From contig NZ_CAJE01000013.1 of assembly GCF_000308215.1 (NCBI RefSeq), positions 1-64,000 of the forward strand: a DNA stretch of 64,000 bases, given 5' to 3'. Below, one piece after another: positions 1 through 64,000 of this stretch. A model generated the notes under the pieces. It worked only from the letters and a program-made list of their open reading frames with translations. It ran no database searches and had not been told where the DNA came from. The translations under genes and the position numbers were made by a program. Source of the DNA: Methanomassiliicoccus luminyensis B10. Lineage in GTDB: Archaea > Thermoplasmatota > Thermoplasmata > Methanomassiliicoccales > Methanomassiliicoccaceae. Position 1 is the first letter of the stretch. Every line of letters begins with the position of its first letter.

Positions 1-9
1 TTCGAGCAC

Positions 10-261
10 ATGGACATCCGCTTCTATCACCGGCCCCGCGAGCGAACGGTGTCCGAGGTCCAGGGGTTCCTGGGCTCGCGGTCCGAGGGGTACGAGCTGA
101 AGGAGGCCGGCAGGCGGACCACCGTGGTCCTGGCCAGGGCCAAGGTCACCATCACCGTGACCGCGCAGCCGGGGGGCGATTCCGAGGTCATCATCGAGTG
201 CCTCGAGCCGGCCGGGACGGAGCTGTGCGACGAGCTGAAGAAGTGCCTGGACCGCCGTTAG
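10..261 (+). CDS. Small hypothetical protein at the window edge
   Basis: An 83-codon reading frame that opens at an ATG three codons after the window edge. The frame is open to the edge, so the gene may begin further upstream. The product is a compact alpha/beta protein, basic and acidic residues mixed, with a valine-rich core around residues 38-62 (VVLARAKVTITV) that looks like a beta-sheet. No signal peptide or membrane segment is visible. It ends in TAG, four bases inside the 3' end of the convergent DUF99 gene. I do not recognise the family. Confidence 0.6.
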   Translation: MDIRFYHRPRERTVSEVQGFLGSRSEGYELKEAGRRTTVVLARAKVTITVTAQPGGDSEVIIECLEPAGTELCDELKKCLDRR

Positions 262-830
262 GCCCGGCCGTGCGATTCCCCCAACACCATGGCGCCGGAG
301 ATCAGGTGGGCGATGCGCAGCGGCTCCGGCAGCGCGCCCTGCACCGTGCATTCCCTGATGATGTCATCGAGGGTGTCGCCGTCGATGCCCACCGCGGTCG
401 CGTACAGCGACCTGTTCTTCGCGCCGACCCGGAACAGGGGGTTGCGCTTTATGACGGCGAGCCGGTCCCGCCAGTCCGGGAAATGAGCGCGGAGCGCGTC
501 CTCCATCTTGAGGAAGTCGGGCATTTCCCGGGTCACGGTAGCGCACGGCACCCCGATGGCCTTGTGGATGCTGTCGATGTCGATCACGTTGAACCCGCCC
601 ACGGCCACGCCGTCGAACATGATGAGCTTCAGCTGCTCGGTGTACCGGGACCGCTCAAGCATGGCGATGACGGCGTCGTTGGCGTCACAGCCGTCCACGG
701 CCACCTCGGTGCGCATGATGCCCTCGATGTACACGGGGAGGCGGGCCACCACCCCCACCACCAGGGCGCGCTCGGCGCGGAAAGAGAAGGGTGAATCGTC
801 GATCCCGAGCACCCGCACCTGCTTTTTCAT
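258..830 (-). CDS. DUF99 family protein (endonuclease V-like fold)
   Basis: A 190-residue protein that begins MKKQVRVLGIDDSPF and carries the DUF99 (UPF0215) pattern: the early GIDDSPF motif, the MFDGVAVGGFNVIDI stretch near residues 71-85 and the CATVTREMPD segment near 96-105. The family is archaeal, related in fold to endonuclease V, and its function is not established. The ATG lies three bases behind the pth2 stop, so the two genes form an operon. The codon between them is GCG and the frame is the same, so suppression of the pth2 amber stop would fuse the two proteins. The gene overlaps the convergent 10-261 frame by four bases. Confidence 0.85.
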   Translation of the reverse strand: MKKQVRVLGIDDSPFSFRAERALVVGVVARLPVYIEGIMRTEVAVDGCDANDAVIAMLERSRYTEQLKLIMFDGVAVGGFNVIDIDSIHKAIGVPCATVTREMPDFLKMEDALRAHFPDWRDRLAVIKRNPLFRVGAKNRSLYATAVGIDGDTLDDIIRECTVQGALPEPLRIAHLISGAMVLGESHGRA

Positions 831-833
831 CGC

Positions 834-1193
834 CTACACCAGTTTGAGGTGGCCGGTCACCCTGTCCACGACGTCGTTCGGCCCGGGACCGATGCCCAGG
901 CAGGTCACGGTGTTCGGGGGTATCTCGGTCATGCCCGCGTCCACTATCAGCGAGGTGGTTAGGCGAAGGTCCTCGGCTGACACCTTAAGCTCGAACAGCT
1001 CCTCCAGGTTCGGCACTTTCACCACCACCTTCCTCTGCCCCTCCGAGTACCACCGGTCGAACCACTCAGGGGTCTTCTTCTTGGCCGCCAGGGCGCAGTT
1101 GACCGCTGCGTGCGCGACCTGGGCCGCCATCTTGCCGGCGGACAGCCTTAGGTCCCACCGGACCGCTATGACCATCTTGTACGAGAAATCCAT
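834..1193 (-). CDS. pth2: Archaeal-type peptidyl-tRNA hydrolase Pth2
   Basis: A 119-residue protein that would cleave the ester bond of peptidyl-tRNA released from stalled ribosomes. The start MDFSYKMVIAVRWDL was chosen because it matches Pth2 N-termini; a longer frame to 1310 adds 39 residues unlike the family. The signature SAGKMAAQVAHAA (about residues 18-30) and the C-terminal TEIPPNTVTCLGIGPGP segment are typical, and the length fits the usual 115-120. A TATA-like element lies at 1230-1239 and AGGT just before the ATG may serve in ribosome binding. The stop is TAG, one codon from the DUF99 start in the same frame. Confidence 0.92.
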   Translation of the reverse strand: MDFSYKMVIAVRWDLRLSAGKMAAQVAHAAVNCALAAKKKTPEWFDRWYSEGQRKVVVKVPNLEELFELKVSAEDLRLTTSLIVDAGMTEIPPNTVTCLGIGPGPNDVVDRVTGHLKLV

Positions 1194-1229
1194 AATGATA
1201 CCTGGATGGGGAAGGGACGGCTTTTCATG

Positions 1230-1239
1230 ATTTAAAAGA
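1230..1239 (-). promoter_or_regulatory. TATA-like element of pth2-DUF99
   Basis: On the minus strand this reads TCTTTTAAATC, an A/T block in GC-rich DNA about 37-46 bases upstream of the pth2 ATG. It fits an archaeal TATA box with a short leader of about 15 bases. Confidence 0.5.
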
Positions 1240-1378
1240 TGATGGATTGCATCCACGCTTCGGTCGGCGAGAACACGGCAATCGACGTGGGCGTTGATAA
1301 TCAGCCCCAATAATCGGGACCATACCTACTATCACCCCTAAGAACGGTCCCCGTTCGACCCCGGAAGGGGCAAGCTAT

Positions 1379-2857
1379 TTGGAGGGATGCATAATCGTAA
1401 GTAAAAAAATACCCAAGATAGCTGTAGCGCTGTCGGCACTGGCACTATTGCTGCCAGGGGTCTTCCTGGTGGGAGGCCCCGATACTGCCGCAGCGGCAAC
1501 GTCAGCATCCGCCTATGGCCGGATATCGGTATCCGGCTCCGACATAACCGTCGATGGCGACGCGTCGGCGCAATTCTTCGGAGTGGTGGATACAACCGCC
1601 CTGCAGTTCGCGATCCTTGCGTACGTAGAGGGCGAGACCCAGTATGCGGGAAAGACCTCGGTGTTCAACGGCCCCGACACCTCTGACCAGGGCTACATAT
1701 CGCAGAACGCCAACGCGGAGGAGTTCTGGAGCCAGTACTTCGCCTTGCTGGAATACTACGATTGCAACCTGGTCCGGATCGGCGCGGGGGACTCGTGGGG
1801 CAGCCAAATAGAGTACCGGGCATGGACCCAACACCACGATGCGTACCTATCCCTGCTGGAGACCATGCTGGAGCAGGCCGAGGCCCACAACGTGTGGGTA
1901 GTGCTGGTCCTGGCCGGATCGCAGGAATATCCCACCTACACATATGGCGGGAGCGGTTCGGTGTTCGACACCGGCTCGACGGCCTACGCGAACTACGTCG
2001 AGTACTGCAACGAGGTGATGGCGGCGCTGGAGGACTATGACGGCCTCGGGTGGTACGATCTCTTCAACGAGCCGGACCACAACAACTGCTACGCCAACTA
2101 CTGGAGCTCCCACGGCGGCAAGACCGCGTTCCATGCCTGGGCCAGCGCGGTCGCCGCCGACACGGCGGACGCATCCACGCACCCCCGCAGCATGGGAGTG
2201 GCAGGCTATGGCAACATGTTCGGGTGGAGCCAGTCCGACTTCGACCTCGCCACCGGTACGGTGGGCTTTGAGATCGCCTCTCGGCACTACTATGCCTCGG
2301 CGAGCGACGCCAGCCTGTTCTCTACCCCCGAGCAGTGGGCCGAGAACGATAATATACCCCTGTTCTGGGGAGAACTGGCGTACAACGCGGTGTACCCCCT
2401 GACCAGGTGGACCTTTGGCGAGGAGGCCATCTACGCCAACGGCGGGCAGGCCATTGCATCGATGGTGCTGACCGGCACCTCTGGGTACCCGTACACTGGA
2501 GGGACCATAGTCGGCACCGGCGATGACGCCGATGACAGCGCCGACGACGGTACGACCGGGCCCGTGGACGAAACCCCCAGCGGCAACGACAGCTCCGTTC
2601 TTCCGACCGACAACGGGACGGGGAACGTCACCGGACCGACCGAGGGCACCCCCGGCGGCAATGAGACGGAGGGGCCCGGTCCCTCTGAGGGCAACGGCAC
2701 CGCTCCGATAGGCGGGCCGTGCCAAGAGAGGCCGGACCGCTCGCCCCACCATGGCGATGCCTGGCATCACCATGGTAAGCGCTGGCACCACTTCGGAGCG
2801 CTTGACCGCTGGAGCGAGGGGGCATGGCATCAGGCCGGGAGGGCGCCCCGCTGCTGA
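1379..2857 (+). CDS. Secreted GH5-like glycoside hydrolase with Ser/Thr/Asp-rich tail
   Basis: A secreted protein with a signal peptide (KKIPK followed by a hydrophobic run, residues about 9-33). Residues 45-345 resemble the GH5/cellulase-like TIM barrel: LVRIGAGDSWG (131-141), NVWVVLVLAG (171-180), the acid/base motif YDLFNEPD with Glu231, and a late FWGELAYN with Glu332 as probable nucleophile. The substrate cannot be read from sequence; beta-mannan or beta-glucan are family precedents. After about residue 375 come acidic, Thr/Gly-rich linkers with N-glycosylation sequons (NGT, NVT, NET), then a short His-rich end with no membrane anchor. TTG at 1379 has a weak GGAAGGGG eight bases upstream; a stronger GGAGGG at 1381-1386 sits seven bases before an in-frame ATC at 1394. 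A polysaccharide hydrolase is unusual in a methanogen. Confidence 0.75.
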   Translation: MEGCIIVSKKIPKIAVALSALALLLPGVFLVGGPDTAAAATSASAYGRISVSGSDITVDGDASAQFFGVVDTTALQFAILAYVEGETQYAGKTSVFNGPDTSDQGYISQNANAEEFWSQYFALLEYYDCNLVRIGAGDSWGSQIEYRAWTQHHDAYLSLLETMLEQAEAHNVWVVLVLAGSQEYPTYTYGGSGSVFDTGSTAYANYVEYCNEVMAALEDYDGLGWYDLFNEPDHNNCYANYWSSHGGKTAFHAWASAVAADTADASTHPRSMGVAGYGNMFGWSQSDFDLATGTVGFEIASRHYYASASDASLFSTPEQWAENDNIPLFWGELAYNAVYPLTRWTFGEEAIYANGGQAIASMVLTGTSGYPYTGGTIVGTGDDADDSADDGTTGPVDETPSGNDSSVLPTDNGTGNVTGPTEGTPGGNETEGPGPSEGNGTAPIGGPCQERPDRSPHHGDAWHHHGKRWHHFGALDRWSEGAWHQAGRAPRC

Positions 2858-2953
2858 GGCCAGAGCATCCCATCGGACCGACCCAAACCCATCCCTTTTT
2901 TATGCCGACCGTTCAGGGGGCTTGACGCATGAAACGATGAGAGGTGAACACAC

Positions 2954-3268
2954 ATGACCATGTTGATAGAGGAGCACACCTACATGCTGGGCGTTAGGGG
3001 AAAGACCGTAGAGAGGCTGAAAGCCGTCGACATCGAGACCCTGGAGGACCTGGCCGACGCGCCCATCGACCTCATTGTCAAGAACCTCCGGTGCACCGTC
3101 GAGCGGGCCAGGGTTTTGATCAACCGGGCCAAGAGGGCCGTCCGCATGAAGATGCCTGCCCGGCCTGCGGGCCGGGAGGATGGAACGAAAGCGCAGCGGA
3201 CCGGCCGGGGCCGCGGTCCCCGGGAACGGGACGAGGAGCGGCCCGTGTTTTATGTGCGCGGCCCATAG
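2954..3268 (+). CDS. Helix-hairpin-helix domain small protein
   Basis: A 104-residue protein preceded by a GAGGTGA ribosome-binding site at 2941-2947. Residues about 15-62 look like the helix-hairpin-helix domain at the N-terminus of RadA/Rad51-type proteins (KTVERLKAVDIETLEDLAD, then TVERARVLINRAKRAVR), which binds DNA non-specifically or mediates protein contacts. The rest is a basic, Arg/Pro-rich tail (GREDGTKAQRTGRGRGPRE). No catalytic domain follows, so this is a stand-alone HhH protein of unknown role. The stop is TAG. A strong hairpin at 3396-3426 lies between it and the convergent ABC permease. Confidence 0.65.
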   Translation: MTMLIEEHTYMLGVRGKTVERLKAVDIETLEDLADAPIDLIVKNLRCTVERARVLINRAKRAVRMKMPARPAGREDGTKAQRTGRGRGPRERDEERPVFYVRGP

Positions 3269-3395
3269 ACGGACCTGATCCGACAGCTCGCATGATGGGG
3301 CGTCCACTGAGGACTGTTCGGACACCGGAACGGCCGCCGTACCGAGCCGACGCGGTTGGGGCACTGCCGCAAAAAGCAGCCGAGAAAAAGTTCGA

Positions 3396-3426
3396 AGGCC
3401 GCCTCCGCGTGCCGTAGAGGCGGCCT
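3396..3426. terminator. 10-bp inverted repeat between convergent genes
   Basis: AGGCCGCCTC, an 11-base loop, then GAGGCGGCCT form a perfect 10-bp stem in the gap between the HhH gene and the ABC permease, which face each other. It has no T-tract, so it may be a structural boundary or RNA 3'-end hairpin and not a classical archaeal terminator. Confidence 0.45.
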
Positions 3427-3438
3427 CTGGCCCGGGGT

Positions 3439-4089
3439 TCACGAGCTCAGGCGGCGGTTGAAGATCGTTGTCGCCAGCCCGAGGATGACGATGGACAGTC
3501 CGATGCCGAGGGCCGCGGTGGCCTCCAGAGAGAACATGTTCTCCAGAGCTGGCAGGACCACGACGGCGGAGAGCTGGTTCCCGCCGTAGAGGGTCAAGAT
3601 GACCCCGACCAGCACGGACCTGACCAAGCTGCCGAACAGCACCGCCGCGGCGGAGCAAAGGCAGGCCATGGTCAGGGTGACAAGCATCGGGCCCCGCAGC
3701 GCTCCAAGGTCCACCGTTCCGCTGACATACCAGTCATAGCCGTTCGCCAGCACCAGGGCGAGCGCGGCGGCCAGGACCACGCACGTCAGCACCGCGAGGT
3801 ACTTCGCCAGCAGCAGATGCGACCGCTTCACCGGCCGCACCAGGAACAGGTCGAAGGCCCCCTGCGAGCGCTCGTTAATGATGCTGACCGCCAGCGTGGT
3901 CGAGGCCAGGAGGCCGGCGGTCGAGGATACCAACAAAGCGGTGAACGCGCCCAGGGGCATGCCCCCGAGATCCGGGGAGAGAATGTACATCAGCACTGCT
4001 ATCGCAGGCAGCCCGACGAACAGGATGGCCATGACCTTGGAGCGGTAGAATCCGTTCAGCTCATCCTTGATGAGCAAGGCGAGGCTCAT
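3439..4089 (-). CDS. ABC-2 type transporter permease
   Basis: A 216-residue membrane protein with about six hydrophobic segments, e.g. VMAILFVGLPAIAVLMYIL near residues 19-37, the LLVSSTAGLLASTTLAVSII stretch and the last segment ending in IFNRRLSS. The NERSQGAFDLFLVRPVKRSHLLLAKYLA region after the second segment is characteristic of ABC-2 permeases. Its start overlaps the end of the ATPase gene by four bases (ATGA), so translation is coupled. The permease would form the membrane channel of an exporter with the adjacent ATPase; the substrate is unknown. It is on the short side for the family. Confidence 0.85.
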   Translation of the reverse strand: MSLALLIKDELNGFYRSKVMAILFVGLPAIAVLMYILSPDLGGMPLGAFTALLVSSTAGLLASTTLAVSIINERSQGAFDLFLVRPVKRSHLLLAKYLAVLTCVVLAAALALVLANGYDWYVSGTVDLGALRGPMLVTLTMACLCSAAAVLFGSLVRSVLVGVILTLYGGNQLSAVVVLPALENMFSLEATAALGIGLSIVILGLATTIFNRRLSS

Positions 4090-5018
4090 GCCGTACCCTC
4101 CACGCAGGCCATGTAGATATCCTCAAGCTTAGGGTCATGACGGTTAAAGGAGCGGACGTTGCACCCCGCTTTCATAAGCGCCTCGATGAGCCGGGGGGCC
4201 ACGACATCCCATTGTCCCGGGTCGTTGATATGCGCCACCAGCAGGCCGGCGGACGGCTGCCTAAGGTCGATCCCGGGCATGTTGATGGACTTCCACTCTC
4301 CCTTGTCGTCGGCGAGCTCCACCACTAGCTCAGAGCGCAGGGAGACCAGCTTCTCCAGCCCCCTGATCGGCCCAGCATAGCGTACCTTCCCGCCCTGCAG
4401 CAGGCCGACCGAATCGGCTAGGTCCTCCACGTCGGAGAGTATGTGCGAGGAGAACAACACGGTCGTGCCCGACTCCCTCAGTTCCCGTACGATCTTCTTG
4501 AACAGGAAGCGGCTGGCGGGGTCCAGGGCGGCCATGGGCTCATCGAGGACCAGCACCGCCGGTTCATGCAATATCGCCTGGGCGAGGCCCAGCTTCTGCA
4601 AGGTCCCCCCGGAAAGCTTGTTGATCTTCCTTCCCCGGTACTCTTCGATCCCCAGCTGTCCCAGCACCTCGTCGATGCGCCGGCCGAGGCGCTCCCCTTC
4701 CAGCCCGGACAGCTTGCCCAGGGTCCTGAGGGCCTGCTCGGCGGTCCTCCATTCCTGGAAGGCGGCGCGCTGGGGCAGGTAGCCGACTCGGACCTTGCGA
4801 CGCGCCTCCGGCGAGACCATGTCCATGCCCGACACCAGGACCTTGCCCCCGTCGCGGGGGACCAGGCCCAGGAGGGAACGGATGATGGTCGATTTACCGG
4901 CGCCGTTGGGGCCGATGAGACCGAACACCGCCCCCTCGTCCACTCGGAGGCTGGCGTGGTCGACTGCCAGGACCTCCCCGTATTTCTTGACCAGCTCTTC
5001 GATGATTATAGCTTCCAT
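4086..5018 (-). CDS. ABC transporter ATP-binding protein
   Basis: A 310-residue ATPase of the ABC-2/DrrA type. Walker A is GPNGAGKST (about residues 38-46), the signature is KLSGGTLQKLGLA (about 137-149), Walker B is AVLVLDEPMAALDP (about 157-170) and the H-loop histidine is in LFSSHILSDVED. The last 80 residues form the regulatory C-terminal domain common in exporters. An AAGGTG ribosome-binding site precedes the ATG. It forms a two-gene operon with the permease at 3439-4089. The next gene on this strand is an Lrp-like regulator, which could control it, although that is only positional. Confidence 0.93.
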   Translation of the reverse strand: MEAIIIEELVKKYGEVLAVDHASLRVDEGAVFGLIGPNGAGKSTIIRSLLGLVPRDGGKVLVSGMDMVSPEARRKVRVGYLPQRAAFQEWRTAEQALRTLGKLSGLEGERLGRRIDEVLGQLGIEEYRGRKINKLSGGTLQKLGLAQAILHEPAVLVLDEPMAALDPASRFLFKKIVRELRESGTTVLFSSHILSDVEDLADSVGLLQGGKVRYAGPIRGLEKLVSLRSELVVELADDKGEWKSINMPGIDLRQPSAGLLVAHINDPGQWDVVAPRLIEALMKAGCNVRSFNRHDPKLEDIYMACVEGTA

Positions 5019-5165
5019 GGTATTGCACCTTGCATGGAAGTGTACGGCCCTGTGTGCCTTGAGCTGATGTTCCCGTCCGAGATGAGGGAACGGCCTCTAT
5101 TCATGATTTCTTATCCCATTTATTCCCAGGGAGGGGGACGAAAAGGCCATCGGCCTCCGGGCCAG

Positions 5166-6065
5166 TCATTTCGACCGGTCGGAGATGAGCTTGTCCATCC
5201 ATGTCGGGTAGAGGCGCATGTCGTAGAACAGGTTGGAGTACAAAGACTCGAAATCTTCGTTGGCGTTGAGGGATGCCTCCGCGTCCCGCAGCTCCTTCAG
5301 GTCCCGGGCCCACATCGACAACAACAGCAGATCGGGCTCGACGTTCGATGCAGATACGCCGAGAATGTGGGGATTCCTGCTGTTGAATAGTGCGAGGGCG
5401 GCGTCCTGAAGCGACCGGCCGCCCCGTTTTAACTTGGCGTGCACGATGGATGTGAGGCCACCCGACGAACAGGGGCCCCCGTCGAGCATATAGTACACGA
5501 ACTTCTGCTCCTCCAGGGCTTCCAACCTCCTCTTCACTGTCTTAGCCGTGGAGCCCACATCCTTGGCCACATCCTGGAGCGGACGACGACAATCGTCCCA
5601 CAGCGCCTTGACGATGCGATAGTCCGTTCTGGTCAGGGGGTCCTTGGCCGGAGGTTGACCGATCATGACCATGGCCAGAGCCCTCAGGTCGTCGATGCGG
5701 CCGACATTTCGCACGAACGCTTGATAATCCAGCATTTCCTGGTGGGACCGGACCCAGGCGTCCACATACAGGAACTGCCCGCCCGCGGCGACGATGCGCG
5801 AGGTGCATTCGTGCTCGCCGATCCTCTCCATCGTCGCCAGGAAGTCATTGGCCGTCGACCGCCCGTATAGGTTCAGGAACCCCCCGCCAGTCACCTGAGG
5901 GGCAAGTCGGGTCCTGAAGCCCATGATGATCCCTTTGGCGATGAGCTGCTGGATGCGCTTGTGCACCCCGTTCACAGAAAGGGACAGGCGGTCAGCCAGG
6001 TCCCGATAGGGCCGACGGGGGTCCACGGCCAGTTCCTTGATGATGAGGATGTCCGTCTCGTCCAT
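5166..6065 (-). CDS. Lrp/AsnC-like regulator with two winged-helix domains
   Basis: A 299-residue probable transcription regulator made of two tandem Lrp-like halves. The first winged helix is residues 1-55 (ETDILIIKELAVDPRRPYRD, then SVNGVHKRIQQLIAKGII), followed by a possible ligand-sensing region; the second is about residues 145-195 (TDYRIVKALWDDCRRPLQD, then TAKTVKRRLEALEEQKFV). Canonical Lrp proteins are about 150 residues with one HTH, so this is a duplicated architecture, shared with the protein at 21638-22612. A TATA-like TTTTTTAAACC (6090-6099) lies about 26 bases from the ATG, which implies a leaderless transcript. Effector and targets are unknown. Confidence 0.78.
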   Translation of the reverse strand: MDETDILIIKELAVDPRRPYRDLADRLSLSVNGVHKRIQQLIAKGIIMGFRTRLAPQVTGGGFLNLYGRSTANDFLATMERIGEHECTSRIVAAGGQFLYVDAWVRSHQEMLDYQAFVRNVGRIDDLRALAMVMIGQPPAKDPLTRTDYRIVKALWDDCRRPLQDVAKDVGSTAKTVKRRLEALEEQKFVYYMLDGGPCSSGGLTSIVHAKLKRGGRSLQDAALALFNSRNPHILGVSASNVEPDLLLLSMWARDLKELRDAEASLNANEDFESLYSNLFYDMRLYPTWMDKLISDRSK

Positions 6066-6089
6066 GGGCGGTCCCCTAACATGTCTCAG

Positions 6090-6099
6090 GTTTAAAAAA
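6090..6099 (-). promoter_or_regulatory. TATA-like element of the Lrp-like regulator
   Basis: The minus strand reads GTTTTTTAAACC centred about 28 bases upstream of the ATG at 6065, the spacing expected for a leaderless archaeal transcript. Confidence 0.55.
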
Positions 6100-6122
6100 C
6101 GTCATCCTCGAACGCGCCCCGC

Positions 6123-6809
6123 TCACTTTATGGCGTAGAAGCCAGCCTGCAGCTTGGAACGCCAGAACAGCTCCGCAGTTCTGAAACCGGTGCGACGCAA
6201 CAGCTCCAGGTGCTCCTCCACGGTGATGGGAAAGCATTCCACGTCGAGCCTGGCCAGGAGCTGGGCGATCCCCGCTGAGGTCATACTGTTCCGGGCCCAG
6301 TAACGTCCCCACAGCCTCTTCCCGATCTCATACCCCTCGGCCGTGGTGGGACGGACATTCTCGAAAGCGATGAACGTGCCGCCCTCAGGCAGCATATCGT
6401 AACATGTCCTCACCGCCTCCGCCCTGCCCTCCGGGGGCATGTAGTGGTGGCACAGGACCGCGGTGATGATGTCGGGGCGCTCGCCCACCTTGCCCAGCAG
6501 CTCATTGGTGTGCAGGGGCGGGAGGAACCGGACCCGCTCCGCATTGGCCAGCCTGGCTTTGGCCAGGTCCAACATGCCCGAGAACGGGTCGCTCAGAACG
6601 AACTTCGTGCTGGGCAGCTGGTCCACGGCGCGCTGCACCAAAGCCCCCGTGCCGCAGCCAGTGTCCAGCCAGACCCGCGGCGGGTGGTCCAGGCATAGGG
6701 CCAGGTCAATGATCTCCTGGTGCATTGCCCCGTAGTACGGCATAGTCGTACGGATCTGGACATCATAATCCTCGCTTTTTAGCGGGGTCCTGTTCGATTC
6801 CGCGGGCAC
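6123..6809 (-). CDS. Class I SAM-dependent methyltransferase
   Basis: A 228-residue Rossmann-fold methyltransferase. Motif I is VWLDTGCGTGALVQRA (about residues 46-61), the acidic end of strand 2 is FVLSDPF (about 74-80), and a later motif lies around DIITAVLCHHYMPPEGR. The tail (HLELLRRTGFRTAELFWRSKLQAGFYAIK) is usual for the family. The acceptor cannot be read from sequence. The GTG at 6809 is favoured because a TATA-like GAATTATAG (6832-6841) sits about 27 bases upstream. It lies 57 bases before the Lrp-like regulator gene on the same strand and could be co-transcribed with it. Confidence 0.85.
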   Translation of the reverse strand: MPAESNRTPLKSEDYDVQIRTTMPYYGAMHQEIIDLALCLDHPPRVWLDTGCGTGALVQRAVDQLPSTKFVLSDPFSGMLDLAKARLANAERVRFLPPLHTNELLGKVGERPDIITAVLCHHYMPPEGRAEAVRTCYDMLPEGGTFIAFENVRPTTAEGYEIGKRLWGRYWARNSMTSAGIAQLLARLDVECFPITVEEHLELLRRTGFRTAELFWRSKLQAGFYAIK

Positions 6810-6831
6810 ACCCCGGGGATGCGCTTGAAGG

Positions 6832-6841
6832 ACTATAATTC
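6832..6841 (-). promoter_or_regulatory. TATA-like element of the SAM methyltransferase
   Basis: The minus strand reads GAATTATAGTCC, centred about 27 bases before the GTG start at 6809, which fits leaderless initiation there. Confidence 0.5.
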
Positions 6842-7055
6842 ATTATCTCGCTCTCGCTTCCACCAATGGATGATGAGATGGGCGCATTGTCATCGTTCCA
6901 CGTCAGCTTGACCGGGAGATCGCACACTCTTCAAAGATCAATTTCAGGCGCACATCGCCATGATAGAAAGAGGATATGGCAATAGTATCGTCCTGGTCAT
7001 ATGACTATTTCATACGATGAGGCGGAGGGCGCCCTGGCCTCTCGGTGCGATAAAG

Positions 7056-7065
7056 GCTTATCTAT
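7056..7065 (+). promoter_or_regulatory. TATA-like element of tgtA
   Basis: GGCTTATCTAT lies about 26 bases upstream of the ATG at 7087. No ribosome-binding site is visible in the gap, so the transcript is probably leaderless. Confidence 0.5.
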
Positions 7066-7086
7066 CCCCCCGTCATCCCATTGAAC

Positions 7087-9042
7087 ATGTTCGAGCTAAC
7101 GAGAAGGGACGGCCTGGCTAGGATCGGCAAGCTGGAGACGCCGCACGGTGTCCTGGAAACCCCCGCCCTCCTGCCGGTGGTGAACCCCCGGCTGGTCACC
7201 GTCCCCCCGCGCGAGCTATATGATCGCTTCGGCTTCCGCGCGCTCATCACCAACTCATATATCATACGCAACGACCCCAAGCTGAACGAGGCGGCCAGGC
7301 GGGACGGCCTGCATGCCATGCTCGACTTCCCCGGGGTCATCATGACCGACTCCGGCACCTTCCAGTCGCACATGTACGGCGAGGTGGAGGTGAAGAACGA
7401 GGAGATCGTATCGTTCCAGCGGGACATCGGCACCGATATCGGGACGGTGCTGGACATCTTCACCGAGCCGGACTGGAGCAAGGAGAGGACCGCCGAGGCG
7501 GTGGACGTAACGCTGGACCGGACCCAGGACGCCGCTTCCATCAAGGGCGGCATGCTCCTCGCTGGGGTGGTCCAGGGCTCCATATTCCCTGATCTACGGG
7601 AGAATTGCGCCCGGAGGCTGGCCCTCATCGACGTGGACGTGCACCCCATCGGGGGAGTGGTCCCGCTCATGGAGCAGTATCGCTTCGCCGAGCTTGTCGA
7701 TGTTATTGTCGCGTCCAAGAAGGGACTGGACCCCAGCAGGCCGGTGCACCTGTTCGGCGCCGGCCACCCCATGGTGTTCGCCTTGGCCGCTCTGCTGGGC
7801 TGCGACATGTTCGACTCCGCCTCGTACGCCAAGTTCGCGCGGGACGACCGCTTCATGTTCCCGGAGGGCACCGCGAGCCTCTCGGACATGAAAGGGATCC
7901 ACTGCCACTGCCCCGCCTGCGCCTCCCACACGTACGAGGAGATCTCCAAGATGGCGCCGGCGGAACGGACCGCGCTCATCGCCCGCCACAACCTGTGGGT
8001 TTCTCTTGAGGAGATCGAGAGGGTGAAGCGCGCCATTTTGGAGGGGGACCTGTGGGAGCTGGTGGAGAGGAGATGCCGCGCCCACCCCGCCCTGCTCAGC
8101 GCACTGAGGAGGCTGGCCGACCACAAGGGATACCTGGAAAGGTTCGAGCCGCTCAGCCGGGACAACTCCCTGCTGTACACCGGCATCGAGACCCTCGATC
8201 GGCCCGTCCTCCTGCGCTACGAGAAGCGGTTCTTCGATCGCTATCAGTACCCGGACCACGAGATCATGGTGGTGTTCGAGGACGACGGCGGCAAGCCGTT
8301 CGCCCGCCACTACGCTCCTCAGATCAGGGAGATGCTGGAGAAGTACGACACTCACTTCTTCGTCGCCTCTCCCATCGGGCCGGTGCCGATCGAACTGGAC
8401 GAGATGTACCCCATAGCGCAGTCGCTGTTCCCGGACCGCCCCGACCTGGAGACCAAGGAGCGCATCAAGGAGCAGATGGAGCACATGTCCCACGAGCAGA
8501 CCTACTCCGTGGGCATGGCGTACGACGGGGAGGCGACCATGCAGGCGCTGGAGATGATGAGCCAGAGGCCGCCTTCGTTCGACATCGACCTCGCTCGGGT
8601 GAAGGCCGTGGCGGACTACCAGTTCGGAAGGGGCGCGTCGGCCGTCCTGCTGGACGGGAAGGTCAAGTTGGTGAAGTCCGAGAACACCGGCAAGATCCGC
8701 AATGTGTTGGTGGACGGGGAGCACATCCTTTCCATGAGGGCCAACGACGGCTTCTTCACGCTGAGGCCTCCCGGAGCGTTCCGCCTGCTGAAAGGGTTCC
8801 CCGCACCGCACATGAGAGTGGTGGTGAAGGACGACGCCATCCCGTTCAACCGGGAAGGGAAGAACGTGTTCTGCGCCTTCGTGGAGGAGTGCGACCCCGA
8901 TGTCGTGCCGATGGACGAGGTCCTGGTAGTGAGCTCGAAGGACGAGCTGGTGGCGATAGGGCGGGCCATGATGGTGAGGGACGATATGCTGGCCTTCCGC
9001 ACCGGCATCGCCGTCAAGGTCAGGGAAGGGATCAAGAAGTAA
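7087..9042 (+). CDS. tgtA: tRNA-guanine(15) transglycosylase, archaeosine pathway
   Basis: ArcTGT swaps guanine-15 of the tRNA D-loop for preQ0, the first RNA-level step to archaeosine. At 651 residues it has the full archaeal architecture: catalytic TIM barrel (about 1-350) with IMTDSGTFQSHMYG holding the catalytic Asp88 and GGVVPLMEQYRF; zinc site HCHCPACASH near residues 271-281; linker domains; and a C-terminal PUA domain (about 575-645: GASAVLLDGKVKLVKSENTG, then RVVVKDDAIPF). ATG 7087 is preferred to the upstream TTG at 7081 because a TATA-like box sits about 26 bases before it. The stop abuts that of the convergent Pcc1-like gene with no spacer. Confidence 0.95.
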   Translation: MFELTRRDGLARIGKLETPHGVLETPALLPVVNPRLVTVPPRELYDRFGFRALITNSYIIRNDPKLNEAARRDGLHAMLDFPGVIMTDSGTFQSHMYGEVEVKNEEIVSFQRDIGTDIGTVLDIFTEPDWSKERTAEAVDVTLDRTQDAASIKGGMLLAGVVQGSIFPDLRENCARRLALIDVDVHPIGGVVPLMEQYRFAELVDVIVASKKGLDPSRPVHLFGAGHPMVFALAALLGCDMFDSASYAKFARDDRFMFPEGTASLSDMKGIHCHCPACASHTYEEISKMAPAERTALIARHNLWVSLEEIERVKRAILEGDLWELVERRCRAHPALLSALRRLADHKGYLERFEPLSRDNSLLYTGIETLDRPVLLRYEKRFFDRYQYPDHEIMVVFEDDGGKPFARHYAPQIREMLEKYDTHFFVASPIGPVPIELDEMYPIAQSLFPDRPDLETKERIKEQMEHMSHEQTYSVGMAYDGEATMQALEMMSQRPPSFDIDLARVKAVADYQFGRGASAVLLDGKVKLVKSENTGKIRNVLVDGEHILSMRANDGFFTLRPPGAFRLLKGFPAPHMRVVVKDDAIPFNREGKNVFCAFVEECDPDVVPMDEVLVVSSKDELVAIGRAMMVRDDMLAFRTGIAVKVREGIKK

Positions 9043-9291
9043 TCACTTGGCGGCCTGGACCACTTCCTCGGCCACCTTGACGCAGGCGAGAAGGTCCTCC
9101 ATGGTGTGAAGCATCTGGGGAGCGGTCCCGGACCTGGAGCGGACGATGACCTTGCTGCCGTCCAGCTCGGCCTCGGCGTAAGGTTCGTTGTCCGGAGATA
9201 TTGCCGCCAGCACCGCTGCCGCTTCCTCCGGCGTGGCATATTCCAGCTCGATGACGCAGTCCACGGTCACGGTGCCGCAGATGCCGCTCAT
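9043..9291 (-). CDS. Pcc1-like KEOPS subunit (possible Pcc1 paralogue)
   Basis: An 82-residue protein starting MSGICGTVTVDCVIEL. It has the Pcc1/CTAG fold pattern: a first beta-hairpin (VDCVIELEY), a helix with PEEAAAVLAAISPDN, a second strand pair (AEAELDGSKVIVRSRS) and a final helix (MLHTMEDLLACVKVAEEVVQA). KEOPS makes the threonylcarbamoyl modification t6A37 of tRNA with Kae1, Bud32 and Cgi121. A second Pcc1-type gene sits at 58756-58998 in the usual locus, so this copy may be the Gon7-like partner (Pcc2) found in some archaea. The start at 9291 drops 22 non-conserved residues of the longer frame. Its promoter appears to overlap that of the divergent nitroreductase. Confidence 0.75.
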   Translation of the reverse strand: MSGICGTVTVDCVIELEYATPEEAAAVLAAISPDNEPYAEAELDGSKVIVRSRSGTAPQMLHTMEDLLACVKVAEEVVQAAK

Positions 9292-9324
9292 GGAAAAAAA
9301 GGTTGTCATTTTCGGACAGGGAAA

Positions 9325-9336
9325 CATTATACGGCC
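9325..9336. promoter_or_regulatory. Shared bidirectional TATA-like region
   Basis: ACATTATACGG on the plus strand (CCGTATAATGT on the minus) lies between the divergent Pcc1-like gene (start 9291) and the nitroreductase (start 9366), about 30-40 bases from each start. It could serve both directions. Confidence 0.4.
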
Positions 9337-9365
9337 GCAACTCGATGATTTCCACAAGTGTTTGC

Positions 9366-9881
9366 ATGGAACTTATGAAGTGCATCGAAAAAAGGCACAG
9401 CGTACGCGGCTATACCGACGAGCCTGTGCCGGACAGCGTAGTGGAGGAAGCGCTGAAGGCGGCGATACTGGCGCCGTCAGCGGGGAACCTCCAGGCCCGC
9501 GATTTCGTAGTGGTGAGGAGCGCGGAGACCAAGAAGAAACTGGCGGGGGCGGCGAACCAGCCGTTCATCGGGGACGCTCCCGCCATCATCGTGTGCTGCG
9601 TCAACTACGACCGCATCGCCAGGTATGGGCAGCGGGGGCATGACCTGTACTGCCTTCAGGATGTGGCGGCCTCGGTGGAGAACATGCTTCTTTACGCCGC
9701 CTCGAAGGGCTACGGCACCTGCTGGATAGGGGCGTTCGACGAGGACAAGGTGAAGGCCGCGCTGGGCCTGCCGCCTAACATACGCGCGGTGTCCATGGTC
9801 CCCATCGGAAAGGCCAAGAAAGAGGGGAAGCAGCCTCCGCGGCTGAAGTTGGAGGAAGTGGTCCACCGGGAGAGTTGGTGA
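9366..9881 (+). CDS. Nitroreductase family FMN protein
   Basis: A 171-residue NAD(P)H:FMN-type oxidoreductase. The N-terminal MELMKCIEKRHSVRGY is the conserved flavin-binding start of the family (RHSVR contacts the FMN phosphate), APSAGNLQARDFVVV is the second conserved segment and GYGTCWIGAFDEDKV the third. FMN is expected to bind at a homodimer interface. The physiological substrate is not evident. The start was chosen at the conserved MELMKCIEKRHSVR and not at upstream in-frame codons. Close relatives are often annotated as nitroreductase or F420-related reductases; the sequence alone does not separate these. Confidence 0.88.
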   Translation: MELMKCIEKRHSVRGYTDEPVPDSVVEEALKAAILAPSAGNLQARDFVVVRSAETKKKLAGAANQPFIGDAPAIIVCCVNYDRIARYGQRGHDLYCLQDVAASVENMLLYAASKGYGTCWIGAFDEDKVKAALGLPPNIRAVSMVPIGKAKKEGKQPPRLKLEEVVHRESW

Positions 9882-9914
9882 AGCTCAGATCCACGCAAGC
9901 CGTTCCCGTAGGCG

Positions 9915-10258
9915 GTGAACGGGTTGCTTCGTGGGATAGACCACGTAGCGCTGACCGTTTCGGACATGTAACGCTCGATCGATTTCTACCGATCGCTGGG
10001 CTTCAGGGTCACGGCGCGGTGGATGGTGAGGGACGCGGGCATGGCGCATCTGTGCCTGGCGACCGATGACCTGGATGCCGGGGTGGCAAGGCTGAGTGAT
10101 ATTGGCATCGCGGTCAGCGAGGCGCCGCACAAGGTCGGAGGGGACGCCTTCGACATCGTCGCCACGGACCCACGGTACCTGATCAAGAGAGGGCTGCACC
10201 GCGCGACCCTTGCCGGCCCAGACAACGTGGTGATCGAGCTGTTGGAGATGAAAAAGGT
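9915..10258 (+). pseudogene. Decayed VOC (glyoxalase/bleomycin-resistance) family gene
   Basis: The reading frame from GTG 9915 gives GIDHVALTVSDM, a canonical VOC N-terminus, then a TAA at 9969-9971 where the family normally has Glu or a similar residue, and then continues in the same frame with RSIDFYRSLGFR. After TARW the protein jumps to GMAHLCLATDDLD, so the central part of about 35-40 residues that usually holds a second metal ligand is missing. The frame then runs VVIELLEM and on into the antisense of tRNA-Gln. A nonsense codon plus a deletion point to a dead gene. The stop is TAA and not TAG, so pyrrolysine does not explain it. Confidence 0.7.
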
Positions 10259-10330
10259 AGCCCCGGGCAGATTCGAACTGCCGTCGCTGGCTCCAAAGGC
10301 CGGCATGATTGACCACTACACTACGGGGCT
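10258..10330 (-). tRNA. tRNA-Gln (TTG)
   Basis: On the minus strand a full cloverleaf can be drawn: acceptor AGCCCCG/CGGGGCT (7 bp), T-arm GGCAG-TTCGAAT-CTGCC, and anticodon loop CTTTGGA giving anticodon TTG. The anticodon stem has one C-A mismatch (27-31 CCGGC against GCCAG). The discriminator base is A and CCA is not fully encoded. A T-run follows the 3' end (TTTTT on the minus strand), suitable for termination. The gene overlaps the end of the VOC pseudogene frame on the other strand. Confidence 0.9.
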
Positions 10331-10471
10331 GTGTCTGACCACATAATGCTTCTGATATTTAATCCCGAAGAGGGCCGCCGGTCCCGCTGCAACCATGTGT
10401 GTTCATAAGTGCTCGCTTCCAATATATTCAAGGGCCGCGCTAGTTCGGTACCGAGGGAACGAGCGGGTCCG

Positions 10472-11461
10472 ATGGAAGCGAGCGGAATGATGAGGGCAAT
10501 CGTCAGCACCAGGTACGGCAACCCCGAGACGCTCCAGCTCATGGAGGTGGAGAGACCGGTCCCCGTGAACAATGAAGTGCTGGTCAAGGTGCACGCGGCA
10601 TCCCTGAACAAGTCCGACTGGTACATGATGACCGGAAAACCGTTCCTGGTCCGGATGATGGCAGGAGGGCGGCAGAAGAAGGGGATGCGGGGCATCGGCT
10701 CCGACCTGGCTGGCGTTGTCGAGGCGGTCGGGGAGAACGCTCGCCGGTTCAAGCTAGGGAACGAGGTGTTCGGGAACACGTCGGTGGAACGGCTTGGCAG
10801 CTGCGCGGAGTACGTGTGCGTTCCGGAAGAACAGCTGGCCCCGAAGCCTTGCAATATCTCGCTCGAGGAGGCGGCGGCCGCACCCCTGGCGGGGATGACC
10901 GCACTGCAGGGGCTTCGAGGCATGGGACACATCGGGCCTGGGAAGAAGGTGTTGGTCCATGGGGCATCGGGCGGCGTGGGCACCTTCGCGGTGCAGATCG
11001 CCAGGGCGTTCGGCGCGGAGGTCGACGCCGTCACCAGCCCAAGACATGTGGATGCCGCGAGGCATCTGGGAGCGGGCAGGGTCATCGACTATACCAGGGA
11101 GGATTTCACCGCAGACCCGCGTAAGTACGACATCGTCTTCGTGGCCAACGGTTCTCGCTCCGTCTTCGACTACTGGCGCGCCCTAAACCCAGGCGGCGTG
11201 TGCATAGTGTCAGGGGGATCCATGGCCCAGTTCGCCCAGGCCGGCGTCCTGGGGCCTTTCGCCTCGCTCGGGAACAGGAAGATAAGGCTGCTCAGCGAGA
11301 AGAACTCCCAGGAGGACCTGGCCATGCTGAAGGATATGCTCGAGGAGGGGGCGGTGGTCTCGATCATAGACAAGAGCTACCTTTTGAGCGAGGTCCCCCA
11401 GGCCATGACATACCTCGGCCAGGGGCATTCCGGCGGCAAGATCGTCATCACCGTGCCGTGA
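10472..11461 (+). CDS. MDR-family NAD(P)-dependent oxidoreductase (quinone reductase-like)
   Basis: A medium-chain dehydrogenase/reductase of about 329 residues. The GroES-like N-terminal half has LVKVHAASLNKSDWYMMTG and GSDLAGVVEAVGENARRFKLGNEVFG; the Rossmann half has VLVHGASGGVGTFAVQIARAFG as nucleotide-binding motif. The catalytic-zinc cysteine region of alcohol dehydrogenases is replaced by the quinone-oxidoreductase pattern, and no structural zinc lobe of four cysteines is seen. The start is uncertain: ATG at 10472, 10487 or 10490 are all in frame and MMRAIVSTRYG is the family-like N-terminus. The substrate is unknown. It runs convergent to the methylthiotransferase gene. Confidence 0.88.
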   Translation: MEASGMMRAIVSTRYGNPETLQLMEVERPVPVNNEVLVKVHAASLNKSDWYMMTGKPFLVRMMAGGRQKKGMRGIGSDLAGVVEAVGENARRFKLGNEVFGNTSVERLGSCAEYVCVPEEQLAPKPCNISLEEAAAAPLAGMTALQGLRGMGHIGPGKKVLVHGASGGVGTFAVQIARAFGAEVDAVTSPRHVDAARHLGAGRVIDYTREDFTADPRKYDIVFVANGSRSVFDYWRALNPGGVCIVSGGSMAQFAQAGVLGPFASLGNRKIRLLSEKNSQEDLAMLKDMLEEGAVVSIIDKSYLLSEVPQAMTYLGQGHSGGKIVITVP

Positions 11462-11471
11462 GCGGGCCGAT

Positions 11472-12722
11472 TCACAGCACCCTGCCGAGAAGATAGGTCG
11501 GCGCGGCCTCGGTGATCTCCACCTCGACCTTGGAGCCCAGGGGGAGCTTCTGTTGCACCGCCACCGGGCGGTATGAGGAGGTCCGCCCGATGACGCTGCC
11601 GGGCTTCCCGACCTCGATGATGAGGATCCGCTCCCTCCTTCCGATCATGGCCTGGTGCAGTTCCTCGGCGATGGCGAAGCGAAGCTTGGTCAGCTCCCTG
11701 GAACGCTCCTTGGACACCCAGCCGGGGATCTGGTTCTTGGCCTTGGCCGCCGGGGTGCCGGGGCGGGGGGAGTAGCGCGTGACATTGACGGTGTCCGGGC
11801 GCATCTCCTCGATGAGCTTCACGGTGGCGCGGTGGTCCTCCTCGGTCTCGCCGGGGAACCCAGTGATCACATCAGTGGACAGGGTCATGTTCGGGCACGC
11901 CTCACGAAGTTTCGAGACCAGGGCGGCGAACTCGTCGGCCTTGTAGCCGCGGTTCATGGCATCGAGCACGTCGTCGCTCCCGCTCTGCACCGGGAGATGA
12001 ATGAACTTGTACACCTTGGGATGCATCCAGGCGGGGATGAGGTCGTCGATCACCCTGGCGAGATTGTCGGGGTTCATCATGCCCACCCGGACCATGAAGT
12101 CCCCGGGGATCTCGACCAGAGAGCTGAGCACCGATGACAGGTTCTTGCCCGAGTCGAATCCATAGCAGGCGGTGTCCTGGGCGGTGACCAGGATCTCCCT
12201 GGAGCCGCTGTCGATGTGCTTCCGGGCCGAGGCCACCAGGTCCTCGATAGGATAGCTGGCGAGAGTGCCCCGGGCCGCCTTGGTTATGCAATATGAGCAC
12301 GCCCCCACGCAGCCCTGGGAGATGGGCAAGGTGGCCGAGATCGGGGCCGGGCGGAAGAGAGGTATCAGATCGGCCCTGCCTACGCTGCTCTCTATCAGTT
12401 CGGTGAACGACCCATAATCGCGCGGGGCGATTATCATCGCGTTCGGCGCCTTCTTGACGATGGCGTCGGCCTGGATGGCGGCCATGCATCCCGAGACGAC
12501 CAGGTGCTTGCGCTGAGAGGATATCTCGCCCATGCGCTTGAGCATGCGGTTCTCCGTCTCGCTGATGACCGTGCAGGTGTTGAGGACCACCAGGTCGGCC
12601 GCGGCGGGGTCGTCCACGACCTCATGGCCCAGCGACGTGAGCATGCTTTCCAGCATGGCGCCCTCGCCCTGGTTCATGGTGCATCCATACGTCTCTACGC
12701 ACACCTTCACGCCGCACACCAT
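11472..12722 (-). CDS. tRNA t6A37 methylthiotransferase (MiaB-like, CDKAL1-type)
   Basis: Radical SAM enzyme that would convert t6A37 to ms2t6A37 in ANN-decoding tRNAs. The N-terminal UPF0004 domain (KVCVETYGCTMNQGE, then VVLNTCTV and VVSGCM) holds three Cys for the auxiliary cluster; the radical SAM core has CVGACSYC (Cx3Cx2C); a TRAM domain closes the protein (KLPLGSKVEVEITEAAPTYLLGRVL). About 416 residues, normal for the family. Start 12722 is the ATG of MVCGVKVCVETYGC. The GTG at 12710 (MKVCVETYGC) is an attractive alternative because a TATA-like ATTAATTATC (12731-12742) lies 26-28 bases upstream of it. Pairs functionally with KEOPS, whose Pcc1-type genes are in this window. Confidence 0.9.
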   Translation of the reverse strand: MVCGVKVCVETYGCTMNQGEGAMLESMLTSLGHEVVDDPAAADLVVLNTCTVISETENRMLKRMGEISSQRKHLVVSGCMAAIQADAIVKKAPNAMIIAPRDYGSFTELIESSVGRADLIPLFRPAPISATLPISQGCVGACSYCITKAARGTLASYPIEDLVASARKHIDSGSREILVTAQDTACYGFDSGKNLSSVLSSLVEIPGDFMVRVGMMNPDNLARVIDDLIPAWMHPKVYKFIHLPVQSGSDDVLDAMNRGYKADEFAALVSKLREACPNMTLSTDVITGFPGETEEDHRATVKLIEEMRPDTVNVTRYSPRPGTPAAKAKNQIPGWVSKERSRELTKLRFAIAEELHQAMIGRRERILIIEVGKPGSVIGRTSSYRPVAVQQKLPLGSKVEVEITEAAPTYLLGRVL

Positions 12723-12730
12723 TCTCATCC

Positions 12731-12742
12731 GATAATTAATGG
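12731..12742 (-). promoter_or_regulatory. TATA-like element of the methylthiotransferase
   Basis: The minus strand reads CCATTAATTATC in otherwise GC-rich DNA, 26-28 bases before GTG 12710. Confidence 0.45.
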
Positions 12743-12836
12743 TTTTTGTCAAAAAGGCCACCATGTTGCGGGTACGGGAGGCTGCGCTGGAGGAGAATGA
12801 AAAAGAAAGATGAGGCTGGAGGTCTCTATTCCGGGC

Positions 12837-15800
12837 TCACTTCTTCTTGCGCAGGAAGGTGAAGCCTCCGACGGCCGCGATGGCGATGACGGCCACGATC
12901 ACCAAGTAGATCCAGGGGTCGTTCCCAGGAGCATCATCCTCGCCTGCGGCGTGCCCGTGGTCGACCTCTTCGGCTTCCAGGCTCAATATCCCGATGTCCT
13001 CCTGACCCTCCGCATCGACCGTGACGCTTCTGGTCATTGCCTCATAGCCGCCCTTCTCTATCGTTAGCGTGTATGTGTTGAAGATGGCGTTCTCGAAGAC
13101 GAAATGACCGGTCCCATTGGTCAGCGCAGACACGGTGCTGTTGAGCCTTACCGTGGCGCCGGCGATGGGGTTGCCGTCATTGTCCTTGACGATGCCGGTG
13201 ATGGAGCCGAAACCGGTGTTGCTCTCAGGAGGACCGACGACAGCGGCCTCCAACTGCACAGAATAGATCGTATAGGATCCTGCGACGCCAGCCAAGGGAT
13301 AGTACGTGTTGGTAGCATAGCCACTTTTCGCTATGGTTATGGTGTATATCCCCGAAGCGACAGGATAGAACTCATAGTATCCCGTAGAGCTGGTCGTCCC
13401 GGTCATGCCGTTGCTGAGCGTGACGGCGGCACCGGCGATGGGAGATCCGGCACTGTTCGTTATCGTCCCATAGATCCGGCCCTCGTTCTTCAGCGTTGTG
13501 AAGGCCCAGGACGCTGTTGTCAGTTCGTTCCCCGAAAGGTCCTTACCATTCACGGTGACCGTGTATTGTGCGTTGTATGCCATGTTTGCAGATGGATTGA
13601 ACGTGGCGGTTTTCCCGTCAGTGCTCCAGCTTATAGATCCGATCACACCGCCGGTGACGGCAATGGTTACCGAGCTCTGGTCCATCACCTCGTTGAAGGT
13701 CACCACGATGTTGCTGGTGACGGCCTCATTGGTGTTCGTGGGCGACTTTGTGATGATGGTCGGAGCGTCGGTGTCCGGAACGAGGGCGACCAGGACCAAT
13801 GAGCCGTAGCCGACGCCGCTTCCCGGAGGCGCCGACAAACGCTTCGACACCGCCTCGTAGCCAGGCTTGCTCGCTGTCACGGTATAGTAGGAATCGTACT
13901 GGTCAGCCGGGTACCTGAAGGCGGGGGCCCCGTGGAATGAGAAGTACCCGGTCCCGTCCGTCAGGGTGGAGTATACGGTCGATGAGTGGTCCTCTCTCGC
14001 CGTGACAAGGACCCCGGGCATCGGGTTGCCCGCCTCGTCGACGACAGTGCCGCCCAGTGCAACTTCTTGAACCAGGAAGTTCCATGTCGAGAAGGTCCAG
14101 CTCGTTGCCCCGCTTAGGGAATTGCCTGCCAGATCCTCTCCGCCTACGGTTACAGTGTAGCTATTCGAAGCAAGCAGGAACAGCATCTTGGACGTCGCAG
14201 TGTTACCACTCCAGGAGCTTACTTCGATCCCTATACCATTCAATCTGAGCATCACTGAATCATGATTCATGGCCTCGGAGAAAGTGACTACGACAAACGC
14301 GACTGATCCCTCGTCCGATCCTGAGGGGGACATGACAGCGATGGTGGGAGCGATGGTCTCGTCCGGTATCGCCACCATGGTCAGCATGCCGCGGCTGTTG
14401 TTCGCTCCGAGAGCGACGACGATGCCGCTCTGCGCCATGGGGATGTGGCCTCCCTTGATCACAGTCATGGAGTATGTTCCGGCGTCCAGGTTCTCAATCT
14501 TGAAGCGACCGTCAACGCCAGTGATGAACCACTTCCCATTGCTCAGGGACACGTTGGCCCCGTAAGTGGGGGTCCCATAGGCGTCTACGATGGTCCCATT
14601 TATGGCCCCTCCCAGCTGGGTCTTGAAGTTCCAGGAGGTGGTGGGCATGACATTGCCGATGAGGTCCCTCCCGCCGCTCACGGTGACAGTGTAAGTGGTG
14701 TTGTAAGCCAGCGGCGATGTAGGCAGGGTCACTGTCGCAGTGTTCCCGTTCCAGGATATCCCCGTCCCTTCGACCGTCGTTGAGCCTTTCTTGACGGAGA
14801 TGATGACGGTGCTCTGGTCCACTGGCTCGGAGAAGGTGATGGTGATGGTGCTGCCGATCGGCACGCTGGTCCCCTCGGGCTCCTTGGACGAAACGATCGG
14901 ACGGACCTTGTCGGAGGCGGTAATCTCAAGAGTGTAAAGATCGTGGGTCTGTCCCGTCGATATGGAAACAGCCCTGGTGAAGACGTCGTAGTTCTCCTTC
15001 GTGATGGTCAGTGTGTACTCGCCGCCGGTCAAGTCACCCAGCTGGAAGTAGCCATTCGCATCCGTGGTCGTGGACGCCCCATTGCTCAGCGAGACCACGG
15101 CTCCTGCGATGTACCGGTCAAAGTTGTCCTGGACCCGGCCGGTGAACTTGGTGTCCGCCTTCGTCCAGAAGGACCAGCTGTTGGTCCCCGTCAGCTCGTT
15201 CCCGGCGAGGTCCTTTCCGCTCACGGTGACGGTGTAGTAGGTGCTGTATGCCAGTGGAGAGCTCGGGGTGAACGTTGCGGTGTTCCCGCTCCAGGCTATC
15301 GTTCCGTCGACGCCGTTGGCGTCGATGACCACGGAGGTCTGGTCCATCGCTTCTGAGAAGGTTATGTTGATGATGCTGCTGGGCCCTATCTGAAGATCCG
15401 AGCTGGTAGGTGACTGGGCCTTTATCGTGGGACCTCCGGTCTCTACGACGAACCTTGCCGTCACAGTCTCGGTGCTGTCTCCGTTACTGACGACCGTGAG
15501 AACTACGATGTACATGCCATCGGGGAGAGGAGCAGAGGTAAGGTCATCATCGAGGGATTGCATGTTCTGACTGGTAACTGTGGTCGTACCATACTGCGGT
15601 TCGCCCATAATGCCCATTTTAGAGTGTGAGATGGCGCTATCCCCCGCCAGGACGGACCAATGGAGATACCCTGTGCCGGTGGTATTGACCTCGCCATCGT
15701 ATGATGGGTAGGTGAACGTCACGCCCAGGGGAATGACCTCGATGACATCCGAAGGCCGGCCATTGCCATCGTCATCATTGTATCCCACCACGGTGAGTTC

Positions 15801-17222
15801 GTAGGTCTGGCCAATGGTCAGGCCTTCTAGGGTCGCGGTGTTGGAGCCGACGGTAGCAAGGACCGTGGTACCCATGAGCACCTTGTAGCCATCGATGCTC
15901 GGCTCGCCAATGTAGAGCGGGTCGTCCCAGGTCAGGGTCGCATTGCTCAGGCCGGTAGCCGCATCGTAACTGGTGGTAACGACCACGTTTAAAGGCTCGA
16001 GGATCTGCAGTTCCAGAATGTAGGTCTTCATTCCGCTCCAGGTGCCGCCGGAGGTGGTGGGGAAGCCGGTCGCGGCCTGGTGACGATAGGCTATCGGCGC
16101 ACCGAGACCGCCCGAGCTGAACAGGTAGCCGTCCGCCACCGTGGGCGCGTTCCCATGGAATATTATGGTTTCTATCCTGCTACTGCTGGAGAACGCGCCC
16201 GACCCAATGGTGTTGATCCCGCTGCCGAAGATCATGTGGTTCAGGCGGCTGCACGACGAGAATGCGTTGTCGCCTATCGTGGTGACGCTGTCGGGCATCT
16301 CGATAAAAAGCAGCCATGAGGCAGACTGGAACGCCCCCTCTGCGATGTGGATTACGCCGTCGGGCACGGTGAACGATTCGTTCGTTCTTCCATTGGGGTA
16401 CTTCAGGAGCTCCGTTTTGTCATGGTTGTAAAGAACCCCTTCCTCGCTGGAGAAATTCATATTGCGTTCGTCGACCTTGATCTCGGCCAACTGGAAGATG
16501 TTGAGCGCGCTGGTGTCTATGGACGCCACACTGGCGCCAATAGTAATCGAGTTCAGGCCGATAAGGCCCGAGAACGCGCTCGCCCCAATGGCGATGATCT
16601 TGTCGTTCAGGACAATGGACGAGGGGGAGCGGAGATACTCGAAGGCGCCGTCCCCGATGGCCTCGATGCTCTCAGGGATGATATATGGGCCTGTAGCTCC
16701 AGGGGGGCAAAGGATCAGCGTCGTGCCAGCCTTGTCGCACAGAGCCCCTTCCACGCTGCTGTAGTACGGATTGGCGGCGTTGACGACGAACTCGATAATG
16801 TTAGTGACTTCGAACGCGCCTTCCCCAATGGCGGCGACCCCGCTGCCCAGGGTCACGGACCGGAGAGAAGTGAACCAGGAGAATGCACTAGTCCCGATCG
16901 TAGTGACGCTCGAGGGGATGATAATGTGATAGATGGAGTTCTTGTTTGTGAACTGCAGGTTGCTCGCCAGCGCGGTGACGGGTATATCCGCATCACCCAC
17001 AAGGATAGAGCCGGGGATCGCCACGGTATTACCGAGACCGGTGTTGTCATATCCCGTGTAACCCGTGATCGTAGCCTCGTCGCCGTCGACATTAAGATCG
17101 TATTGCCAGCCATCAGAGGTCTGGGCGGCGGTCGTGGTGCCGGTCGGCACGATGGCCATGGCGATCGCGGACGTTATCATCATTAAAGCCAGGATCAAAA
17201 AGGGCAGCTTGGTCCGGTCCAT
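12837..17222 (-). CDS. Giant surface adhesin: BspA-type LRR, FnIII, Ig-like and CarboxypepD_reg repeats, C-terminal anchor
   Basis: A 1461-residue cell-surface protein. Order: signal peptide (about 1-32), BspA/LRR_5-type leucine-rich repeats (about 70-375, e.g. SVTTIGDNAFSSCSRLNHM), a fibronectin III-like domain (about 410-500), a linker, then four Ig-like Big_5/SbsA-type domains (near 598, 773, 958, 1151), each followed by a carboxypeptidase-regulatory-like domain, plus a fifth such domain (about 1338-1416), an acidic stretch and a C-terminal membrane helix ending FLRKKK. The Ig-like units share TFSEAMDQ...SVV and YTVTVSGKDLAGN. The start was chosen as the second ATG because AGGTG lies five bases upstream. 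Likely binds a surface, host or partner cell; ligand unknown. A TATA-like box is at 17276-17286. Confidence 0.88.
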   Translation of the reverse strand: MDRTKLPFLILALMMITSAIAMAIVPTGTTTAAQTSDGWQYDLNVDGDEATITGYTGYDNTGLGNTVAIPGSILVGDADIPVTALASNLQFTNKNSIYHIIIPSSVTTIGTSAFSWFTSLRSVTLGSGVAAIGEGAFEVTNIIEFVVNAANPYYSSVEGALCDKAGTTLILCPPGATGPYIIPESIEAIGDGAFEYLRSPSSIVLNDKIIAIGASAFSGLIGLNSITIGASVASIDTSALNIFQLAEIKVDERNMNFSSEEGVLYNHDKTELLKYPNGRTNESFTVPDGVIHIAEGAFQSASWLLFIEMPDSVTTIGDNAFSSCSRLNHMIFGSGINTIGSGAFSSSSRIETIIFHGNAPTVADGYLFSSGGLGAPIAYRHQAATGFPTTSGGTWSGMKTYILELQILEPLNVVVTTSYDAATGLSNATLTWDDPLYIGEPSIDGYKVLMGTTVLATVGSNTATLEGLTIGQTYELTVVGYNDDDGNGRPSDVIEVIPLGVTFTYPSYDGEVNTTGTGYLHWSVLAGDSAISHSKMGIMGEPQYGTTTVTSQNMQSLDDDLTSAPLPDGMYIVVLTVVSNGDSTETVTARFVVETGGPTIKAQSPTSSDLQIGPSSIINITFSEAMDQTSVVIDANGVDGTIAWSGNTATFTPSSPLAYSTYYTVTVSGKDLAGNELTGTNSWSFWTKADTKFTGRVQDNFDRYIAGAVVSLSNGASTTTDANGYFQLGDLTGGEYTLTITKENYDVFTRAVSISTGQTHDLYTLEITASDKVRPIVSSKEPEGTSVPIGSTITITFSEPVDQSTVIISVKKGSTTVEGTGISWNGNTATVTLPTSPLAYNTTYTVTVSGGRDLIGNVMPTTSWNFKTQLGGAINGTIVDAYGTPTYGANVSLSNGKWFITGVDGRFKIENLDAGTYSMTVIKGGHIPMAQSGIVVALGANNSRGMLTMVAIPDETIAPTIAVMSPSGSDEGSVAFVVVTFSEAMNHDSVMLRLNGIGIEVSSWSGNTATSKMLFLLASNSYTVTVGGEDLAGNSLSGATSWTFSTWNFLVQEVALGGTVVDEAGNPMPGVLVTAREDHSSTVYSTLTDGTGYFSFHGAPAFRYPADQYDSYYTVTASKPGYEAVSKRLSAPPGSGVGYGSLVLVALVPDTDAPTIITKSPTNTNEAVTSNIVVTFNEVMDQSSVTIAVTGGVIGSISWSTDGKTATFNPSANMAYNAQYTVTVNGKDLSGNELTTASWAFTTLKNEGRIYGTITNSAGSPIAGAAVTLSNGMTGTTSSTGYYEFYPVASGIYTITIAKSGYATNTYYPLAGVAGSYTIYSVQLEAAVVGPPESNTGFGSITGIVKDNDGNPIAGATVRLNSTVSALTNGTGHFVFENAIFNTYTLTIEKGGYEAMTRSVTVDAEGQEDIGILSLEAEEVDHGHAAGEDDAPGNDPWIYLVIVAVIAIAAVGGFTFLRKKK
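12975..15431 (-). repeat. Tandem Ig-like/carboxypeptidase-regulatory domain pairs
   Basis: Within the adhesin gene, a module of about 175-195 codons (Ig-like Big_5-type domain followed by a carboxypeptidase-regulatory-like domain) recurs four times, and one extra regulatory-like domain follows. Recurrent marks are NITFSEAMDQ, SWSGNTATF, YTVTVSGKDLAGNELT and GAVVSLSNG. The copies are diverged at protein level, so this is an old internal duplication. Confidence 0.75.
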
Positions 17223-17275
17223 CATAGCACCTATTTCCCAACAATGGGGAGGATTTTTCACGCATCGCTCGTGAA

Positions 17276-17286
17276 TGTATATCAAC
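17276..17286 (-). promoter_or_regulatory. TATA-like element of the adhesin gene
   Basis: The minus strand reads GTTGATATACATTC about 54-64 bases before the chosen ATG; together with AGGTG near the start this fits a leadered mRNA of about 30 bases. Confidence 0.4.
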
Positions 17287-17503
17287 GGAACGTTCTGGTT
17301 CACTCTGGTCCAGAATAATCCTCAGGAGGGATCCGAGAGGCCGTGGCACGTGTGGCTATCCTCCGCTCCCGGTGGTCGGGAGAACGTGCCATAAAAATCC
17401 AATTCCATGGAAATAATGATGCCAACATAGTTACATAATCAAGCCGTGACCATCTGCCATTCGCGGATGGCCATCAGGCCGGACGAACGGGGAACGGAGC
17501 GAC

Positions 17504-19771
17504 ATGCGGAGCGAGGACATGGAAGCGCTGGCCGATGAGGAGAGGGACCTGAAGAAGTGCCGCGAACTCTACGAGCGCGCGCCGGTGGGAATACTGGCCA
17601 TCGGACCGGACCTGACCATCACGGAGGCGAACCGGACCGCCACCGAGGTCCTTGGGCTCGACAGAGCCACCCTGATGGGCTCCCACCTCTCCGACCTCGT
17701 CGACCCTGCCTCTCTGAAGGCGATGGAGCGGCACTTCCACGATCTTGGCCGCGAGGTCGGGAGGGGGATCGAAGTCCTCAAGCTTAGATCAGAAGGCGGC
17801 CGGAAGCGCATCATCCGCCTTGAGAGCGTTAGAAGGGAGGATGGTGCGGACAAGGGGTTCATCAGCGCCGTCAGCGATGTCACTGAAAGGAAGGGGGGAA
17901 AACCCACCGGGCCGGACGAACGGTTCCGCAAGTTGGTGGAGAGCGCGACGGTCGCCATCAGCCTTGCCAAGGACGGTGTCATCACCTACGTGAACCCTGA
18001 GTACCTCAGGATGTTCGGCTACGATGGGGAGGAAGAGCTGCTGGGACGCCACATCAGGGAGCTGTTCGTCTCCCAGCACTATGAGCTGGGGAAGGAGCGC
18101 TATTCCCGCATCGAGCAGGGAATGCCTGAAGCGCTGGAGAGCGAGTTCATAGGATTCAGGAAGGATGGCACCACCTTCCCGTTCCACGTCGCCGTCGCCA
18201 GGGTCGAGCTGGCCGACGGAACGTCCATCGCCGGGTTCATCACCGACATCACCGAGAGCAAGAGGACCGAGGACGCGCTGAAGGAGAGCGAGGCCAAATA
18301 CCGGGGCCTGTTCGAGAACATGCAGGATTCGGTGGTCATCTTCAGGTACGTGCTGAACGACCAAGGGGACGTGGTCGATTGGATCCTCGAGGATGCCAAC
18401 CCCACCGTTCTGAGGTACCTGGGGAGAAGCTCGATAGAAGAGATCAGAGGGAAGAGGGCGAGCGAGGTCTTCGACCGGGAGGCGATGAGCACCGAGCTGC
18501 CCATCATAAACCAGATCAAGAAGGGATGGACCCCTTTCACGATCGACCAGCATATCGAGCCGAGCTCCCGGGACTACATATTGGCGTTCATACCGCTGGA
18601 CGAGGAGCGGTTCATCTTCACGGCCACGGAGATCACCGAGAGGGTCAAGGACAAGAGGAACATCGAGAGGGAGCATGCCCGTCTCCGGGCCATCATGGAT
18701 ACCATGCCGGTGGGGGTCGCCATCGCCGACCCCAGCGGCCGCATCGTGGAGGTGAACAGGATAGCGGACAGGATCTGGGGCATCAGCACCGCTGACATCG
18801 AGATGACCGCCGAGGGCTTCAAGGGCCTCACGCCGGAGGCGGAGAGGCGGCTCAGGGAGAGCGATCGCGTCCTGGCCGCGGCGTTCAGGGGCGAAAGGAC
18901 CATCAACGAGGAGCGAGAGATCGAGCGCGCCGACGGCACCAGGGCGACGGTCCTTGCCTCCGCCGCTCCCATCAAGGACCTCCAGGGGAACGTCATAGGC
19001 GCGCTGTCGACGGCGGTCGACATCACCGAGAGGAAGAGCCTGGAGAGGGATGTGGCCGAGGCGAGGTCAAGGGCGGAGATGTACCTTGACCTTCTGACCC
19101 ATGACATCAGCAACTACAACACCGCCGCCATGGGGTATCTGCAGCTGGCGGAGATGAGGATGCGGCTGGAGGAGAGCGATAAGAAGTACATCACCAAGCC
19201 GCTCCAGGTACTGAGGGACAGCTCCGAGCTAATTGCCAATGTAAGGGACCTGCAGAAAGTGGAGGCGGGAAGGGAGAAGGCGGAGATGGTCAACGTCTGT
19301 CAGATCCTGAAGGAGGTAAAGGAGGCGTACGAGAACCCGCCCGGAAGGGATGTGCTGATCGATCTCGACGCGCCCGGGCAGTGCCAGGTGTACGCTTCGG
19401 CCCTGCTGAGGGATGCATTCTCCAACGTCGTGGGCAACGCCATCAAGCACTCCGCCGGCCCGGTCACCGTCAGAATAGCCCTGAGGACGTTCTCAGACAA
19501 GGGCGTGGAGAGCGCCCGCATATCCATCGAGGACAACGGACCGGGCATTCCCGATGACAGGAAGAAGGCCATCTTCGACCGGAGCCTGATGGGATTGGCC
19601 AAACCGGTGAGCAGGGGGCTCGGCCTGTACCTGGTGAAAAGGCTGGTGGAGGAGTACGGCGGTTCTGTGTGGGTGGAGGACCGCGTGCCCGGGGACCACA
19701 CCAAGGGATCGAGGTTCGTGATCGTCCTCCCCACGGCGTTCGGCGGCTGGAGCGAGCACATCCCATATTGA
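17504..19771 (+). CDS. Cytoplasmic multi-PAS sensor histidine kinase
   Basis: A 755-residue sensor kinase with no membrane segment. Four PAS domains can be seen at about 14-130 (ERAPVGILAIGPDLTITEAN), 142-255 (LAKDGVITYVNPEYLRMFGY), 267-390 and 396-513 (TMPVGVAIADPSGRIVEVNR), each ending in a PAC-like ...ITERK motif. The phospho-acceptor region is LLTHDISNYNTAAMGYLQLAE (His about 534), the H-D-x-x-N type common in archaeal kinases, followed by an HATPase domain with N-box NVVGNAIKH, G1 EDNGPGIPD and G2 SRGLGLYLVK. No response regulator gene lies next to it, so its partner and signal are unknown. Confidence 0.9.
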   Translation: MRSEDMEALADEERDLKKCRELYERAPVGILAIGPDLTITEANRTATEVLGLDRATLMGSHLSDLVDPASLKAMERHFHDLGREVGRGIEVLKLRSEGGRKRIIRLESVRREDGADKGFISAVSDVTERKGGKPTGPDERFRKLVESATVAISLAKDGVITYVNPEYLRMFGYDGEEELLGRHIRELFVSQHYELGKERYSRIEQGMPEALESEFIGFRKDGTTFPFHVAVARVELADGTSIAGFITDITESKRTEDALKESEAKYRGLFENMQDSVVIFRYVLNDQGDVVDWILEDANPTVLRYLGRSSIEEIRGKRASEVFDREAMSTELPIINQIKKGWTPFTIDQHIEPSSRDYILAFIPLDEERFIFTATEITERVKDKRNIEREHARLRAIMDTMPVGVAIADPSGRIVEVNRIADRIWGISTADIEMTAEGFKGLTPEAERRLRESDRVLAAAFRGERTINEEREIERADGTRATVLASAAPIKDLQGNVIGALSTAVDITERKSLERDVAEARSRAEMYLDLLTHDISNYNTAAMGYLQLAEMRMRLEESDKKYITKPLQVLRDSSELIANVRDLQKVEAGREKAEMVNVCQILKEVKEAYENPPGRDVLIDLDAPGQCQVYASALLRDAFSNVVGNAIKHSAGPVTVRIALRTFSDKGVESARISIEDNGPGIPDDRKKAIFDRSLMGLAKPVSRGLGLYLVKRLVEEYGGSVWVEDRVPGDHTKGSRFVIVLPTAFGGWSEHIPY

Positions 19772-19795
19772 AGAGGCCGCGCTTCGCATCATACT

Positions 19796-20095
19796 GGAAG
19801 TGAATGTGCTCCTGCGGGACGAGCCTACCAGCAGCCTCGACGTGAATATCTGATGGAGATCATGAAGGCCATCAGGAACCAGGTTAGGCCCGAAGGCATG
19901 AGGCCATCGCGGGTGTGCACGATCTGAACCCGGCGATGCAGTTCTGCGACAAGGTCGTGCTGCTCAGCGGGGGGGGGTCCTGGCGGCAGGAGCTATCGAA
20001 GAGTATCTGGACCCTGAAGACAAAAAGCCGCCTACGGCGTGGGCCCCATCGTCGAACACATCCATGGCCGGGCACATTATGGTTCAGAGGACTCA
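19796..20095 (+). pseudogene. Remnant of an ABC transporter ATPase (FecE/BtuD type)
   Basis: The 3' third of an ABC ATPase is readable in several frames. EVNVLLRDEPTSSLDV (Walker B and D-loop) ends at a TGA; MEIMKAIRNQVRPEGM follows in another frame; VHDLNPAMQFCDKVVLLSGG (H-loop region) in a third; then VLAAGAIEEYLDPED after a run of nine G, and finally VGPIVEHIHGRAHYG. At least three frameshifts and a stop are needed, and Walker A and the first half of the gene are missing. It resembles iron-siderophore/cobalamin importer ATPases. The neighbouring genes are a kinase and a small membrane protein, so the importer locus has been lost. Confidence 0.75.
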
Positions 20096-20102
20096 CCTCC
20101 GC

Positions 20103-20117
20103 AGTTTTATTCTATAA
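20103..20117 (+). promoter_or_regulatory. TATA-like element of the 20145 gene
   Basis: TTTTATTCTATAAG lies 28-42 bases before the ATG at 20145; no ribosome-binding site is present in the gap, which suggests a leaderless transcript. Confidence 0.5.
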
Positions 20118-20144
20118 GTTTTCTATCACCTCGCAGTGATTTTA

Positions 20145-20624
20145 ATGGATGGTCAAGAACCAGTTCAAGAGCCAGTATTGGTCCCATACGAGAAGCCGGC
20201 GGCTCAGAAACCGCCCCAGAAAAAGTGGGATCTGAAAGGGATGTTCGGGCTGAGGGGGGCCGAGAAGAAGATCGTGATCGGCTGCCTGGTTATCATCGTC
20301 GTCGCCCTTCTCCTGGTAACAGCCGGTGGGCTGGTGAGCGGCGGGAGCGGCAAGAGCGTCAGGGTCGTGATCGAGACCGACGGCGAGTGGGATGCTACGA
20401 TGGTCTCCGGCGAAGACGGCCCTGAATCCAGGACCGGCACGGGAGATCGGTCCTTCGTTTACTCCAGGCCTTCGACCGAGGACTCAGTGGCGGTCACCGT
20501 ATATTCGACCCGCCCAATGACCGTGAAGATCGTTTCAATGGACGGCGAGGTGCTCGACGAGGAAACGGGATACTATTACTACGGAAGCTATTACGCCTCC
20601 GCCACATGGACCCCTGCGAAATGA
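20145..20624 (+). CDS. Single-pass membrane protein of unknown function
   Basis: A 159-residue protein with a Pro/Gln-rich N-terminal tail (about 1-30), a basic patch GLRGAEKK, one membrane helix at about 45-67 (IVIGCLVIIVVALLLVTAGG), and an outer domain of about 90 residues that is beta-rich (VRVVIETDGEWDATMVSG, then VTVYSTRPMTVKIVS) and ends in a Tyr-rich strand (TGYYYYGSYYASATW). The fold looks like a small beta-sandwich. I do not recognise the family. The start ATG 20145 is preferred to GTG 20136 because of the TATA spacing. A T-rich terminator follows at 20662-20676. Confidence 0.7.
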   Translation: MDGQEPVQEPVLVPYEKPAAQKPPQKKWDLKGMFGLRGAEKKIVIGCLVIIVVALLLVTAGGLVSGGSGKSVRVVIETDGEWDATMVSGEDGPESRTGTGDRSFVYSRPSTEDSVAVTVYSTRPMTVKIVSMDGEVLDEETGYYYYGSYYASATWTPAK

Positions 20625-20661
20625 TCGTCCTTCCGGCCCCGCTTTTAGGGCCGACATTTGA

Positions 20662-20676
20662 TTTTTATTCTTTTTA
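20662..20676 (+). terminator. T-rich terminator
   Basis: ATTTTTATTCTTTTTAA follows the stop of the membrane protein gene at 20624; runs of T are the usual archaeal termination signal. Confidence 0.5.
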
Positions 20677-20741
20677 ATTCACACACCAATAAAAGAAAGA
20701 GGCCGCTGAGCCTCGTTGGTGGACCGCACGCGTCCGGCGTC

Positions 20742-21359
20742 TCAGTACACATAGGGGATGAACATTTTCGTCCTCTTTCGGTACATCGAATATTCCTCAC
20801 CGAACTCGTTCTCCATGTCGCGCTCCTCTCTCTTGGCCAGGCGCACGTAGAGGAACAGCAGCAGGGCGTAGAGACCTATCAGCGGCAGGGTGGCCCAGCC
20901 GATCATCATCCCGAGGGTTATCAGGAAGAAGCCGGCGTACTGGGGGTGGCGGATGGCGCTGTAGATGCCTCCGGTCACCAGCCTCCCCCTGCCCGCTTCC
21001 TTGCTCCAATAGTTCTTGTGGATGGACCTCCACCCCATTACCACTAGGGCTGCACCCGCCAGGGACACCAAAGCGCCGATCCAGCTCCCGGCATCACCGA
21101 GGTACTGCTGCAGAGTATGCCCCCAGAATATGCCCTCGGGGAGCTGCGTTCCGAGCGCCCAGCCGATAGCGTACATGCTGAAGGGCACCCCGAACATCTC
21201 GATCGCGAACGCCACGACGAAGGCGGCGAAGGTTCCCGCCGGCTTCCACTGGCTTTTCTTGTAGAACGGTATGAACAGTATGAACACACCGTAGATGGCG
21301 ATCCACGCCACCACGGCCCACCACATACCAAAATGAGACCATACATCCTCTCCGATCAT
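20742..21359 (-). CDS. Isoprenylcysteine carboxyl methyltransferase-like membrane protein
   Basis: A 205-residue protein with about five membrane helices. The C-terminal half carries the ICMT/NnrU/phospholipid methyltransferase pattern: LVTGGIYSAIRHPQYAGFFL (the RHPxY motif that binds S-adenosylmethionine) and, near the end, REERDMENEFGEEYSMYRKRTKMFIP (the E-x-x-Y region). A ribosome-binding site AAGGAGA lies seven bases before the ATG at 21359, so the longer frame to 21443 was rejected. Archaeal members may methylate lipids or small isoprenoid substrates; the substrate here is not known. Confidence 0.85.
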   Translation of the reverse strand: MIGEDVWSHFGMWWAVVAWIAIYGVFILFIPFYKKSQWKPAGTFAAFVVAFAIEMFGVPFSMYAIGWALGTQLPEGIFWGHTLQQYLGDAGSWIGALVSLAGAALVVMGWRSIHKNYWSKEAGRGRLVTGGIYSAIRHPQYAGFFLITLGMMIGWATLPLIGLYALLLFLYVRLAKREERDMENEFGEEYSMYRKRTKMFIPYVY

Positions 21360-21637
21360 GTCTATATCTCCTTGCGACGGTTCGTTCCGTACTTCAGTGG
21401 CCCTCCCAGGACCGTCATTCCTTAGGAGCGTTTGATCGGGCATAAGCTCGCGTTAGAGGGTTGGCTGAAAAACGGTCCTCCCAAGAGGGAAAAAGTGGCG
21501 TTTTTTCTCCGGCGGAGCATAAAGACGGCCATGCGCCCGCTGGCCCTGCTGGCCGTTCTCGACACCCCGGAGAAGGGGTTCTGCTTTGAGGGCCTTCCTC
21601 GCGGAGATAAACTCCGGCAATAGGTGCCGCTGCGGAC

Positions 21638-22612
21638 CTACTCCGGACCAGGAGAACCATCCCGGACATTCCTGGACAGGATGCTTCGGACCCTCTCGGC
21701 CAGTAGCCGGTCCCTCCAAGTTCCGAAATATTGCTGATAGAGGATGACGTCGTGCGAGATCTTGACCACGCCCTCGATCTTCCTGACCTGATGAAGGAGA
21801 TCCTTGAGCTCGCTCAGGTTCTGGGTGAACAGTACGAACATTATCAGGTCAGGCTCGTTGGAGAAACTGAGGTCCTCGTCGATGAAGTCCCCGGGAAGGT
21901 CGCGGACCTTCCGTATGACGCTCTGCCTCGGGGCGTCCGGGCCGATGCGCAGGTGGAGCACGGTCATAAGGTCCTCGTCCAGATTGGGCAAGGCCATGAC
22001 ATGGAAATCGATCGCCCCGCTTTCCACCATCCGGCCAAGTCTGCGGCTCACGGTCTTCGAGGAGATCCCGATGTCTTCCGCCACGTCCGATATGGACCTG
22101 CGGGCGTTCTTGTGCAGGGCCCATATGATCCGGAGGTCCAGGGCGGTGAGGTCGGACAACTGCGGCTCGCCTCCCGCGCCTCCGCCCCTGGTGCAGGTTA
22201 TGTCCGATCCCGGAGTGACCATAAGGACCTCGGGGTCCGGCACCTTCCCTACTTCCCGAATGTACGACACTATGGTGTCCAGTTCGGACAGGTCCCGAAG
22301 GAAGACGCCGATCACCAGGTCGTTCTGGTTCCCGCACATCACGGTCATGACCGAGTCGCTCTTGCCCAGCTCGTCGACCACGTCCGGGGCGAAGTCTGCC
22401 TCGGATCTGCCCTGGATGACGACCATGGAGCCGCCCAGCGCCAGGAGGCTGATATGAGCAGAATAGCCGAGGATGCGACCGGACCCCTCCAGAGATACCA
22501 TCCTCTTCTGGACCGAGGGTATGGATATGCCGAGCTTTTCCGACAGCTCTCGGTAGGTTATCCTGGCATCCCTTTCCAATATCCTCAGGAGTTTTCTGTC
22601 CAGCTGGTCCAT
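21638..22612 (-). CDS. Lrp/AsnC-like regulator with two winged-helix domains
   Basis: A 324-residue regulator with the same tandem Lrp-like layout as the protein at 5166-6065. Winged helix 1 is residues 1-50 (MDQLDRKLLRILERDARITY, SIPSVQKRMVSLEGSGRILG); a sensing region follows; winged helix 2 is about 155-205 (TALDLRIIWALHKNARRSIS, SSKTVSRRLGRMVESGAI). It is transcribed away from the MtaA-type methyltransferase at 22886, sharing a 273-base intergenic region, so it is a positional candidate to regulate that gene. A TATA-like CTTTATAGATATGG lies at about 22660-22673 on this strand. Ligand unknown. Confidence 0.78.
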   Translation of the reverse strand: MDQLDRKLLRILERDARITYRELSEKLGISIPSVQKRMVSLEGSGRILGYSAHISLLALGGSMVVIQGRSEADFAPDVVDELGKSDSVMTVMCGNQNDLVIGVFLRDLSELDTIVSYIREVGKVPDPEVLMVTPGSDITCTRGGGAGGEPQLSDLTALDLRIIWALHKNARRSISDVAEDIGISSKTVSRRLGRMVESGAIDFHVMALPNLDEDLMTVLHLRIGPDAPRQSVIRKVRDLPGDFIDEDLSFSNEPDLIMFVLFTQNLSELKDLLHQVRKIEGVVKISHDVILYQQYFGTWRDRLLAERVRSILSRNVRDGSPGPE

Positions 22613-22659
22613 GTGTCCTCAGTCCTTCGACCATCGGTCGTGTTTCTTGCATATCTGCC

Positions 22660-22673
22660 ATATCTATAAAGAG
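22660..22673 (-). promoter_or_regulatory. TATA-like element of the second Lrp-like regulator
   Basis: The minus strand reads CTCTTTATAGATATGG, 48-60 bases before the ATG at 22612, in the intergenic region shared with the divergent methyltransferase gene. Confidence 0.45.
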
Positions 22674-22885
22674 TGGTCATATGGCCTCGCCCCACATCCA
22701 TGATATGTTCGTGGACGACGAATCATCATGCGGCAAGGTTATTAACGACCGTCAGTGATTTCCACCAACAGTCCCAGGGATGGCTGAACGCCACTGGCGC
22801 GGTTCGCGGCAGGTCCGCAAGCACCCGACCACATGGTAGTCGAAGGGGGCTGGTCTATTAGGCCCGAAGGCCTGGAGGGATAGCT

Positions 22886-23905
22886 ATCATTTCATCAAAG
22901 GAACTTGTCCAGGCGGCCGTAAGGAGAGAGGAAGTGGACAGGGTGCCCGTGGCCCCGCCATTCCAGGGATACTGGGCCCTCGCTTTGGCAGGCGTCAAGG
23001 TGAAGGAGTCCATCGATAATCCGATCAGAGCGGCCAGAGCTCAGATACAGGCGGTGGGGGCGTGCGGCTTCGATGCCATGGGGGTCATGTGGGACTGGCT
23101 GGCGCCGGCCGAGGCCCTTGGTTGCGAGGTGAAAGTACCGGAGCATGGCACCATAATGACCTGGACCCCCGTCGTGGAGGACCGTAGCTCCCTGGACCGG
23201 CTGAGGATACCGGACCCCGGAGAGGATTACCGTCTGAAGGCGGCTTTCGAGACCTCCGAGCTCCTCATTAACGAGCTGGGAAAGGAAAAGTATCTGATGG
23301 CGTCGCTCGCTGCCCCCTTCACCCTGGCCGGGGAGCTGCGCGGCGTGGGGAAACTGATGATGGACACCATACTGGACCCTGACATGGCCAGGGACGTCAT
23401 CAACTTCTCCACGGAAACGACCATAGTGTACCTGGAAGAAATGGTCAAAAAGGACATCGACGCGATAATCCTGTCCGACCCCACCGCTTCGGGGGCCCTG
23501 GTCTCCAAGGAGGACTTCGGAAGGTTCTCCCAGCCGTACCTGAAGGAGTGCGGCAAAAGGATCAAGAACTCCGGGAAGCACTTCATCGTACACATATGCG
23601 GGGATACCGGCGACCGCTTGGAACATGTAGCGGACGTTGGAGCGGATGTCTTCTCTGTCGACTACCAGCTCGACATCGCCACGGCGATGAGGGCCCTCGG
23701 GTCCAGGCAGGCCATACTGGGGAACGTCAAGCCGGCCCAGACCCTGCTTGGCGGGACTCCGGAGGACGTCCGGCGGGAATCTCTGGAATGCATCCAGAAA
23801 GGAGGGAGGAGAGGGTTCATCCTCGGCGCAGGCTGCGACATTGCATTGGGCACCCCGCTGGAGAACGTGCGGGTGTGGCATGACGTAGTGAGGCGGGCCA
23901 GATAA
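22886..23905 (+). CDS. UroD-fold methyltransferase of the MtaA/MtbA type
   Basis: A protein of about 339 residues of the uroporphyrinogen decarboxylase superfamily, methylcobamide:CoM methyltransferase branch. The zinc ligand set H-x-C...C is present: VHICGDT (His220, Cys222) and GAGCDIALGTP (Cys301), counted from GTG 22934. Such enzymes move a methyl group from a corrinoid protein to a thiol, normally coenzyme M. GTG 22934 would cut off the conserved N-terminus; in-frame upstream codons read SSKELVQAAVRREEVDRVPV, the family start. No ATG, GTG or TTG opens this stretch; a GGAGGG at 22874-22879 precedes ATC (22886) and ATT (22889) by 6 and 9 bases, so a non-AUG start is inferred. No corrinoid protein gene is adjacent. 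Confidence 0.85.
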   Translation: MISSKELVQAAVRREEVDRVPVAPPFQGYWALALAGVKVKESIDNPIRAARAQIQAVGACGFDAMGVMWDWLAPAEALGCEVKVPEHGTIMTWTPVVEDRSSLDRLRIPDPGEDYRLKAAFETSELLINELGKEKYLMASLAAPFTLAGELRGVGKLMMDTILDPDMARDVINFSTETTIVYLEEMVKKDIDAIILSDPTASGALVSKEDFGRFSQPYLKECGKRIKNSGKHFIVHICGDTGDRLEHVADVGADVFSVDYQLDIATAMRALGSRQAILGNVKPAQTLLGGTPEDVRRESLECIQKGGRRGFILGAGCDIALGTPLENVRVWHDVVRRAR

Positions 23906-24130
23906 ACAATCCGAATGCCGACAGACATAAATTTCGATATACGGTGGAAATGGCGAGAAGGGTGGGCGGGGAGATTTGCCCGGACCCTAACTACGCCCGG
24001 ACGGGGGCCTGCCATGCAGGGGTTGTCGCCTCCGAAGTCGAAACGGTGGTGCAGCGTCGGGCATGAAATAGCACGGCGAGAACTGGAGATTTATTCAGCT
24101 AAATCAATTGAGGATAGAGATCTAACGACT

Positions 24131-24172
24131 CGATTATTTAATCACATAGTTAATTATAATATCATAAACTCA
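24131..24172 (+). promoter_or_regulatory. AT-rich promoter region of the radical SAM gene
   Basis: A 42-base block with TTATTTAATC, TTAATTATAATATC and CATAAAC, in sharp contrast to the GC-rich surroundings. It should hold the TATA box of the radical SAM gene; the 225 bases before it (23906-24130) show no gene or RNA that I can recognise. Confidence 0.5.
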
Positions 24173-24194
24173 AATCCATGTCACCGGTGAGGCT

Positions 24195-25202
24195 ATGGAC
24201 ACAGACGCGTTGTTGGAACAGGTGCTTGATGGGCGAAGCATTTCTAGGGGCGAGGCCCTGGCTCTAATCAATGGAGTCAAGGTCGGAACGAAAGAGATGT
24301 ATCTGCTAATGCATGCTGCGGACAGCCTGACCCGAATGACGTTCGACAACCGAGGCGAGGTGCATGCCCAAATAGGCGTGAATATAGGTCCATGCCCCAA
24401 GAACTGCGGGTTCTGCGTCTTTGGGGAGAGACACGGTCTGGCACCTAAGCCCGTCGAGCTCTCTCCCGAGGAGGTGGTAAAAAGAGCAAGGACAGCCCAG
24501 AAAGAAGGGGCGAACGCCATCTACCTGATGACTACCGCGGACTACGATATAGATCGCTTCCTCTCTACCGGCCGTGAGGTTAGGAATGCTATCGACGTCA
24601 AGATGCCCCTGGTGGCGAACATCGGCGATTTCAACACGGAGGAAGCGAACGAGCTGGTGGATGCAGGCTTCACCGCCGTCTATCATGTGGTACGGTTGCG
24701 CGAGGGCGTGGACACTGAGGTTGATCCAGAGGAGCGATTGAGGTCTATAGCCGCGGCCAAGGCCGCAGAGCTGGACATTAGCTACTGTGTAGAACCGATC
24801 GGCCCCGAACATTCGTCCGAGGAGATCATGGAATCGATGTTCCGGGGCCGGGACCTCGGCGTGGCAATCCAGGCGACCATGCGTCGCATCCCCATAGCCG
24901 GTACGCCGCTCTTCGGGAACGGACAAATCTCAGAGATCGAGCAGGCCAAGGTCACTGCGGTAGCAAGGCTGGCGATGAAGGACATCTACGCCATGGGCGT
25001 GCACGAACCGAATGCGCCCTCCTTGCTCTCCGGCGCCAACATGATCTACGCAGAGACCGGCTCAAACCCTCGCGATATCGCCGAGGACACCAGGGAGGGA
25101 AGGGGACGGTCCGTGGCAGCGTGCAAGCGGATGCTTCAGGAGGCTGGCTTCAAGACCTTCGACGGCCCCGCCCCCTCGCTGCAGGGTTGGCTGAGAGAGT
25201 AA
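24195..25202 (+). CDS. Radical SAM/BATS-domain enzyme (BioB/HydE/PylB-like)
   Basis: A 335-residue radical SAM enzyme. The cluster motif is GPCPKNCGFCVFGE (Cx3Cx2C, about residues 69-76); the TIM barrel continues with EEVVKRARTAQKEGANAIYL and the BATS-type C-terminal region has MGVHEPNAPSLLSGANMIYAETGSNPRD, close to the biotin synthase pattern. It lacks features that would make it a clear BioB, and its sequence does not match what I know of PylB (methylornithine synthase). The substrate is unknown. A GGTGAGG ribosome-binding site lies before the ATG, and the 70 bases upstream are strikingly AT-rich with several TATA-like elements (24131-24172). It follows the MtaA-type gene, so a role in methyl-substrate or cofactor metabolism is possible. 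Confidence 0.82.
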   Translation: MDTDALLEQVLDGRSISRGEALALINGVKVGTKEMYLLMHAADSLTRMTFDNRGEVHAQIGVNIGPCPKNCGFCVFGERHGLAPKPVELSPEEVVKRARTAQKEGANAIYLMTTADYDIDRFLSTGREVRNAIDVKMPLVANIGDFNTEEANELVDAGFTAVYHVVRLREGVDTEVDPEERLRSIAAAKAAELDISYCVEPIGPEHSSEEIMESMFRGRDLGVAIQATMRRIPIAGTPLFGNGQISEIEQAKVTAVARLAMKDIYAMGVHEPNAPSLLSGANMIYAETGSNPRDIAEDTREGRGRSVAACKRMLQEAGFKTFDGPAPSLQGWLRE

Positions 25203-25311
25203 GCGTTTCGGACAGATCAAACAGCACCGCGCAGATCGTGGAGCTATCGCGAGCCGTGGAGTGAACCGTTCGAACGCATCTTTCCACAAGCTCGCCCAGA
25301 TCTTAGGATGA

Positions 25312-25449
25312 GCATACCTCCGAGAGCACAACATGCTCAAAGACAGCCTGGACCAGCACCTGGACTTGGTAGAGGAGACCAGGAGGGCGGAGGTCGAGGA
25401 AGCGATCGACGGTTTCACCTATCGTCACAACTTCGACAGCCCAAATTGA
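25312..25449 (+). other. Coding-like remnant after the radical SAM gene
   Basis: Between 25203 and 25454 one frame reads AYLREHNMLKDSLDQHLDLV and on to ...TYRHNFDSPN with a TGA at each end; an upstream stretch in the same frame (NRSNASFHKLAQILG) is separated by the first TGA. The helical, charged composition looks like the tail of a protein, perhaps a broken gene. An ATG at 25333 would open a 38-residue ORF. I cannot assign a family. Confidence 0.25.
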
Positions 25450-25454
25450 TATCC

Positions 25455-25736
25455 TCATGCGTGACCAAAACAACAGCCACACTCTGGGCAGCCCAGGTAA
25501 GTTGTGGCCACAGAGCCATCGCCACAGTGGTGGGTACCTTCATTCAGGCCTTCTTTGTACAGCATAGCACCGCAGTCGGACAGGTGTACTAGATTCCATA
25601 CTTCACATTCCCACCATCGGGGTGGGTGAATCGGCTCCGCCCCGGTCGGCTGGAACATGTTGCTGGCCGCAGCTATGGCCACGGCAACAATGACGATCGC
25701 TACCATGCCTAGCAGGATAGCGTGGTCTCGCTTCAT
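25455..25736 (-). CDS. Small Cys-rich membrane-anchored protein
   Basis: A 93-residue protein: a short basic start MKRDHA, one N-terminal membrane helix (ILLGMVAIVIVAVAIAAA, about 7-24), and an outer domain of about 65 residues with seven cysteines and several histidines (WWECEVWN, SDCGAM, THHCGDGS, GCPECGCCFGHA). The C-terminal CxxCxCC-x2-H cluster could bind a metal or form disulfides. The start at 25736 follows from the basic-hydrophobic N-terminus; an upstream in-frame ATG adds 17 unlike residues. It lies opposite the end of the remnant at 25312. No family recognised. Confidence 0.55.
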   Translation of the reverse strand: MKRDHAILLGMVAIVIVAVAIAAASNMFQPTGAEPIHPPRWWECEVWNLVHLSDCGAMLYKEGLNEGTHHCGDGSVATTYLGCPECGCCFGHA

Positions 25737-25842
25737 TTCCGTTCCACATATCAGCTGAAAAATATAAAAGGAAGAGGTTTTGCACATCGATGAAATACCC
25801 TCGACTTAACAGGCGTTAACGACATACTGGACAAAAGAGTGG

Positions 25843-25926
25843 CGCGAAGGGTGGGATTTGAACCCACGAGACCAGACGGTCACAGGATTAGCAATCCTGC
25901 GCCTTACCGGGCTGGGCCACCTCCGC
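25843..25926 (-). tRNA. tRNA-Ser (GCT)
   Basis: Class II tRNA on the minus strand: acceptor GCGGAGG/CCTTCGC with one G-U pair, anticodon arm CAGGA-TTGCTAA-TCCTG giving anticodon GCT, a long variable arm typical of serine tRNA, and T-arm GTGGG-TTCAAAT-CCCAC. Discriminator G is followed by an encoded CCA at 25840-25842. Confidence 0.93.
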
Positions 25927-26128
25927 TTTGCGCCTCACAATATCAAGCCACACTTAAACCTTTTCGTATGCTGACGCATGGTCAGGTATGAAGGGCATCC
26001 AATCATCTGCATTCCCCAGGAGTCCGTGACCGACTGGAGAGGATCTCAGGGATTCGGACGGGTTCTCGCGCATAGGAAGGAATGACAGTTCGTACGAGGT
26101 CCATCGAGAAAACCTTCCAGATCAATGA

Positions 26129-26144
26129 TTTAGGATGACCTAAA
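26129..26144. promoter_or_regulatory. DtxR/MntR-type operator upstream of the ZIP transporter
   Basis: TTTAGGATGACCTAAA is a perfect 6-bp inverted repeat (TTTAGG/CCTAAA) around a 4-base centre. It matches the TTAGG-n4-CCTAA type recognised by DtxR/IdeR/MDR1-like metal-dependent repressors. It overlaps the start of the presumed TATA region (AAATTTTAATAG, 26142-26152) 40-56 bases before the transporter ATG, an ideal place for repression by bound metal. Confidence 0.65.
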
Positions 26145-26184
26145 TTTTAATAGTGCGACACCATTTGTCCTGAGGACGACCATC

Positions 26185-26985
26185 ATGATTGACCTCTACG
26201 GACTGGACCCGATCGTATTGGCACTGCTTGCCAGCTTGTTCACATGGGGCATGACCGCCCTTGGGGCCGCCGCGGTGTTCCTGGTACGTGACATGAACCG
26301 CCGCAAGCTGGATATCATGCTGGGGTTCGCCGCGGGCGTCATGATAGCTGCCAGCTTCTGGTCGCTGCTCCTCCCGGCCCTGGAGATGACGGGGGCCGAG
26401 GGATTCCAGGCCTGCGTGCCCGTGGTCATCGGGTTCCTGGCGGGAGGCTTTACGCTGTATGGGCTCAACCGGGCCCTCCCTCACATGCATATCGGCGACG
26501 GGGAGCCGAGGGTCGAGGGGCCCAGGTCACATCTCAGAAGGACGACCCTCCTGGTGATCGCCATCACCATGCACAACGTCCCCGAGGGGCTGGCGGTCGG
26601 AGTGGCCTTCGGCGCGATCGTTTCGGGGGACGGGATGGGAGCCGCCATCGCCCTGGCCATGGGCATAGGGATACAGAACTTTCCAGAGGGGTTTGCCGTT
26701 TCCGCCCCGTTGCACGGGGAAGGATGCTCTAAGCTGAAGAGCTTCTGGTACGGCCAGCTCTCGGGCATGGTCGAGCCGATCGCCGCGGTGGCGGGAGCGG
26801 TCCTGGTGATAGCTGCCCAGCCAATACTCCCCTACGCTCTGGCCTTTGCGGCGGGCGCGATGATATTTGTGGTCGGCGAGGAGGTCATACCCGAATCCCG
26901 CCTGCATGGAAGCTCGGACCTGCCGACGATAAGCCTACTAATAGGGTTCGTGATCATGATGATGCTGGACGTCACGTTCAGCTGA
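26185..26985 (+). CDS. ZIP family divalent metal transporter
   Basis: A 266-residue membrane protein with eight probable helices. The two metal-binding helices of ZIP proteins are present: TMHNVPEGLAVGVAFG (HNxPEG) and GIGIQNFPEGFAVSAPLHGEG (xNxPEG). The loop between helices 3 and 4 holds HMHIGDGEPR, a short His-containing metal-binding loop. ZIP carriers import Zn2+, Fe2+ or Mn2+ into the cytoplasm. An inverted repeat at 26129-26144 of the DtxR/MntR type overlaps its promoter, so expression is likely repressed when the metal is plentiful; iron or manganese are as possible as zinc. Confidence 0.92.
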   Translation: MIDLYGLDPIVLALLASLFTWGMTALGAAAVFLVRDMNRRKLDIMLGFAAGVMIAASFWSLLLPALEMTGAEGFQACVPVVIGFLAGGFTLYGLNRALPHMHIGDGEPRVEGPRSHLRRTTLLVIAITMHNVPEGLAVGVAFGAIVSGDGMGAAIALAMGIGIQNFPEGFAVSAPLHGEGCSKLKSFWYGQLSGMVEPIAAVAGAVLVIAAQPILPYALAFAAGAMIFVVGEEVIPESRLHGSSDLPTISLLIGFVIMMMLDVTFS

Positions 26986-27440
26986 ATGTGGCCATCACTG
27001 AGTTCGGCCAGGTCCTCCTTTCGATCCAGGACGGCAACACCGCCACAGTTGCGGCCCCGGCGGATCTTCGTCGCGGAGGACGGGGGCCGTCCCCCGCCTT
27101 TGACGGCCCAGTGGGCCGGCCGGGGCGCCCGCCGACGTTCCGAAACCGCTCAAGAAGGTGGATTTCTTGCATCAAACAACCTCTAGGGCGGGTCTTTCCA
27201 GAGAGATTTATTCGGAGTCGTCATCAGTCGCGACATATTGTATATATACATTGGAAAGCGTTCTGCCAGATGAGATATAGGCCCGGATGTGCTGGCTTTC
27301 TAACCCTGAGAAAAGCACATCTGGATATGACATCAGAAACGGTTAAATAGGACATCCGATTTAGTAGGAAATACCGGAAGATGTGGGAGCATATGAGTAC
27401 ACATCTGTTCGGATGAATGCAGTATAGGGGCGTGCAAACG
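26986..27440. other. Intergenic region upstream of the 16S promoter
   Basis: No gene is supported in this stretch. The first 200 bases are GC-rich and non-coding by eye. From 27200 the DNA becomes AT-rich with a strong TATA-like TTGTATATATACATT (27238-27252), a second A/T box GGTTAAATAGG (27341-27351), and a hairpin with 7-bp stem AGATGTG/CACATCT (27379-27411). The TATA at 27240 points to a transcript that begins about 170 bases before the main rRNA promoter, either an upstream rRNA start or an unknown small RNA. Confidence 0.4.
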
Positions 27441-27449
27441 CTTATATAC
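27441..27449 (+). promoter_or_regulatory. Main 16S rRNA promoter (TATA)
   Basis: CGCTTATATACA is a strong archaeal TATA box. Transcription would begin about 27470, giving a precursor leader of about 280 bases that includes the 5' arm of the processing stem at 27679-27700. Confidence 0.65.
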
Positions 27450-27678
27450 AACCTCTGTATTTGAGGGAAAGCTGCGTTCAACAGCAACCAACGCTGCGAA
27501 ACGGTCCAGAGCGACGGTCGAAAGGCCGGCAATGATGCGATCGTATCCAAAGCGCTTGGACAAAAGACATGGAGAACTAAGATCTCCGCGTATCATCACG
27601 CGTGCACTCTTGGTTCTGACGTTCGATGCAAGTAACCCAAATCAAAGCAAAACAAGATAATATCAGCGTGGTTACGCT

Positions 27679-27700
27679 GGTGAAACTTGGAAATCCTGCC
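27679..27700 (+). other. 5' arm of the 16S precursor processing stem
   Basis: GGTG-AAA-CTTGG-A-AATCCTGCC pairs with GGTAGGATTCCAAGCACC at 29272-29289 on the other side of the 16S gene (CACC, CCAAG, AGGATT and GG match, one G-U pair). The AAA and single A are bulges in the 5' arm. Such a stem brings the two ends of the rRNA together for cutting; it is not a textbook bulge-helix-bulge. Confidence 0.55.
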
Positions 27701-27750
27701 AATCTTTAAAGTGTGTTGTCCTTCGGCAACTTCTGTTGCTTAAGGAATGG

Positions 27751-29218
<1,468 letters not shown>

Positions 29219-29271
29219 ACGTAATCAACAAGCAAGGAGAGGCCCTAGTGCCTTTTCCTGCCCAATTCCTA

Positions 29272-29289
29272 GGTAGGATTCCAAGCACC
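29272..29289 (+). other. 3' arm of the 16S precursor processing stem
   Basis: GGTAGGATTCCAAGCACC, complementary to the arm at 27679-27700; it lies 54 bases after the mature 3' end. Confidence 0.55.
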
Positions 29290-29311
29290 AAAATGCATCG
29301 AACGTCATTGT

Positions 29312-29330
29312 CTAGTTTTTTATTATTCTA
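29312..29330 (+). terminator. T-rich terminator after the 16S gene
   Basis: CTAGTTTTTTATTATTCTAG, a run of T inside a short CTAG inverted repeat, about 95 bases after the mature 16S 3' end and downstream of the processing arm. It indicates that the 16S gene is a single-gene transcription unit. Confidence 0.5.
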
Positions 29331-29403
29331 GATATCCAGCGGAAGCTGGGTTCTACAGTTGTCCAGCACTTATCGTTCTGGACATCATCCAGCCATTCGG
29401 AAA

Positions 29404-29413
29404 CGCTAAATAC
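29404..29413 (+). promoter_or_regulatory. TATA-like element of pyrG
   Basis: CGCTAAATACTC lies about 28 bases before ATG 29438, the right spacing for a leaderless pyrG transcript. Confidence 0.45.
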
Positions 29414-29437
29414 TCCACAGCATTATTGGCCAATCCC

Positions 29438-31075
29438 ATGGAGACGATGAAATATATTTTCGTCACTGGGGGTGTCATTTCCGGATTGGGAAAGGGCATC
29501 ACCGCTTCTTCGATCGGCCGGCTTCTCAAATCCCGCGGCCTGAGGGTCACGGCCATCAAGATCGATCCCTACCTGAACATTGACGCCGGCACCATGAACC
29601 CGTTCGAGCACGGGGAGGTCTATGTCCTCAACGACGGCGGCGAGGTGGACCTGGACCTAGGCAACTACGAGAGGTTCCTGGACATCGAGGTCAGCAGCGA
29701 TCATAATCTCACCACCGGCAAGGTCTACCGATCCGTCATAGAGAAGGAGAGGATCGGGGAGTACCTCGGCAAGACGGTGCAGATCATCCCGCACATCACC
29801 AACGAGATCAAGGGACATATCATCAGGGTGGCGGAGGGCACCGGGGCCGACGTGTGCATCGTCGAGCTCGGCGGCACGGTGGGCGACATTGAGTCTATGC
29901 CTTTCCTGGAAGCGGTCCGGCAGATGAACACCGACATGGGGAGGGGGGCCAACTGCATCTATGTCCACACCACCCTCGTGCCCATGCTGGGGACCGTCGG
30001 CGAGCAGAAAACGAAGCCAACCCAGCACTCGGTGAAGGAGCTGCGGGCCATCGGCATACAGCCGGACATCATCGTGGCCAGGGCCTGTGAGCCATTGGAA
30101 TATTCCATAAAGCGCAAGATATCCTTGTTCTGCGACGTTCCGCTCGAAGCGGTGGTGTCCTGTCCCGACGCCAAGTCCATCTACGAGGTCCCGGTCATAC
30201 TGGAGGAGCAGGGTCTGACCGACTATATCCTGAAGCGCCTGAGCTTGGAAGCGCAGACCAAGGACCTCCGGGACTGGAGGGAGTTCCTGGACCGCATCCT
30301 GTACCCGGCCAACACCGTAAGGGTCGCCATCGTGGGAAAGTACACCCACTTGGCCGACGCCTATCTCTCGCATCTTGAGGCGTTCCACCACGCCGGCGCC
30401 GAACTGGGGACCAGAGTGGAATGCAGGTTCTTCGATTCCGAGAAGGTAGAGCAGGACGGCATCAGCAAGGAGCTGGCCTCGGCTGACGCCATCCTCATCC
30501 CCGGAGGCTTCGGCAGCCGCGGGATAGAGGGCAAGATCATCACCGCGAGGTACGCCAGGGAGAACAGCATCCCCTATCTGGGGGTGTGCCTGGGGTTCCA
30601 GATCGCGACCATCGAGATCGCCCGGGACGTGCTGGGCATGGCCGGTGCGCACTCCACCGAGCTGGACCCCGATACGCCGTACCCTGTCGTCGACCTGCTT
30701 CCCGAGCAGAAGGGCGTGACCAGCAAGGGCGCGTCCATGCGCCTGGGCGCCCAGAAGGTGCTGGTGGCCGAGGATTCCAAGGCCCATGAACTGTACGACA
30801 GCACCGAGATATGGGAGAGGCACCGCCACCGCTTCGAGGTGAACCCGGAGTTCATCCCCGCCCTGGAGTCGTGCGGCTGGAAGTTTACCGGTCGCTCCGA
30901 GGACGGCGTCAAGATGGAGATCGGGGAGATGGAGGGGCATCCCTACTTCGTGGCCTCGCAGTTCCACCCCGAGTTCAAGTCCCGCCCGGGGAAGCCGTCC
31001 CCGTTGCACCTGGGCCTGGTCAAGGCCGCCCTGAAGCACAGGGCCAAGTGCGCTGAGAAGACCAACGGCTTCTGA
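29438..31075 (+). CDS. pyrG: CTP synthase
   Basis: Makes CTP from UTP, ATP and glutamine. The 545-residue protein has the synthetase domain ([21 protein letters not shown]-loop at the N-terminus; [29 protein letters not shown]) and a C-terminal class I glutamine amidotransferase domain ([11 protein letters not shown], nucleophile region YLGVCLGFQ with its Cys, and [11 protein letters not shown] with the catalytic His-Glu pair). ATG 29438 is preferred over TTG 29426 because of the TATA-like box at 29404; ATG 29447 is also possible. T-rich DNA at 31180-31193 would end the transcript. Confidence 0.96.
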
Positions 31076-31179
31076 TCCGGTCCCGTGAACACGCGGGCGG
31101 CGCATTAACAGCGGCGCAGGCCTTCGGGAGCCTCTATCCGATTTGCCCAACGGGATGAAGGGATGCTTCCGACCCCCCC

Positions 31180-31193
31180 TTCTTTTTTCTTCC
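31180..31193 (+). terminator. T-rich terminator of pyrG
   Basis: TTCTTTTTTCTTCC about 105 bases after the pyrG stop, before the promoter of the corrinoid operon. Confidence 0.45.
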
Positions 31194-31223
31194 TTAAAGG
31201 TTACGCAGACAGGTAGTAATTAG

Positions 31224-31236
31224 ATATAAATATCGT
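31224..31236 (+). promoter_or_regulatory. TATA-like element of the corrinoid operon
   Basis: AGATATAAATATC in the 236-base gap upstream of the methyltransferase at 31312. With initiation near 31258 it leaves a leader of about 55 bases containing the GGGAGGAG ribosome-binding site. Confidence 0.5.
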
Positions 31237-31311
31237 CACAGGCCAATGAAATAGCTGGGCCGTAAGCAATATTCTAAAACGCATAACGGCCCCAGACAGG
31301 GAGGAGAGAAT

Positions 31312-32415
31312 GTGGCTTCGGAAATGACACCAACGCGGAGAGCGCTCTCCGCAGTATTGGGTGGCAGGGTGGATTATGTCCCTCCTGCCAATCCGCTTGC
31401 TCAGACGACCATGGAGTTGATGAAATTCGCTGATGCGAAGTGGCCAAATGCACACTATGATTCCAAGATGATGGCAGATCTGGCCGCCGCCCCGTTCGAA
31501 GTGTGCGGCATCGAAGCGGCCAGGCCTCAATTCGATATTTCGCTGGAAGCGGAGGTCCTGGGCTGCAAGCTGGATTGGAACAAGCCTGACCGGCCGCCGG
31601 TCACAGGTCCGGCCTATACCGATCCCAAAGATATCACCTGGCCAGACAATCTCGAGGAGACGGGACGGATCCCCGTTGTCCTCGGCGCCATCGACATATT
31701 GAGGAAGCGCTACGACGGAAACCTTCCCATAATTCCCGTGCTAACGGCCCCGTTCACCGTGGCGGGGCACATAGCAGGGGTGGAGAACCTGGTGATGATG
31801 ACCGTGACCGATCCAGACAAGGCGCACAAGTTCATCTCCGCCGCCACCGACTTCTGCATCGAGTACGGCAGGCTGCAGACCGCTTACGGGGCCCACATCC
31901 TCTTCCCCGCTGACCCGTCTGCCTCGGGGGACCTCATCTCCGGTGAGACGTACAAGGAATTCGTCCTGCCCTACCATCAGAAGATGGCGTCCAGCATCAG
32001 CTGCCCCCAGATCCTGCACATCTGCGGGAACACCAGGGCGCTGCTGCCATACATCCGGGAGAGCAATCTTGACTGCTTCTCCTTCGACAACGTGCCCGCC
32101 TGGTACGTGCGCAAGGCCCTGGGGAACAGGATGTCCATCTTGGGCAGCCTTGACGTCATCGACCTGATGCCCAACGGCACCCCGGAGCAGGTGTACGCCC
32201 GCACCGTGGAGTGTATAAAGCAGGGCGTGGACGTGGTCGGCTCCGCCTGTGACGTATCCTATGGCACCCCCTTGGAGAACCTGAAGGCATACGTCAGGGC
32301 GTGCAGGGAAACACCCATCCCGGACTACGATGACATCGAGGACATGGTCCGCGAGATCGGCGCCGGCAAGGCTCGCCAGATGAAGACAGAGAGCGTGGGG
32401 GGCAGCATTCAATGA
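31312..32415 (+). CDS. UroD-fold corrinoid methyltransferase (MtaA/MtbA type), operon gene 1
   Basis: A 367-residue protein of the uroporphyrinogen decarboxylase/MtaA superfamily. The zinc-thiolate set is intact: LHICGNT (His236, Cys238) and [11 protein letters not shown] (Cys313). In MtaA/MtbA this zinc activates coenzyme M for attack on a methylated corrinoid. The start is GTG 31312 with GGGAGG at 31299-31304. The stop overlaps the corrinoid gene start by four bases, so it is translated in step with it; this tight pairing suggests the two proteins are cognate. Whether it delivers methyl groups to CoM or takes them from an unknown substrate cannot be decided from sequence. It is clearly diverged from the paralogue at 22886. 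Confidence 0.9.
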
Positions 32416-33245
32416 CGAGGCACTTGGGCCTGCTGGCGGAAGAGATGCTGGAGATGAGAACGAAAGACCCGGAGAGGTACCGGCGGCTTATCAACGAAGG
32501 CATGCTGGCCGAGCTTGGATACAATGCATCGAACAGGTCCTCCAAACAAGCCAGCATCGATGATATTAGGAACAAACACCGCCCCCGGGAGGCATCCTAC
32601 GCGGCGATCTCTGATGCGGTCATCTCCGGCAAAAGGCAGCGGGTGAAGGAGCTCGTGGAGGCCTCTCTAAAGCAGGGAAAAGACCCTGTGAACCTGGTAA
32701 CGAACGCCCTCATGCCCGGCATCCAGACGCTCTGCGAGCTGTATGATCAGGGGAAAGCATTCGTGCCGGAAATCCTCATGTCCAACGATGCCATGCTGGG
32801 CGGCATATCCCTTTGCCAGGACAAGCTCGGCGATGTACCCAGGAAGGGCAAGGTAGCGACGTTCGTGGCCGAAGGCGATCTGCATGACATCGGCAAGAAC
32901 ATCGTCGTGGCCATCCTCAGGGCCAACGGGTTCGAGGTCATGGACCTGGGGAGGGACGTACCCGTGGCGAAGGTCGTCGCCGCTGCCAAGGAGCATGGCC
33001 TCGATATGATTAGCGGCTCGACATTGATGAGCACCACCAAAAGTGGGCTCAAGAGGACCGCCGAGACGCTGGAGGAAGAGGGGATCAGGGCACCCATCGC
33101 CTGCGGCGGGGCAGCGGTCTCCAAGAACTTCGTGGAGACCTTCGGCCACGCCATATATGGCCGTTCTCCCCTGGATGCCGTGAAGATCGCCACGGAGGTC
33201 TGCTCGGGCAAGGATTGGAAGGAGGTACGGGAAAAGCTCCGTTGA
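32412..33245 (+). CDS. MtaC-like corrinoid (methyl carrier) protein, operon gene 2
   Basis: A 277-residue methyltransferase corrinoid protein. The helical cap domain is about residues 60-145 (AYAAISDAV-type start, [32 protein letters not shown]) and the B12-binding Rossmann domain follows, with the cobalt-ligand motif [10 protein letters not shown] (Asp156-x-His158-x-x-Gly161), then SGSTLMSTT and IACGGAAV. An extra N-terminal extension of about 55 residues resembles the one in methanol-specific MtaC. No mtaB (methanol methyltransferase) is next to it, which is unusual. The protein would carry a methyl group on Co and need reductive repair by the RamA-like protein encoded two genes downstream. 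Confidence 0.92.
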
Positions 33246-33278
33246 ACAAACCCCTTTTTCTTTACGGGAGGTGTCCTC

Positions 33279-34987
33279 ATCAAGCTGGGGATCGACGTCG
33301 GAGGGACCTGTACAGACGGTGTCTTGGTCGAAGACAAGAGCGGAGAGATCGTCAGAAAGGCAAAAGTCCGAACGGTGAAAGGGGACGTAGCGGGGAGCGT
33401 GATGCGGTGCTATTCCGCCCTCCATGTTCCGTCTCCTGCGATACTGTCGAACTTTTGCGTCTCCACCACGCTGGCTACCAATGCCATGGTGGAGGGGACC
33501 GAGAAGGATGTATGCGCGATAAGCATCGGTCTGACCCCCTCCCGATCGGTGGACTATGCGTCAGAGACCTTGGTGATCGCAGGCAGACATGATCCTATGG
33601 GGGAGGAGACGTGTCCCGTCGACATGGATACCCTCAGGTCCAAATTGAACGGCACGAGGATGCGCTCGTTCGCCGTCTCCGGGTACTTTGGATCGAGGAA
33701 CCCCGAGCACGAGAAACTGGTGGCGGAGGAGGTCATCAGGATGCTACCTGGGGCCACGGTAGTTAGAGGGAGCGACCTTGCCGGGACGCTCGGGGCTGAA
33801 GAGAGGCTGTTCCTGGCGGCAAAGAACGCCGAGCTCATGCACCTGATGAGCGCGTTCATAGAGGGTATCGAGGACGCCACTGGTGTCCCTGACACCATCA
33901 CTTACGCATTGAGGGGGGATGGAACCCTTGTGTCGACCGAGGAGGCGCGCCTGCGGCCGATATTTACCGTCCTTTCCGGCCCAGCCGCGAGCGCGATGGG
34001 AGCGACCGCGCTTGCTGGGACCAGGGACGCTCTGGTCATTGACATCGGAGGGACCACCACGGACGTCGCCGTGGTGAGGAAAGGGAGGGTGAGGATCGCT
34101 TCAGAGGGAGCGCGAGTAGGAGGGTCCCGCCTCAGGACAGGATCGCTGGACCTTCGCACCATAGCACTGGGAGGCGATACGGAGATCTTCTGCGAGGACG
34201 GGCGCGCGATGCTGGGCTCACGGGCGGTCCAGCCACTGTGCCTCGCCCCTGACGCCAATGCGATGCTTCGGGACCGCTCGTTCCTTTATCAGGATAATGA
34301 GCGTACCGTCGGCATCACTCCCACCGACCTCTTCCGCGACCAGGGTAAGAGCGATTTTGGGGATGCGGCGATCGCTCGGGCCGCCCTTGAGGCTCTGGCA
34401 AGGGTGTGCGAACGGCCCATCGCCTCCCTTCGCGCTGACATCGAAGAGATGATCCGCGCCAGGCTGTTGAGGGTCGTCCTGAGCGCAGCCTTGGGCAAGG
34501 ACCTGCCGGAGGGGTCAGATGACCTTATAAAAGGCGGCGGGCTCCTAAGCACGAAGTTTACCATCGCCCTACCAATTGTTGGCATAGGGGCGCCGGTCCG
34601 CAATTTTCTAGACCTAATTGCCGAACGGGTGTGCTCAGAAATCATCATTCCCCATGATCATGATGTGGGGAACGCTGTCGGGGCCGTCAGCACCGGCGTC
34701 TACGGCAGGAAGGATGTTATCGTCAGGAGCGAGGTTAAGTACGTCGATGGGGACGAGGAGCGGTTCTTTCATGTCACCACTGAGGAGGGGTGCGGGTCTT
34801 CCGCGACAAGGACGAGGCCGTCGCCTTCGCCTCCGACATAGGCAAAGCCGCCCTGTGCGATTATATGGATCGAAGCAGAGTGAGAAGATACGATCTAGTC
34901 ACGGAAACAAGAGAGGTAACATATCTGGAACATGACCAAGAGAACCATGTGGAAACGGTGGTGACCATAACGGCGGAGGGAGCTTGA
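33279..34987 (+). CDS. Hydantoinase/oxoprolinase-family ATPase, operon gene 3, frameshifted near the 3' end
   Basis: ASKHA-fold protein of the hydantoinase A/oxoprolinase family. Its N-terminus KLGIDVGGTCTDGVLVEDKSG (phosphate-1 motif) begins upstream of the first usual start codon (TTG 33324); a GGGAGGTG lies five bases before an in-frame ATC at 33279, so an AUC start is inferred. The second nucleotide motif is ALVIDIGGTTTDVAVV. Frame 1 runs to a TAG at 34839; the conserved end (VRVFRDKDEAVAFASDIGKA and on to VVTITAEGA) is in the -1 frame from 34790 to 34987. Shifting -1 inside the GGGG at 34787-34790 joins them into about 569 residues. This may be a sequencing or real deletion of one G, or programmed frameshifting. 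Role unknown; its place suggests corrinoid activation. Confidence 0.8.
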
Positions 34988-36558
34988 CGCACGCGATATC
35001 GTTGGACATCGGTACGAGCGGGTTAAGGGGGCAATTGCTTGACCTGCAGCGCAAGAAGGTCCTGCGGACGTTCATCCTCTCTCGCAACCCGCTCCCCGGC
35101 GCCAATGTCATGGACCACCTTAGCTTTGCCATAGAACAGGGTCAGGAACTGGCCCACGGGATCATGGCGCAGGCCGTGGAGCAGGTGGTCGATATGCTTG
35201 CGCCGGTGGATCTGGAGAGGGTCGCCGTTTGCGGCAACCCGATCCAGCTCTCCATCTTCGAGGGGATCGAGATCAGGGACCTGGCTTATGCCGGGAAAAA
35301 CCTCCTGGCATCCAGCGGCGTGGCGGCCCCGGACCGAAAGGGGCACGTGATCCGGGGGGATGCCGTCGGCCTGAGCGTTGATGTCGATGTCATCATTCCG
35401 CCTTCGGTGAGGCACGAGGTAGGCGCGGACGCTCTGGCCATGATGATCAAATCGGGGTTTCTGTCCGATGATGTGTGCATGGTAACGGACTACGGCACCA
35501 ACGCGGAGATGGCCCTGAAGGTCGGCGACGACATCTTCAGTGGATCGGCCGCTGCGGGACCGGCCATGGAGGGACAGCACATCCAGGCAGGCTTGCTTGC
35601 ATCCCCGGGAGCTATCAGCGATCTGGTGCAGACCTCAGAAGGCTGGCGGACCATGGTGTTGAACGAGGCGTTCGAACCGCAGACAGGCTCCATGGTGAGC
35701 TTGAGAGGCGACACATGCAAGTGTCAGGGCCTGAAGGCCAGAGGCATCACCGGCACGGGGGTGATGGCCCTAATTTATGCCGGCATGCAGTGCGAGAGGA
35801 TACACCCTCCCCGCATCACCGGCGGGGAGATCCGCCTGGACAGAAGGATAAGGTTCACTGAGCAGGACCTCAATGAAGCTGGCAAAGCAATCGGAGCGAT
35901 ACGTGCGGGGCAATTGACCCTGCTCCATGAGGCGGGCATAGGGTCCGATGAACTGCAGAGGATGTACATGGCCGGGGCCAGCGGAACATATGTGGACGCC
36001 GTGAAGGCCCGCTCGATAGGGCTGGTGCCGGCCAAAGTCCGGAACATCGTACAGATCGGCAATACCTCTCTTGAGCTGGCCAAAGACCTTGCCCTCGAGC
36101 CCGATCTGATCGACGAGCTGAACACTATGAGCGCAGACCTGGCTTCCCACCACGTCATGTTCGCATCATCCGCAACGTTTTCCGGCATATATGTCCAGGA
36201 ATTGGGGTACTGGACCGAAGGAATGCCGTGGGAGACCTATCTAAGCAACATTGCCGCAATGGGGATATCGATACCGGGAGGGTCCGATGCCGATGTGACG
36301 GTGGAGAAGCGCCACCGCACCGATATTTGGGACATCGGCGGCTCATTGAAGATGATGGAGCCCGACGTGCACCTGAGGGGAAGCTGGGATTGCGCACGCT
36401 GCCTTCTCTGCATGCGAGCTTGTCCGGAGAACGCGCTATCCGCATCCGACGGTGATTTCACGGTTGATTCAGGAAGGTGCCTTGGTACTGCCTGCCGGAG
36501 GTGTGAGGAGGCTTGCCCGGACAGCGTGTTCCATTATAGACGATTGGTCCTCAAGTAA
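34984..36558 (+). CDS. RamA-like corrinoid activation ATPase with ferredoxin tail, operon gene 4
   Basis: A 524-residue reductive activator of corrinoid proteins. The N-terminal ASKHA part (ISLDIGTSGLRGQLLDL; VTDYGTNAEMALKVGDDIFSG; GITGTGVMALIYAG) is the DUF4445/RACo-type ATPase that couples ATP to reduction of Co(II) to Co(I). The C-terminus holds two 4Fe-4S motifs: Cys470, 473, 476, 480 (CARCLLCMRACP) and Cys499, 504, 507, 511 (CLGTACRRCEEACP), as in RamA of methanogens. The TTG start at 34984 overlaps the stop of the preceding gene and follows GGCGGAGGGAG. It is expected to act on the corrinoid protein of gene 2. Confidence 0.9.
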   Translation: MTHAISLDIGTSGLRGQLLDLQRKKVLRTFILSRNPLPGANVMDHLSFAIEQGQELAHGIMAQAVEQVVDMLAPVDLERVAVCGNPIQLSIFEGIEIRDLAYAGKNLLASSGVAAPDRKGHVIRGDAVGLSVDVDVIIPPSVRHEVGADALAMMIKSGFLSDDVCMVTDYGTNAEMALKVGDDIFSGSAAAGPAMEGQHIQAGLLASPGAISDLVQTSEGWRTMVLNEAFEPQTGSMVSLRGDTCKCQGLKARGITGTGVMALIYAGMQCERIHPPRITGGEIRLDRRIRFTEQDLNEAGKAIGAIRAGQLTLLHEAGIGSDELQRMYMAGASGTYVDAVKARSIGLVPAKVRNIVQIGNTSLELAKDLALEPDLIDELNTMSADLASHHVMFASSATFSGIYVQELGYWTEGMPWETYLSNIAAMGISIPGGSDADVTVEKRHRTDIWDIGGSLKMMEPDVHLRGSWDCARCLLCMRACPENALSASDGDFTVDSGRCLGTACRRCEEACPDSVFHYRRLVLK

Positions 36559-36589
36559 GCTGATGGCCACTGAGGACATCCTGTGCTCA

Positions 36590-37921
36590 TTATGTCGGAC
36601 CTTTCGCCGAGCCGGCATCGGTCACGCTATTTTCAACCTTGATGTCCGCCGCATACGGCGTTCCCTGGACGGCCGGGGACGGGGACGACCCGATTCGGGC
36701 GGTCACGTCATCTTCGTCGACCTTCATTCTCATGAGATATATCGCCAGCTTCGCCAGGTTGACGCCGAAGCGGACCCGATAGAGCACCGGCCGGAGGTCG
36801 TCAGAGGCATAGTGAGAATGAATGTCCGAACCGAGCCAGGAGCGGAGCCATTGGACGGTGGTGATGGCCCCCCTGCGGCGCAACCGCCAGAACGAATCGG
36901 TGTCGCTCATCCCGTCCCACCATCGGACCCCATCGCGGAAGTCTTTCAGTTCGGGCTTCGGCAAACCTGCCAGGTCAAGATATTGCAGGTAGATGAGGGG
37001 CAGTCCCGCCCCATCGGACAGCTCGTGCGCCATCCAGGTGCGCGCGTTCAGCTCGATAAGCTTCCATCCGCCGTCCCGTTCGTCCATCTTGAAGCCCACT
37101 GAGGCTATCCCCTGGTAGCCCAGCCCCCTCATGAACTTCATGCCGAGCTCGGCCACCTCGGGCTGGTGGCAGCTCATTGCCAGCGAGGCGACCCCAAAGT
37201 TGGGGGGATATTGCCTGACCTTCTGCCAGGTGAGCACCGGTGAGACGTACCCGTTCCGGCCTATGTAGGCCCCCGCGTTATAGAACCCCTTTCCGGGAGG
37301 CCATATGATGTCCTGGACCATGACCTCCTGGCCTTTGTCCAGTATCGCCGCCATCTTCTCCCGGAGCTCCTCGGCGTCCTTGATCACGAAGCCTTTGTTG
37401 CCGAAGATCGGGTACCACAGGTGCGAGTACAGCGGCTTTATGAACGCGGGGAAGCGCAGCCTCCGCATACCCTCCTCGAGCTCATCCATCGAGCGAGGAT
37501 AGAAGGTCTCGGTCATGGGTATGCCCAATCGCACCGCCTCCTCATACTGCAGGCGCTTGTTGATCATGGACTCCACCACCTTCTCGGGCGGGGCGATAAG
37601 CTCGAATCGCTGGGCCAGCTTGTTCCGGTTCCTGGAAATGAACAGTACGGCGGGGTCCGAAGCGGCGAAGAGGACCGGCCTCTCGCCAAGCCTCTCTCCT
37701 TCCTCCAGGATCTCCTCGAGGACCGTATCCGGCTCCTTCACTATGCTCCCGCACAACAGCGGCCTCACGAACTTGGAGTGCATGCCCGGCAGATCCGGAC
37801 GATGGTCTACTCCGACCACGCGAATGCCTCTGCGCCCCAGCATCCTAGCCATGCCTAGTCCGTTGGTCTCCATGTTGAGAACGAATGCGCTCGGTAACTG
37901 GTTCACGAGTATTCTCCCCAC
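36590..37921 (-). CDS. ATP-grasp superfamily carboxylate ligase
   Basis: A 443-residue ATP-grasp protein. It has a pre-ATP-grasp domain (NGLGMARMLGRRGIRVVGVD), an ATP-binding part (INKRLQYEEAVRLGIPMTETF, FPAFIKPLYSH) and a metal-ligating stretch (GWKLIELNARTWMAHEL). The best resemblance is to D-aspartate ligase/carbamoyl-phosphate-synthase-like ATP-grasp enzymes that join an acid to an amine; the actual substrate is unknown. A TATA-like GGCTATTTAACC at 37946-37957 lies about 30 bases before the GTG start, so the transcript may be leaderless. It is convergent to the corrinoid operon, with a gap of only 31 bases. Confidence 0.82.
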   Translation of the reverse strand: MGRILVNQLPSAFVLNMETNGLGMARMLGRRGIRVVGVDHRPDLPGMHSKFVRPLLCGSIVKEPDTVLEEILEEGERLGERPVLFAASDPAVLFISRNRNKLAQRFELIAPPEKVVESMINKRLQYEEAVRLGIPMTETFYPRSMDELEEGMRRLRFPAFIKPLYSHLWYPIFGNKGFVIKDAEELREKMAAILDKGQEVMVQDIIWPPGKGFYNAGAYIGRNGYVSPVLTWQKVRQYPPNFGVASLAMSCHQPEVAELGMKFMRGLGYQGIASVGFKMDERDGGWKLIELNARTWMAHELSDGAGLPLIYLQYLDLAGLPKPELKDFRDGVRWWDGMSDTDSFWRLRRRGAITTVQWLRSWLGSDIHSHYASDDLRPVLYRVRFGVNLAKLAIYLMRMKVDEDDVTARIGSSPSPAVQGTPYAADIKVENSVTDAGSAKGPT

Positions 37922-37945
37922 TGATAATAATTCATCGAACCCGAT

Positions 37946-37957
37946 GGTTAAATAGCC
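37946..37957 (-). promoter_or_regulatory. TATA-like element of the ATP-grasp gene
   Basis: The minus strand reads AGGCTATTTAACC, centred about 30 bases from the GTG start at 37921. Confidence 0.45.
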
Positions 37958-38007
37958 TTGTATGCTGAGGGCAGGAAGGACGCCATAGCCACAGCAGTAA
38001 TGGCTAG

Positions 38008-38016
38008 GTTTATATC
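38008..38016 (+). promoter_or_regulatory. TATA-like element of the aIF2 beta gene
   Basis: GGTTTATATCAG, about 34 bases before ATG 38046; a GAGGAGGG ribosome-binding site follows in the gap. Confidence 0.5.
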
Positions 38017-38045
38017 AGCGGAGCAACTTGAGAGGAGGGATTACC

Positions 38046-38678
38046 ATGCCTGATGACGATTACCTATCACTTCTGGAGCGGGCCAAGGTCAGCCTGCCCG
38101 AGACCATTGAAAAGCATGAGAGGTTCAAGGTGCCGGAGCCGGACATCTTCCTGGAGGGGAAGATCACCGTAGTGAGGAACTTCGGCGCCATCATCGATGC
38201 GCTGCGGCGAGAGCCGGAGCACCTGCTCCAGTACCTGTTGCGCGAGCTCGGCACCCCCGGCTTCATTGAGGGGCAGAGACTGGTCCTCAAGGCCAAGCTC
38301 ACCCCGGCCCAGGTCGCCGACAGGATCATGGGCTACACCGATACGTTCGTTCTGTGCTCCGAGTGCGGCCGCCCTGACACCCGAATAGTCAAGGAAGGGC
38401 GCATCCTCGTTCTGGAGTGCGACGCCTGCGGCGCCCACCGCCCGGTCCATGTCAGAAGGTCCGTGAGGACCTCCGAGGACGAGGGCATCAAGGAAGGCGG
38501 AGTGTACGAGGTCATGGTCGAGGACGTCGGCCGCAAGGGAGATGGGGTGGCGAAGCTGGACAAGTATGTCATATACGTCCCCGGCGCCGCCAGGGGAGCG
38601 CGCGTGAAGGTCAAGATCCAGAAGATCTCCGGAAACGTGGCCTTCGCGGTGCAGTCCCAGGAAGACGTCACCAAGTGA
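38046..38678 (+). CDS. eif2b: Translation initiation factor aIF2 subunit beta with C-terminal TRAM domain
   Basis: The beta subunit of the archaeal initiator-tRNA carrier aIF2. The 210-residue protein has the aIF2B core (LPETIEKHERFKVPEPDIFLEG, NFGAIIDALRREPEHLLQYL, GTPGFIEGQRLVLKAKL), a C4 zinc ribbon (CSECGRPDTR and CDACGAHRPV) and, instead of ending there, a TRAM domain of about 60 residues (GGVYEVMVEDVGRKGDGVAK, then VPGAARGARVKVKIQKISGN) which can bind RNA. ATG 38046 is preceded by GAGGAGGG; the upstream GTG 38028 was not used. TRAM fusions to aIF2 beta occur in some methanogens. Confidence 0.93.
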   Translation: MPDDDYLSLLERAKVSLPETIEKHERFKVPEPDIFLEGKITVVRNFGAIIDALRREPEHLLQYLLRELGTPGFIEGQRLVLKAKLTPAQVADRIMGYTDTFVLCSECGRPDTRIVKEGRILVLECDACGAHRPVHVRRSVRTSEDEGIKEGGVYEVMVEDVGRKGDGVAKLDKYVIYVPGAARGARVKVKIQKISGNVAFAVQSQEDVTK

Positions 38679-38749
38679 ATTCCTTCGGGCCTCTGGCCCG
38701 CATAACCCTATTTTTAAAAAGAGGGGCGCTCCGCGCCCGAGAAAAGGCC

Positions 38750-39271
38750 TCAGAAGATATAGTTGCAGCTGGAGCGGTCAAACCCCTTCACCAGCTCGAA
38801 GTCGTGCCCCTCCGACGGCGCCGTGGGGACAGGATAGGTGAGGTACGGGAAGAACTGCCCGATGTCCGCGGCCATCCTGGTGGCGAGGTGGTCCCTGCCG
38901 AACAGCGCCTCGCTGATCTCCAGCGCGAGGCGGCGGGTCAGCGCCTCGTCCATGTACCCCACCGAGTGTATGAACTCGTGCAGGAGGATGTGGAAGACGT
39001 ACGGCTTGTACAGCTCCGGCTGTTCCGAAGCGATGCGGGCCATGGGCCCCTTGTTCATGACGATGACGTTGGACGCCACCGGGTACAGCCCCCCGATCCA
39101 GGAACGGGGGTCGCCGCCCAGCTCGGCGAGGCCGAGCATCAGGCCCGCCCGCGACAGTCCCAGCTGCGCCTGGACCGCATCCTTGACTATCTCGAAGATG
39201 TCCGCCAGGTCCTTGGCCTTCTCCAGCCTGGCCGGATAATCTAATGCCTTAGTTGTTAACCCTGCGTTCAC
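38750..39271 (-). CDS. Putative HExxH zinc metalloprotease-like protein
   Basis: A 173-residue protein with one clear catalytic-type motif, HILLHEFIHSVGYMDE (His98-Glu99-x-x-His102), the zinc-binding helix of zincin metallopeptidases. The upstream region VASNVIVMNKGPM looks like the edge strand of such a fold. There is no signal peptide or membrane segment, so it is probably cytoplasmic. The third zinc ligand is not obvious; Asp or Glu in the following helix is possible. It resembles small archaeal metalloproteins of unknown role. It ends convergent with the aIF2 beta gene. Confidence 0.7.
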   Translation of the reverse strand: MNAGLTTKALDYPARLEKAKDLADIFEIVKDAVQAQLGLSRAGLMLGLAELGGDPRSWIGGLYPVASNVIVMNKGPMARIASEQPELYKPYVFHILLHEFIHSVGYMDEALTRRLALEISEALFGRDHLATRMAADIGQFFPYLTYPVPTAPSEGHDFELVKGFDRSSCNYIF

Positions 39272-39360
39272 GAGTTCAACTTACGGCGGTCCGCTAGATA
39301 ATATTATGCCTCGAATCATCGTGAGAACGGTTATCTACCTCGGAGGACATGGTTCCGGCG

Positions 39361-40281
39361 ATGCGAAAGTACCTGCCGATGGTGGCCATGGCCGCTTTCT
39401 ATATCTTCGTCCAGGCCGCCGCGGTACTGCTGGCCCCGCTGTTCCTGCCAGAGTACGCCGCGTTCCCCGACCCCAACAACGTGGTGAACCCGCTCATATA
39501 CGTGTTCCTGGTGCTGGTGGTCACGGGGATCATCCTCATCCTCATCAAGTTCGGCCGGGAGAGGATCGTGCAGGCCATCTTCTTCGTCAGCGTCTTCATC
39601 ACCATCATGTACGTGTTCCTGCCGCTGTTCCTGCTGGTAGACCACGAAGGCTACATCGCGCTCATCGCCTCGCTTGCACTGGCGGGAGGGATGATCTATG
39701 CGCTGGCCAAGAGCGGGGAATGGTACATCATCAACGCCGTCGGCCTCGTCCTGGCCATAGGCGTCACCGCCATCCTGGGCATGTCCCTGGGCATCCTGCC
39801 GGTGATCATACTGCTGGTGATCATGGCGGTGTACGACGCCATCTCGGTGTACAAGACCAAGCACATGGTCGCCCTCGCCGAGGGCGTGGCCCCCCTGCGC
39901 CTGCCGGTGCTGTTTGTCATACCCAAGGACCGCGGCTTCAAGATGGATTCCGTCTCCGAACGGGGTCTGTCGCCCCCCGAGGGCGGGGAAAGGGAGGCGT
40001 TCTTCATGGGGCTGGGCGACACCGTCATCCCGGGCATCCTGGTGGTGTCAGCCTCGATGTTCCTTCCCGAGACCCCTTCGCTCCTGTTCACCGCGAACAT
40101 CTGGGTGGCCATCGGGACTATTGTCGGCGGCCTGCTGGGCTACCTCCTGCTCATGCGCTTCGTGCTGAGGGGGCGCCCCCAGGCCGGGTTGCCCTTCCTG
40201 AACACCGGGGCGATATTGGGATATCTTGCTACGTACATCCTGGTGTTCCAGAGCCTAGGCCTGCAGATGTTGGGCCTGTGA
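39361..40281 (+). CDS. Presenilin-type intramembrane aspartyl protease (A22/PSH family)
   Basis: A 306-residue polytopic membrane protein with about nine hydrophobic segments. The two catalytic aspartates of presenilin/signal peptide peptidases are in IMAVYDAISVYK (Asp159) and MGLGDTVIPGI (the GxGD motif, Asp220); the C-terminal region QAGLPFLNTG stands where the PAL motif is expected. It cleaves membrane-spanning helices within the bilayer. A hydrophilic loop of about 45 residues (ALAEGVAPLRLPVLF and on to EGGEREAFF) separates the two aspartates, as in archaeal PSH. The ATG at 39361 gives the basic start MRKYLP. The phosphoesterase gene follows by 18 bases and is likely in the same operon. 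Confidence 0.85.
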   Translation: MRKYLPMVAMAAFYIFVQAAAVLLAPLFLPEYAAFPDPNNVVNPLIYVFLVLVVTGIILILIKFGRERIVQAIFFVSVFITIMYVFLPLFLLVDHEGYIALIASLALAGGMIYALAKSGEWYIINAVGLVLAIGVTAILGMSLGILPVIILLVIMAVYDAISVYKTKHMVALAEGVAPLRLPVLFVIPKDRGFKMDSVSERGLSPPEGGEREAFFMGLGDTVIPGILVVSASMFLPETPSLLFTANIWVAIGTIVGGLLGYLLLMRFVLRGRPQAGLPFLNTGAILGYLATYILVFQSLGLQMLGL

Positions 40282-40299
40282 CGATGAGGAGTTGACGAT

Positions 40300-40944
40300 A
40301 TGAAGTTCCTGGTGCTCTCGGACATCCACGGGCGGGACAAGGTGGCCGCCTGGGCCAATAAGCTGGCGAAGGAATATAAAGTGGATGGCATCATCATCCT
40401 CGGCGACATCACCCATTTCGGGCCGGGGAGCTGGGCCGGGGAGTTCCTGGCCAAGCTCGAGCACCCCATCTACGCCGTGGCCGGCAACTGCGATCCCCCG
40501 GAGTGGGTGAACAAGGAGATCGAGGCCCACGGGACCCTGCTGCACCGCCGCAAGGAGGTGATGGGAGGGTACACCTTCATCGGGCTGGGAGGATCGAACC
40601 CAACTATCTTCGAGACGCCCTTCGAGATGGAGGAGAGCGAGATAGAGTCGTACCTCCGCCCGCTCATGGAGAGGGACGCAGTGATGGTGCTCCATGCCCC
40701 GCCCAAGGGGTTCAATGACACCATACCGAACGGGATGCATGTCGGTAGCGATGCGATACTGAAGCTCGTACAGGAGTTCCGCCCGCTGGTGGTGCTCTCC
40801 GGCCACATCCATGAGGCTAGGGGCATGGTGGAGAAGGATGGCACCCTGTTCATGAACCCCGGCCCGGCCAGGGACGGATATTCCGCCCTGCTGGAGATCG
40901 ACGGCGAGATAAAGGGAACGCTGCTGGACAAAGCGGAGGAATGA
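40300..40944 (+). CDS. Calcineurin-like metallophosphoesterase
   Basis: A 214-residue phosphoesterase with the full metal-binding set: FLVLSDIHGRD (DxH), IIILGDITHFG (GD), AVAGNCDPP (GNxD), LHAPPKG and LSGHIHEARG (GHxH). The size is that of single-domain YfcE-like enzymes. The substrate is unknown; 2',3'-cyclic or simple phosphodiesters are typical. Its ATG lies 18 bases after the presenilin-type gene, with GAGG of the GATGAGGAG ribosome-binding site in between. Two further phosphoesterases of this superfamily sit at 44450 and 45178. Confidence 0.88.
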   Translation: MKFLVLSDIHGRDKVAAWANKLAKEYKVDGIIILGDITHFGPGSWAGEFLAKLEHPIYAVAGNCDPPEWVNKEIEAHGTLLHRRKEVMGGYTFIGLGGSNPTIFETPFEMEESEIESYLRPLMERDAVMVLHAPPKGFNDTIPNGMHVGSDAILKLVQEFRPLVVLSGHIHEARGMVEKDGTLFMNPGPARDGYSALLEIDGEIKGTLLDKAEE

Positions 40945-40972
40945 GCCCGAGCGAGCCAGCGGCCTAGGAAAG

Positions 40973-40981
40973 CTTTTATAT
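40973..40981 (+). promoter_or_regulatory. TATA-like element of the S8e gene
   Basis: GCTTTTATATTCG, about 34 bases before ATG 41011; the leader of about 8-10 bases is too short for a strong ribosome-binding site. Confidence 0.55.
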
Positions 40982-41010
40982 TCGGGTTATTTTAGTGGCA
41001 GAGGATTAGT

Positions 41011-41394
41011 ATGGCACTTTGGCAAGGCAAATCACAGCGGAAGCCCAGCGGCGGCCGCCTCATCAGAAGCAGAAAGAAGCGGCGTTTCGAGATTGGACGC
41101 GAGCCCATGTTCACCAACTTGGGCGAGGAGAACCTCAAGAAGTACCGCACCATGGGCGGCAACTCCAAGGTCAAGATGCTCAGCGCCTCTTTCGCCAACG
41201 TCGTGGACCCCAAGACCAACCAGGTCAAGAGGGTCAAGATCGTCACGGTGAAGAGCAACACCGCCAACCCCAACTATGTCCAGCGTAACATCATGAACCG
41301 CGGGGCCACCATCCAGACCGAGCTCGGGGTTGCCAAGATCACCTCGAGGCCGGGGCAGGACGGCACCATCAACGCCGTGCTGATCTCCGAGTGA
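41011..41394 (+). CDS. rps8e: 30S ribosomal protein S8e
   Basis: A 127-residue protein with the S8e signature: the N-terminal WQGKSQRKPSGGRLIRSRKKRR, the core region RTMGGNSKVKMLSASFANV, and the C-terminal NIMNRGATIQTELGVAKITSRPGQDG. The length is normal for archaea. It belongs to the small ribosomal subunit and binds 16S rRNA. A promoter with TATA at 40973 is its own; the SRP19 gene downstream has a second TATA in the 33-base gap, so the two can be expressed separately. Confidence 0.96.
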   Translation: MALWQGKSQRKPSGGRLIRSRKKRRFEIGREPMFTNLGEENLKKYRTMGGNSKVKMLSASFANVVDPKTNQVKRVKIVTVKSNTANPNYVQRNIMNRGATIQTELGVAKITSRPGQDGTINAVLISE

Positions 41395-41398
41395 AACC

Positions 41399-41407
41399 AT
41401 TTATATC
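41399..41407 (+). promoter_or_regulatory. TATA-like element of the SRP19 gene
   Basis: CATTTATATCC, centred 25 bases before ATG 41428, the spacing of a leaderless transcript. It lies just past the S8e stop. Confidence 0.6.
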
Positions 41408-41427
41408 CTTAACTGGATTGACCGACC

Positions 41428-41730
41428 ATGGCCTTCGACGCGGACAAAGCGTGGGTGCTGTGGCCGGAATATTTTGATATTTCCAGAACAAGGGCGCAGG
41501 GACGCCGGGTCAAGAAGGGCCTGGCCGTCCCGGAGCCCCAGATAGCATCCATGGTCAAAGCGGTGGAGAAGCTCGGCCTCAGCTGGAAGATCGAGGAAGG
41601 GAAGTCCTACCCCGGGGCGTGGTGGAACAAGCAGGGCCTCCTGCTGGTAGAGAACAACATGCCCAAATCAGAGCTCCTGAACAAGGTCGCCGCGCACCTC
41701 AAGCAGATGCCGCACGTCCCCAAGCAATGA
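41428..41730 (+). CDS. srp19: Signal recognition particle 19 kDa protein
   Basis: A 100-residue SRP19, which binds 7S RNA and prepares it for SRP54. The conserved core VLWPEYFDISRTRAQGRRVK and the loop SYPGAWWNKQGLLLVEN match the family; the length is in the archaeal range (about 90-105). The gene has its own TATA and is probably leaderless. The 7S RNA gene is not in this window. Confidence 0.94.
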   Translation: MAFDADKAWVLWPEYFDISRTRAQGRRVKKGLAVPEPQIASMVKAVEKLGLSWKIEEGKSYPGAWWNKQGLLLVENNMPKSELLNKVAAHLKQMPHVPKQ

Positions 41731-41896
41731 GGGGGCCGGCAAAGCTTCGTGCGCCAGCGTTCGGGTACTGCCACGATATGCCGGCACATGCAGCGTCATC
41801 CTCGCGCATTTTCCCGATCTGAATTGTCAATTAAAACCGCACGCGCGGGGAGGCCGAGAGGCCCTCGGCCACAGGGGCCCCGTGCCGGCCGGTGCC

Positions 41897-42187
41897 TCAG
41901 CGGTCCTGGCCCGTTTCCGCTTCCTCGACCAGCCTCTTGCCCGCAGACACGCTGTCCACCGAGTGGATCACCGCCCCAGTCTCGGAGATGGCCGTTTCCA
42001 CGTCATCGAACTCTATGGCGTTGCCTTCGATGGTGATCTTCACCGTCTCGGTATCCTGGTCGACCTCTATGATAGTAATATTCACTCCCGAGATCCCCTC
42101 CAGCACGCTGATGCGCTGGGACAGCTCCACGATGGAGGGGTGGTGCGGCTTCAGCACGTCCAGCACGACTCTCTTTATTTCACTCAA
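41897..42187 (-). CDS. DUF211 family protein
   Basis: A 96-residue archaeal protein of the DUF211 family, with [18 protein letters not shown] at the start, the beta-strand [22 protein letters not shown] and the tail [15 protein letters not shown]. The fold is ferredoxin-like; the function is not known. The TTG start at 42187 is in a TTGAGTGAAATAAAG context, and a TATA-like GGATTTATACTC lies at 42227-42236 on this strand. Convergent to SRP19. Confidence 0.85.
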
Positions 42188-42527
42188 AGGCCGGTCACTT
42201 CCCCTTCCATCTAACGATGGCGAGAGTATAAATCCTTGACCATGAGGGGCGCTCTAGAGGCCGACTACGAAGCCAATGAACTAATTGGATGAACCCTTCT
42301 CTTTCCATCCGGCCGATACCTGGCCCCGCGTTTGACGCGCTGGAGTTCATGGATCTTAAGTTTGATCCAAGAAATAGCCGTACTGAATGCTCCGCTTTTC
42401 TATGTAAAAAAGTAACATTCCCTCGACTGCGTTAGACCTGGCTCTAGAAGCAAACGGGGTACCCTTAGTTTGGCTTCACCGCGGCTTAATAATCCAGAGG
42501 GGGATATCCGCTGTGCGACGCACCCTA
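42188..42527. other. Intergenic stretch without supported gene
   Basis: 340 bases between the DUF211 gene and the small membrane protein gene. Apart from the TATA-like element of the DUF211 gene (42227-42236, minus strand) I see no gene, tRNA or repeat. AT-rich patches around 42400-42420 (GTAAAAAAGTAAC) may belong to a promoter or terminator. Confidence 0.4.
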
Positions 42528-42833
42528 TCAGGCACGCCTATTCCTGGACCTGACTGCGAACCATATGATGCCGACGACGGCAACGATCGATATTCCCAGG
42601 ATTAGGAGGTCCAGGGCAGGGTGGCCGGAATTGCTAGACGAGCTTGTCAAAATTGAAAACTTCGCCGTGCCCAGTCCTGCAATGGTCTGCATGACCGGCC
42701 CATGAACTGGGATCCTCTCCATTGGCACCGCTGCAGAGGCCACCACGGTGTACAGATAGAGGATCCAGGCAAATAAATCAATCCATGCTTGTGCTCTGCC
42801 GAGATCGTCACCGAGGCGAACGGCGCCCCTCAC
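42528..42833 (-). CDS. Small membrane protein or remnant of a surface protein
   Basis: A 101-residue frame with two hydrophobic segments: one near residues 20-36 (LFAWILYLYTVVASAAV) and a C-terminal helix with basic stop-transfer tail (LILGISIVAVVGIIWFAVRSRNRRA). Between them is a Ser-rich, low-complexity part (TSSSSNSGHP). The C-terminus looks like the membrane anchor of a secreted archaeal protein, and the N-terminus lacks a convincing start, so this could be the 3' end of a broken larger gene. A 25-base perfect palindrome lies upstream at 42861. No family recognised. Confidence 0.4.
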   Translation of the reverse strand: MRGAVRLGDDLGRAQAWIDLFAWILYLYTVVASAAVPMERIPVHGPVMQTIAGLGTAKFSILTSSSSNSGHPALDLLILGISIVAVVGIIWFAVRSRNRRA

Positions 42834-42860
42834 CTGGCGTTGGCCGTCCGCAAAGAGCTT

Positions 42861-42885
42861 GAAGTGACCTCGACGAGGTCACTTC
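42861..42885. repeat. Perfect 25-base palindrome
   Basis: GAAGTGACCTCG, A, CGAGGTCACTTC: two 12-base arms around one base. It sits between the divergent small membrane protein gene (ends 42833 on its 5' side) and nnr (starts 42983), so it may be an operator or a hairpin. Confidence 0.55.
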
Positions 42886-42982
42886 GGGCCGACGTTACAT
42901 CACTGTTCCGACCCCGGAGATGATGAACTCCACGGGGCAGCGTTCCCAAAAGATTAATCCCATAACTTGGATACTCCGGGCC

Positions 42983-44416
42983 ATGCTCCCCTTTAAGGAG
43001 GTGCGGGTGCTCGACATCAACTCCGAGCACCTCGGCGTCCCCATGGACGCTCTGATGGACAACGCCGGCGAGGCCACGGCCGAGGTCATCCTCACCGAGA
43101 TCGGCACCGGCAAGAAGATCGCGGTGGTCTGCGGAGTGGGCAACAACGCCGGGGACGGGTTCGTGGCGGCAAGGAACCTGACCCGCCACAATGATGTGAC
43201 GGTATTGTTGGCCCACCCTCCTTCGGAGATCCGTACGGAGTCGGCAAAGAGAGCGTACGAGAGGGTCAAACATATCGCCTCCTCTTCCGTGGGGGTGCCC
43301 CTTTCCAAGTTCGATGTGATCGTGGATGCTCTCCTGGGCACTGGGAATTACACCGAGGTAAGGGAGCCGTACCGAACGCTCATCAACCGCATCAACGGCT
43401 CCAAGACCAAGGTCGTATCCATCGACGTGCCCTCCGGCCTGGGCACCGATCTGGCCGTGGAACCCGACATCACCGTCACTTTCACCGAGATGAAGGAGGG
43501 CATGACCCCGGAGAATTCCGGCAAGATCTTCGTGCAGGACATCGGTATTCCCGCCGACGCCCACAGGTATGTGGGGCCGGGGGAGTTCGCGTACTACCCC
43601 ATAAGGGGAGCGGAGTCCCACAAGGGGCAGAACGGACGGATACTGGTTATCGGCGGAGGGCCCTTCACCGGAGCGCCGGCCCTGGCCGGCCTGGCCGCGT
43701 ACCGCATGGGCGTGGACCTGGTGCACATCGCCACCCCCGCGCCGTCCTTCGGGCCCATCTCATCATATTCGCCCAACCTCATAGTGCACGGGTTGGTCGA
43801 CGAAACCCTGAACGCCAAGGACATCAAGCCGGTCCAGCAGCTCATCGGCATGGTGGACGCGGTGCTCATCGGCCCCGGGCTGGGATTGGGAAGAGGGACC
43901 CAGGAGGCGGTAAGGAAGATCGTCAAGGCCTGCGACAAGCCCCTGGTCATCGACGCCGACGCCATCGCCGCGGTGGCCGAGGACCTCTCCGTGCTGGAGG
44001 GTAAGACCGCCGTCATCACTCCGCACGCCAAAGAGTTCGAGACGCTCACCGGGGAAAGCCTGCCGAAGGACCTGGAGGAAAGGGCCAAGGCGGTCGAGGA
44101 AGCGGCCAGGAAGCTGGGGGTGGTACTTCTGGCCAAGGGGCACATCGACGTCGTTTCCGACGGCCATCTCACCAAGTTGAACCGCACCGGGAACCCCGGG
44201 ATGAGCGTCGGAGGCACCGGCGACGTGCTCGCCGGCGAGGTCGTGGCGCTGCTGTCCAAGGGGACCACCGCCTACAACGCGGCCAGGATCTCGGCGTTCA
44301 CCAACGGCAAGGCCGGCGACCTGGCCTTCGAGAAGCTGGGCTACAGCCTCATGGCCACCGACGTCATCGACAATGTGCCGGAGGTCCTGCGCCGGTACCT
44401 GAAGCGGCTGCAGTAA
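42983..44416 (+). CDS. nnr: Bifunctional NAD(P)H-hydrate epimerase/dehydratase
   Basis: Repairs hydrated NADH and NADPH: the N-terminal YjeF-type half epimerises R-NADHX to S, and the C-terminal half dehydrates S-NADHX with ADP (bacteria and archaea) as phosphate donor. The 477-residue protein has GVGNNAGDGFVAARNL (about 53-68) and VVSIDVPSGLGTD for the epimerase, and ILVIGGGPFTGAPALAGLAAYR, ALIGPGLGLG-like GPGLGLGRG and NPGMSVGGTGDVLAGEV (catalytic Asp) for the ribokinase-like dehydratase. The ATG 42983 gives the family-like MLPFKEVRVLDINSEHLGVP; the frame extends further upstream without good support. Confidence 0.93.
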   Translation: MLPFKEVRVLDINSEHLGVPMDALMDNAGEATAEVILTEIGTGKKIAVVCGVGNNAGDGFVAARNLTRHNDVTVLLAHPPSEIRTESAKRAYERVKHIASSSVGVPLSKFDVIVDALLGTGNYTEVREPYRTLINRINGSKTKVVSIDVPSGLGTDLAVEPDITVTFTEMKEGMTPENSGKIFVQDIGIPADAHRYVGPGEFAYYPIRGAESHKGQNGRILVIGGGPFTGAPALAGLAAYRMGVDLVHIATPAPSFGPISSYSPNLIVHGLVDETLNAKDIKPVQQLIGMVDAVLIGPGLGLGRGTQEAVRKIVKACDKPLVIDADAIAAVAEDLSVLEGKTAVITPHAKEFETLTGESLPKDLEERAKAVEEAARKLGVVLLAKGHIDVVSDGHLTKLNRTGNPGMSVGGTGDVLAGEVVALLSKGTTAYNAARISAFTNGKAGDLAFEKLGYSLMATDVIDNVPEVLRRYLKRLQ

Positions 44417-44449
44417 GGCATTATTAGGCCGCGGGGGCATGGGCGTGGG

Positions 44450-45127
44450 ATGAAACTTGCCCTGATCTCCGATGTCCACGCCAACGTTGTCGCGCTAGAG
44501 GCGGTGCTGGACGACATCGAGGCCAGGGGCGCGGACATGGTACTGAGCGCGGGGGATGTGGTGGGCTACTACCCGTATCCCAACGAAACGGTGGAGCTGT
44601 TCCGGGCACGAGGGATAATATCGATACGGGGGAACCATGATCGGGCGGTTCTGCGGGCCGACCCCCGGGGAATGAGCCCAGTGGCCGGGGACGCGATCAT
44701 GTGGACCGCCTTCCATCTCACCGCCTCCTCGCTCCAGTATCTCAGGTCCCTGCCGCCCCGCGCCCAGCTCCATGCGGACCGCATCGCGGTGGGGCTGTAC
44801 CACGGCTCCCCGCGCGACGATGACGAGTACGTGTACGAGGGACAGGCCTGCAAGGAGCTTCTGATCATGTCGCATAGCCAACTGGTGGTGCTGGGGCATA
44901 CCCACATCCCATATGTGAAGAAGTATCCTAGGGGCATCATCGTCAACCCAGGCTCGGTGGGCCAGCCCCGGGACGGGTTCCCCGAGGCCTCCTATTCGGT
45001 GTTCGACATCGACACGAATGAGGCGACCAACCACAGGGTCGCCTACGATATCGAAAAGGTGGCGGAGGCTACCAGGGACGCGGGCCTCCCTGATCGTCTG
45101 GCCGACCGGCTTTTCAACGGGTTGTGA
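44450..45127 (+). CDS. Metallophosphoesterase (YfcE/ApaH-like)
   Basis: A 225-residue calcineurin-like phosphoesterase. Metal motifs: ALISDVHANVVALEAVL (DxH), LSAGDVVGYYPYP (GD), SIRGNHDRAVLR (GNHD), GLYHGSPRDDD, and VVLGHTHIPYV (GHTH), with a closing VNPGSVGQPRDG. This order matches the MPP superfamily group of archaeal and bacterial YfcE-like enzymes. The substrate is not defined. A TATA-like GCATTATTAGG (44418-44428) sits 26 bases before the ATG, which suggests a leaderless transcript. Confidence 0.88.
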   Translation: MKLALISDVHANVVALEAVLDDIEARGADMVLSAGDVVGYYPYPNETVELFRARGIISIRGNHDRAVLRADPRGMSPVAGDAIMWTAFHLTASSLQYLRSLPPRAQLHADRIAVGLYHGSPRDDDEYVYEGQACKELLIMSHSQLVVLGHTHIPYVKKYPRGIIVNPGSVGQPRDGFPEASYSVFDIDTNEATNHRVAYDIEKVAEATRDAGLPDRLADRLFNGL

Positions 45128-45135
45128 GCAAAACC

Positions 45136-45144
45136 TTTTAAATT
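45136..45144 (+). promoter_or_regulatory. TATA-like element of the 45178 phosphoesterase
   Basis: CCTTTTAAATTACC in the gap after the preceding stop, 34-42 bases before ATG 45178. Confidence 0.45.
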
Positions 45145-45177
45145 ACCCACGCTTAGAATGGACCGCAAGGAACCGAG

Positions 45178-45981
45178 ATGAGCGAGACAGTGAGCCCCAT
45201 ACCGGACCACCTGGCCCTGGAGGTCCGCAGCAGCGACAGTGGCATCATTGTAGTAGGAGACCTGCACGTCGGAATCGAGTCCGAGCTGAGGTCAAAGGGG
45301 GTCCACGTTCCGTCGCAGACCCACCGCATGGAACGCGAGCTCGTATCCCTCAGCCCCGGCCGCGATCGCATCGTCCTCCTGGGGGACATCAAGAACAAGG
45401 TTCCTGGGTCGACCCACCAGGAGTACGCCGAGCTGCCGGGGTTCTTCCGCGCGCTGAAACGGCACTACAAAGTAGTGGACATCGTCAGGGGCAACCACGA
45501 CACCAACATCGAGGAGTTCCTGCCCGACGGCATCAATGTCCATCCGTCCACCGGCTTCGTCATCGGCAGCGTGGGGTTCGTTCACGGCCACACTTGGCCG
45601 TCACCCGAGGTCATGTCCTGCAGGACCCTGTGCATAGCGCACAACCACCCCACCATCGCGCTGGAGGACTCCCTGGGCAACGTGAGCAAGGAGCAGTGCT
45701 GGGTCCGGTTCAAGCTCAAGGAGAAGGTATACAAGCGGTACGTGGAGGTCCCGGAGGAGGTCATCATGGTCCCCGCCTTCAACCGCTCGCTGGGGGGGTC
45801 GCCGGTGAACATACGCTCCGCCAAGCTCCTGGGCCCGCTCTTCACCGAAGGCATGGCTGACATCGATGAGGCGAGGGTGTACCTGCCGGACGGGATCTAT
45901 CTGGGCACGGTGGGCTCGCTGATGATCGGCAAGGACCGGCGCATCCGCACCACTCCCAACCCGCGCAGCCACGTCTATTAG
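45178..45981 (+). CDS. Archaeal metallophosphoesterase (COG1407 type)
   Basis: A 267-residue phosphoesterase of the archaeal group COG1407. Visible motifs are IIVVGDLHVGIESEL (GDxH), IVLLGDIKNKVPG (GD), DIVRGNHDTNIEEF (GNHD) and FVHGHTWPS (HGH). COG1407 members are often found beside DNA-repair helicases (Lhr-like); here the neighbours are another phosphoesterase and a GyrI-like protein. The stop is TAG and overlaps the convergent GyrI-like gene by four bases. An AAGGAACCGAG sequence with weak ribosome-binding potential precedes the ATG. Confidence 0.88.
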   Translation: MSETVSPIPDHLALEVRSSDSGIIVVGDLHVGIESELRSKGVHVPSQTHRMERELVSLSPGRDRIVLLGDIKNKVPGSTHQEYAELPGFFRALKRHYKVVDIVRGNHDTNIEEFLPDGINVHPSTGFVIGSVGFVHGHTWPSPEVMSCRTLCIAHNHPTIALEDSLGNVSKEQCWVRFKLKEKVYKRYVEVPEEVIMVPAFNRSLGGSPVNIRSAKLLGPLFTEGMADIDEARVYLPDGIYLGTVGSLMIGKDRRIRTTPNPRSHVY

Positions 45982-46589
45982 GCCTTCTCCACCGGCTGCC
46001 TGATGATGGTCTTCAGCTTCTCGGGGGCGGCCCTCCGGGGGTCGCCCATGTAGATCTCGTGGTGCTTGCCCCTCAGCCGGCAGCCCTGCTCCCCGATGAA
46101 GCGGTGGAGCCTGGCGATGGCGGGCCCCTCGTCCTTGTAGGGGCCGACATACGGGAGCTGGGCGCTCAGGCCTTCCTCCCACCGCTCCAGTCGGACATTG
46201 GACAGGGCGGGCGGGTCCTTCTTCCTCTTAAGCTCGGAGGCTGCGCTGTCGAAGTCGGCCCGGGTCACCAGATCGGGCAGCATTATCATGGCGGTCCACA
46301 GCCACTCGTCCTTTCGGCCGGCTGCGAAGTTCTCCATGTCCTCGGCCCACCACAGGCCTTCCAGGGGGCCGACCTTGAACTCCTCTCCCCGGGACTTCTT
46401 GATGGCGAACTTCATGGTGTAGGCGAGGCCGTAGAGCGCCTCGATGGCCTGCGCGTACTCGGCGGCCGTATTGGGGTCCCCCTTCCCGTCCACCATCATG
46501 TAGCTCATCTCCGGCACCGTGACGAGCGCCGGCTCCTTCTTCGGCTTAAGAAGCGCCTCGATCTCCTTGCTGAACCCCGCCATGGTCAT
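45978..46589 (-). CDS. GyrI-like small-molecule binding domain protein
   Basis: A 203-residue protein of the GyrI-like superfamily. The core has the typical strands (PALVTVPEMSYMMVDGKGDP near residues 18-37, and the second half KHHEIYMGDPRRAAPEKLKTI) and the region GPLEGLWWAEDM. Such domains bind small hydrophobic or charged ligands; they occur alone or fused to AraC-type regulators. This one is stand-alone, so it is perhaps a ligand-sequestering protein or isomerase-like hydrolase. ATG 46589 (MTMAGFSKEIEALL) is used; the longer frame adds 22 residues with no family likeness. Convergent to the COG1407 gene. Confidence 0.78.
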   Translation of the reverse strand: MTMAGFSKEIEALLKPKKEPALVTVPEMSYMMVDGKGDPNTAAEYAQAIEALYGLAYTMKFAIKKSRGEEFKVGPLEGLWWAEDMENFAAGRKDEWLWTAMIMLPDLVTRADFDSAASELKRKKDPPALSNVRLERWEEGLSAQLPYVGPYKDEGPAIARLHRFIGEQGCRLRGKHHEIYMGDPRRAAPEKLKTIIRQPVEKA

Positions 46590-46647
46590 GAAGAGCGCAT
46601 CGCCGCGGGGACGCATAAAGCATGCGTTCTCCCCCCAGATAGGGATG

Positions 46648-46666
46648 AAAAACAAAAAAAGGAAAA
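46648..46666 (-). terminator. T-rich terminator of the hdrA-mvhDGA operon
   Basis: On the minus strand CCTTTTTTTGTTTTTC lies 18-36 bases after the mvhA stop; runs of seven and five T are typical archaeal terminators. Confidence 0.6.
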
Positions 46667-46683
46667 GGTTGTTGGAAAGGGGT

Positions 46684-48198
46684 TTAGAAGTTCTGGATCT
46701 CCTGGAATATCTCGCCGTTGGGCTTCCTGATCACTGCCTTGAGGGGCATCTGACCGGGCAGGGTGTGGGTAGCGCAGGAGTTGCAGGGGTCGTAGGCGCG
46801 ATAGGCCATCTCGACCTCGTTCAGGATACCCGGGGATACCTGCCAGTTCTTGATAAGTCCCTTGGCCGCCTGCCTGACGGACAGGTTGATCGGCGCGTTG
46901 TTGTTGGTGGTGCCGACCACCAGGTTCACGTCGGTGGTGATGCCGTTCTCGTCCGCCACGTAGTGGTGGATGAGCACGCCGCGAGGCGCTTCCAGGCATC
47001 CGATGCCCTCACCGGGGGTCTTGGTCGGGGACTTGATGTCCTTGCTGGTGATCATGGGGTCCTGGGAAAGCTCAAGCAGCCACTCGGAGGCGTGCATCAG
47101 CTCGATGACCCTGGCCCAGTGGTAGATCATGGTGTGGTGGATAGGTCCCTCCACGCCCAGACCCTTGAAGAAGTCCTTCAGTTGCTCGTACCCCTTCTGC
47201 GCCTCGGGGGTGGTGAAACCCGTGGAGGCGTTGACCCTGGCCAGAGGAGCGCACCGGTAGATGCCGCTCTGCGGGCCGTCGGTGAAGCCGTTCCAGCCGA
47301 TCTTCTTCAGGAAGCAGAACTTCTCGTAGGTCCACGGCTCCACGTGCTCGCCGATGTGGTCGAGGTACTTGGAGGGATGGAACTTCTCGACCTCCTTCCC
47401 CTTCTGGTCGACCACCCTGAGGTCGCCGTCGTAGAAGTTGATCTTGTTGTTCTTGTCCACCAGGCCCATGTAGTAGGTCTCGTTGTAGTAGATGCCGGGG
47501 TCCTTGATGAGATCCAGGTAGGCCTCGTTCTTCAGAACGACGTCGCCCAGGAGGCCCATGGTGAACTTGGAGAACTCCACGCAGGACTTGGCCCACTCCT
47601 CGATCTGCTTCCTCTCATCCTCGTTGATGGGCTTGCTCATGCCGCCGGGGATGCCGCACACCGGGTGGGTAGCCTTCCCGCCGAGCATCTCCTGGACTTT
47701 CTGAGCATAGGAACGGTGCTTTATGACCTCAGAGCCTATGTTCACGCCGACCGCGTCCACGACGCCCAGGATGTTCCTCTTCTCCGCCGGGGCTGCCGGT
47801 CCGAGAACGAAGTCAGCAGCGGCCAGGGCGTAGAAGTGGGCGATATGGCTGTGGATGTAGTGCGCGGCGTAGAAGAGCTCGCGGAGCTTCCTTCCGGCCT
47901 CTGGGGGCTCGGCCTGGAACACACCGTCCAGCGCCTTGGTGGAGCACAGGTGGTGCGCGCCGGGGCACACACCGCACAGGCGGGGCGTGATCTTGTTGAG
48001 CTCGTCGACCGACCGACCGATGCAGAACTTCTCGAATCCGCGAAGCTCGGGCACCTGCCAGTAGGCGTTGGCCACGTTCCCCTCGTCGTTCAGGAAGATC
48101 TCGATCTTCCCGTGGCCTTCCAGCCTGGTGATGGGGTCGATGGTTATTCTCTTAGACTCGGACTTGGTGGTCGGTTCGCTTATGATTGGTCCACTCAT
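46684..48198 (-). CDS. mvhA: F420-non-reducing [NiFe] hydrogenase large subunit MvhA
   Basis: Holds the NiFe centre where H2 is split, feeding electrons through MvhG and MvhD to HdrA. At 504 residues it has the two cysteine pairs that bind nickel: RLCGVCPGAHH (Cys75, Cys78) and DPCNSCATH (Cys472, Cys475, His478). The residues after His478 (26 in all, beginning TLPGQMP) are a C-terminal extension of the type removed by a maturation protease in most hydrogenases. The start overlaps mvhG by four bases. It is the last gene of hdrA-mvhD-mvhG-mvhA and is followed by a T-rich terminator. Confidence 0.96.
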   Translation of the reverse strand: MSGPIISEPTTKSESKRITIDPITRLEGHGKIEIFLNDEGNVANAYWQVPELRGFEKFCIGRSVDELNKITPRLCGVCPGAHHLCSTKALDGVFQAEPPEAGRKLRELFYAAHYIHSHIAHFYALAAADFVLGPAAPAEKRNILGVVDAVGVNIGSEVIKHRSYAQKVQEMLGGKATHPVCGIPGGMSKPINEDERKQIEEWAKSCVEFSKFTMGLLGDVVLKNEAYLDLIKDPGIYYNETYYMGLVDKNNKINFYDGDLRVVDQKGKEVEKFHPSKYLDHIGEHVEPWTYEKFCFLKKIGWNGFTDGPQSGIYRCAPLARVNASTGFTTPEAQKGYEQLKDFFKGLGVEGPIHHTMIYHWARVIELMHASEWLLELSQDPMITSKDIKSPTKTPGEGIGCLEAPRGVLIHHYVADENGITTDVNLVVGTTNNNAPINLSVRQAAKGLIKNWQVSPGILNEVEMAYRAYDPCNSCATHTLPGQMPLKAVIRKPNGEIFQEIQNF

Positions 48199-49205
48199 TG
48201 CTTAACCCCCGCTTTCTTCTCCTTGACCTTCCTCTTGATGATGGACTTGGGCATGGTGAACGCATAGAACGTCCCCAGCGGGTCCTTGACCTGGGTCATC
48301 AGCTTCAGGATCTCGTCCTCGGAGAGCTGGGTCTCGTTGTCGGCGGTCCTGAAGATGGACGCCAGCGCGCTCAGCATGGAACCGCCCTGGTCCTCCACCG
48401 CGGCGGTGGGGCCCATGCATCCACGGCAGGGCTGGTTGGCGTTCAGGCACTTGGCGCCGCAGCCGGCCCTGGTGGCCGGACCGAGGCATATGACGCCCTG
48501 CTCCAGCATGCACTTCTTGGGGTCGATCTCGATGTCATAGGGCATGTTGATCTTGTCGATGGTCTTGACCTCTTTGGTCCTGCCGCACTCGTCGCACAGG
48601 GTCTTCTGGGAGGCGATGACCGAGCCCTTGGGGGGCAGGGGGGCGCCTTCCTTGACGTGCTTCTCCACTACGCCGAGGAACTGGTTGATCAGGTCGGTGG
48701 TGGGCGGGCAGCCAGGCATGAAGTAGTCAACGTCCACGATGTCATCCAGGGTCAGAACGGTGTCGTACATCACCGGCAGCTCAAGCTCGCCCTCGGGGGC
48801 CTGATACTTGGGCTGGGGGATGACATGGTTCGGGTTGACGCTGGAGAAGGTGTGGTTGTACACATAGTCCTGGAGGTCCTTCTTGTTGGTCACGTTGGCC
48901 AGGCCGGGAATGCCGCCGAAGCAGGCGCAGGAGCCGAAGGAGACCATGATGGCCGACTTCTGCCTGAGCAGCTTGGCAACGTGCTCGTTCTCGCTGTTCC
49001 TTATGGCGCCGTTGTAGAGCGTGACGGTGATGCTCTTGTCGGGCATGGCCTCGACATCCTTGAGCTTGGCGTCCACAGCGATGGGCCAGAACACAATGTC
49101 CGCCATCTCAGCCACGCCGAGGATCTTCTCATCGATGTCCAGGAGCGCCACGTCGCATCCTCCGCATCCGGCTCCCCAATATTGTGCTATCTTGACTTTT
49201 GCCAT
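48195..49205 (-). CDS. mvhG: F420-non-reducing [NiFe] hydrogenase small subunit MvhG
   Basis: Electron-transfer subunit with three Fe-S clusters. The 336-residue protein starts MAKVKIAQYWGAGCGGCDVALLD, with the proximal-cluster Cys pair at 14 and 17, continues with GSCACFGGIPG and FMPGCPPTTD, and the middle and distal cluster ligands are in CDECGRTKE, CMLEQGVICLGPATRAGCGAKC and CRGCMGP. The start is ATG 49205, which gives the family N-terminus; a GGAAAGAGGTGG ribosome-binding region lies just upstream. It forms the hydrogenase core with MvhA. Confidence 0.96.
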   Translation of the reverse strand: MAKVKIAQYWGAGCGGCDVALLDIDEKILGVAEMADIVFWPIAVDAKLKDVEAMPDKSITVTLYNGAIRNSENEHVAKLLRQKSAIMVSFGSCACFGGIPGLANVTNKKDLQDYVYNHTFSSVNPNHVIPQPKYQAPEGELELPVMYDTVLTLDDIVDVDYFMPGCPPTTDLINQFLGVVEKHVKEGAPLPPKGSVIASQKTLCDECGRTKEVKTIDKINMPYDIEIDPKKCMLEQGVICLGPATRAGCGAKCLNANQPCRGCMGPTAAVEDQGGSMLSALASIFRTADNETQLSEDEILKLMTQVKDPLGTFYAFTMPKSIIKRKVKEKKAGVKQ

Positions 49206-49224
49206 GATTCCACCTCTTTCCTCC

Positions 49225-49725
49225 TTAGTGGTGCGCCTCGGCACGGGTCTTCTCGCTTTCCGCCTCGGCCTCCTTGAGCGGGTTGGGGCCCATCTCGCGG
49301 ACCTTCTCGGTGAACTCCTTTATGGTCGCCTGGAACCTGACCCCTTCGGAAGCGGACACCCACTCGAGGTGCAGGCGCTCCGGGTCGATGCCGTACTGCT
49401 CCAGCAGCATCTTCAGCAGGGCGATTCTCCGGCGGGTACGATAGTTGCCGCCGATGTAGTGGCAGTCCGCGGGGTGGCATCCCAGGACAAGTACTCCGTC
49501 AGCGCCCTTGGCGAAGGCACGGAGCACGTGTTCGGGGTCCACCCTGGCAGAGCACATCGCCCTTATGACCAGGAAGTTGGTCGGCATCTGCAGCCTCGAC
49601 ACTCCCGCCAGGTCGGCCCCGGCGTAGGAGCACCAGTTGCAGCAGAAGGCTATGATCTTGGGCTCGAAGCGGCCCTCTTCCGCGGGGGCGGAAGGGGCGG
49701 CCTGAGCGCTTGCGTGTGCTGACAT
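49225..49725 (-). CDS. mvhD: Hydrogenase/heterodisulfide reductase linker MvhD
   Basis: A 166-residue [2Fe-2S] protein that links the MvhAG hydrogenase to HdrA. After an Ala-rich N-terminal tail (about 1-18) the domain begins IIAFCCNWCSYAGADLAG, with the CCxxC motif, and continues with IRAMCSARVDPEHVLRAFAKGADGV, LVLGCHPADCHYIGGNYRT (two further Cys) and LLKMLLEQYGIDPERLHLEW. The tail (SEKTRAEAHH) is charged. The gene lies 3 bases after hdrA and 19 bases before mvhG on the same strand, so it is in one operon. Confidence 0.95.
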   Translation of the reverse strand: MSAHASAQAAPSAPAEEGRFEPKIIAFCCNWCSYAGADLAGVSRLQMPTNFLVIRAMCSARVDPEHVLRAFAKGADGVLVLGCHPADCHYIGGNYRTRRRIALLKMLLEQYGIDPERLHLEWVSASEGVRFQATIKEFTEKVREMGPNPLKEAEAESEKTRAEAHH

Positions 49726-49728
49726 GTT

Positions 49729-52700
49729 TCACTCACTCTCCTCAAGGGCCGCATCGATCGCAGCGATGATCTGCTGGTTCTTGAAGCCCCTTTGCTCCAT
49801 CGCGCCGGACGGACAGGCCGCCACGCAGCACCCGCATCCCTTGCAAAGGCCCTCGTTGACGCTGACCTTCTTCTTCTCGGGGTTCTTGGAGTCCTGCACG
49901 ATGGTGATGGCCTTGTACTCGCAGACCGGCTCGCAGATGGCGCATCCGTCGCAGAGGTCCTCGTTGACCGCCGCGATGACGCCTTCGCTCTTCAGTTCGG
50001 GCTTCGAGATGATGGTTATGGCCCTGGCGGCGGCACCGGAAGCCTGGGCGATGGCCTCGTCGGTGAACTTGGGCCAGTGGGCCAGGCCAGCGAGGTACAC
50101 GCCGTTGGTGGCGAAGTCGACCGGCCTCAGCTTCATGTGCGCCTCGAGGAAGAACTTGTCCTTGCTGAGCGGGACCTTCAGCATCTTGGCCAGCTCCTCG
50201 TTGTCGTGGTGCGGGCGAATGCCAGTGCTCAGGACCACCTTCGAGGGCTTGAGGACCAGGTCCTCGCCGAGGATGGTATCGTAGGCAGTGATCTTCAGGC
50301 CTCCGTCGCTGGTGACCACTGGGGGCTTGTCCTCGGGGACCCTGACGAACTTGACGCCGGCCTGGCCGGCCTCCTTGTACAGGTCCTCGCGGAAGCCGTA
50401 GGTCCTGATGTCCTTGTGGAACACGTACACATCAGCCTTGGGGCTGGCCTTCTTGGCCGCGATGGCGTTCTTGATGGCGTTGGCGCAGCACACCCTGCTG
50501 CAATAGGGGGCCTCGGTGTTCCTGGAGCCGACGCACTGGATCATGGCGATGGTGCCGTCGACAGGGCCCTTCTGGAGCAGGTCCTCGAACTCAAGCTGGG
50601 TGACCACATTCTTGTCCGCGCCGTACAGGAACTCCTTGTCCTTGGGCTTGTACTCATCGGCGCCGACCGCAACAACGATGCTGCCGGTCTCCAGCTCACC
50701 GTCCTTGATCTTCACCTTGAAGTTGCCGACGAAGCCGCCGACATCCTCAGCGGGGGTGTCCAGGTGAACGGTGATGTTCTTGTTGTTCCTAACGCGGGTG
50801 ATGAGCTCCTTGGCGAACTCGCGCACCTTGCGGCCGTCCTCCTCGTGGTGGATCTTCATGGCGTTCCCGCCGAGCTCGCTGGTCTTCTCCAGGAGGTCGA
50901 CATGGAAGCCCTGGGCGGCGATGTCCAGGGCGGCGGACATGCCAGAGATACCCCCGCCGATAACCACAGCGGAGTGGGTAACGGGCAGCTTGCTCTCGTA
51001 CAGAGGCTCCAGCAGCCTGGCCTTGGCCACGGCCATCCTGACCAGGTCCTTGGCCTTCTTGGTGGCCTTCTCAGGCTCGCCCATGTGGATCCAGGAGCAC
51101 TGGTCCCTGATGTTGGCCATCTCGAACAGGTATGGGTTCAGGCCAGCTTCCTTCAGGGTGCTCTGGAAGAGAGGCTCGTGAGTACGGGGGGTGCAAGACG
51201 CGACCACGACCCTGTTGAGCTTCTCCTTCTTGATGACGTCCTTGATCCTCTGCTGGGAGTCGGCCGAGCAGGTGTACTTGCCCTCCTCGGTGTACACGAC
51301 ATTGGCCAGTCCCTTGGCGTAGTCCACGACCTTGGGCACATTGACGGTGCCGGCGATGTTGATGCCGCAGTCGCAGACGAACACGCCGATCCTAGGCTCC
51401 TGGCCCTCGACGTTGATCTCCTCTACCTTGACCTCTTCAAGAACGCCTCTCTTGTCGGCGATGAACGCGCCGGCCTTGGCCGCGGCACCGGAAGCCTCGG
51501 CCACGGATGTGGGGATGTCCTTGGGGGCGGCGAACGCACCGGTCACGAAGACACCGGGGCGGGACGCGTTGAGGGGGCTGTAGACGTTGGTTCCGGCGAA
51601 CCCGGCCTTGTTCAGGTTGATACCAAAGGTCTTGGCGAGGTTCTTGGCGCCGGTGGGGGGCTCCAGGCCGACGGACAGGACCACCAGGTCGAACTCCTCC
51701 TCGGTGACCTCGTTGGTGTTAGGGTCGGAGTAGCGGAGGATGAGGTTCTTGGTAGTGGGGTCCTCGATAATGTTGGCGACCCTGGACGCGCGGTGCATCT
51801 TGATGCTGTATTCCTTCTCCGCGCGGGCCCGGTAGTCCTCGAACTCCTTGCCGAAAGCCCTGATGTCCATGAAGAATATGCTGGGCTCCAGTCCGGCGGT
51901 GTGCTCGCCGGCGATGATGGCCTGCTTCATGGCGTACATGCAGCAGACGGACGAGCAGTAGGTGTTCCCTACCTTCTCATCCCTGGACCCTACGCACTGC
52001 AGCCAGGCGACCTTCTTGGGGGCCTTCTGGTCGGAAGGCCTGAGCACGTGGCCGCCATAGGGGCCAGTAGCGCTCAGGAACCTCTCGAACTCCAGGGAGT
52101 TGACGACGTTGGGGTACTCCCCGTAGCCATACTCCTTCTTCAGCCTGGCGTCGAAGACGGAGAAGCCGGGAGCGAGGATGATGGAACCGACATCGAGGGT
52201 CTCCTCGACCGCCTTGTCCTCGTAGTTGACCGCACCGGCGGGGCAGTTCTTCTCGCACAGCCCGCAGCGGCCCTTGGTGAGCTTCAGGCACTTGGTCGCG
52301 TCGATGGAATACTTCAGCGGGACCGCCTGAGCGAAGGGGATGTAGATGGCCTTCCTGACGATCAGGTTGGCATCATACTCGTTGGGCACCTTCACCGGGC
52401 ACTTCTCGGCGCAAATGCCGCAACCCACGCACTTGCTCATGTCAACGTACCTGGGGTTGTGCCTTACCTTGACCTGGAAGTTGGGCGCCTCGCCCTCGAC
52501 CCCGACCACCTCGGTCATGGTCATCAAATTGATCAAGGGGTGTCTAGCAGCTTCGACGAGCTTCGGGGATAGAATGCACATCGAACAATCGTTCGTCGGG
52601 AAGGTCTTGTCCAGCTGGGACATCACTCCACCGATGCTTGGCTTCTTTTCGACCAGATACACCCGGAACCCGGACTCGGCCAGGTCCAGAGCGGTCTGTA

Positions 52701-52752
52701 CGCCGGAGATACCTCCTCCGACGACCATGACTGCACCCATTTTGTCAGACAT
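49729..52752 (-). CDS. hdrA: Heterodisulfide reductase subunit HdrA, double-length with two FAD domains
   Basis: The flavin subunit of the heterodisulfide reductase, where electrons from H2 bifurcate to ferredoxin and to HdrBC. This protein has 1007 residues, against about 650 for classical HdrA. Two GGGISG dinucleotide motifs (residues 12-17 and 599-604) show that an additional FAD-dependent half is fused. The first half (1-440) has 4Fe-4S motifs CVGCGICAEKCP (Cys108-118) and CGLCEKNCP (about 163-170); the second half has YCSRVCCANA and ends in two ferredoxin-type motifs, CDGCAICEPVC and CKGCGCCVAACP. It is the first gene of the operon with mvhD, mvhG and mvhA. HdrB and HdrC are not in the window. 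Confidence 0.95.
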   Translation of the reverse strand: MSDKMGAVMVVGGGISGVQTALDLAESGFRVYLVEKKPSIGGVMSQLDKTFPTNDCSMCILSPKLVEAARHPLINLMTMTEVVGVEGEAPNFQVKVRHNPRYVDMSKCVGCGICAEKCPVKVPNEYDANLIVRKAIYIPFAQAVPLKYSIDATKCLKLTKGRCGLCEKNCPAGAVNYEDKAVEETLDVGSIILAPGFSVFDARLKKEYGYGEYPNVVNSLEFERFLSATGPYGGHVLRPSDQKAPKKVAWLQCVGSRDEKVGNTYCSSVCCMYAMKQAIIAGEHTAGLEPSIFFMDIRAFGKEFEDYRARAEKEYSIKMHRASRVANIIEDPTTKNLILRYSDPNTNEVTEEEFDLVVLSVGLEPPTGAKNLAKTFGINLNKAGFAGTNVYSPLNASRPGVFVTGAFAAPKDIPTSVAEASGAAAKAGAFIADKRGVLEEVKVEEINVEGQEPRIGVFVCDCGINIAGTVNVPKVVDYAKGLANVVYTEEGKYTCSADSQQRIKDVIKKEKLNRVVVASCTPRTHEPLFQSTLKEAGLNPYLFEMANIRDQCSWIHMGEPEKATKKAKDLVRMAVAKARLLEPLYESKLPVTHSAVVIGGGISGMSAALDIAAQGFHVDLLEKTSELGGNAMKIHHEEDGRKVREFAKELITRVRNNKNITVHLDTPAEDVGGFVGNFKVKIKDGELETGSIVVAVGADEYKPKDKEFLYGADKNVVTQLEFEDLLQKGPVDGTIAMIQCVGSRNTEAPYCSRVCCANAIKNAIAAKKASPKADVYVFHKDIRTYGFREDLYKEAGQAGVKFVRVPEDKPPVVTSDGGLKITAYDTILGEDLVLKPSKVVLSTGIRPHHDNEELAKMLKVPLSKDKFFLEAHMKLRPVDFATNGVYLAGLAHWPKFTDEAIAQASGAAARAITIISKPELKSEGVIAAVNEDLCDGCAICEPVCEYKAITIVQDSKNPEKKKVSVNEGLCKGCGCCVAACPSGAMEQRGFKNQQIIAAIDAALEESE

Positions 52753-53096
52753 TTTAGGCTCCTCCTACTTTTTCCTTACAAAATGATTCGTACTTCAAAG
52801 GCTCACCACATGCGCGTTCCTGCTCGATGCTGTTCCTATCCCTTGGGGCGTCTTTGCATGGCGTCCGAACATTCATCCTCCGATCGCCGGACCAATGATG
52901 GGAAAGGATATTGGACCCGTTGGAACGGGTCAACGGCCCGGACAAAGAGCTTCCTCCAGCCACGAATGGACGATTCATCGATAGTGAACATGTTCCATGG
53001 CATGGGTGCTTTTCTGGGTGAATGGGATGTCTGTATATTAACATATCGAGCAATGCCCCCTTTCCTGCCTTAATGACCCCCTTTTTAGCGGGATTG

Positions 53097-53106
53097 CTTA
53101 AAAACC
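53097..53106 (-). promoter_or_regulatory. TATA-like element upstream of hdrA
   Basis: The minus strand reads GAAAGGTTTTTAAGC, which resembles a purine-rich BRE followed by a TATA box. It is about 345 bases before the hdrA ATG; a second candidate is at 53033-53043. Confidence 0.4.
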
Positions 53107-53130
53107 TTTCGATGTCGAAAAAGCCTTGGA

Positions 53131-53142
53131 ACGAACGTTCGT
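53131..53142. promoter_or_regulatory. 12-base palindrome, possible operator
   Basis: ACGAACGTTCGT, perfectly palindromic, just upstream of the candidate hdrA TATA at 53097 and about 80 bases before the zinc-finger protein gene; it could serve either gene. A regulator is not identified. Confidence 0.35.
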
Positions 53143-53222
53143 AAAGTGCCTATGGGGATGCGGTCAACGAGCAATATCGTCCGAAGGCAAGCCTTTACAT
53201 TGGGTACGGCATATCGTCCGGC

Positions 53223-53987
53223 GTGTTCGAGCTGCTTCCCCTAGCCGCCCTATTGGGAGCCTCCGGTTTCGGCGAGCTCATCAATAGGTATAAACAAGTA
53301 CTAATTAGGAAAAGGGGGAGCAGGGAGGAGGGGGCGGCCCGGGGAAGGCCGAAGATACAGATCACCGGCCCCAAGGTGCAGCCGCTGGTCTGCCAGATCT
53401 GTCTGGGCAGGATCAAGGAAGGGACCGAATACGTAAAATGCGGCACTGGAAAGGTGTTCCACTCGGTGTGCCTGGCGAGGACGGGGACCTGCCCGTTCTG
53501 CCAGAGGACCGTGGCCATCAAGGGGATGGAGAGCACCACCTCGGTACCTCATTCCCTGCAGTTCGTGTTCCTGCCGCCGGAGAAGGTTCCTGAGCAGCCC
53601 CCTATGCCTGAGCCGGAGGCCCCGCCCGAGCCGGCCGCCCCCGAAGAAGGAAGAACGTTCGTGTGCGTGAGCTGCGGTGCCGTTCTGGAGGCCGGCACGG
53701 CCTCCTGTGCCTGCGGGGCCATCTTCGCGGACCCCGGCGGGTCCTTCGAATGCCCGGAGTGCGGGGCGGAGGTGCGCGAGGCCGATCGCTCCTGCGCGGT
53801 CTGCGGGGCGGTCTTCGAGCCGCTGGGGCCGCTTATCTGTCCGGGATGCGGGAAGGAGGTTGCCCCCGATGCGGACGTGTGCGAGTGCGGGGTGCTCCTC
53901 TCGGACAAATGCCCGGAGTGCGGGGCTCACCTGCGCGAGAGCGACATGGCCTGCGCGGTCTGCGGGGCCGAGTTCGGCCATTTGTGA
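53223..53987 (+). CDS. RING-like finger and multiple zinc-ribbon protein
   Basis: A 254-residue protein with a short hydrophobic start (LLPLAALLGASGFGEL), a basic linker, then a RING-like finger: Cys57, Cys60, Cys73, His80, Cys83, Cys90, Cys93 in the pattern Cx2C-x12-C-x6-H-x2-C-x6-Cx2C. That is seven ligands, one fewer than a classical C3HC4 RING. A Pro/Glu-rich spacer follows, then four zinc-ribbon units of CxxCG type (about 146, 173, 203 and 226; e.g. CPECGAEVREADRSCAVCG and CPECGAHLRESDMACAVCG). RING-like fingers are rare in archaea. The gene precedes the RNase P/proteasome/exosome cluster by 69 bases on the same strand. Function unknown; protein quality control or RNA binding can only be guessed. 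Confidence 0.7.
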   Translation: MFELLPLAALLGASGFGELINRYKQVLIRKRGSREEGAARGRPKIQITGPKVQPLVCQICLGRIKEGTEYVKCGTGKVFHSVCLARTGTCPFCQRTVAIKGMESTTSVPHSLQFVFLPPEKVPEQPPMPEPEAPPEPAAPEEGRTFVCVSCGAVLEAGTASCACGAIFADPGGSFECPECGAEVREADRSCAVCGAVFEPLGPLICPGCGKEVAPDADVCECGVLLSDKCPECGAHLRESDMACAVCGAEFGHL

Positions 53988-54056
53988 GCTAAAGGTCTCG
54001 CAAGCCTAATATGGGGGCGGCATATAGGACCGTGAGCTGAGCACGCGGTAGATCCC

Positions 54057-54374
54057 ATGGTCGTGAAATCGAAGAGAGGAAGGAGGAGGTACATAGCGTT
54101 CCGGGTCAGGGGAGGGGAGGCGCTGAGCGACGAGGACCTCCTGTCGGCACTGAACCCGTCCTTCGCGTCGGCGAAGCTGAAGCCCCCCAAGGTGATACAG
54201 TTCGACGGGAGCATGGGAATCGTCAGGGTGGGAGGGGGCGAGTACCGGAAGGCCGTCGACCTCATCAACTCTGGCGGCGAGGGCGCGCTGGAGACCCTGA
54301 GGGCCTCCGGCACCCTGCGGACCCTCCGGGAAAGGTATTTCCCAGCACCCCGACGCCCGGGCCGCCGGGCGTGA
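54057..54374 (+). CDS. rnp2: Ribonuclease P protein component 2 (Pop5)
   Basis: A 105-residue protein of the Pop5/Rpp14 family, a subunit of the tRNA 5'-processing ribonuclease P. It opens with a basic stretch ending RGRRRYIAFRVRGG and has the characteristic helix SDEDLLSALN, the strands VIQFDGSMGIVRVG, and the closing helix GALETLRASGTLRTLRERYF. Its site, just before the proteasome alpha gene, is the usual archaeal locus; rnp3 (Rpp30), which often stands upstream, is replaced here by the zinc-finger protein. Confidence 0.85.
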   Translation: MVVKSKRGRRRYIAFRVRGGEALSDEDLLSALNPSFASAKLKPPKVIQFDGSMGIVRVGGGEYRKAVDLINSGGEGALETLRASGTLRTLRERYFPAPRRPGRRA

Positions 54375-54403
54375 CTGGCGTCAGCTTTGCCCGAGGTGCA
54401 TCA

Positions 54404-54433
54404 TTTTATATTCGGGCACATTAAGATATATAT
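54404..54433 (+). promoter_or_regulatory. Two TATA-like elements upstream of psmA
   Basis: CATTTTATATTCG (54402-54413) and AGATATATATCGC (54424-54436) lie in the 115-base gap before psmA. The second is centred about 60 bases before the ATG, which leaves a leader of about 35 bases with the AGGAGTG ribosome-binding site. Confidence 0.5.
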
Positions 54434-54489
54434 CGCAGTAGCGCTTTAGAGAGCTTCGCGTAGATATCTAGGAAGTTAGGAGTGATTTG

Positions 54490-55212
54490 ATGCAACCAGG
54501 ACAAATGGCATATGACAGGGCCATCACCGTGTTCTCGCCCGACGGAAGGCTGTTCCAAGTAGAGTATGCGAGGGAAGCTGTAAAACGTGGGACCACCACC
54601 GTCGGCCTCAAGTTCAAGGACGGAGCGGTGCTCATCGTGGACAAGCGCATCGCCAGCAGGCTCATGGAGCCGAAGTCCATCGAGAAGATATTCCAGATCG
54701 ACGAGCACATCGGGTGCGCGACCTCCGGCCTGGTGGCCGACGCCAGGGTCCTAGTGGACCAGGCCAGGGTCACCGCCCAGGTGAGCAAGATCACCTACGA
54801 CGAGAACATCAGCGTGGAGATGCTGGTCAAGAAAATCTGCGACTACAAGCAGAACTACACTCAGTACGGCGGCGTCCGTCCCTTCGGCACCGCGCTGCTG
54901 GTGGCCGGTGTGGACGACCAGGGCGTCCACCTGTTCGAGACCGACCCCTCCGGCGCGCTGGTATCATACAAGGCCGGTAGCATCGGGGCCGGCCGCAATG
55001 TGGTCATGGAGGCCTTCGAGGAACAGTACCAGGAGGGCATGGAGCAGGAGGACGCCATCGTTCTCGGCCTCAAGGCGCTGAAGAAGGCCACCGAGGAGGA
55101 GAAGCTCAACCCCAAGTCCGTGGAGATCGGAGTGGTCAGGAAGGACGCTGACTTCCGCAGGCTCGACGATGATGAGGTCGAGGCCGTCGTGGAGAAGGCC
55201 AACTCCGGCTGA
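54490..55212 (+). CDS. psmA: Proteasome subunit alpha
   Basis: Forms the outer gating rings of the 20S proteasome. The 240-residue protein has the conserved N-terminus [20 protein letters not shown], with the gate residues, and [34 protein letters not shown] and [15 protein letters not shown]. The length is normal. ATG 54490 is preceded by AGGAGTG. The proteasome beta subunit is not in the window. It heads the order psmA-sbds-rrp4-rrp41-rrp42, in which RNA and protein turnover genes are clustered in many archaea. Confidence 0.97.
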
Positions 55213-55235
55213 GCCCGTGCCAGGCCTGTGATGGA

Positions 55236-55940
55236 ATGGTCGACATCGAGGACGCGATCATCGCCCGGCTGGAGTCTCATGGGGAGACCTTCGAGATCCT
55301 CATCGATCCCAAGGTAGCCAATATCCTGAGGGAAGGCAAGGAGGTCGATCTTTCCGACCACATGGTCATCGACGAGATCTTCCGCAACGCCCACAAGGGC
55401 ACCCGGCCGGAAGAGAAGAAGGTCATGGAGGTCTTCGGGACCGTCGATCCCACTGATGTAGCGAAGCAGATCATCCTCAAGGGCGAGGTACAGCTCACCA
55501 CCCAGCAGCGCAAGGAGATGCAGGAGTCCAAGCGAAAACGCATCATAGCGGAGATCGCGCGGAACGCCATCAACCCTCAGACCGGCGGACCGCATCCCCC
55601 CGCGCGCATAGAGCTGGCCATGGAAGAGGCCCGCGTCCATATCGATCCTTTCAAATCAGTGGAGTCCCAGATAGAGCCGGTCCTCAAGGCCCTGAGGCCC
55701 TTGATACCCATACGCTTCGACAAGGTCCGCATCGCCGTCCGCCTTACCGGCGACCAGTACGGGAAGTGCTACGAGTACATTTCCCAGGTCGGCAAGGTAT
55801 CCAGGGAGGAGTGGTCGAGCACCGGCGCATGGATCGGCGTGGTGGAGCTCCCCGCGGGCATGAGAGACGATTTCCTGGGAAAATTGGCGGAAAGGACCAA
55901 GGGCGAGGTCGAGACCAAGATCTTAAAGGGGACTATTTGA
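55236..55940 (+). CDS. Ribosome maturation protein SBDS homologue
   Basis: A 234-residue protein of the Shwachman-Bodian-Diamond family, needed to release the anti-association factor aIF6 from the large ribosomal subunit. The FYSH domain is at the N-terminus ([40 protein letters not shown]), then a helical domain ([22 protein letters not shown] region) and a ferredoxin-like C-terminus ([18 protein letters not shown]). ATG 55236 is 23 bases after the psmA stop, so it is probably in one operon. Rrp4 has its own upstream promoter. Confidence 0.95.
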
Positions 55941-55948
55941 ACTGAAGT

Positions 55949-55993
55949 AATTTTTAAGTTCATAAATATGTTTCACGGGCAAAGGCATTTAAG
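55949..55993 (+). promoter_or_regulatory. TATA-like elements upstream of rrp4
   Basis: TTTTTAAGTTC (55950-55960) and GGCATTTAAG (55984-55993) in the 105-base gap between sbds and rrp4 give the exosome genes a possible promoter separate from that of psmA-sbds. Confidence 0.45.
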
Positions 55994-56045
55994 AAAAGAG
56001 AATATGAGCAACCATTGATTCGGATACGTTCATAGGAGATAAGAG

Positions 56046-56750
56046 ATGAACAATAATGAAGTTTCAAGACAGCCACGGGAGATCGTTATGCCGGGCGACC
56101 TCCTCGATGGAGATAAATTAAAACCAGGCGCGGGGACCTATGTTTCTGGCGGCAATATTTATGCCGCCGTTCTCGGTATAAAGTCTGTAAAGTCGAACTA
56201 TGTGAACATCATCCCCCTTGGCGGCAGGTACATCCCTTGCGTCGGCGACAGCGTCATCGGTAAGGTGGAGGATATTGGCCCTTCCAACTGGCTCATCGAC
56301 ATCAACTCTCCCTATCCCGCTCCTTTGCATGTTAACGAGGTGCCGTGGAGGGTAGAGTTCGGCGACACCGCCCGCTACATGAACGTCGGCGACGTGATAT
56401 TGGCCAAGGTGCTCATGGTGGACGAGACCATGAGGGTCCAGGTGACGATGAAGGACCAGGGCCTCAGGAAGCTGACGGGAGGACAGATAGTGGAGATAGC
56501 CCACAGCAAGGTGCCGAGGGTGATTGGCAAGAGCGGTTCGATGATACAGATGATAAAAGGATACACGAACTGCCGCATCTTCGTGGGCCAGAACGGAAGG
56601 ATATGGCTGGACGGCGAGGTCGACAATATCATGCACGCCATCAAGGCCATACAGATGATCGACGAGGACGCCCATTCCTTCGGTCTCACCGAAAAGGTGA
56701 AGGCGTACCTGGAGACAGTGCCCGCCCAGGCGGAGCAGAAGACGGAATGA
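56046..56750 (+). CDS. rrp4: Exosome RNA-binding subunit Rrp4
   Basis: A 234-residue cap subunit that recruits RNA to the archaeal exosome. Order of domains: N-terminal domain ([20 protein letters not shown]), S1 domain ([39 protein letters not shown]) and KH domain ([20 protein letters not shown], with the GxxG-type loop GKSG, and [15 protein letters not shown]). It is followed by rrp41 and rrp42 in a typical order. A GGAGAT stretch before the ATG may act in ribosome binding. Confidence 0.96.
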
Positions 56751-56760
56751 GGTGAGACAC

Positions 56761-57534
56761 ATGTCCGGAATGACCACTGATATTGATCTGATAGATGACA
56801 ACGGCATAAGGATAGACGGCAGGAAGGCGGACGAGATCCGTCCCCTGAAGATAGAAGCGGGCGTGCTGAAACGCGCCGACGGATCCGCGTACGTGGAATG
56901 GGGCAAGAACAAGGTCCTGGCCGCTGTGTACGGGCCCCGGGAATGCCACCCCCGGCATATGCAGAACCCTGCTAAGGCGATCGTCCAATGCAAGTACAAC
57001 ATGCTCTCCTTCTCCGTGTCCGACCGCAAGAGACCGGGCCCGGACCGCCGGTCCGTGGAGATCTCCAAGATCATCTCCGAGGCACTGGAGTATGTAGTGT
57101 TCACCGAGAACTTCCCCCGAACCTCCATCGACGTGTACATCGAGATCTTGCAGGCCAATGCCGGCACCAGATGCGCCGGCCTGACCGCTGCCTCGGTGGC
57201 ACTGGCCGACGCAGGTATCCCAATGAAGGACCTGGTGCCCGCAGTAGCCATCGGCAAGGCTGACGGCCAGATCGTCCTGGACCTGAACAAGGAAGAGGAC
57301 AACTACGGCAACGCCGACCTGCCCATCGCCATGATCCCCCGTACCGGGGAAATTCTCCTGATGCAGATGGACGGACACATGACCATGGAAGAGTTCGACC
57401 GGGCCATGGAGTACGGGAAGAAGGCCTGCGAGATGGTCTACGACGTGCAGAAGGACGCCTTGAGGCGCCGCTATGCCCAGCAGGGCGCCGCGATGGCGCC
57501 CGAGGACGAGGGCGCCAACGGAACGGAGGCCTGA
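56761..57534 (+). CDS. rrp41: Exosome catalytic subunit Rrp41
   Basis: The phosphorolytic 3'-5' exoribonuclease subunit (RNase PH fold). The 257-residue protein has [42 protein letters not shown] (RNA and phosphate contacts), [39 protein letters not shown] and [19 protein letters not shown], with the acidic residues that hold the active site. A GAGGTGAG ribosome-binding site lies just upstream of ATG 56761. Three Rrp41-Rrp42 dimers form the ring. Confidence 0.97.
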
Positions 57535-57536
57535 AC

Positions 57537-58310
57537 ATGTCCGAACCGGTAATGTCCGAGATCAAGAAGGGGCACATCCACAAGCTCCTGTCCACCGGAA
57601 AGCGCGTGGACGCCAGGGCCTATGACGAATACAGGCCCATATCCATAGAGACGAACTACATCGAGAGCGCCCAGGGCTCCGCCCGGGTGCGCCTCGGCAA
57701 CACCGACATCCTGGTGGGCGTGAAGATGGAAGTGGGCTCTCCCTTCCCCGACACCCCCGACCGCGGCGTCCTTACCACCAACACCGAGCTGATCCCTCTG
57801 GCTTCTCCGACCTTCGAGTCCGGGCCGCCAGACGCCGGCGCCATCGAGCTGGCTAGGGTCATCGATAGGGGCATCCGCGAGAGCGAGATGATCGACCTGC
57901 AGAAGCTGTGCATCAAGGAGGGCGAGGAGGTCTGGATCAACTTCCTGGACATTTACGTCCTGGACTACGATGGCAACCTCTTCGACGCCTGCTTCATCGG
58001 CGCGGTCGCCGCACTAAGGAGCACCATCGTTCCGGCCAAGGAGAACGAGAAGGGCGAGGACTACCCGCTGCCGGTGCGCCACTTCCCCATTCAGACCACT
58101 GCCGTAAAGATAGAAAACTCTATATTGTTTGACCCTACTCTTGACGAAGAAAAGGTCGCGGATGCCCGTCTGAGCGTCACCACCGATGAGAACGGGGACC
58201 TCAGGGCGATGCAGAAGGGCCTCGCCGGCGCTTTCACGCTGGATGAGGTCAAACAAGTGATCGATACGTCTCTTCGCGTCAGCAAGGGGATCAGGGAAAT
58301 CATTGGGTGA
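57537..58310 (+). CDS. rrp42: Exosome subunit Rrp42
   Basis: The non-catalytic partner of Rrp41 (RNase PH fold), 257 residues. Visible are the N-terminal helix (MSEIKKGHIHKLLSTGKRVD), GSARVRLGNTDILVGVKMEVG, the long loop RGVLTTNTELIPLASPTFES, GEEVWINFLDIYVLDYDGN and the C-terminal LAGAFTLDEVKQVIDTSL. The ATG lies two bases after the rrp41 stop, so translation is coupled. The order rrp41-rrp42 is the rule in archaea. Confidence 0.97.
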   Translation: MSEPVMSEIKKGHIHKLLSTGKRVDARAYDEYRPISIETNYIESAQGSARVRLGNTDILVGVKMEVGSPFPDTPDRGVLTTNTELIPLASPTFESGPPDAGAIELARVIDRGIRESEMIDLQKLCIKEGEEVWINFLDIYVLDYDGNLFDACFIGAVAALRSTIVPAKENEKGEDYPLPVRHFPIQTTAVKIENSILFDPTLDEEKVADARLSVTTDENGDLRAMQKGLAGAFTLDEVKQVIDTSLRVSKGIREIIG

Positions 58311-58316
58311 TACAGC

Positions 58317-58610
58317 ATGTCCAAGTCGACGGAGAAAGCAGGTAGCTCGGGAAGGTTCGGTGCGCGCTACGGTGTGGTCGTTAGGAACCGCACCCGCGAC
58401 ATCGACAAGATGAGGACCGCGGCGCATGAGTGCCCGTCCTGCCACAGGACGAGCGTGTCGAGGGTCAGCAGCGGCATCTGGGAGTGCTCCAAGTGCTCCA
58501 CCAAGTTCGCTGCTGGCGCGTACTCGCCGCTGTCCAAGAAAGAAACCTCCGAGGAGATCCGGGCCAAGGCCGCTGCGGTCGAGAGCGAGGAGATCGCCCC
58601 CCAGGAGTGA
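58317..58610 (+). CDS. rpl37ae: 50S ribosomal protein L37Ae
   Basis: A 97-residue zinc-ribbon ribosomal protein. The core GSSGRFGARYGVVVRNRTRD is the family N-terminus and the C4 zinc finger is HECPSCHRTSVSRVSSGIWECSKC (CPSC and CSKC). The C-terminal tail (EEIRAKAAAVESEEIAPQE) is a longer acidic-helical extension than usual. Overlap-free junctions (6 bases on each side) with rrp42 and rpoP support co-transcription. Confidence 0.96.
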   Translation: MSKSTEKAGSSGRFGARYGVVVRNRTRDIDKMRTAAHECPSCHRTSVSRVSSGIWECSKCSTKFAAGAYSPLSKKETSEEIRAKAAAVESEEIAPQE

Positions 58611-58616
58611 GCAGGA

Positions 58617-58751
58617 ATGTACAAGTGCGGGAAGTGCAACGAGCCCATCCGCTCCAACGTCAACACCGTTGGCATACAGTGCGAGAAGTGCGGCTCCAAG
58701 ATCTTCTACAAGGAAAGGCCCAACGTAAAGAAGGTCGTCAAAGCCCGGTGA
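58617..58751 (+). CDS. rpoP: DNA-directed RNA polymerase subunit P (Rpb12)
   Basis: A very small 44-residue polymerase subunit, MYKCGKCNEPIRSNVNTVGI then the zinc-binding CEKCGSKIFYKERPNVK. The four cysteines (CGKC and CEKC) match Rpb12/RpoP, and the position between L37Ae and Pcc1 is the usual archaeal one. The start ATG has GCAGG just upstream. It is the shortest clear gene of the cluster. Confidence 0.95.
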   Translation: MYKCGKCNEPIRSNVNTVGIQCEKCGSKIFYKERPNVKKVVKAR

Positions 58752-58755
58752 GGGG

Positions 58756-58998
58756 ATGCCGCGGGCAACCCTTCGCTTGGCCACCCCGCATGCCCAGGCC
58801 GTATGGGGTGCCCTGTGCCCGGAAGTGGGCCGGGAGATTCCCCGCACCCGGGTCCGCATGGACCGGGACGACGGCGGGATCGTCCTGCGCGTCGAGGCCT
58901 CTGACCTCGGCGCGCTGAGGGCCGCCCTTAACTCATACCTCAGATGGATAAGGATCTCAGAAGAGATCGGCAACATGGTAGGTGAACAGCATGGATGA
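58756..58998 (+). CDS. pcc1: KEOPS complex subunit Pcc1
   Basis: An 80-residue Pcc1-type protein, the dimerisation subunit of KEOPS (t6A37 tRNA modification). It begins PRATLRLATPHAQAVWGALCPE, has the second strand IVLRVEASDLGALRAALNSY, and ends with a helix SEEIGNMVGE. The place between rpoP and prefoldin beta is the standard archaeal locus of pcc1. The end overlaps pfdB by eight bases. A second Pcc1-like gene is at 9043-9291, so the genome carries two; this one is the canonical copy by synteny. Confidence 0.88.
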   Translation: MPRATLRLATPHAQAVWGALCPEVGREIPRTRVRMDRDDGGIVLRVEASDLGALRAALNSYLRWIRISEEIGNMVGEQHG

Positions 58999-59356
58999 TC
59001 TAAGTCCCAAGGTCCAGAACCAGATCGCTCAGTTCCAGCAGTTGCAGCAGCAGTTGCAGGCTGTGCTCAACCAGAAGTTCCAGATAGACGCCCAGGTCAA
59101 GGAGATGACCCGCACCGTGGAGGAGCTGAGCAGGTCCCCCCAGGACGTGGTCATCTACAAGAGCATCGGCTCCCTCCTGATCAAGGCAGAGAGCAAGGAC
59201 GCCGTCCTCAAGGAGATCGAGGAGGACAAGGAGACCATGGAAGTGCGCCTCAAGTCCATGGACCGCCAGGAGAAGGCCCTGAGGGACAAGTACCAGTCCC
59301 TGCAGGACCAGCTCAACAAGGCTCTCGGCGCCCCCGGCAAGCCCGGAGAGAACTAA
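58991..59356 (+). CDS. pfdB: Prefoldin subunit beta
   Basis: A 121-residue co-chaperone subunit that delivers nascent proteins to the thermosome. Two long coiled-coil helices (about 6-45 and 78-115; VQNQIAQFQQLQQQLQAVL, LKSMDRQEKALRDKYQSLQ) flank the beta-hairpin (DVVIYKSIGSLLIKAESKDA), the prefoldin beta layout. ATG 58991 lies inside the end of pcc1, so translation is coupled. The tail after the second helix is short. It is the last gene of the exosome superoperon. Confidence 0.95.
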   Translation: MDDLSPKVQNQIAQFQQLQQQLQAVLNQKFQIDAQVKEMTRTVEELSRSPQDVVIYKSIGSLLIKAESKDAVLKEIEEDKETMEVRLKSMDRQEKALRDKYQSLQDQLNKALGAPGKPGEN

Positions 59357-59451
59357 ACCCCATCCCCTTCCGGGTCCGCCCGGAAGAAGAAATCGCTTCC
59401 TGTTCTTCATTAATTCCCTCATCCCTGACCATCTGACCGTATCAGAAACAG

Positions 59452-59459
59452 GTTTATAC
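59452..59459 (+). promoter_or_regulatory. TATA-like element of the DHH gene
   Basis: GGTTTATACG, about 26 bases before ATG 59482, as for a leaderless transcript. Confidence 0.5.
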
Positions 59460-59481
59460 GAACCGCGCATACTGCCGGGCA

Positions 59482-60453
59482 ATGCTCGATGTCATCGCCC
59501 AGAAACTGCGGGGCGGGAGGAAGCTGGTACTGCTGCACGGCAACGCCGACCCCGACGCCTTGGGCTCTGCCTATGCCATCTATCGCGCTTTTCCCGATGT
59601 CGCCGTGGCGGCCTTCGGCGGCCTTGACCGGGTGTCCAAGGTCATCGCCTCCAAGCTCGGCTTCACCGTCCTCGAGAGCGCCGATCTCGGCGACTATGAC
59701 ATCATCGTGGCGGTGGACTCGTCCTCCCACGACCAGCTGGGAGTGGACGTGTCGGGGCGCGAAGTGATCGTCATCGACCACCATTCCCAGAGCGGGGATT
59801 GGGAGCACTGCCTGTGCTACATCGACGAGGGCAAGAGGAGCTGCGCGGAGATGGTGTTCGCGCTGCTCCGCTCAGCCGGGATCACGGTGGAGAGGGACGC
59901 CGCGCTGGCCCTGGGGGCTGGGATGCTCACCGACAGCGGGCACTTCCGGTTCGCCAATACCGACCTGCTCCGGGCCTTCGCCGAGCTGATGGAGGCCTCG
60001 GGCATCAACATGGACGAGATCATGGAGATGACCGACCTGGAACCGGACGTCTCCGAGAGGATCTCGCAACTGAAGGGGGCGCAGCGGCTCCGGTTCGAGC
60101 GGGTCGGCGAGAAGATCGTGGCGATATCCCTCGGCAGCGCCCATGAGAGTGCGGTGTGCAAGGCCATGCTGGGCATCGGCGCCGATGTCGCGTTCGTCGG
60201 CTCGCAGAGGGATGAGAGGTTCAGGATCAGCGCGCGGGCCCGTCAGGACCTGGTCCGCGAGGGCTTTCACCTCGGCAGGCTCTTCGACGAAGTAGGGGGC
60301 GAGACGTCCAACAGCGGGGGAGGCCACGCGGGGGCCGCCGGGCTGACCGGAGTCGGCGACGTGGAGGCTATGCTGAACATATGCCTCTCCAAGACCATGG
60401 ACTTCTTCCGCGCGGCGGAAGGGAGGGGGGCCAAAGCCCCCCCGGCGGCGTGA
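59482..60453 (+). CDS. DHH family phosphoesterase
   Basis: A 323-residue DHH-DHHA1 protein. The DHH domain has LLHGNADPDALGSAYAIY (DxD), IIVAVDSSSHDQLG and the name-giving VIVIDHHSQSG; the second domain has the DHHA1 motif TSNSGGGHAGAAG (GGGHxxAAG). Archaeal proteins of this build act on nanoRNA, cyclic dinucleotides or as RecJ-like nucleases; the substrate is open. About 20 residues at the C-terminus are low complexity. The ATG is 126 bases after prefoldin beta and has its own TATA, so it is a separate unit. Confidence 0.9.
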   Translation: MLDVIAQKLRGGRKLVLLHGNADPDALGSAYAIYRAFPDVAVAAFGGLDRVSKVIASKLGFTVLESADLGDYDIIVAVDSSSHDQLGVDVSGREVIVIDHHSQSGDWEHCLCYIDEGKRSCAEMVFALLRSAGITVERDAALALGAGMLTDSGHFRFANTDLLRAFAELMEASGINMDEIMEMTDLEPDVSERISQLKGAQRLRFERVGEKIVAISLGSAHESAVCKAMLGIGADVAFVGSQRDERFRISARARQDLVREGFHLGRLFDEVGGETSNSGGGHAGAAGLTGVGDVEAMLNICLSKTMDFFRAAEGRGAKAPPAA

Positions 60454-60458
60454 TCAGC

Positions 60459-60971
60459 TCACTTGGCCTTTCCCTTCATGCGCCCCCCGGTGGCCACCAT
60501 GCCGCCTCTCTGGGGCGCCACCACGCTCTGCACCCTCTTCTTGGAGGGGGTCTTGTCAGAGGGCGTGTCCTTCAAGGTCTTGTTGCGCAGGCCCAGCTGC
60601 TGCTTGTCGATGGCCTTCGAACTTGTCGGCGCGGACCTGCTGGACCGTTTCTTCGCGGGCACCATGCCGCCCCTCCGGGGCGCGTTGACCTCCGAGATGT
60701 CCTTGCGCACCCGGTCGGTCGCCGCCGCGGTCGCGCTGAGGGTCTTGTTGCGCAGGCTAAGCTCCTGCGCGCTGGTGAACTCGCTCCCCGCGCTCGACCG
60801 CGAGGCCGATCTCCCTCCCCACTTCCTCTGTATCTCGAGGGCGATCGCGTAATCCATGCTGTAGCCGCTTGAGCCGCTGCCGGAGGCCTTCTTGGCCACG
60901 GGCCCCTTCCTTACGGACCCGGACGACCGCTTCTTCGACGGCTTCGCTTTGAGCTTCTTGCTCGCAACCAT
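60459..60971 (-). CDS. Lys/Ser-rich basic protein with two internal repeats
   Basis: A 170-residue, strongly basic, low-complexity protein (KKLKAKPSKKRSS at the start, GGRMKGKAK at the end). A central folded-looking part reads SMDYAIALEIQRKWGG (about 38-53). Two similar segments of about 35 residues occur, at 71-105 (LSLRNKTL ... NAPRRGGMV) and 126-159 (LGLRNKTL ... VAPQRGGMV), 55 residues apart. The composition suggests a nucleic-acid binding, histone-H1-like or ribosome-associated protein, but no family is recognised. It is convergent to the DHH gene, with a six-base gap. Confidence 0.6.
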   Translation of the reverse strand: MVASKKLKAKPSKKRSSGSVRKGPVAKKASGSGSSGYSMDYAIALEIQRKWGGRSASRSSAGSEFTSAQELSLRNKTLSATAAATDRVRKDISEVNAPRRGGMVPAKKRSSRSAPTSSKAIDKQQLGLRNKTLKDTPSDKTPSKKRVQSVVAPQRGGMVATGGRMKGKAK

Positions 60972-61047
60972 TAATGGAGTCCCTCCGATTCTTTTGGTAT
61001 CTACCCCCAGCGCATAGTATACAAAGCCTGGGCGCTGAAAAAGCGAA

Positions 61048-61239
61048 ATGACCAGCTAGCGGGCCGCGGAGGAGGTAGCGGAGTACTTATCGATTCCCGA
61101 CCGGACGTCGACCGGGGGCCTCGGAAATGTTCTTCTAGGGCGGTCGACAACTGGCAAAGAGGTCAGGGAGCAAATTCTAAGTTTGCTCGATCAGGCCGCC
61201 CGTATCGAGGCTAACGGCCTCGGGATGGTGGTCTCGTGA
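61048..61239 (+). CDS. Possible small ORF with an in-frame amber codon
   Basis: From ATG 61048 the frame reads M-T-S, then TAG at 61057-61059, then RAAEEVAEYLSIPDRTSTGG and on to AARIEANGLGMVVS, ending at TGA 61237-61239. That TGA overlaps the GTG start of the next gene (GTGA). The segment after the amber codon has no ATG, GTG or TTG start early in it and looks protein-like. Either the amber is read as pyrrolysine (the organism group uses UAG that way), or the true start is non-AUG after GGAGGAGG (61067-61074), or the gene is broken. The ribosome-binding site before ATG 61048 is weak. Confidence 0.3.
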
Positions 61240-61664
61240 GCGGCTACGACAGCACGGACCGCTTCCGGCCGCCTAAGGTCATCTCTCAGAAGAAAGAGGA
61301 CGACCTCGAGATGGACGGGCTTAGGGAGGCGAGAGAGCGCGACAAACTCCTAGGCCGCGCCCCTGTCCGTTCCTTGCAGGCGCAGGTGTCCACCGGCCGC
61401 ACCATCGCCGACGTGGAGAAGGAGCTGGCGGTGATGCGCATCGACGGGGACCGCATAACCCTGCTCAAGGAAGGCCCCTACTCGAAGGTGCGCCGCCTGC
61501 CGGATCCCAAATCTCCTGCGGTCCAAGGAATTGTGACCGCATGGGAACGGGACCGGCCCCGCTACCGTGCGTTGCTCATCAAGCACGGTTGGATACAGCC
61601 CGATAACGTCATCGACGCCATCATGCCAGCACGGGAGTTCGACCGGCGCATGGGGGTGTGCTGA
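61236..61664 (+). CDS. Hypothetical basic protein, gene cluster of unknown type
   Basis: A 142-residue, highly charged protein (KVISQKKEDDLEMDGLREAR, VEKELAVMRIDGDRITLLKE, RALLIKHGWIQPDNV). No signal or membrane segment. The order of helix, beta-hairpin and helix suggests a compact nucleic-acid related or phage-like protein, but I recognise no family. GTG 61236 overlaps the stop of the preceding small ORF by three bases (GTGA), and its TGA overlaps an ATG of the next ORF (TGATG), so three short frames appear coupled. Such dense packing differs from the surrounding region and hints at a mobile or phage-derived fragment. Confidence 0.5.
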   Translation: MSGYDSTDRFRPPKVISQKKEDDLEMDGLREARERDKLLGRAPVRSLQAQVSTGRTIADVEKELAVMRIDGDRITLLKEGPYSKVRRLPDPKSPAVQGIVTAWERDRPRYRALLIKHGWIQPDNVIDAIMPAREFDRRMGVC

Positions 61665-61798
61665 TGCCATCTGATCGCGAGGACCTTTCCCTCTGCGATC
61701 GAACCGTCCTCAAGGCCGTCGAGTCCGGGGGCCGTGCCTCCCTTCCCCTTCTTTTTTCTATTTCATCGGGGCAGACGCCATCATTCCCTTGTTTTTGA
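61664..61798 (+). CDS. Short ORF coupled to the preceding gene
   Basis: ATG 61664 overlaps the TGA of the 142-residue gene. The 44-residue product begins MPSDREDLSLCDRTVLKAVE, which looks protein-like, but the second half (SLPLLFSISSGQTPSFPCF) translates a T-rich stretch and may not be real. The ORF is perhaps a truncated third gene, cut by the event that left the following 580 bases non-coding. Confidence 0.25.
   Translation: MPSDREDLSLCDRTVLKAVESGGRASLPLLFSISSGQTPSFPCF
61749..61770 (+). terminator. T-rich terminator
   Basis: CTTCTTTTTTCTATTTC after the short hypothetical gene cluster; run of T suitable for archaeal termination. Confidence 0.4.
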
Positions 61799-62382
61799 TA
61801 GTTTCTCAATACTTCCCCTCGCCCGCGGACGGAGCGAACGGAACGCGGCGTTCATGCCTGCCCCTGCTCTCTTAAGGAATTCGGGGCGGTTGTTCACCGC
61901 TTAACAACTCATCTCTTCGAGAGGCCTGGACAGCATATTCTCGCCCGTTTGTGGGTTTCCTCATTCCTTCCCTTCGGCTCCAGACGGTGTCGCGTAAGTG
62001 CTTGCGCAACGCCACTCCTTATTTTCCTAGAGATGTAACGTCAAAATGAAAGCGTAGATCTTGCCGACCACGCCCCCTAACACCCCACCGATTTCATGAA
62101 TTATCATCGAGAATTCGGCGCTCGACGCCTCATTCCCTCCTTCCGGGAACTTTCGAGAACGTTTCTGCACTACTGGCCGGGCATTTTCCGATAAAAATGC
62201 CGATACCGGAAAGGTCTCTCCATGTGGGGCTCTGGAAATTATCGGTCCTGTCCCCGGAGTCCTTGTTCTTTCCAAGACTTCGCTATTGATAACGACCAAC
62301 TATCAAACACAGTATCGTTTTATATTGTCGCCGTCAGTTCCTCTTCCACTTCCCCCACTGGGACATATGGAGAACGAGTATC
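61799..62382. other. Intergenic region before the NosD-like gene
   Basis: 584 bases with no supported gene. A 90-residue minus-strand frame (62027-62299) has no family-like sequence. The only clear signal is the TATA-like GTTTTATATTG (62315-62325), about 60 bases before the next gene. The composition is lower in GC than the coding neighbours. Confidence 0.4.
62315..62325 (+). promoter_or_regulatory. TATA-like element of the NosD-like gene
   Basis: CGTTTTATATTGTC, 58-68 bases before TTG 62383, leaving a leader of about 30-40 bases with a GGAG at 62369-62372. Confidence 0.5.
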
Positions 62383-63936
62383 TTGAGAGACCTCACCAGA
62401 AAGGCATTGCTATCGATCGTTTCATTCTTGTTGATCGCATCGCTGTTCGCTCCCCTGGGAGCGATAGGCAACGTGCAAGGAGATCCGCTCTCCCTCGAAA
62501 CGCACGACGTCATACGCGTGAACAATGAAACGGAATTGAGCACCTTGATATCGAACGAGGGATGGGACGGCACCGGGAGCGCCGATGATCCGTACGTCAT
62601 CGAGAACTTGAGCATCAACGCGTTAGGCTACGGTGCCGGGATATTCATCGGCAATACCACCTCGCACCTGGTGATACGCAACTGCACGATCTATGATGCT
62701 GAATGGCTTCTGAGCGAATATCAGTACGGTGGCAACATCCTCCTGTACAACGTGACCAATGCCGTGATCGAGAACAACATCTGCTACGATGTCAACGGCG
62801 GGGACAGCGACGGTATCGACCTGTTCTATTCTCATGACAACATCGTCAGGAACAACAATTGCAGTGACAACCGCTTCTACGGCATCTACCTTAACACCTC
62901 GAACGACAACGTCATCGAGGATAACACCTGCAACTTAAATGATTACGGCATCTACCTGGAAGGCTCATACGACAACATCGTCAATAACAACATCTGCAAC
63001 TCGAATAATGACTACGGCATCTGCCTGTTCATCTCGAACGACAATGTCGTCGGGAACAATACCTGCAACTCGAATTATTGCGGCATCGGCCTGTCCGCCT
63101 CAGCCGGCATCACGATGGAGAACAACATCATCGCCGATGCCGAGCGCTATGGCATCTATGTCGCTTATACCACGGACAGCACCATATACGGCAACGCCGT
63201 CATCAACTGCGCCGAATACGGCATCCGCCTTAGCTCCTGCTACGACAACCTCCTCTACCGGAACGTCTTCGTCAACAACAATGGGGCGACGTCCGAGTAC
63301 AATAACACTCACGTCCAAGCGTACGACGACGGCGACAATGATTGGAACTCCTCGTCCTACGGCAACGTATGGAGCGACTGGATCTCGCCTGACGTGAACA
63401 GGGACGGCATCGTCGATTCGTCGTATGCGATAGACGGCGGCTTGAAAGTCGACAGCTATCCCCTGGTCACCGTTCCCCACGTCACCATAACCTCGCCTGT
63501 TAACGGGACCGTGACGAAGTCGAGCACTGTGCTGGTCAGCGGAACTGCCGATCCCGATTGCCCGCTGGTCATCAACGGAATAATGGTGCATGTCAACGAG
63601 AACGGCACCTTCTCGGTCGTCATCGCTCTGCTGGAGGGGAACAACACCATCGAAGCGACCTCGGGATTCCCGGTGCTGACCGCTGAGGACAGCGTCACCG
63701 TCACATACATTGACCAGACCCCTGGGCTGCTGGACGATATCGACGAGATCCAGGACCGCTTGGACGAGGCGTCCGACCGTATCGACGACCTCACCGCGCA
63801 GCTCAACGTCCATGATGTAAAGGCAGCGGACGACAGCTCGCTGGCCTTGATGGTCGGTGCCGTCGGCGTGGTCTTCGGCATCGTGGCCGTCGGGCTGTTC
63901 TTCTTCATGTACGTGAGGAAGCCGAGAACGCCGTGA
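62383..63936 (+). CDS. NosD-like beta-helix surface protein with C-terminal anchor
   Basis: A 517-residue exported protein: signal peptide (KALLSIVSFLLIASLFAPLG, about 7-27), right-handed parallel beta-helix (NosD/PbH1-type repeats, about 105-310), a Glu/Asp-rich turn with a calcium-site look (PDVNRDGIVDSS), an Ig-like domain (VTITSPVNGTVTKSSTVLVS), a short coiled coil (IDEIQDRLDEASDRIDDLTA) and a C-terminal membrane helix with KPRTP tail. Many N-glycosylation sequons are present. NosD-like proteins of archaea are cell-surface proteins; a sugar or adhesion role is likely. TTG 62383 lies 10 bases after GGAG; an in-frame ATC (62380) is 7 bases from it. Confidence 0.82.
   Translation: MRDLTRKALLSIVSFLLIASLFAPLGAIGNVQGDPLSLETHDVIRVNNETELSTLISNEGWDGTGSADDPYVIENLSINALGYGAGIFIGNTTSHLVIRNCTIYDAEWLLSEYQYGGNILLYNVTNAVIENNICYDVNGGDSDGIDLFYSHDNIVRNNNCSDNRFYGIYLNTSNDNVIEDNTCNLNDYGIYLEGSYDNIVNNNICNSNNDYGICLFISNDNVVGNNTCNSNYCGIGLSASAGITMENNIIADAERYGIYVAYTTDSTIYGNAVINCAEYGIRLSSCYDNLLYRNVFVNNNGATSEYNNTHVQAYDDGDNDWNSSSYGNVWSDWISPDVNRDGIVDSSYAIDGGLKVDSYPLVTVPHVTITSPVNGTVTKSSTVLVSGTADPDCPLVINGIMVHVNENGTFSVVIALLEGNNTIEATSGFPVLTAEDSVTVTYIDQTPGLLDDIDEIQDRLDEASDRIDDLTAQLNVHDVKAADDSSLALMVGAVGVVFGIVAVGLFFFMYVRKPRTP
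62695..63312 (+). repeat. NosD/PbH1-type beta-helix repeats
   Basis: Within the surface protein gene, a unit of about 22-24 codons recurs roughly nine times with the pattern N-x-I-x-x-N-x-C-x-x-N-x-x-G-I-x-L (e.g. DNVIEDNTCNLNDYGIYL, DNVVGNNTCNSNYCGIGL), forming the coils of a parallel beta-helix. Confidence 0.75.
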
Positions 63937-64000
63937 GACGGCGTAAACCTCTTTTCCCTTCCCTGGATATGACGATATCTGCGGGGCCGGGGCGAGGTCG

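Follow-up and report, generated by a model that had tools for sequence, protein, structure and literature searches.

Methanomassiliicoccus luminyensis B10 harbours four consecutive genes on the plus strand at positions 31312-36558 of the window, which is the whole stretch of 64,000 nucleotides that was analysed (contig 13, NZ_CAJE01000013.1, positions 1 to 64,000; the genome searched comprises 2,620,233 bp in 26 contigs). They encode a UroD-type protein, a corrinoid protein, a hydantoinase-like ATPase (Hyd) and a RamA-type protein (Table 1), in the order given by an earlier sequence-only reading. That reading also placed start/stop overlaps at two of the three junctions. The ATGA overlap between the genes of the UroD protein and the corrinoid protein is unambiguous, whereas the one between hyd and ramA exists only when a frameshift is read through. 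The module is adjoined by pyrG and by genes encoding an ATP-grasp-like protein and a TRAM-like protein, the last recognised by eye; a hidden substrate methyltransferase next to the module was therefore rejected. Neither mtaB nor a gene for a pyrrolysine enzyme adjoins the module, as previously noticed. Another URO-D family protein is encoded 7.4 kb upstream (window positions 22895-23896, plus strand), and scores 199 bits with the MtaA/CmuA model, below the cut-off.

Table 1. Predicted features of the four-gene module of M. luminyensis B10 (positions in the window).
Feature	Position	Strand	Characteristics
Predicted MtsA-type UroD-fold methyltransferase	31312..32415	+	367 aa, 40.2 kDa; GTG start; zinc ligands H236/C238/C313
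Predicted MtsB-type corrinoid protein	32412..33245	+	277 aa, 30.2 kDa; ATGA overlap with UroD gene
HyuA-like, HyuB-less ASKHA ATPase (Hyd)	~33279..34987	+	Hydant_A_N and Hydantoinase_A; ~570 aa in relatives
RamA-type reductive activator	34984..36558	+	524 aa; TTG start; two C-terminal 4Fe-4S motifs

The UroD protein passes the subfamily model of MtaA and CmuA (TIGR01463) with 465 bits, at a cut-off of 235. H236, C238 and C313 are invariant in the alignment with MtaA, in agreement with the intact His-x-Cys...Cys zinc site read earlier from the sequence. The identity to MtaA is 33%, and MtsA, MtaA and MtbA are mutually only about 30% identical (PMC10418091). The protein fails the equivalog models of both MtaA (NF040654; 263.4 bits, cut-off 400) and MtbA (NF041608; 212.6 bits, cut-off 600). 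Among the named genomes scanned, relatives were found in many Methanosarcina (75-82% identity), in Methanimicrococcus (73-76%) and also in Methanomassiliicoccales. In a maximum-likelihood tree, the protein and all these relatives group together with 100/100 support, separate from MtaA and MtbA. Based on the equivalog cut-offs and the tree, identity as a plain MtaA or MtbA was rejected.

The Methanosarcina genome G159, which we take to be M. barkeri-like, possesses six URO-D genes, comprising three MtaA (489-514 bits, cut-off 400), one MtbA (625 bits, cut-off 600) and two members of the clade of the UroD protein. Both clade genes overlap the gene of a corrinoid protein of 275 aa and 29.6-29.7 kDa, and a RamA gene comes after the tandem pairs. 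The window pair is 80% (UroD) and 54% (corrinoid protein) identical to that of G159. By elimination in this genome and by the tree, the UroD protein is placed in the same clade as M. barkeri MtsA, apart from MtaA and MtbA; gene identity and orthology are based on the clade and on this elimination. M. barkeri MtsA and MtsB have masses of 41 kDa and 30 kDa (PMC7374477), and those of the window pair (40.2 kDa and 30.2 kDa) fit them. Elimination, molecular mass and synteny together point to an MtsA/MtsB pair, in a comparison set in which no sequence was labelled as MtsA. MtsA is said, in the title of a 2001 paper by Tallant, Paul and Krzycki, to catalyse both half-reactions, so that no separate substrate methyltransferase (MT1) is expected. 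The sequence-only reading had described the module as having no known substrate methyltransferase and, as one option, had guessed that the UroD protein itself takes the methyl group. If the pair is MtsA/MtsB, the guess gains support and the description no longer holds; mtsAB had already been reported for the M. luminyensis genome by Borrel et al. in 2014 (PMC4153887).

Similar to known MtsAB systems, the gene of a UroD-fold zinc methyltransferase of about 41 kDa overlaps that of a 30-kDa corrinoid protein, and no separate substrate methyltransferase is present. Unlike them, Methanomassiliicoccaceae possess an ATPase gene between mtsB and ramA, and the operon adjoins pyrG. The same genome encodes a second MtsA/MtsB-type pair (C12 ~549293-551236; L042:4294-6236, minus strand), without RamA or ATPase, which shares 81% and 60% identity with that of the module. 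The locus is very probably an MtsAB-type methylthiol:coenzyme M methyltransferase operon with RamA repair and a lineage-specific accessory ATPase, for which the reactions, the substrate class and the role of the ATPase are predicted. With this assignment, a module that seemed to lack a pathway would belong to a named branch, the formation of methane from methylated sulfur compounds, of which this archaeon of the human gut carries two copies. The MtsAB machinery itself is already known, and the odd part is the ATPase insertion in Methanomassiliicoccaceae.

The corrinoid protein possesses B12-binding and B12-binding_2 domains, and its DLHDIG corresponds to the DxHxxG B12 motif previously described as intact. 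It remains below the MtaC cut-offs (225 vs 420). RamA passes TIGR04270 with 681.6 bits (cut-off 500), has RACo_C_ter and Raco_middle domains, and carries the two 4Fe-4S motifs expected from the first reading, CARCLLCMRACP and CLGTACRRCEEACP. It shares with the RamA/RACE corrinoid activators the RACo middle and C-terminal ASKHA domains and the C-terminal 4Fe-4S motifs, but is encoded with an MtsAB pair and not with methylamine methyltransferases. In Methanosarcina, genes 55-57% identical to RamA usually also come after the mtsAB-type pair. The earlier description of the module, in which a UroD-type enzyme with its own corrinoid protein is combined with RamA and a second ASKHA ATPase for corrinoid methyl transfer, was confirmed.

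In the proposed mechanism, MtsA would demethylate a methylated thiol or thioether and load the methyl group onto MtsB at Co(I), and the zinc site of MtsA would then pass it from methyl-Co(III) to coenzyme M. The RamA-type protein would use ATP to restore MtsB that has been adventitiously oxidised to Co(II). Hyd would be a dispensable accessory specific to Methanomassiliicoccaceae, in which its gene was inserted between mtsB and ramA; since no HyuB partner exists, it would most likely work on the corrinoid-protein cycle and not as a hydantoinase.

The question of the real substrate of MtsAB in M. luminyensis is made concrete by this assignment. Two reports count against the MtsAB reading. Dimethylsulfide is reportedly not used by Methanomethylophilus alvi, for which mtsAB homologues are described (PMC10673518), and growth on methyl sulfides is not known for any isolate of the order (PMC10805028). 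The case of M. alvi would suit MtsAB-like machinery that has been repurposed in Methanomassiliicoccales for another or undescribed methyl donor, such as methylmercaptopropionate, a methylated selenide or a non-sulfur compound. The second UroD-corrinoid protein pair at C12:549-551 kb (81% identical) suggests divergent substrates, and the extra ATPase was gained only in Methanomassiliicoccaceae. Nevertheless, at an identity of 75-82% to the Methanosarcina proteins of the MtsA clade, a new active site is hardly to be expected, and we regard such a change of donor as conceivable but rather unlikely. A methylated thiol or thioether is retained as the predicted donor.

The conserved synteny that had been proposed as a check was found. 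The UroD and corrinoid protein genes occur together in 40 out of 40 named loci of the clade, RamA comes next in 28, and Hyd is present in five, all of them in Methanomassiliicoccus-type genomes. The same gene order is kept in many genomes, which excludes a chance arrangement. In the search of the order, the UroD protein of the module was detected in nine Methanomassiliicoccaceae genomes, and all nine possess Hyd, in a shortened form in G022. Genome G017 has no RamA at the module locus. Loci of Methanomethylophilaceae have the order UroD-corrinoid protein-RamA or UroD-corrinoid protein, and Hyd is absent from the Methanomethylophilaceae and Methanosarcina loci of the clade. A complete genome of 1.66 Mb from the other family (G077), examined with regard to the M. 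alvi genes, yielded no close match to the clade. As Hyd is restricted to loci of Methanomassiliicoccaceae, the core consists of MtsA, MtsB and RamA, and Hyd represents an insertion. The ATPase, which the earlier reading counted among the four genes of the module, is not part of the core: it is absent from the loci outside this family, shortened in one relative and lesioned in the window.

The expected start codon of hyd is ATC (33279-33281), seven bases after the GGAGG of a well-placed ribosome-binding site, GGGAGGTG. A one-base frameshift is located in a GGGG run near 34787-34791 and ends the frame at 34841, leaving about 140 bases to ramA. Past the frameshift, the shifted frame still matches the relatives as far as its stop codon, and this stop overlaps with the start of RamA. 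This conservation suggests that the lesion arose by recent mutation or is an artefact of assembly. Hyd passes the cut-offs of PF05378 and PF01968 (Hydant_A_N and Hydantoinase_A), and intact orthologues of 572 aa, 55-60% identical to the window protein, are present in the family. It diverges fastest of the four genes (55-60% identity vs 88-92% for UroD). In G022, an in-frame internal deletion of 200 residues has eliminated the second phosphate loop of Hyd, whereas the genes of UroD, the corrinoid protein and RamA are intact.

The non-ATG start, the frameshift, the deletion in G022 and the fast divergence are features of a neutral passenger that is being lost. However, seven relatives keep Hyd at full length over a long divergence, with intact motifs including both phosphate loops, the shifted frame of the window gene is still conserved to its stop, and related HyuA-like genes recur beside corrinoid genes. 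Hyd as a neutral passenger is a conceivable but rather unlikely explanation, and an accessory of the corrinoid-protein cycle is the role that we favour.

The predicted structure of Hyd has a mean pLDDT of 76.5, and the model matches the ATP subunits of N-methylhydantoinase, acetone carboxylase and caprolactamase, with TM-scores of 0.60-0.67 on the query. Similar to HyuA and to the acetone carboxylase and caprolactamase subunits, Hyd possesses Hydant_A_N and Hydantoinase_A domains, the ASKHA phosphate loops and the predicted fold. It differs from them in being shorter (572 aa), in the absence of HyuB from the genome, and in its linkage to corrinoid methyltransferase genes, and it forms a long-stemmed clade of its own. 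HyuA-like genes were found in 130 out of the 147 genomes of the order. HyuB (PF02538) has no match in the genome of M. luminyensis and none in 146 out of the 147 genomes; a classical hydantoinase activity of Hyd was rejected on these grounds. Phosphorylation of the methylated substrate by Hyd before demethylation, comparable to the activation by the ATP subunits of acetone carboxylase and caprolactamase, would be in agreement with the fold and with the two phosphate loops kept in intact relatives. This seems unlikely, as a HyuB-type catalytic partner is missing from this genome and from 146 out of the 147 genomes, other families have the same MtsAB-RamA core without Hyd, and the motifs are lost in G022, where the other three genes are intact.

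A role of Hyd in the corrinoid-protein cycle was considered in the context of the other HyuA-like genes of the order. Among 25 such genes in 20 regions around HyuA-like genes, seventeen are at most 5 kb away from a UroD or corrinoid gene, and nine at most 1 kb. In 400 kb of arbitrary regions of the same genomes, a control with few random positions, about 2% of the positions lie within 5 kb of such a gene. The linkage makes an accessory role of HyuA-like proteins in corrinoid methyl transfer plausible but unproven. The statistical association of HyuB-less hydantoinase-like ATPases with corrinoid methyltransferase genes, seen across the order, is new, and names a candidate for a not yet described ATP-dependent step. 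More speculatively, and with a low probability, the HyuB-less HyuA-like ASKHA proteins of Methanomassiliicoccales might serve corrinoid methyltransferases as a second, RamA-independent set of ATP-driven maintenance factors (reactivases or chaperones). They would have been recruited to UroD/corrinoid pairs on several occasions, of which this MtsAB operon would be one. A recurrent gene order in the order is corrinoid protein, UroD, a small zinc-ribbon protein (by eye) and HyuA.

Hydantoinase-family genes near corrinoid methyltransferase genes are also known from other systems. Maps of bacterial glycine-betaine corrinoid clusters include HydA genes (PMC9768040), and the M. acetivorans hydantoinases MA4395/4396 are located downstream of mtsF-mtaCB2 (PMC11619418). 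Unlike the module, those clusters involve other methyltransferase families and other gene orders. No report of a hydantoinase inside an mtsAB operon was found in the open-licence literature. The nearest bacterial HyuA relatives, on rhizobial plasmids, adjoin unrelated genes. A cluster of a corrinoid protein, a divergent UroD and a HyuB-less HyuA-like ATPase is conserved across Methanomassiliicoccales (L048:4046-9711 in M. luminyensis C15, L228, L235 and L240), and in relatives also includes a small zinc-ribbon-like protein.

The genome of M. luminyensis B10 possesses fifteen URO-D genes and three mtaB genes, the latter located elsewhere than the module and each beside its own corrinoid gene. 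The first reading had named a plain MtaA paired with a distant mtaB as the finding that would remove the novelty of the module. Although the UroD protein belongs to the MtaA/CmuA family with its zinc site kept, and mtaB genes are present, it is very improbable that it serves as the organism's plain coenzyme M methylase for methanol, because it scores far below the MtaA cut-off and lies outside the MtaA clade, its partner is not MtaC by curated cut-offs, each mtaB has its own corrinoid gene, more MtaA/MtbA-like URO-D genes exist at C12:119449 and C13:88961, and many genomes of the order lack the clade of the UroD protein. The UroD protein was not equated with the mtaA of Kroninger 2017 (PMC5688252), a paper that gives accessions only; their rough numbering points to contig 13, without distinguishing among three genes.

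Further UroD genes were observed in other contexts. MtsA-like proteins of a sister clade, with about 50% identity and no adjoining corrinoid gene, are encoded in Methanimicrococcus (L155:7887-11473, Candidatus Methanimicrococcus labiotermitis; L205); a HyuA-like gene comes after one copy, and another has an in-frame TAA. A UroD gene beside an MFS-transporter-like gene (by eye) was found in L044 (C13:84000-95000) and in L103 (G036). This arrangement resembles mtpA-mtpP of M. acetivorans, and in G036 the pair directly adjoins the mtsAB-ramA genes.
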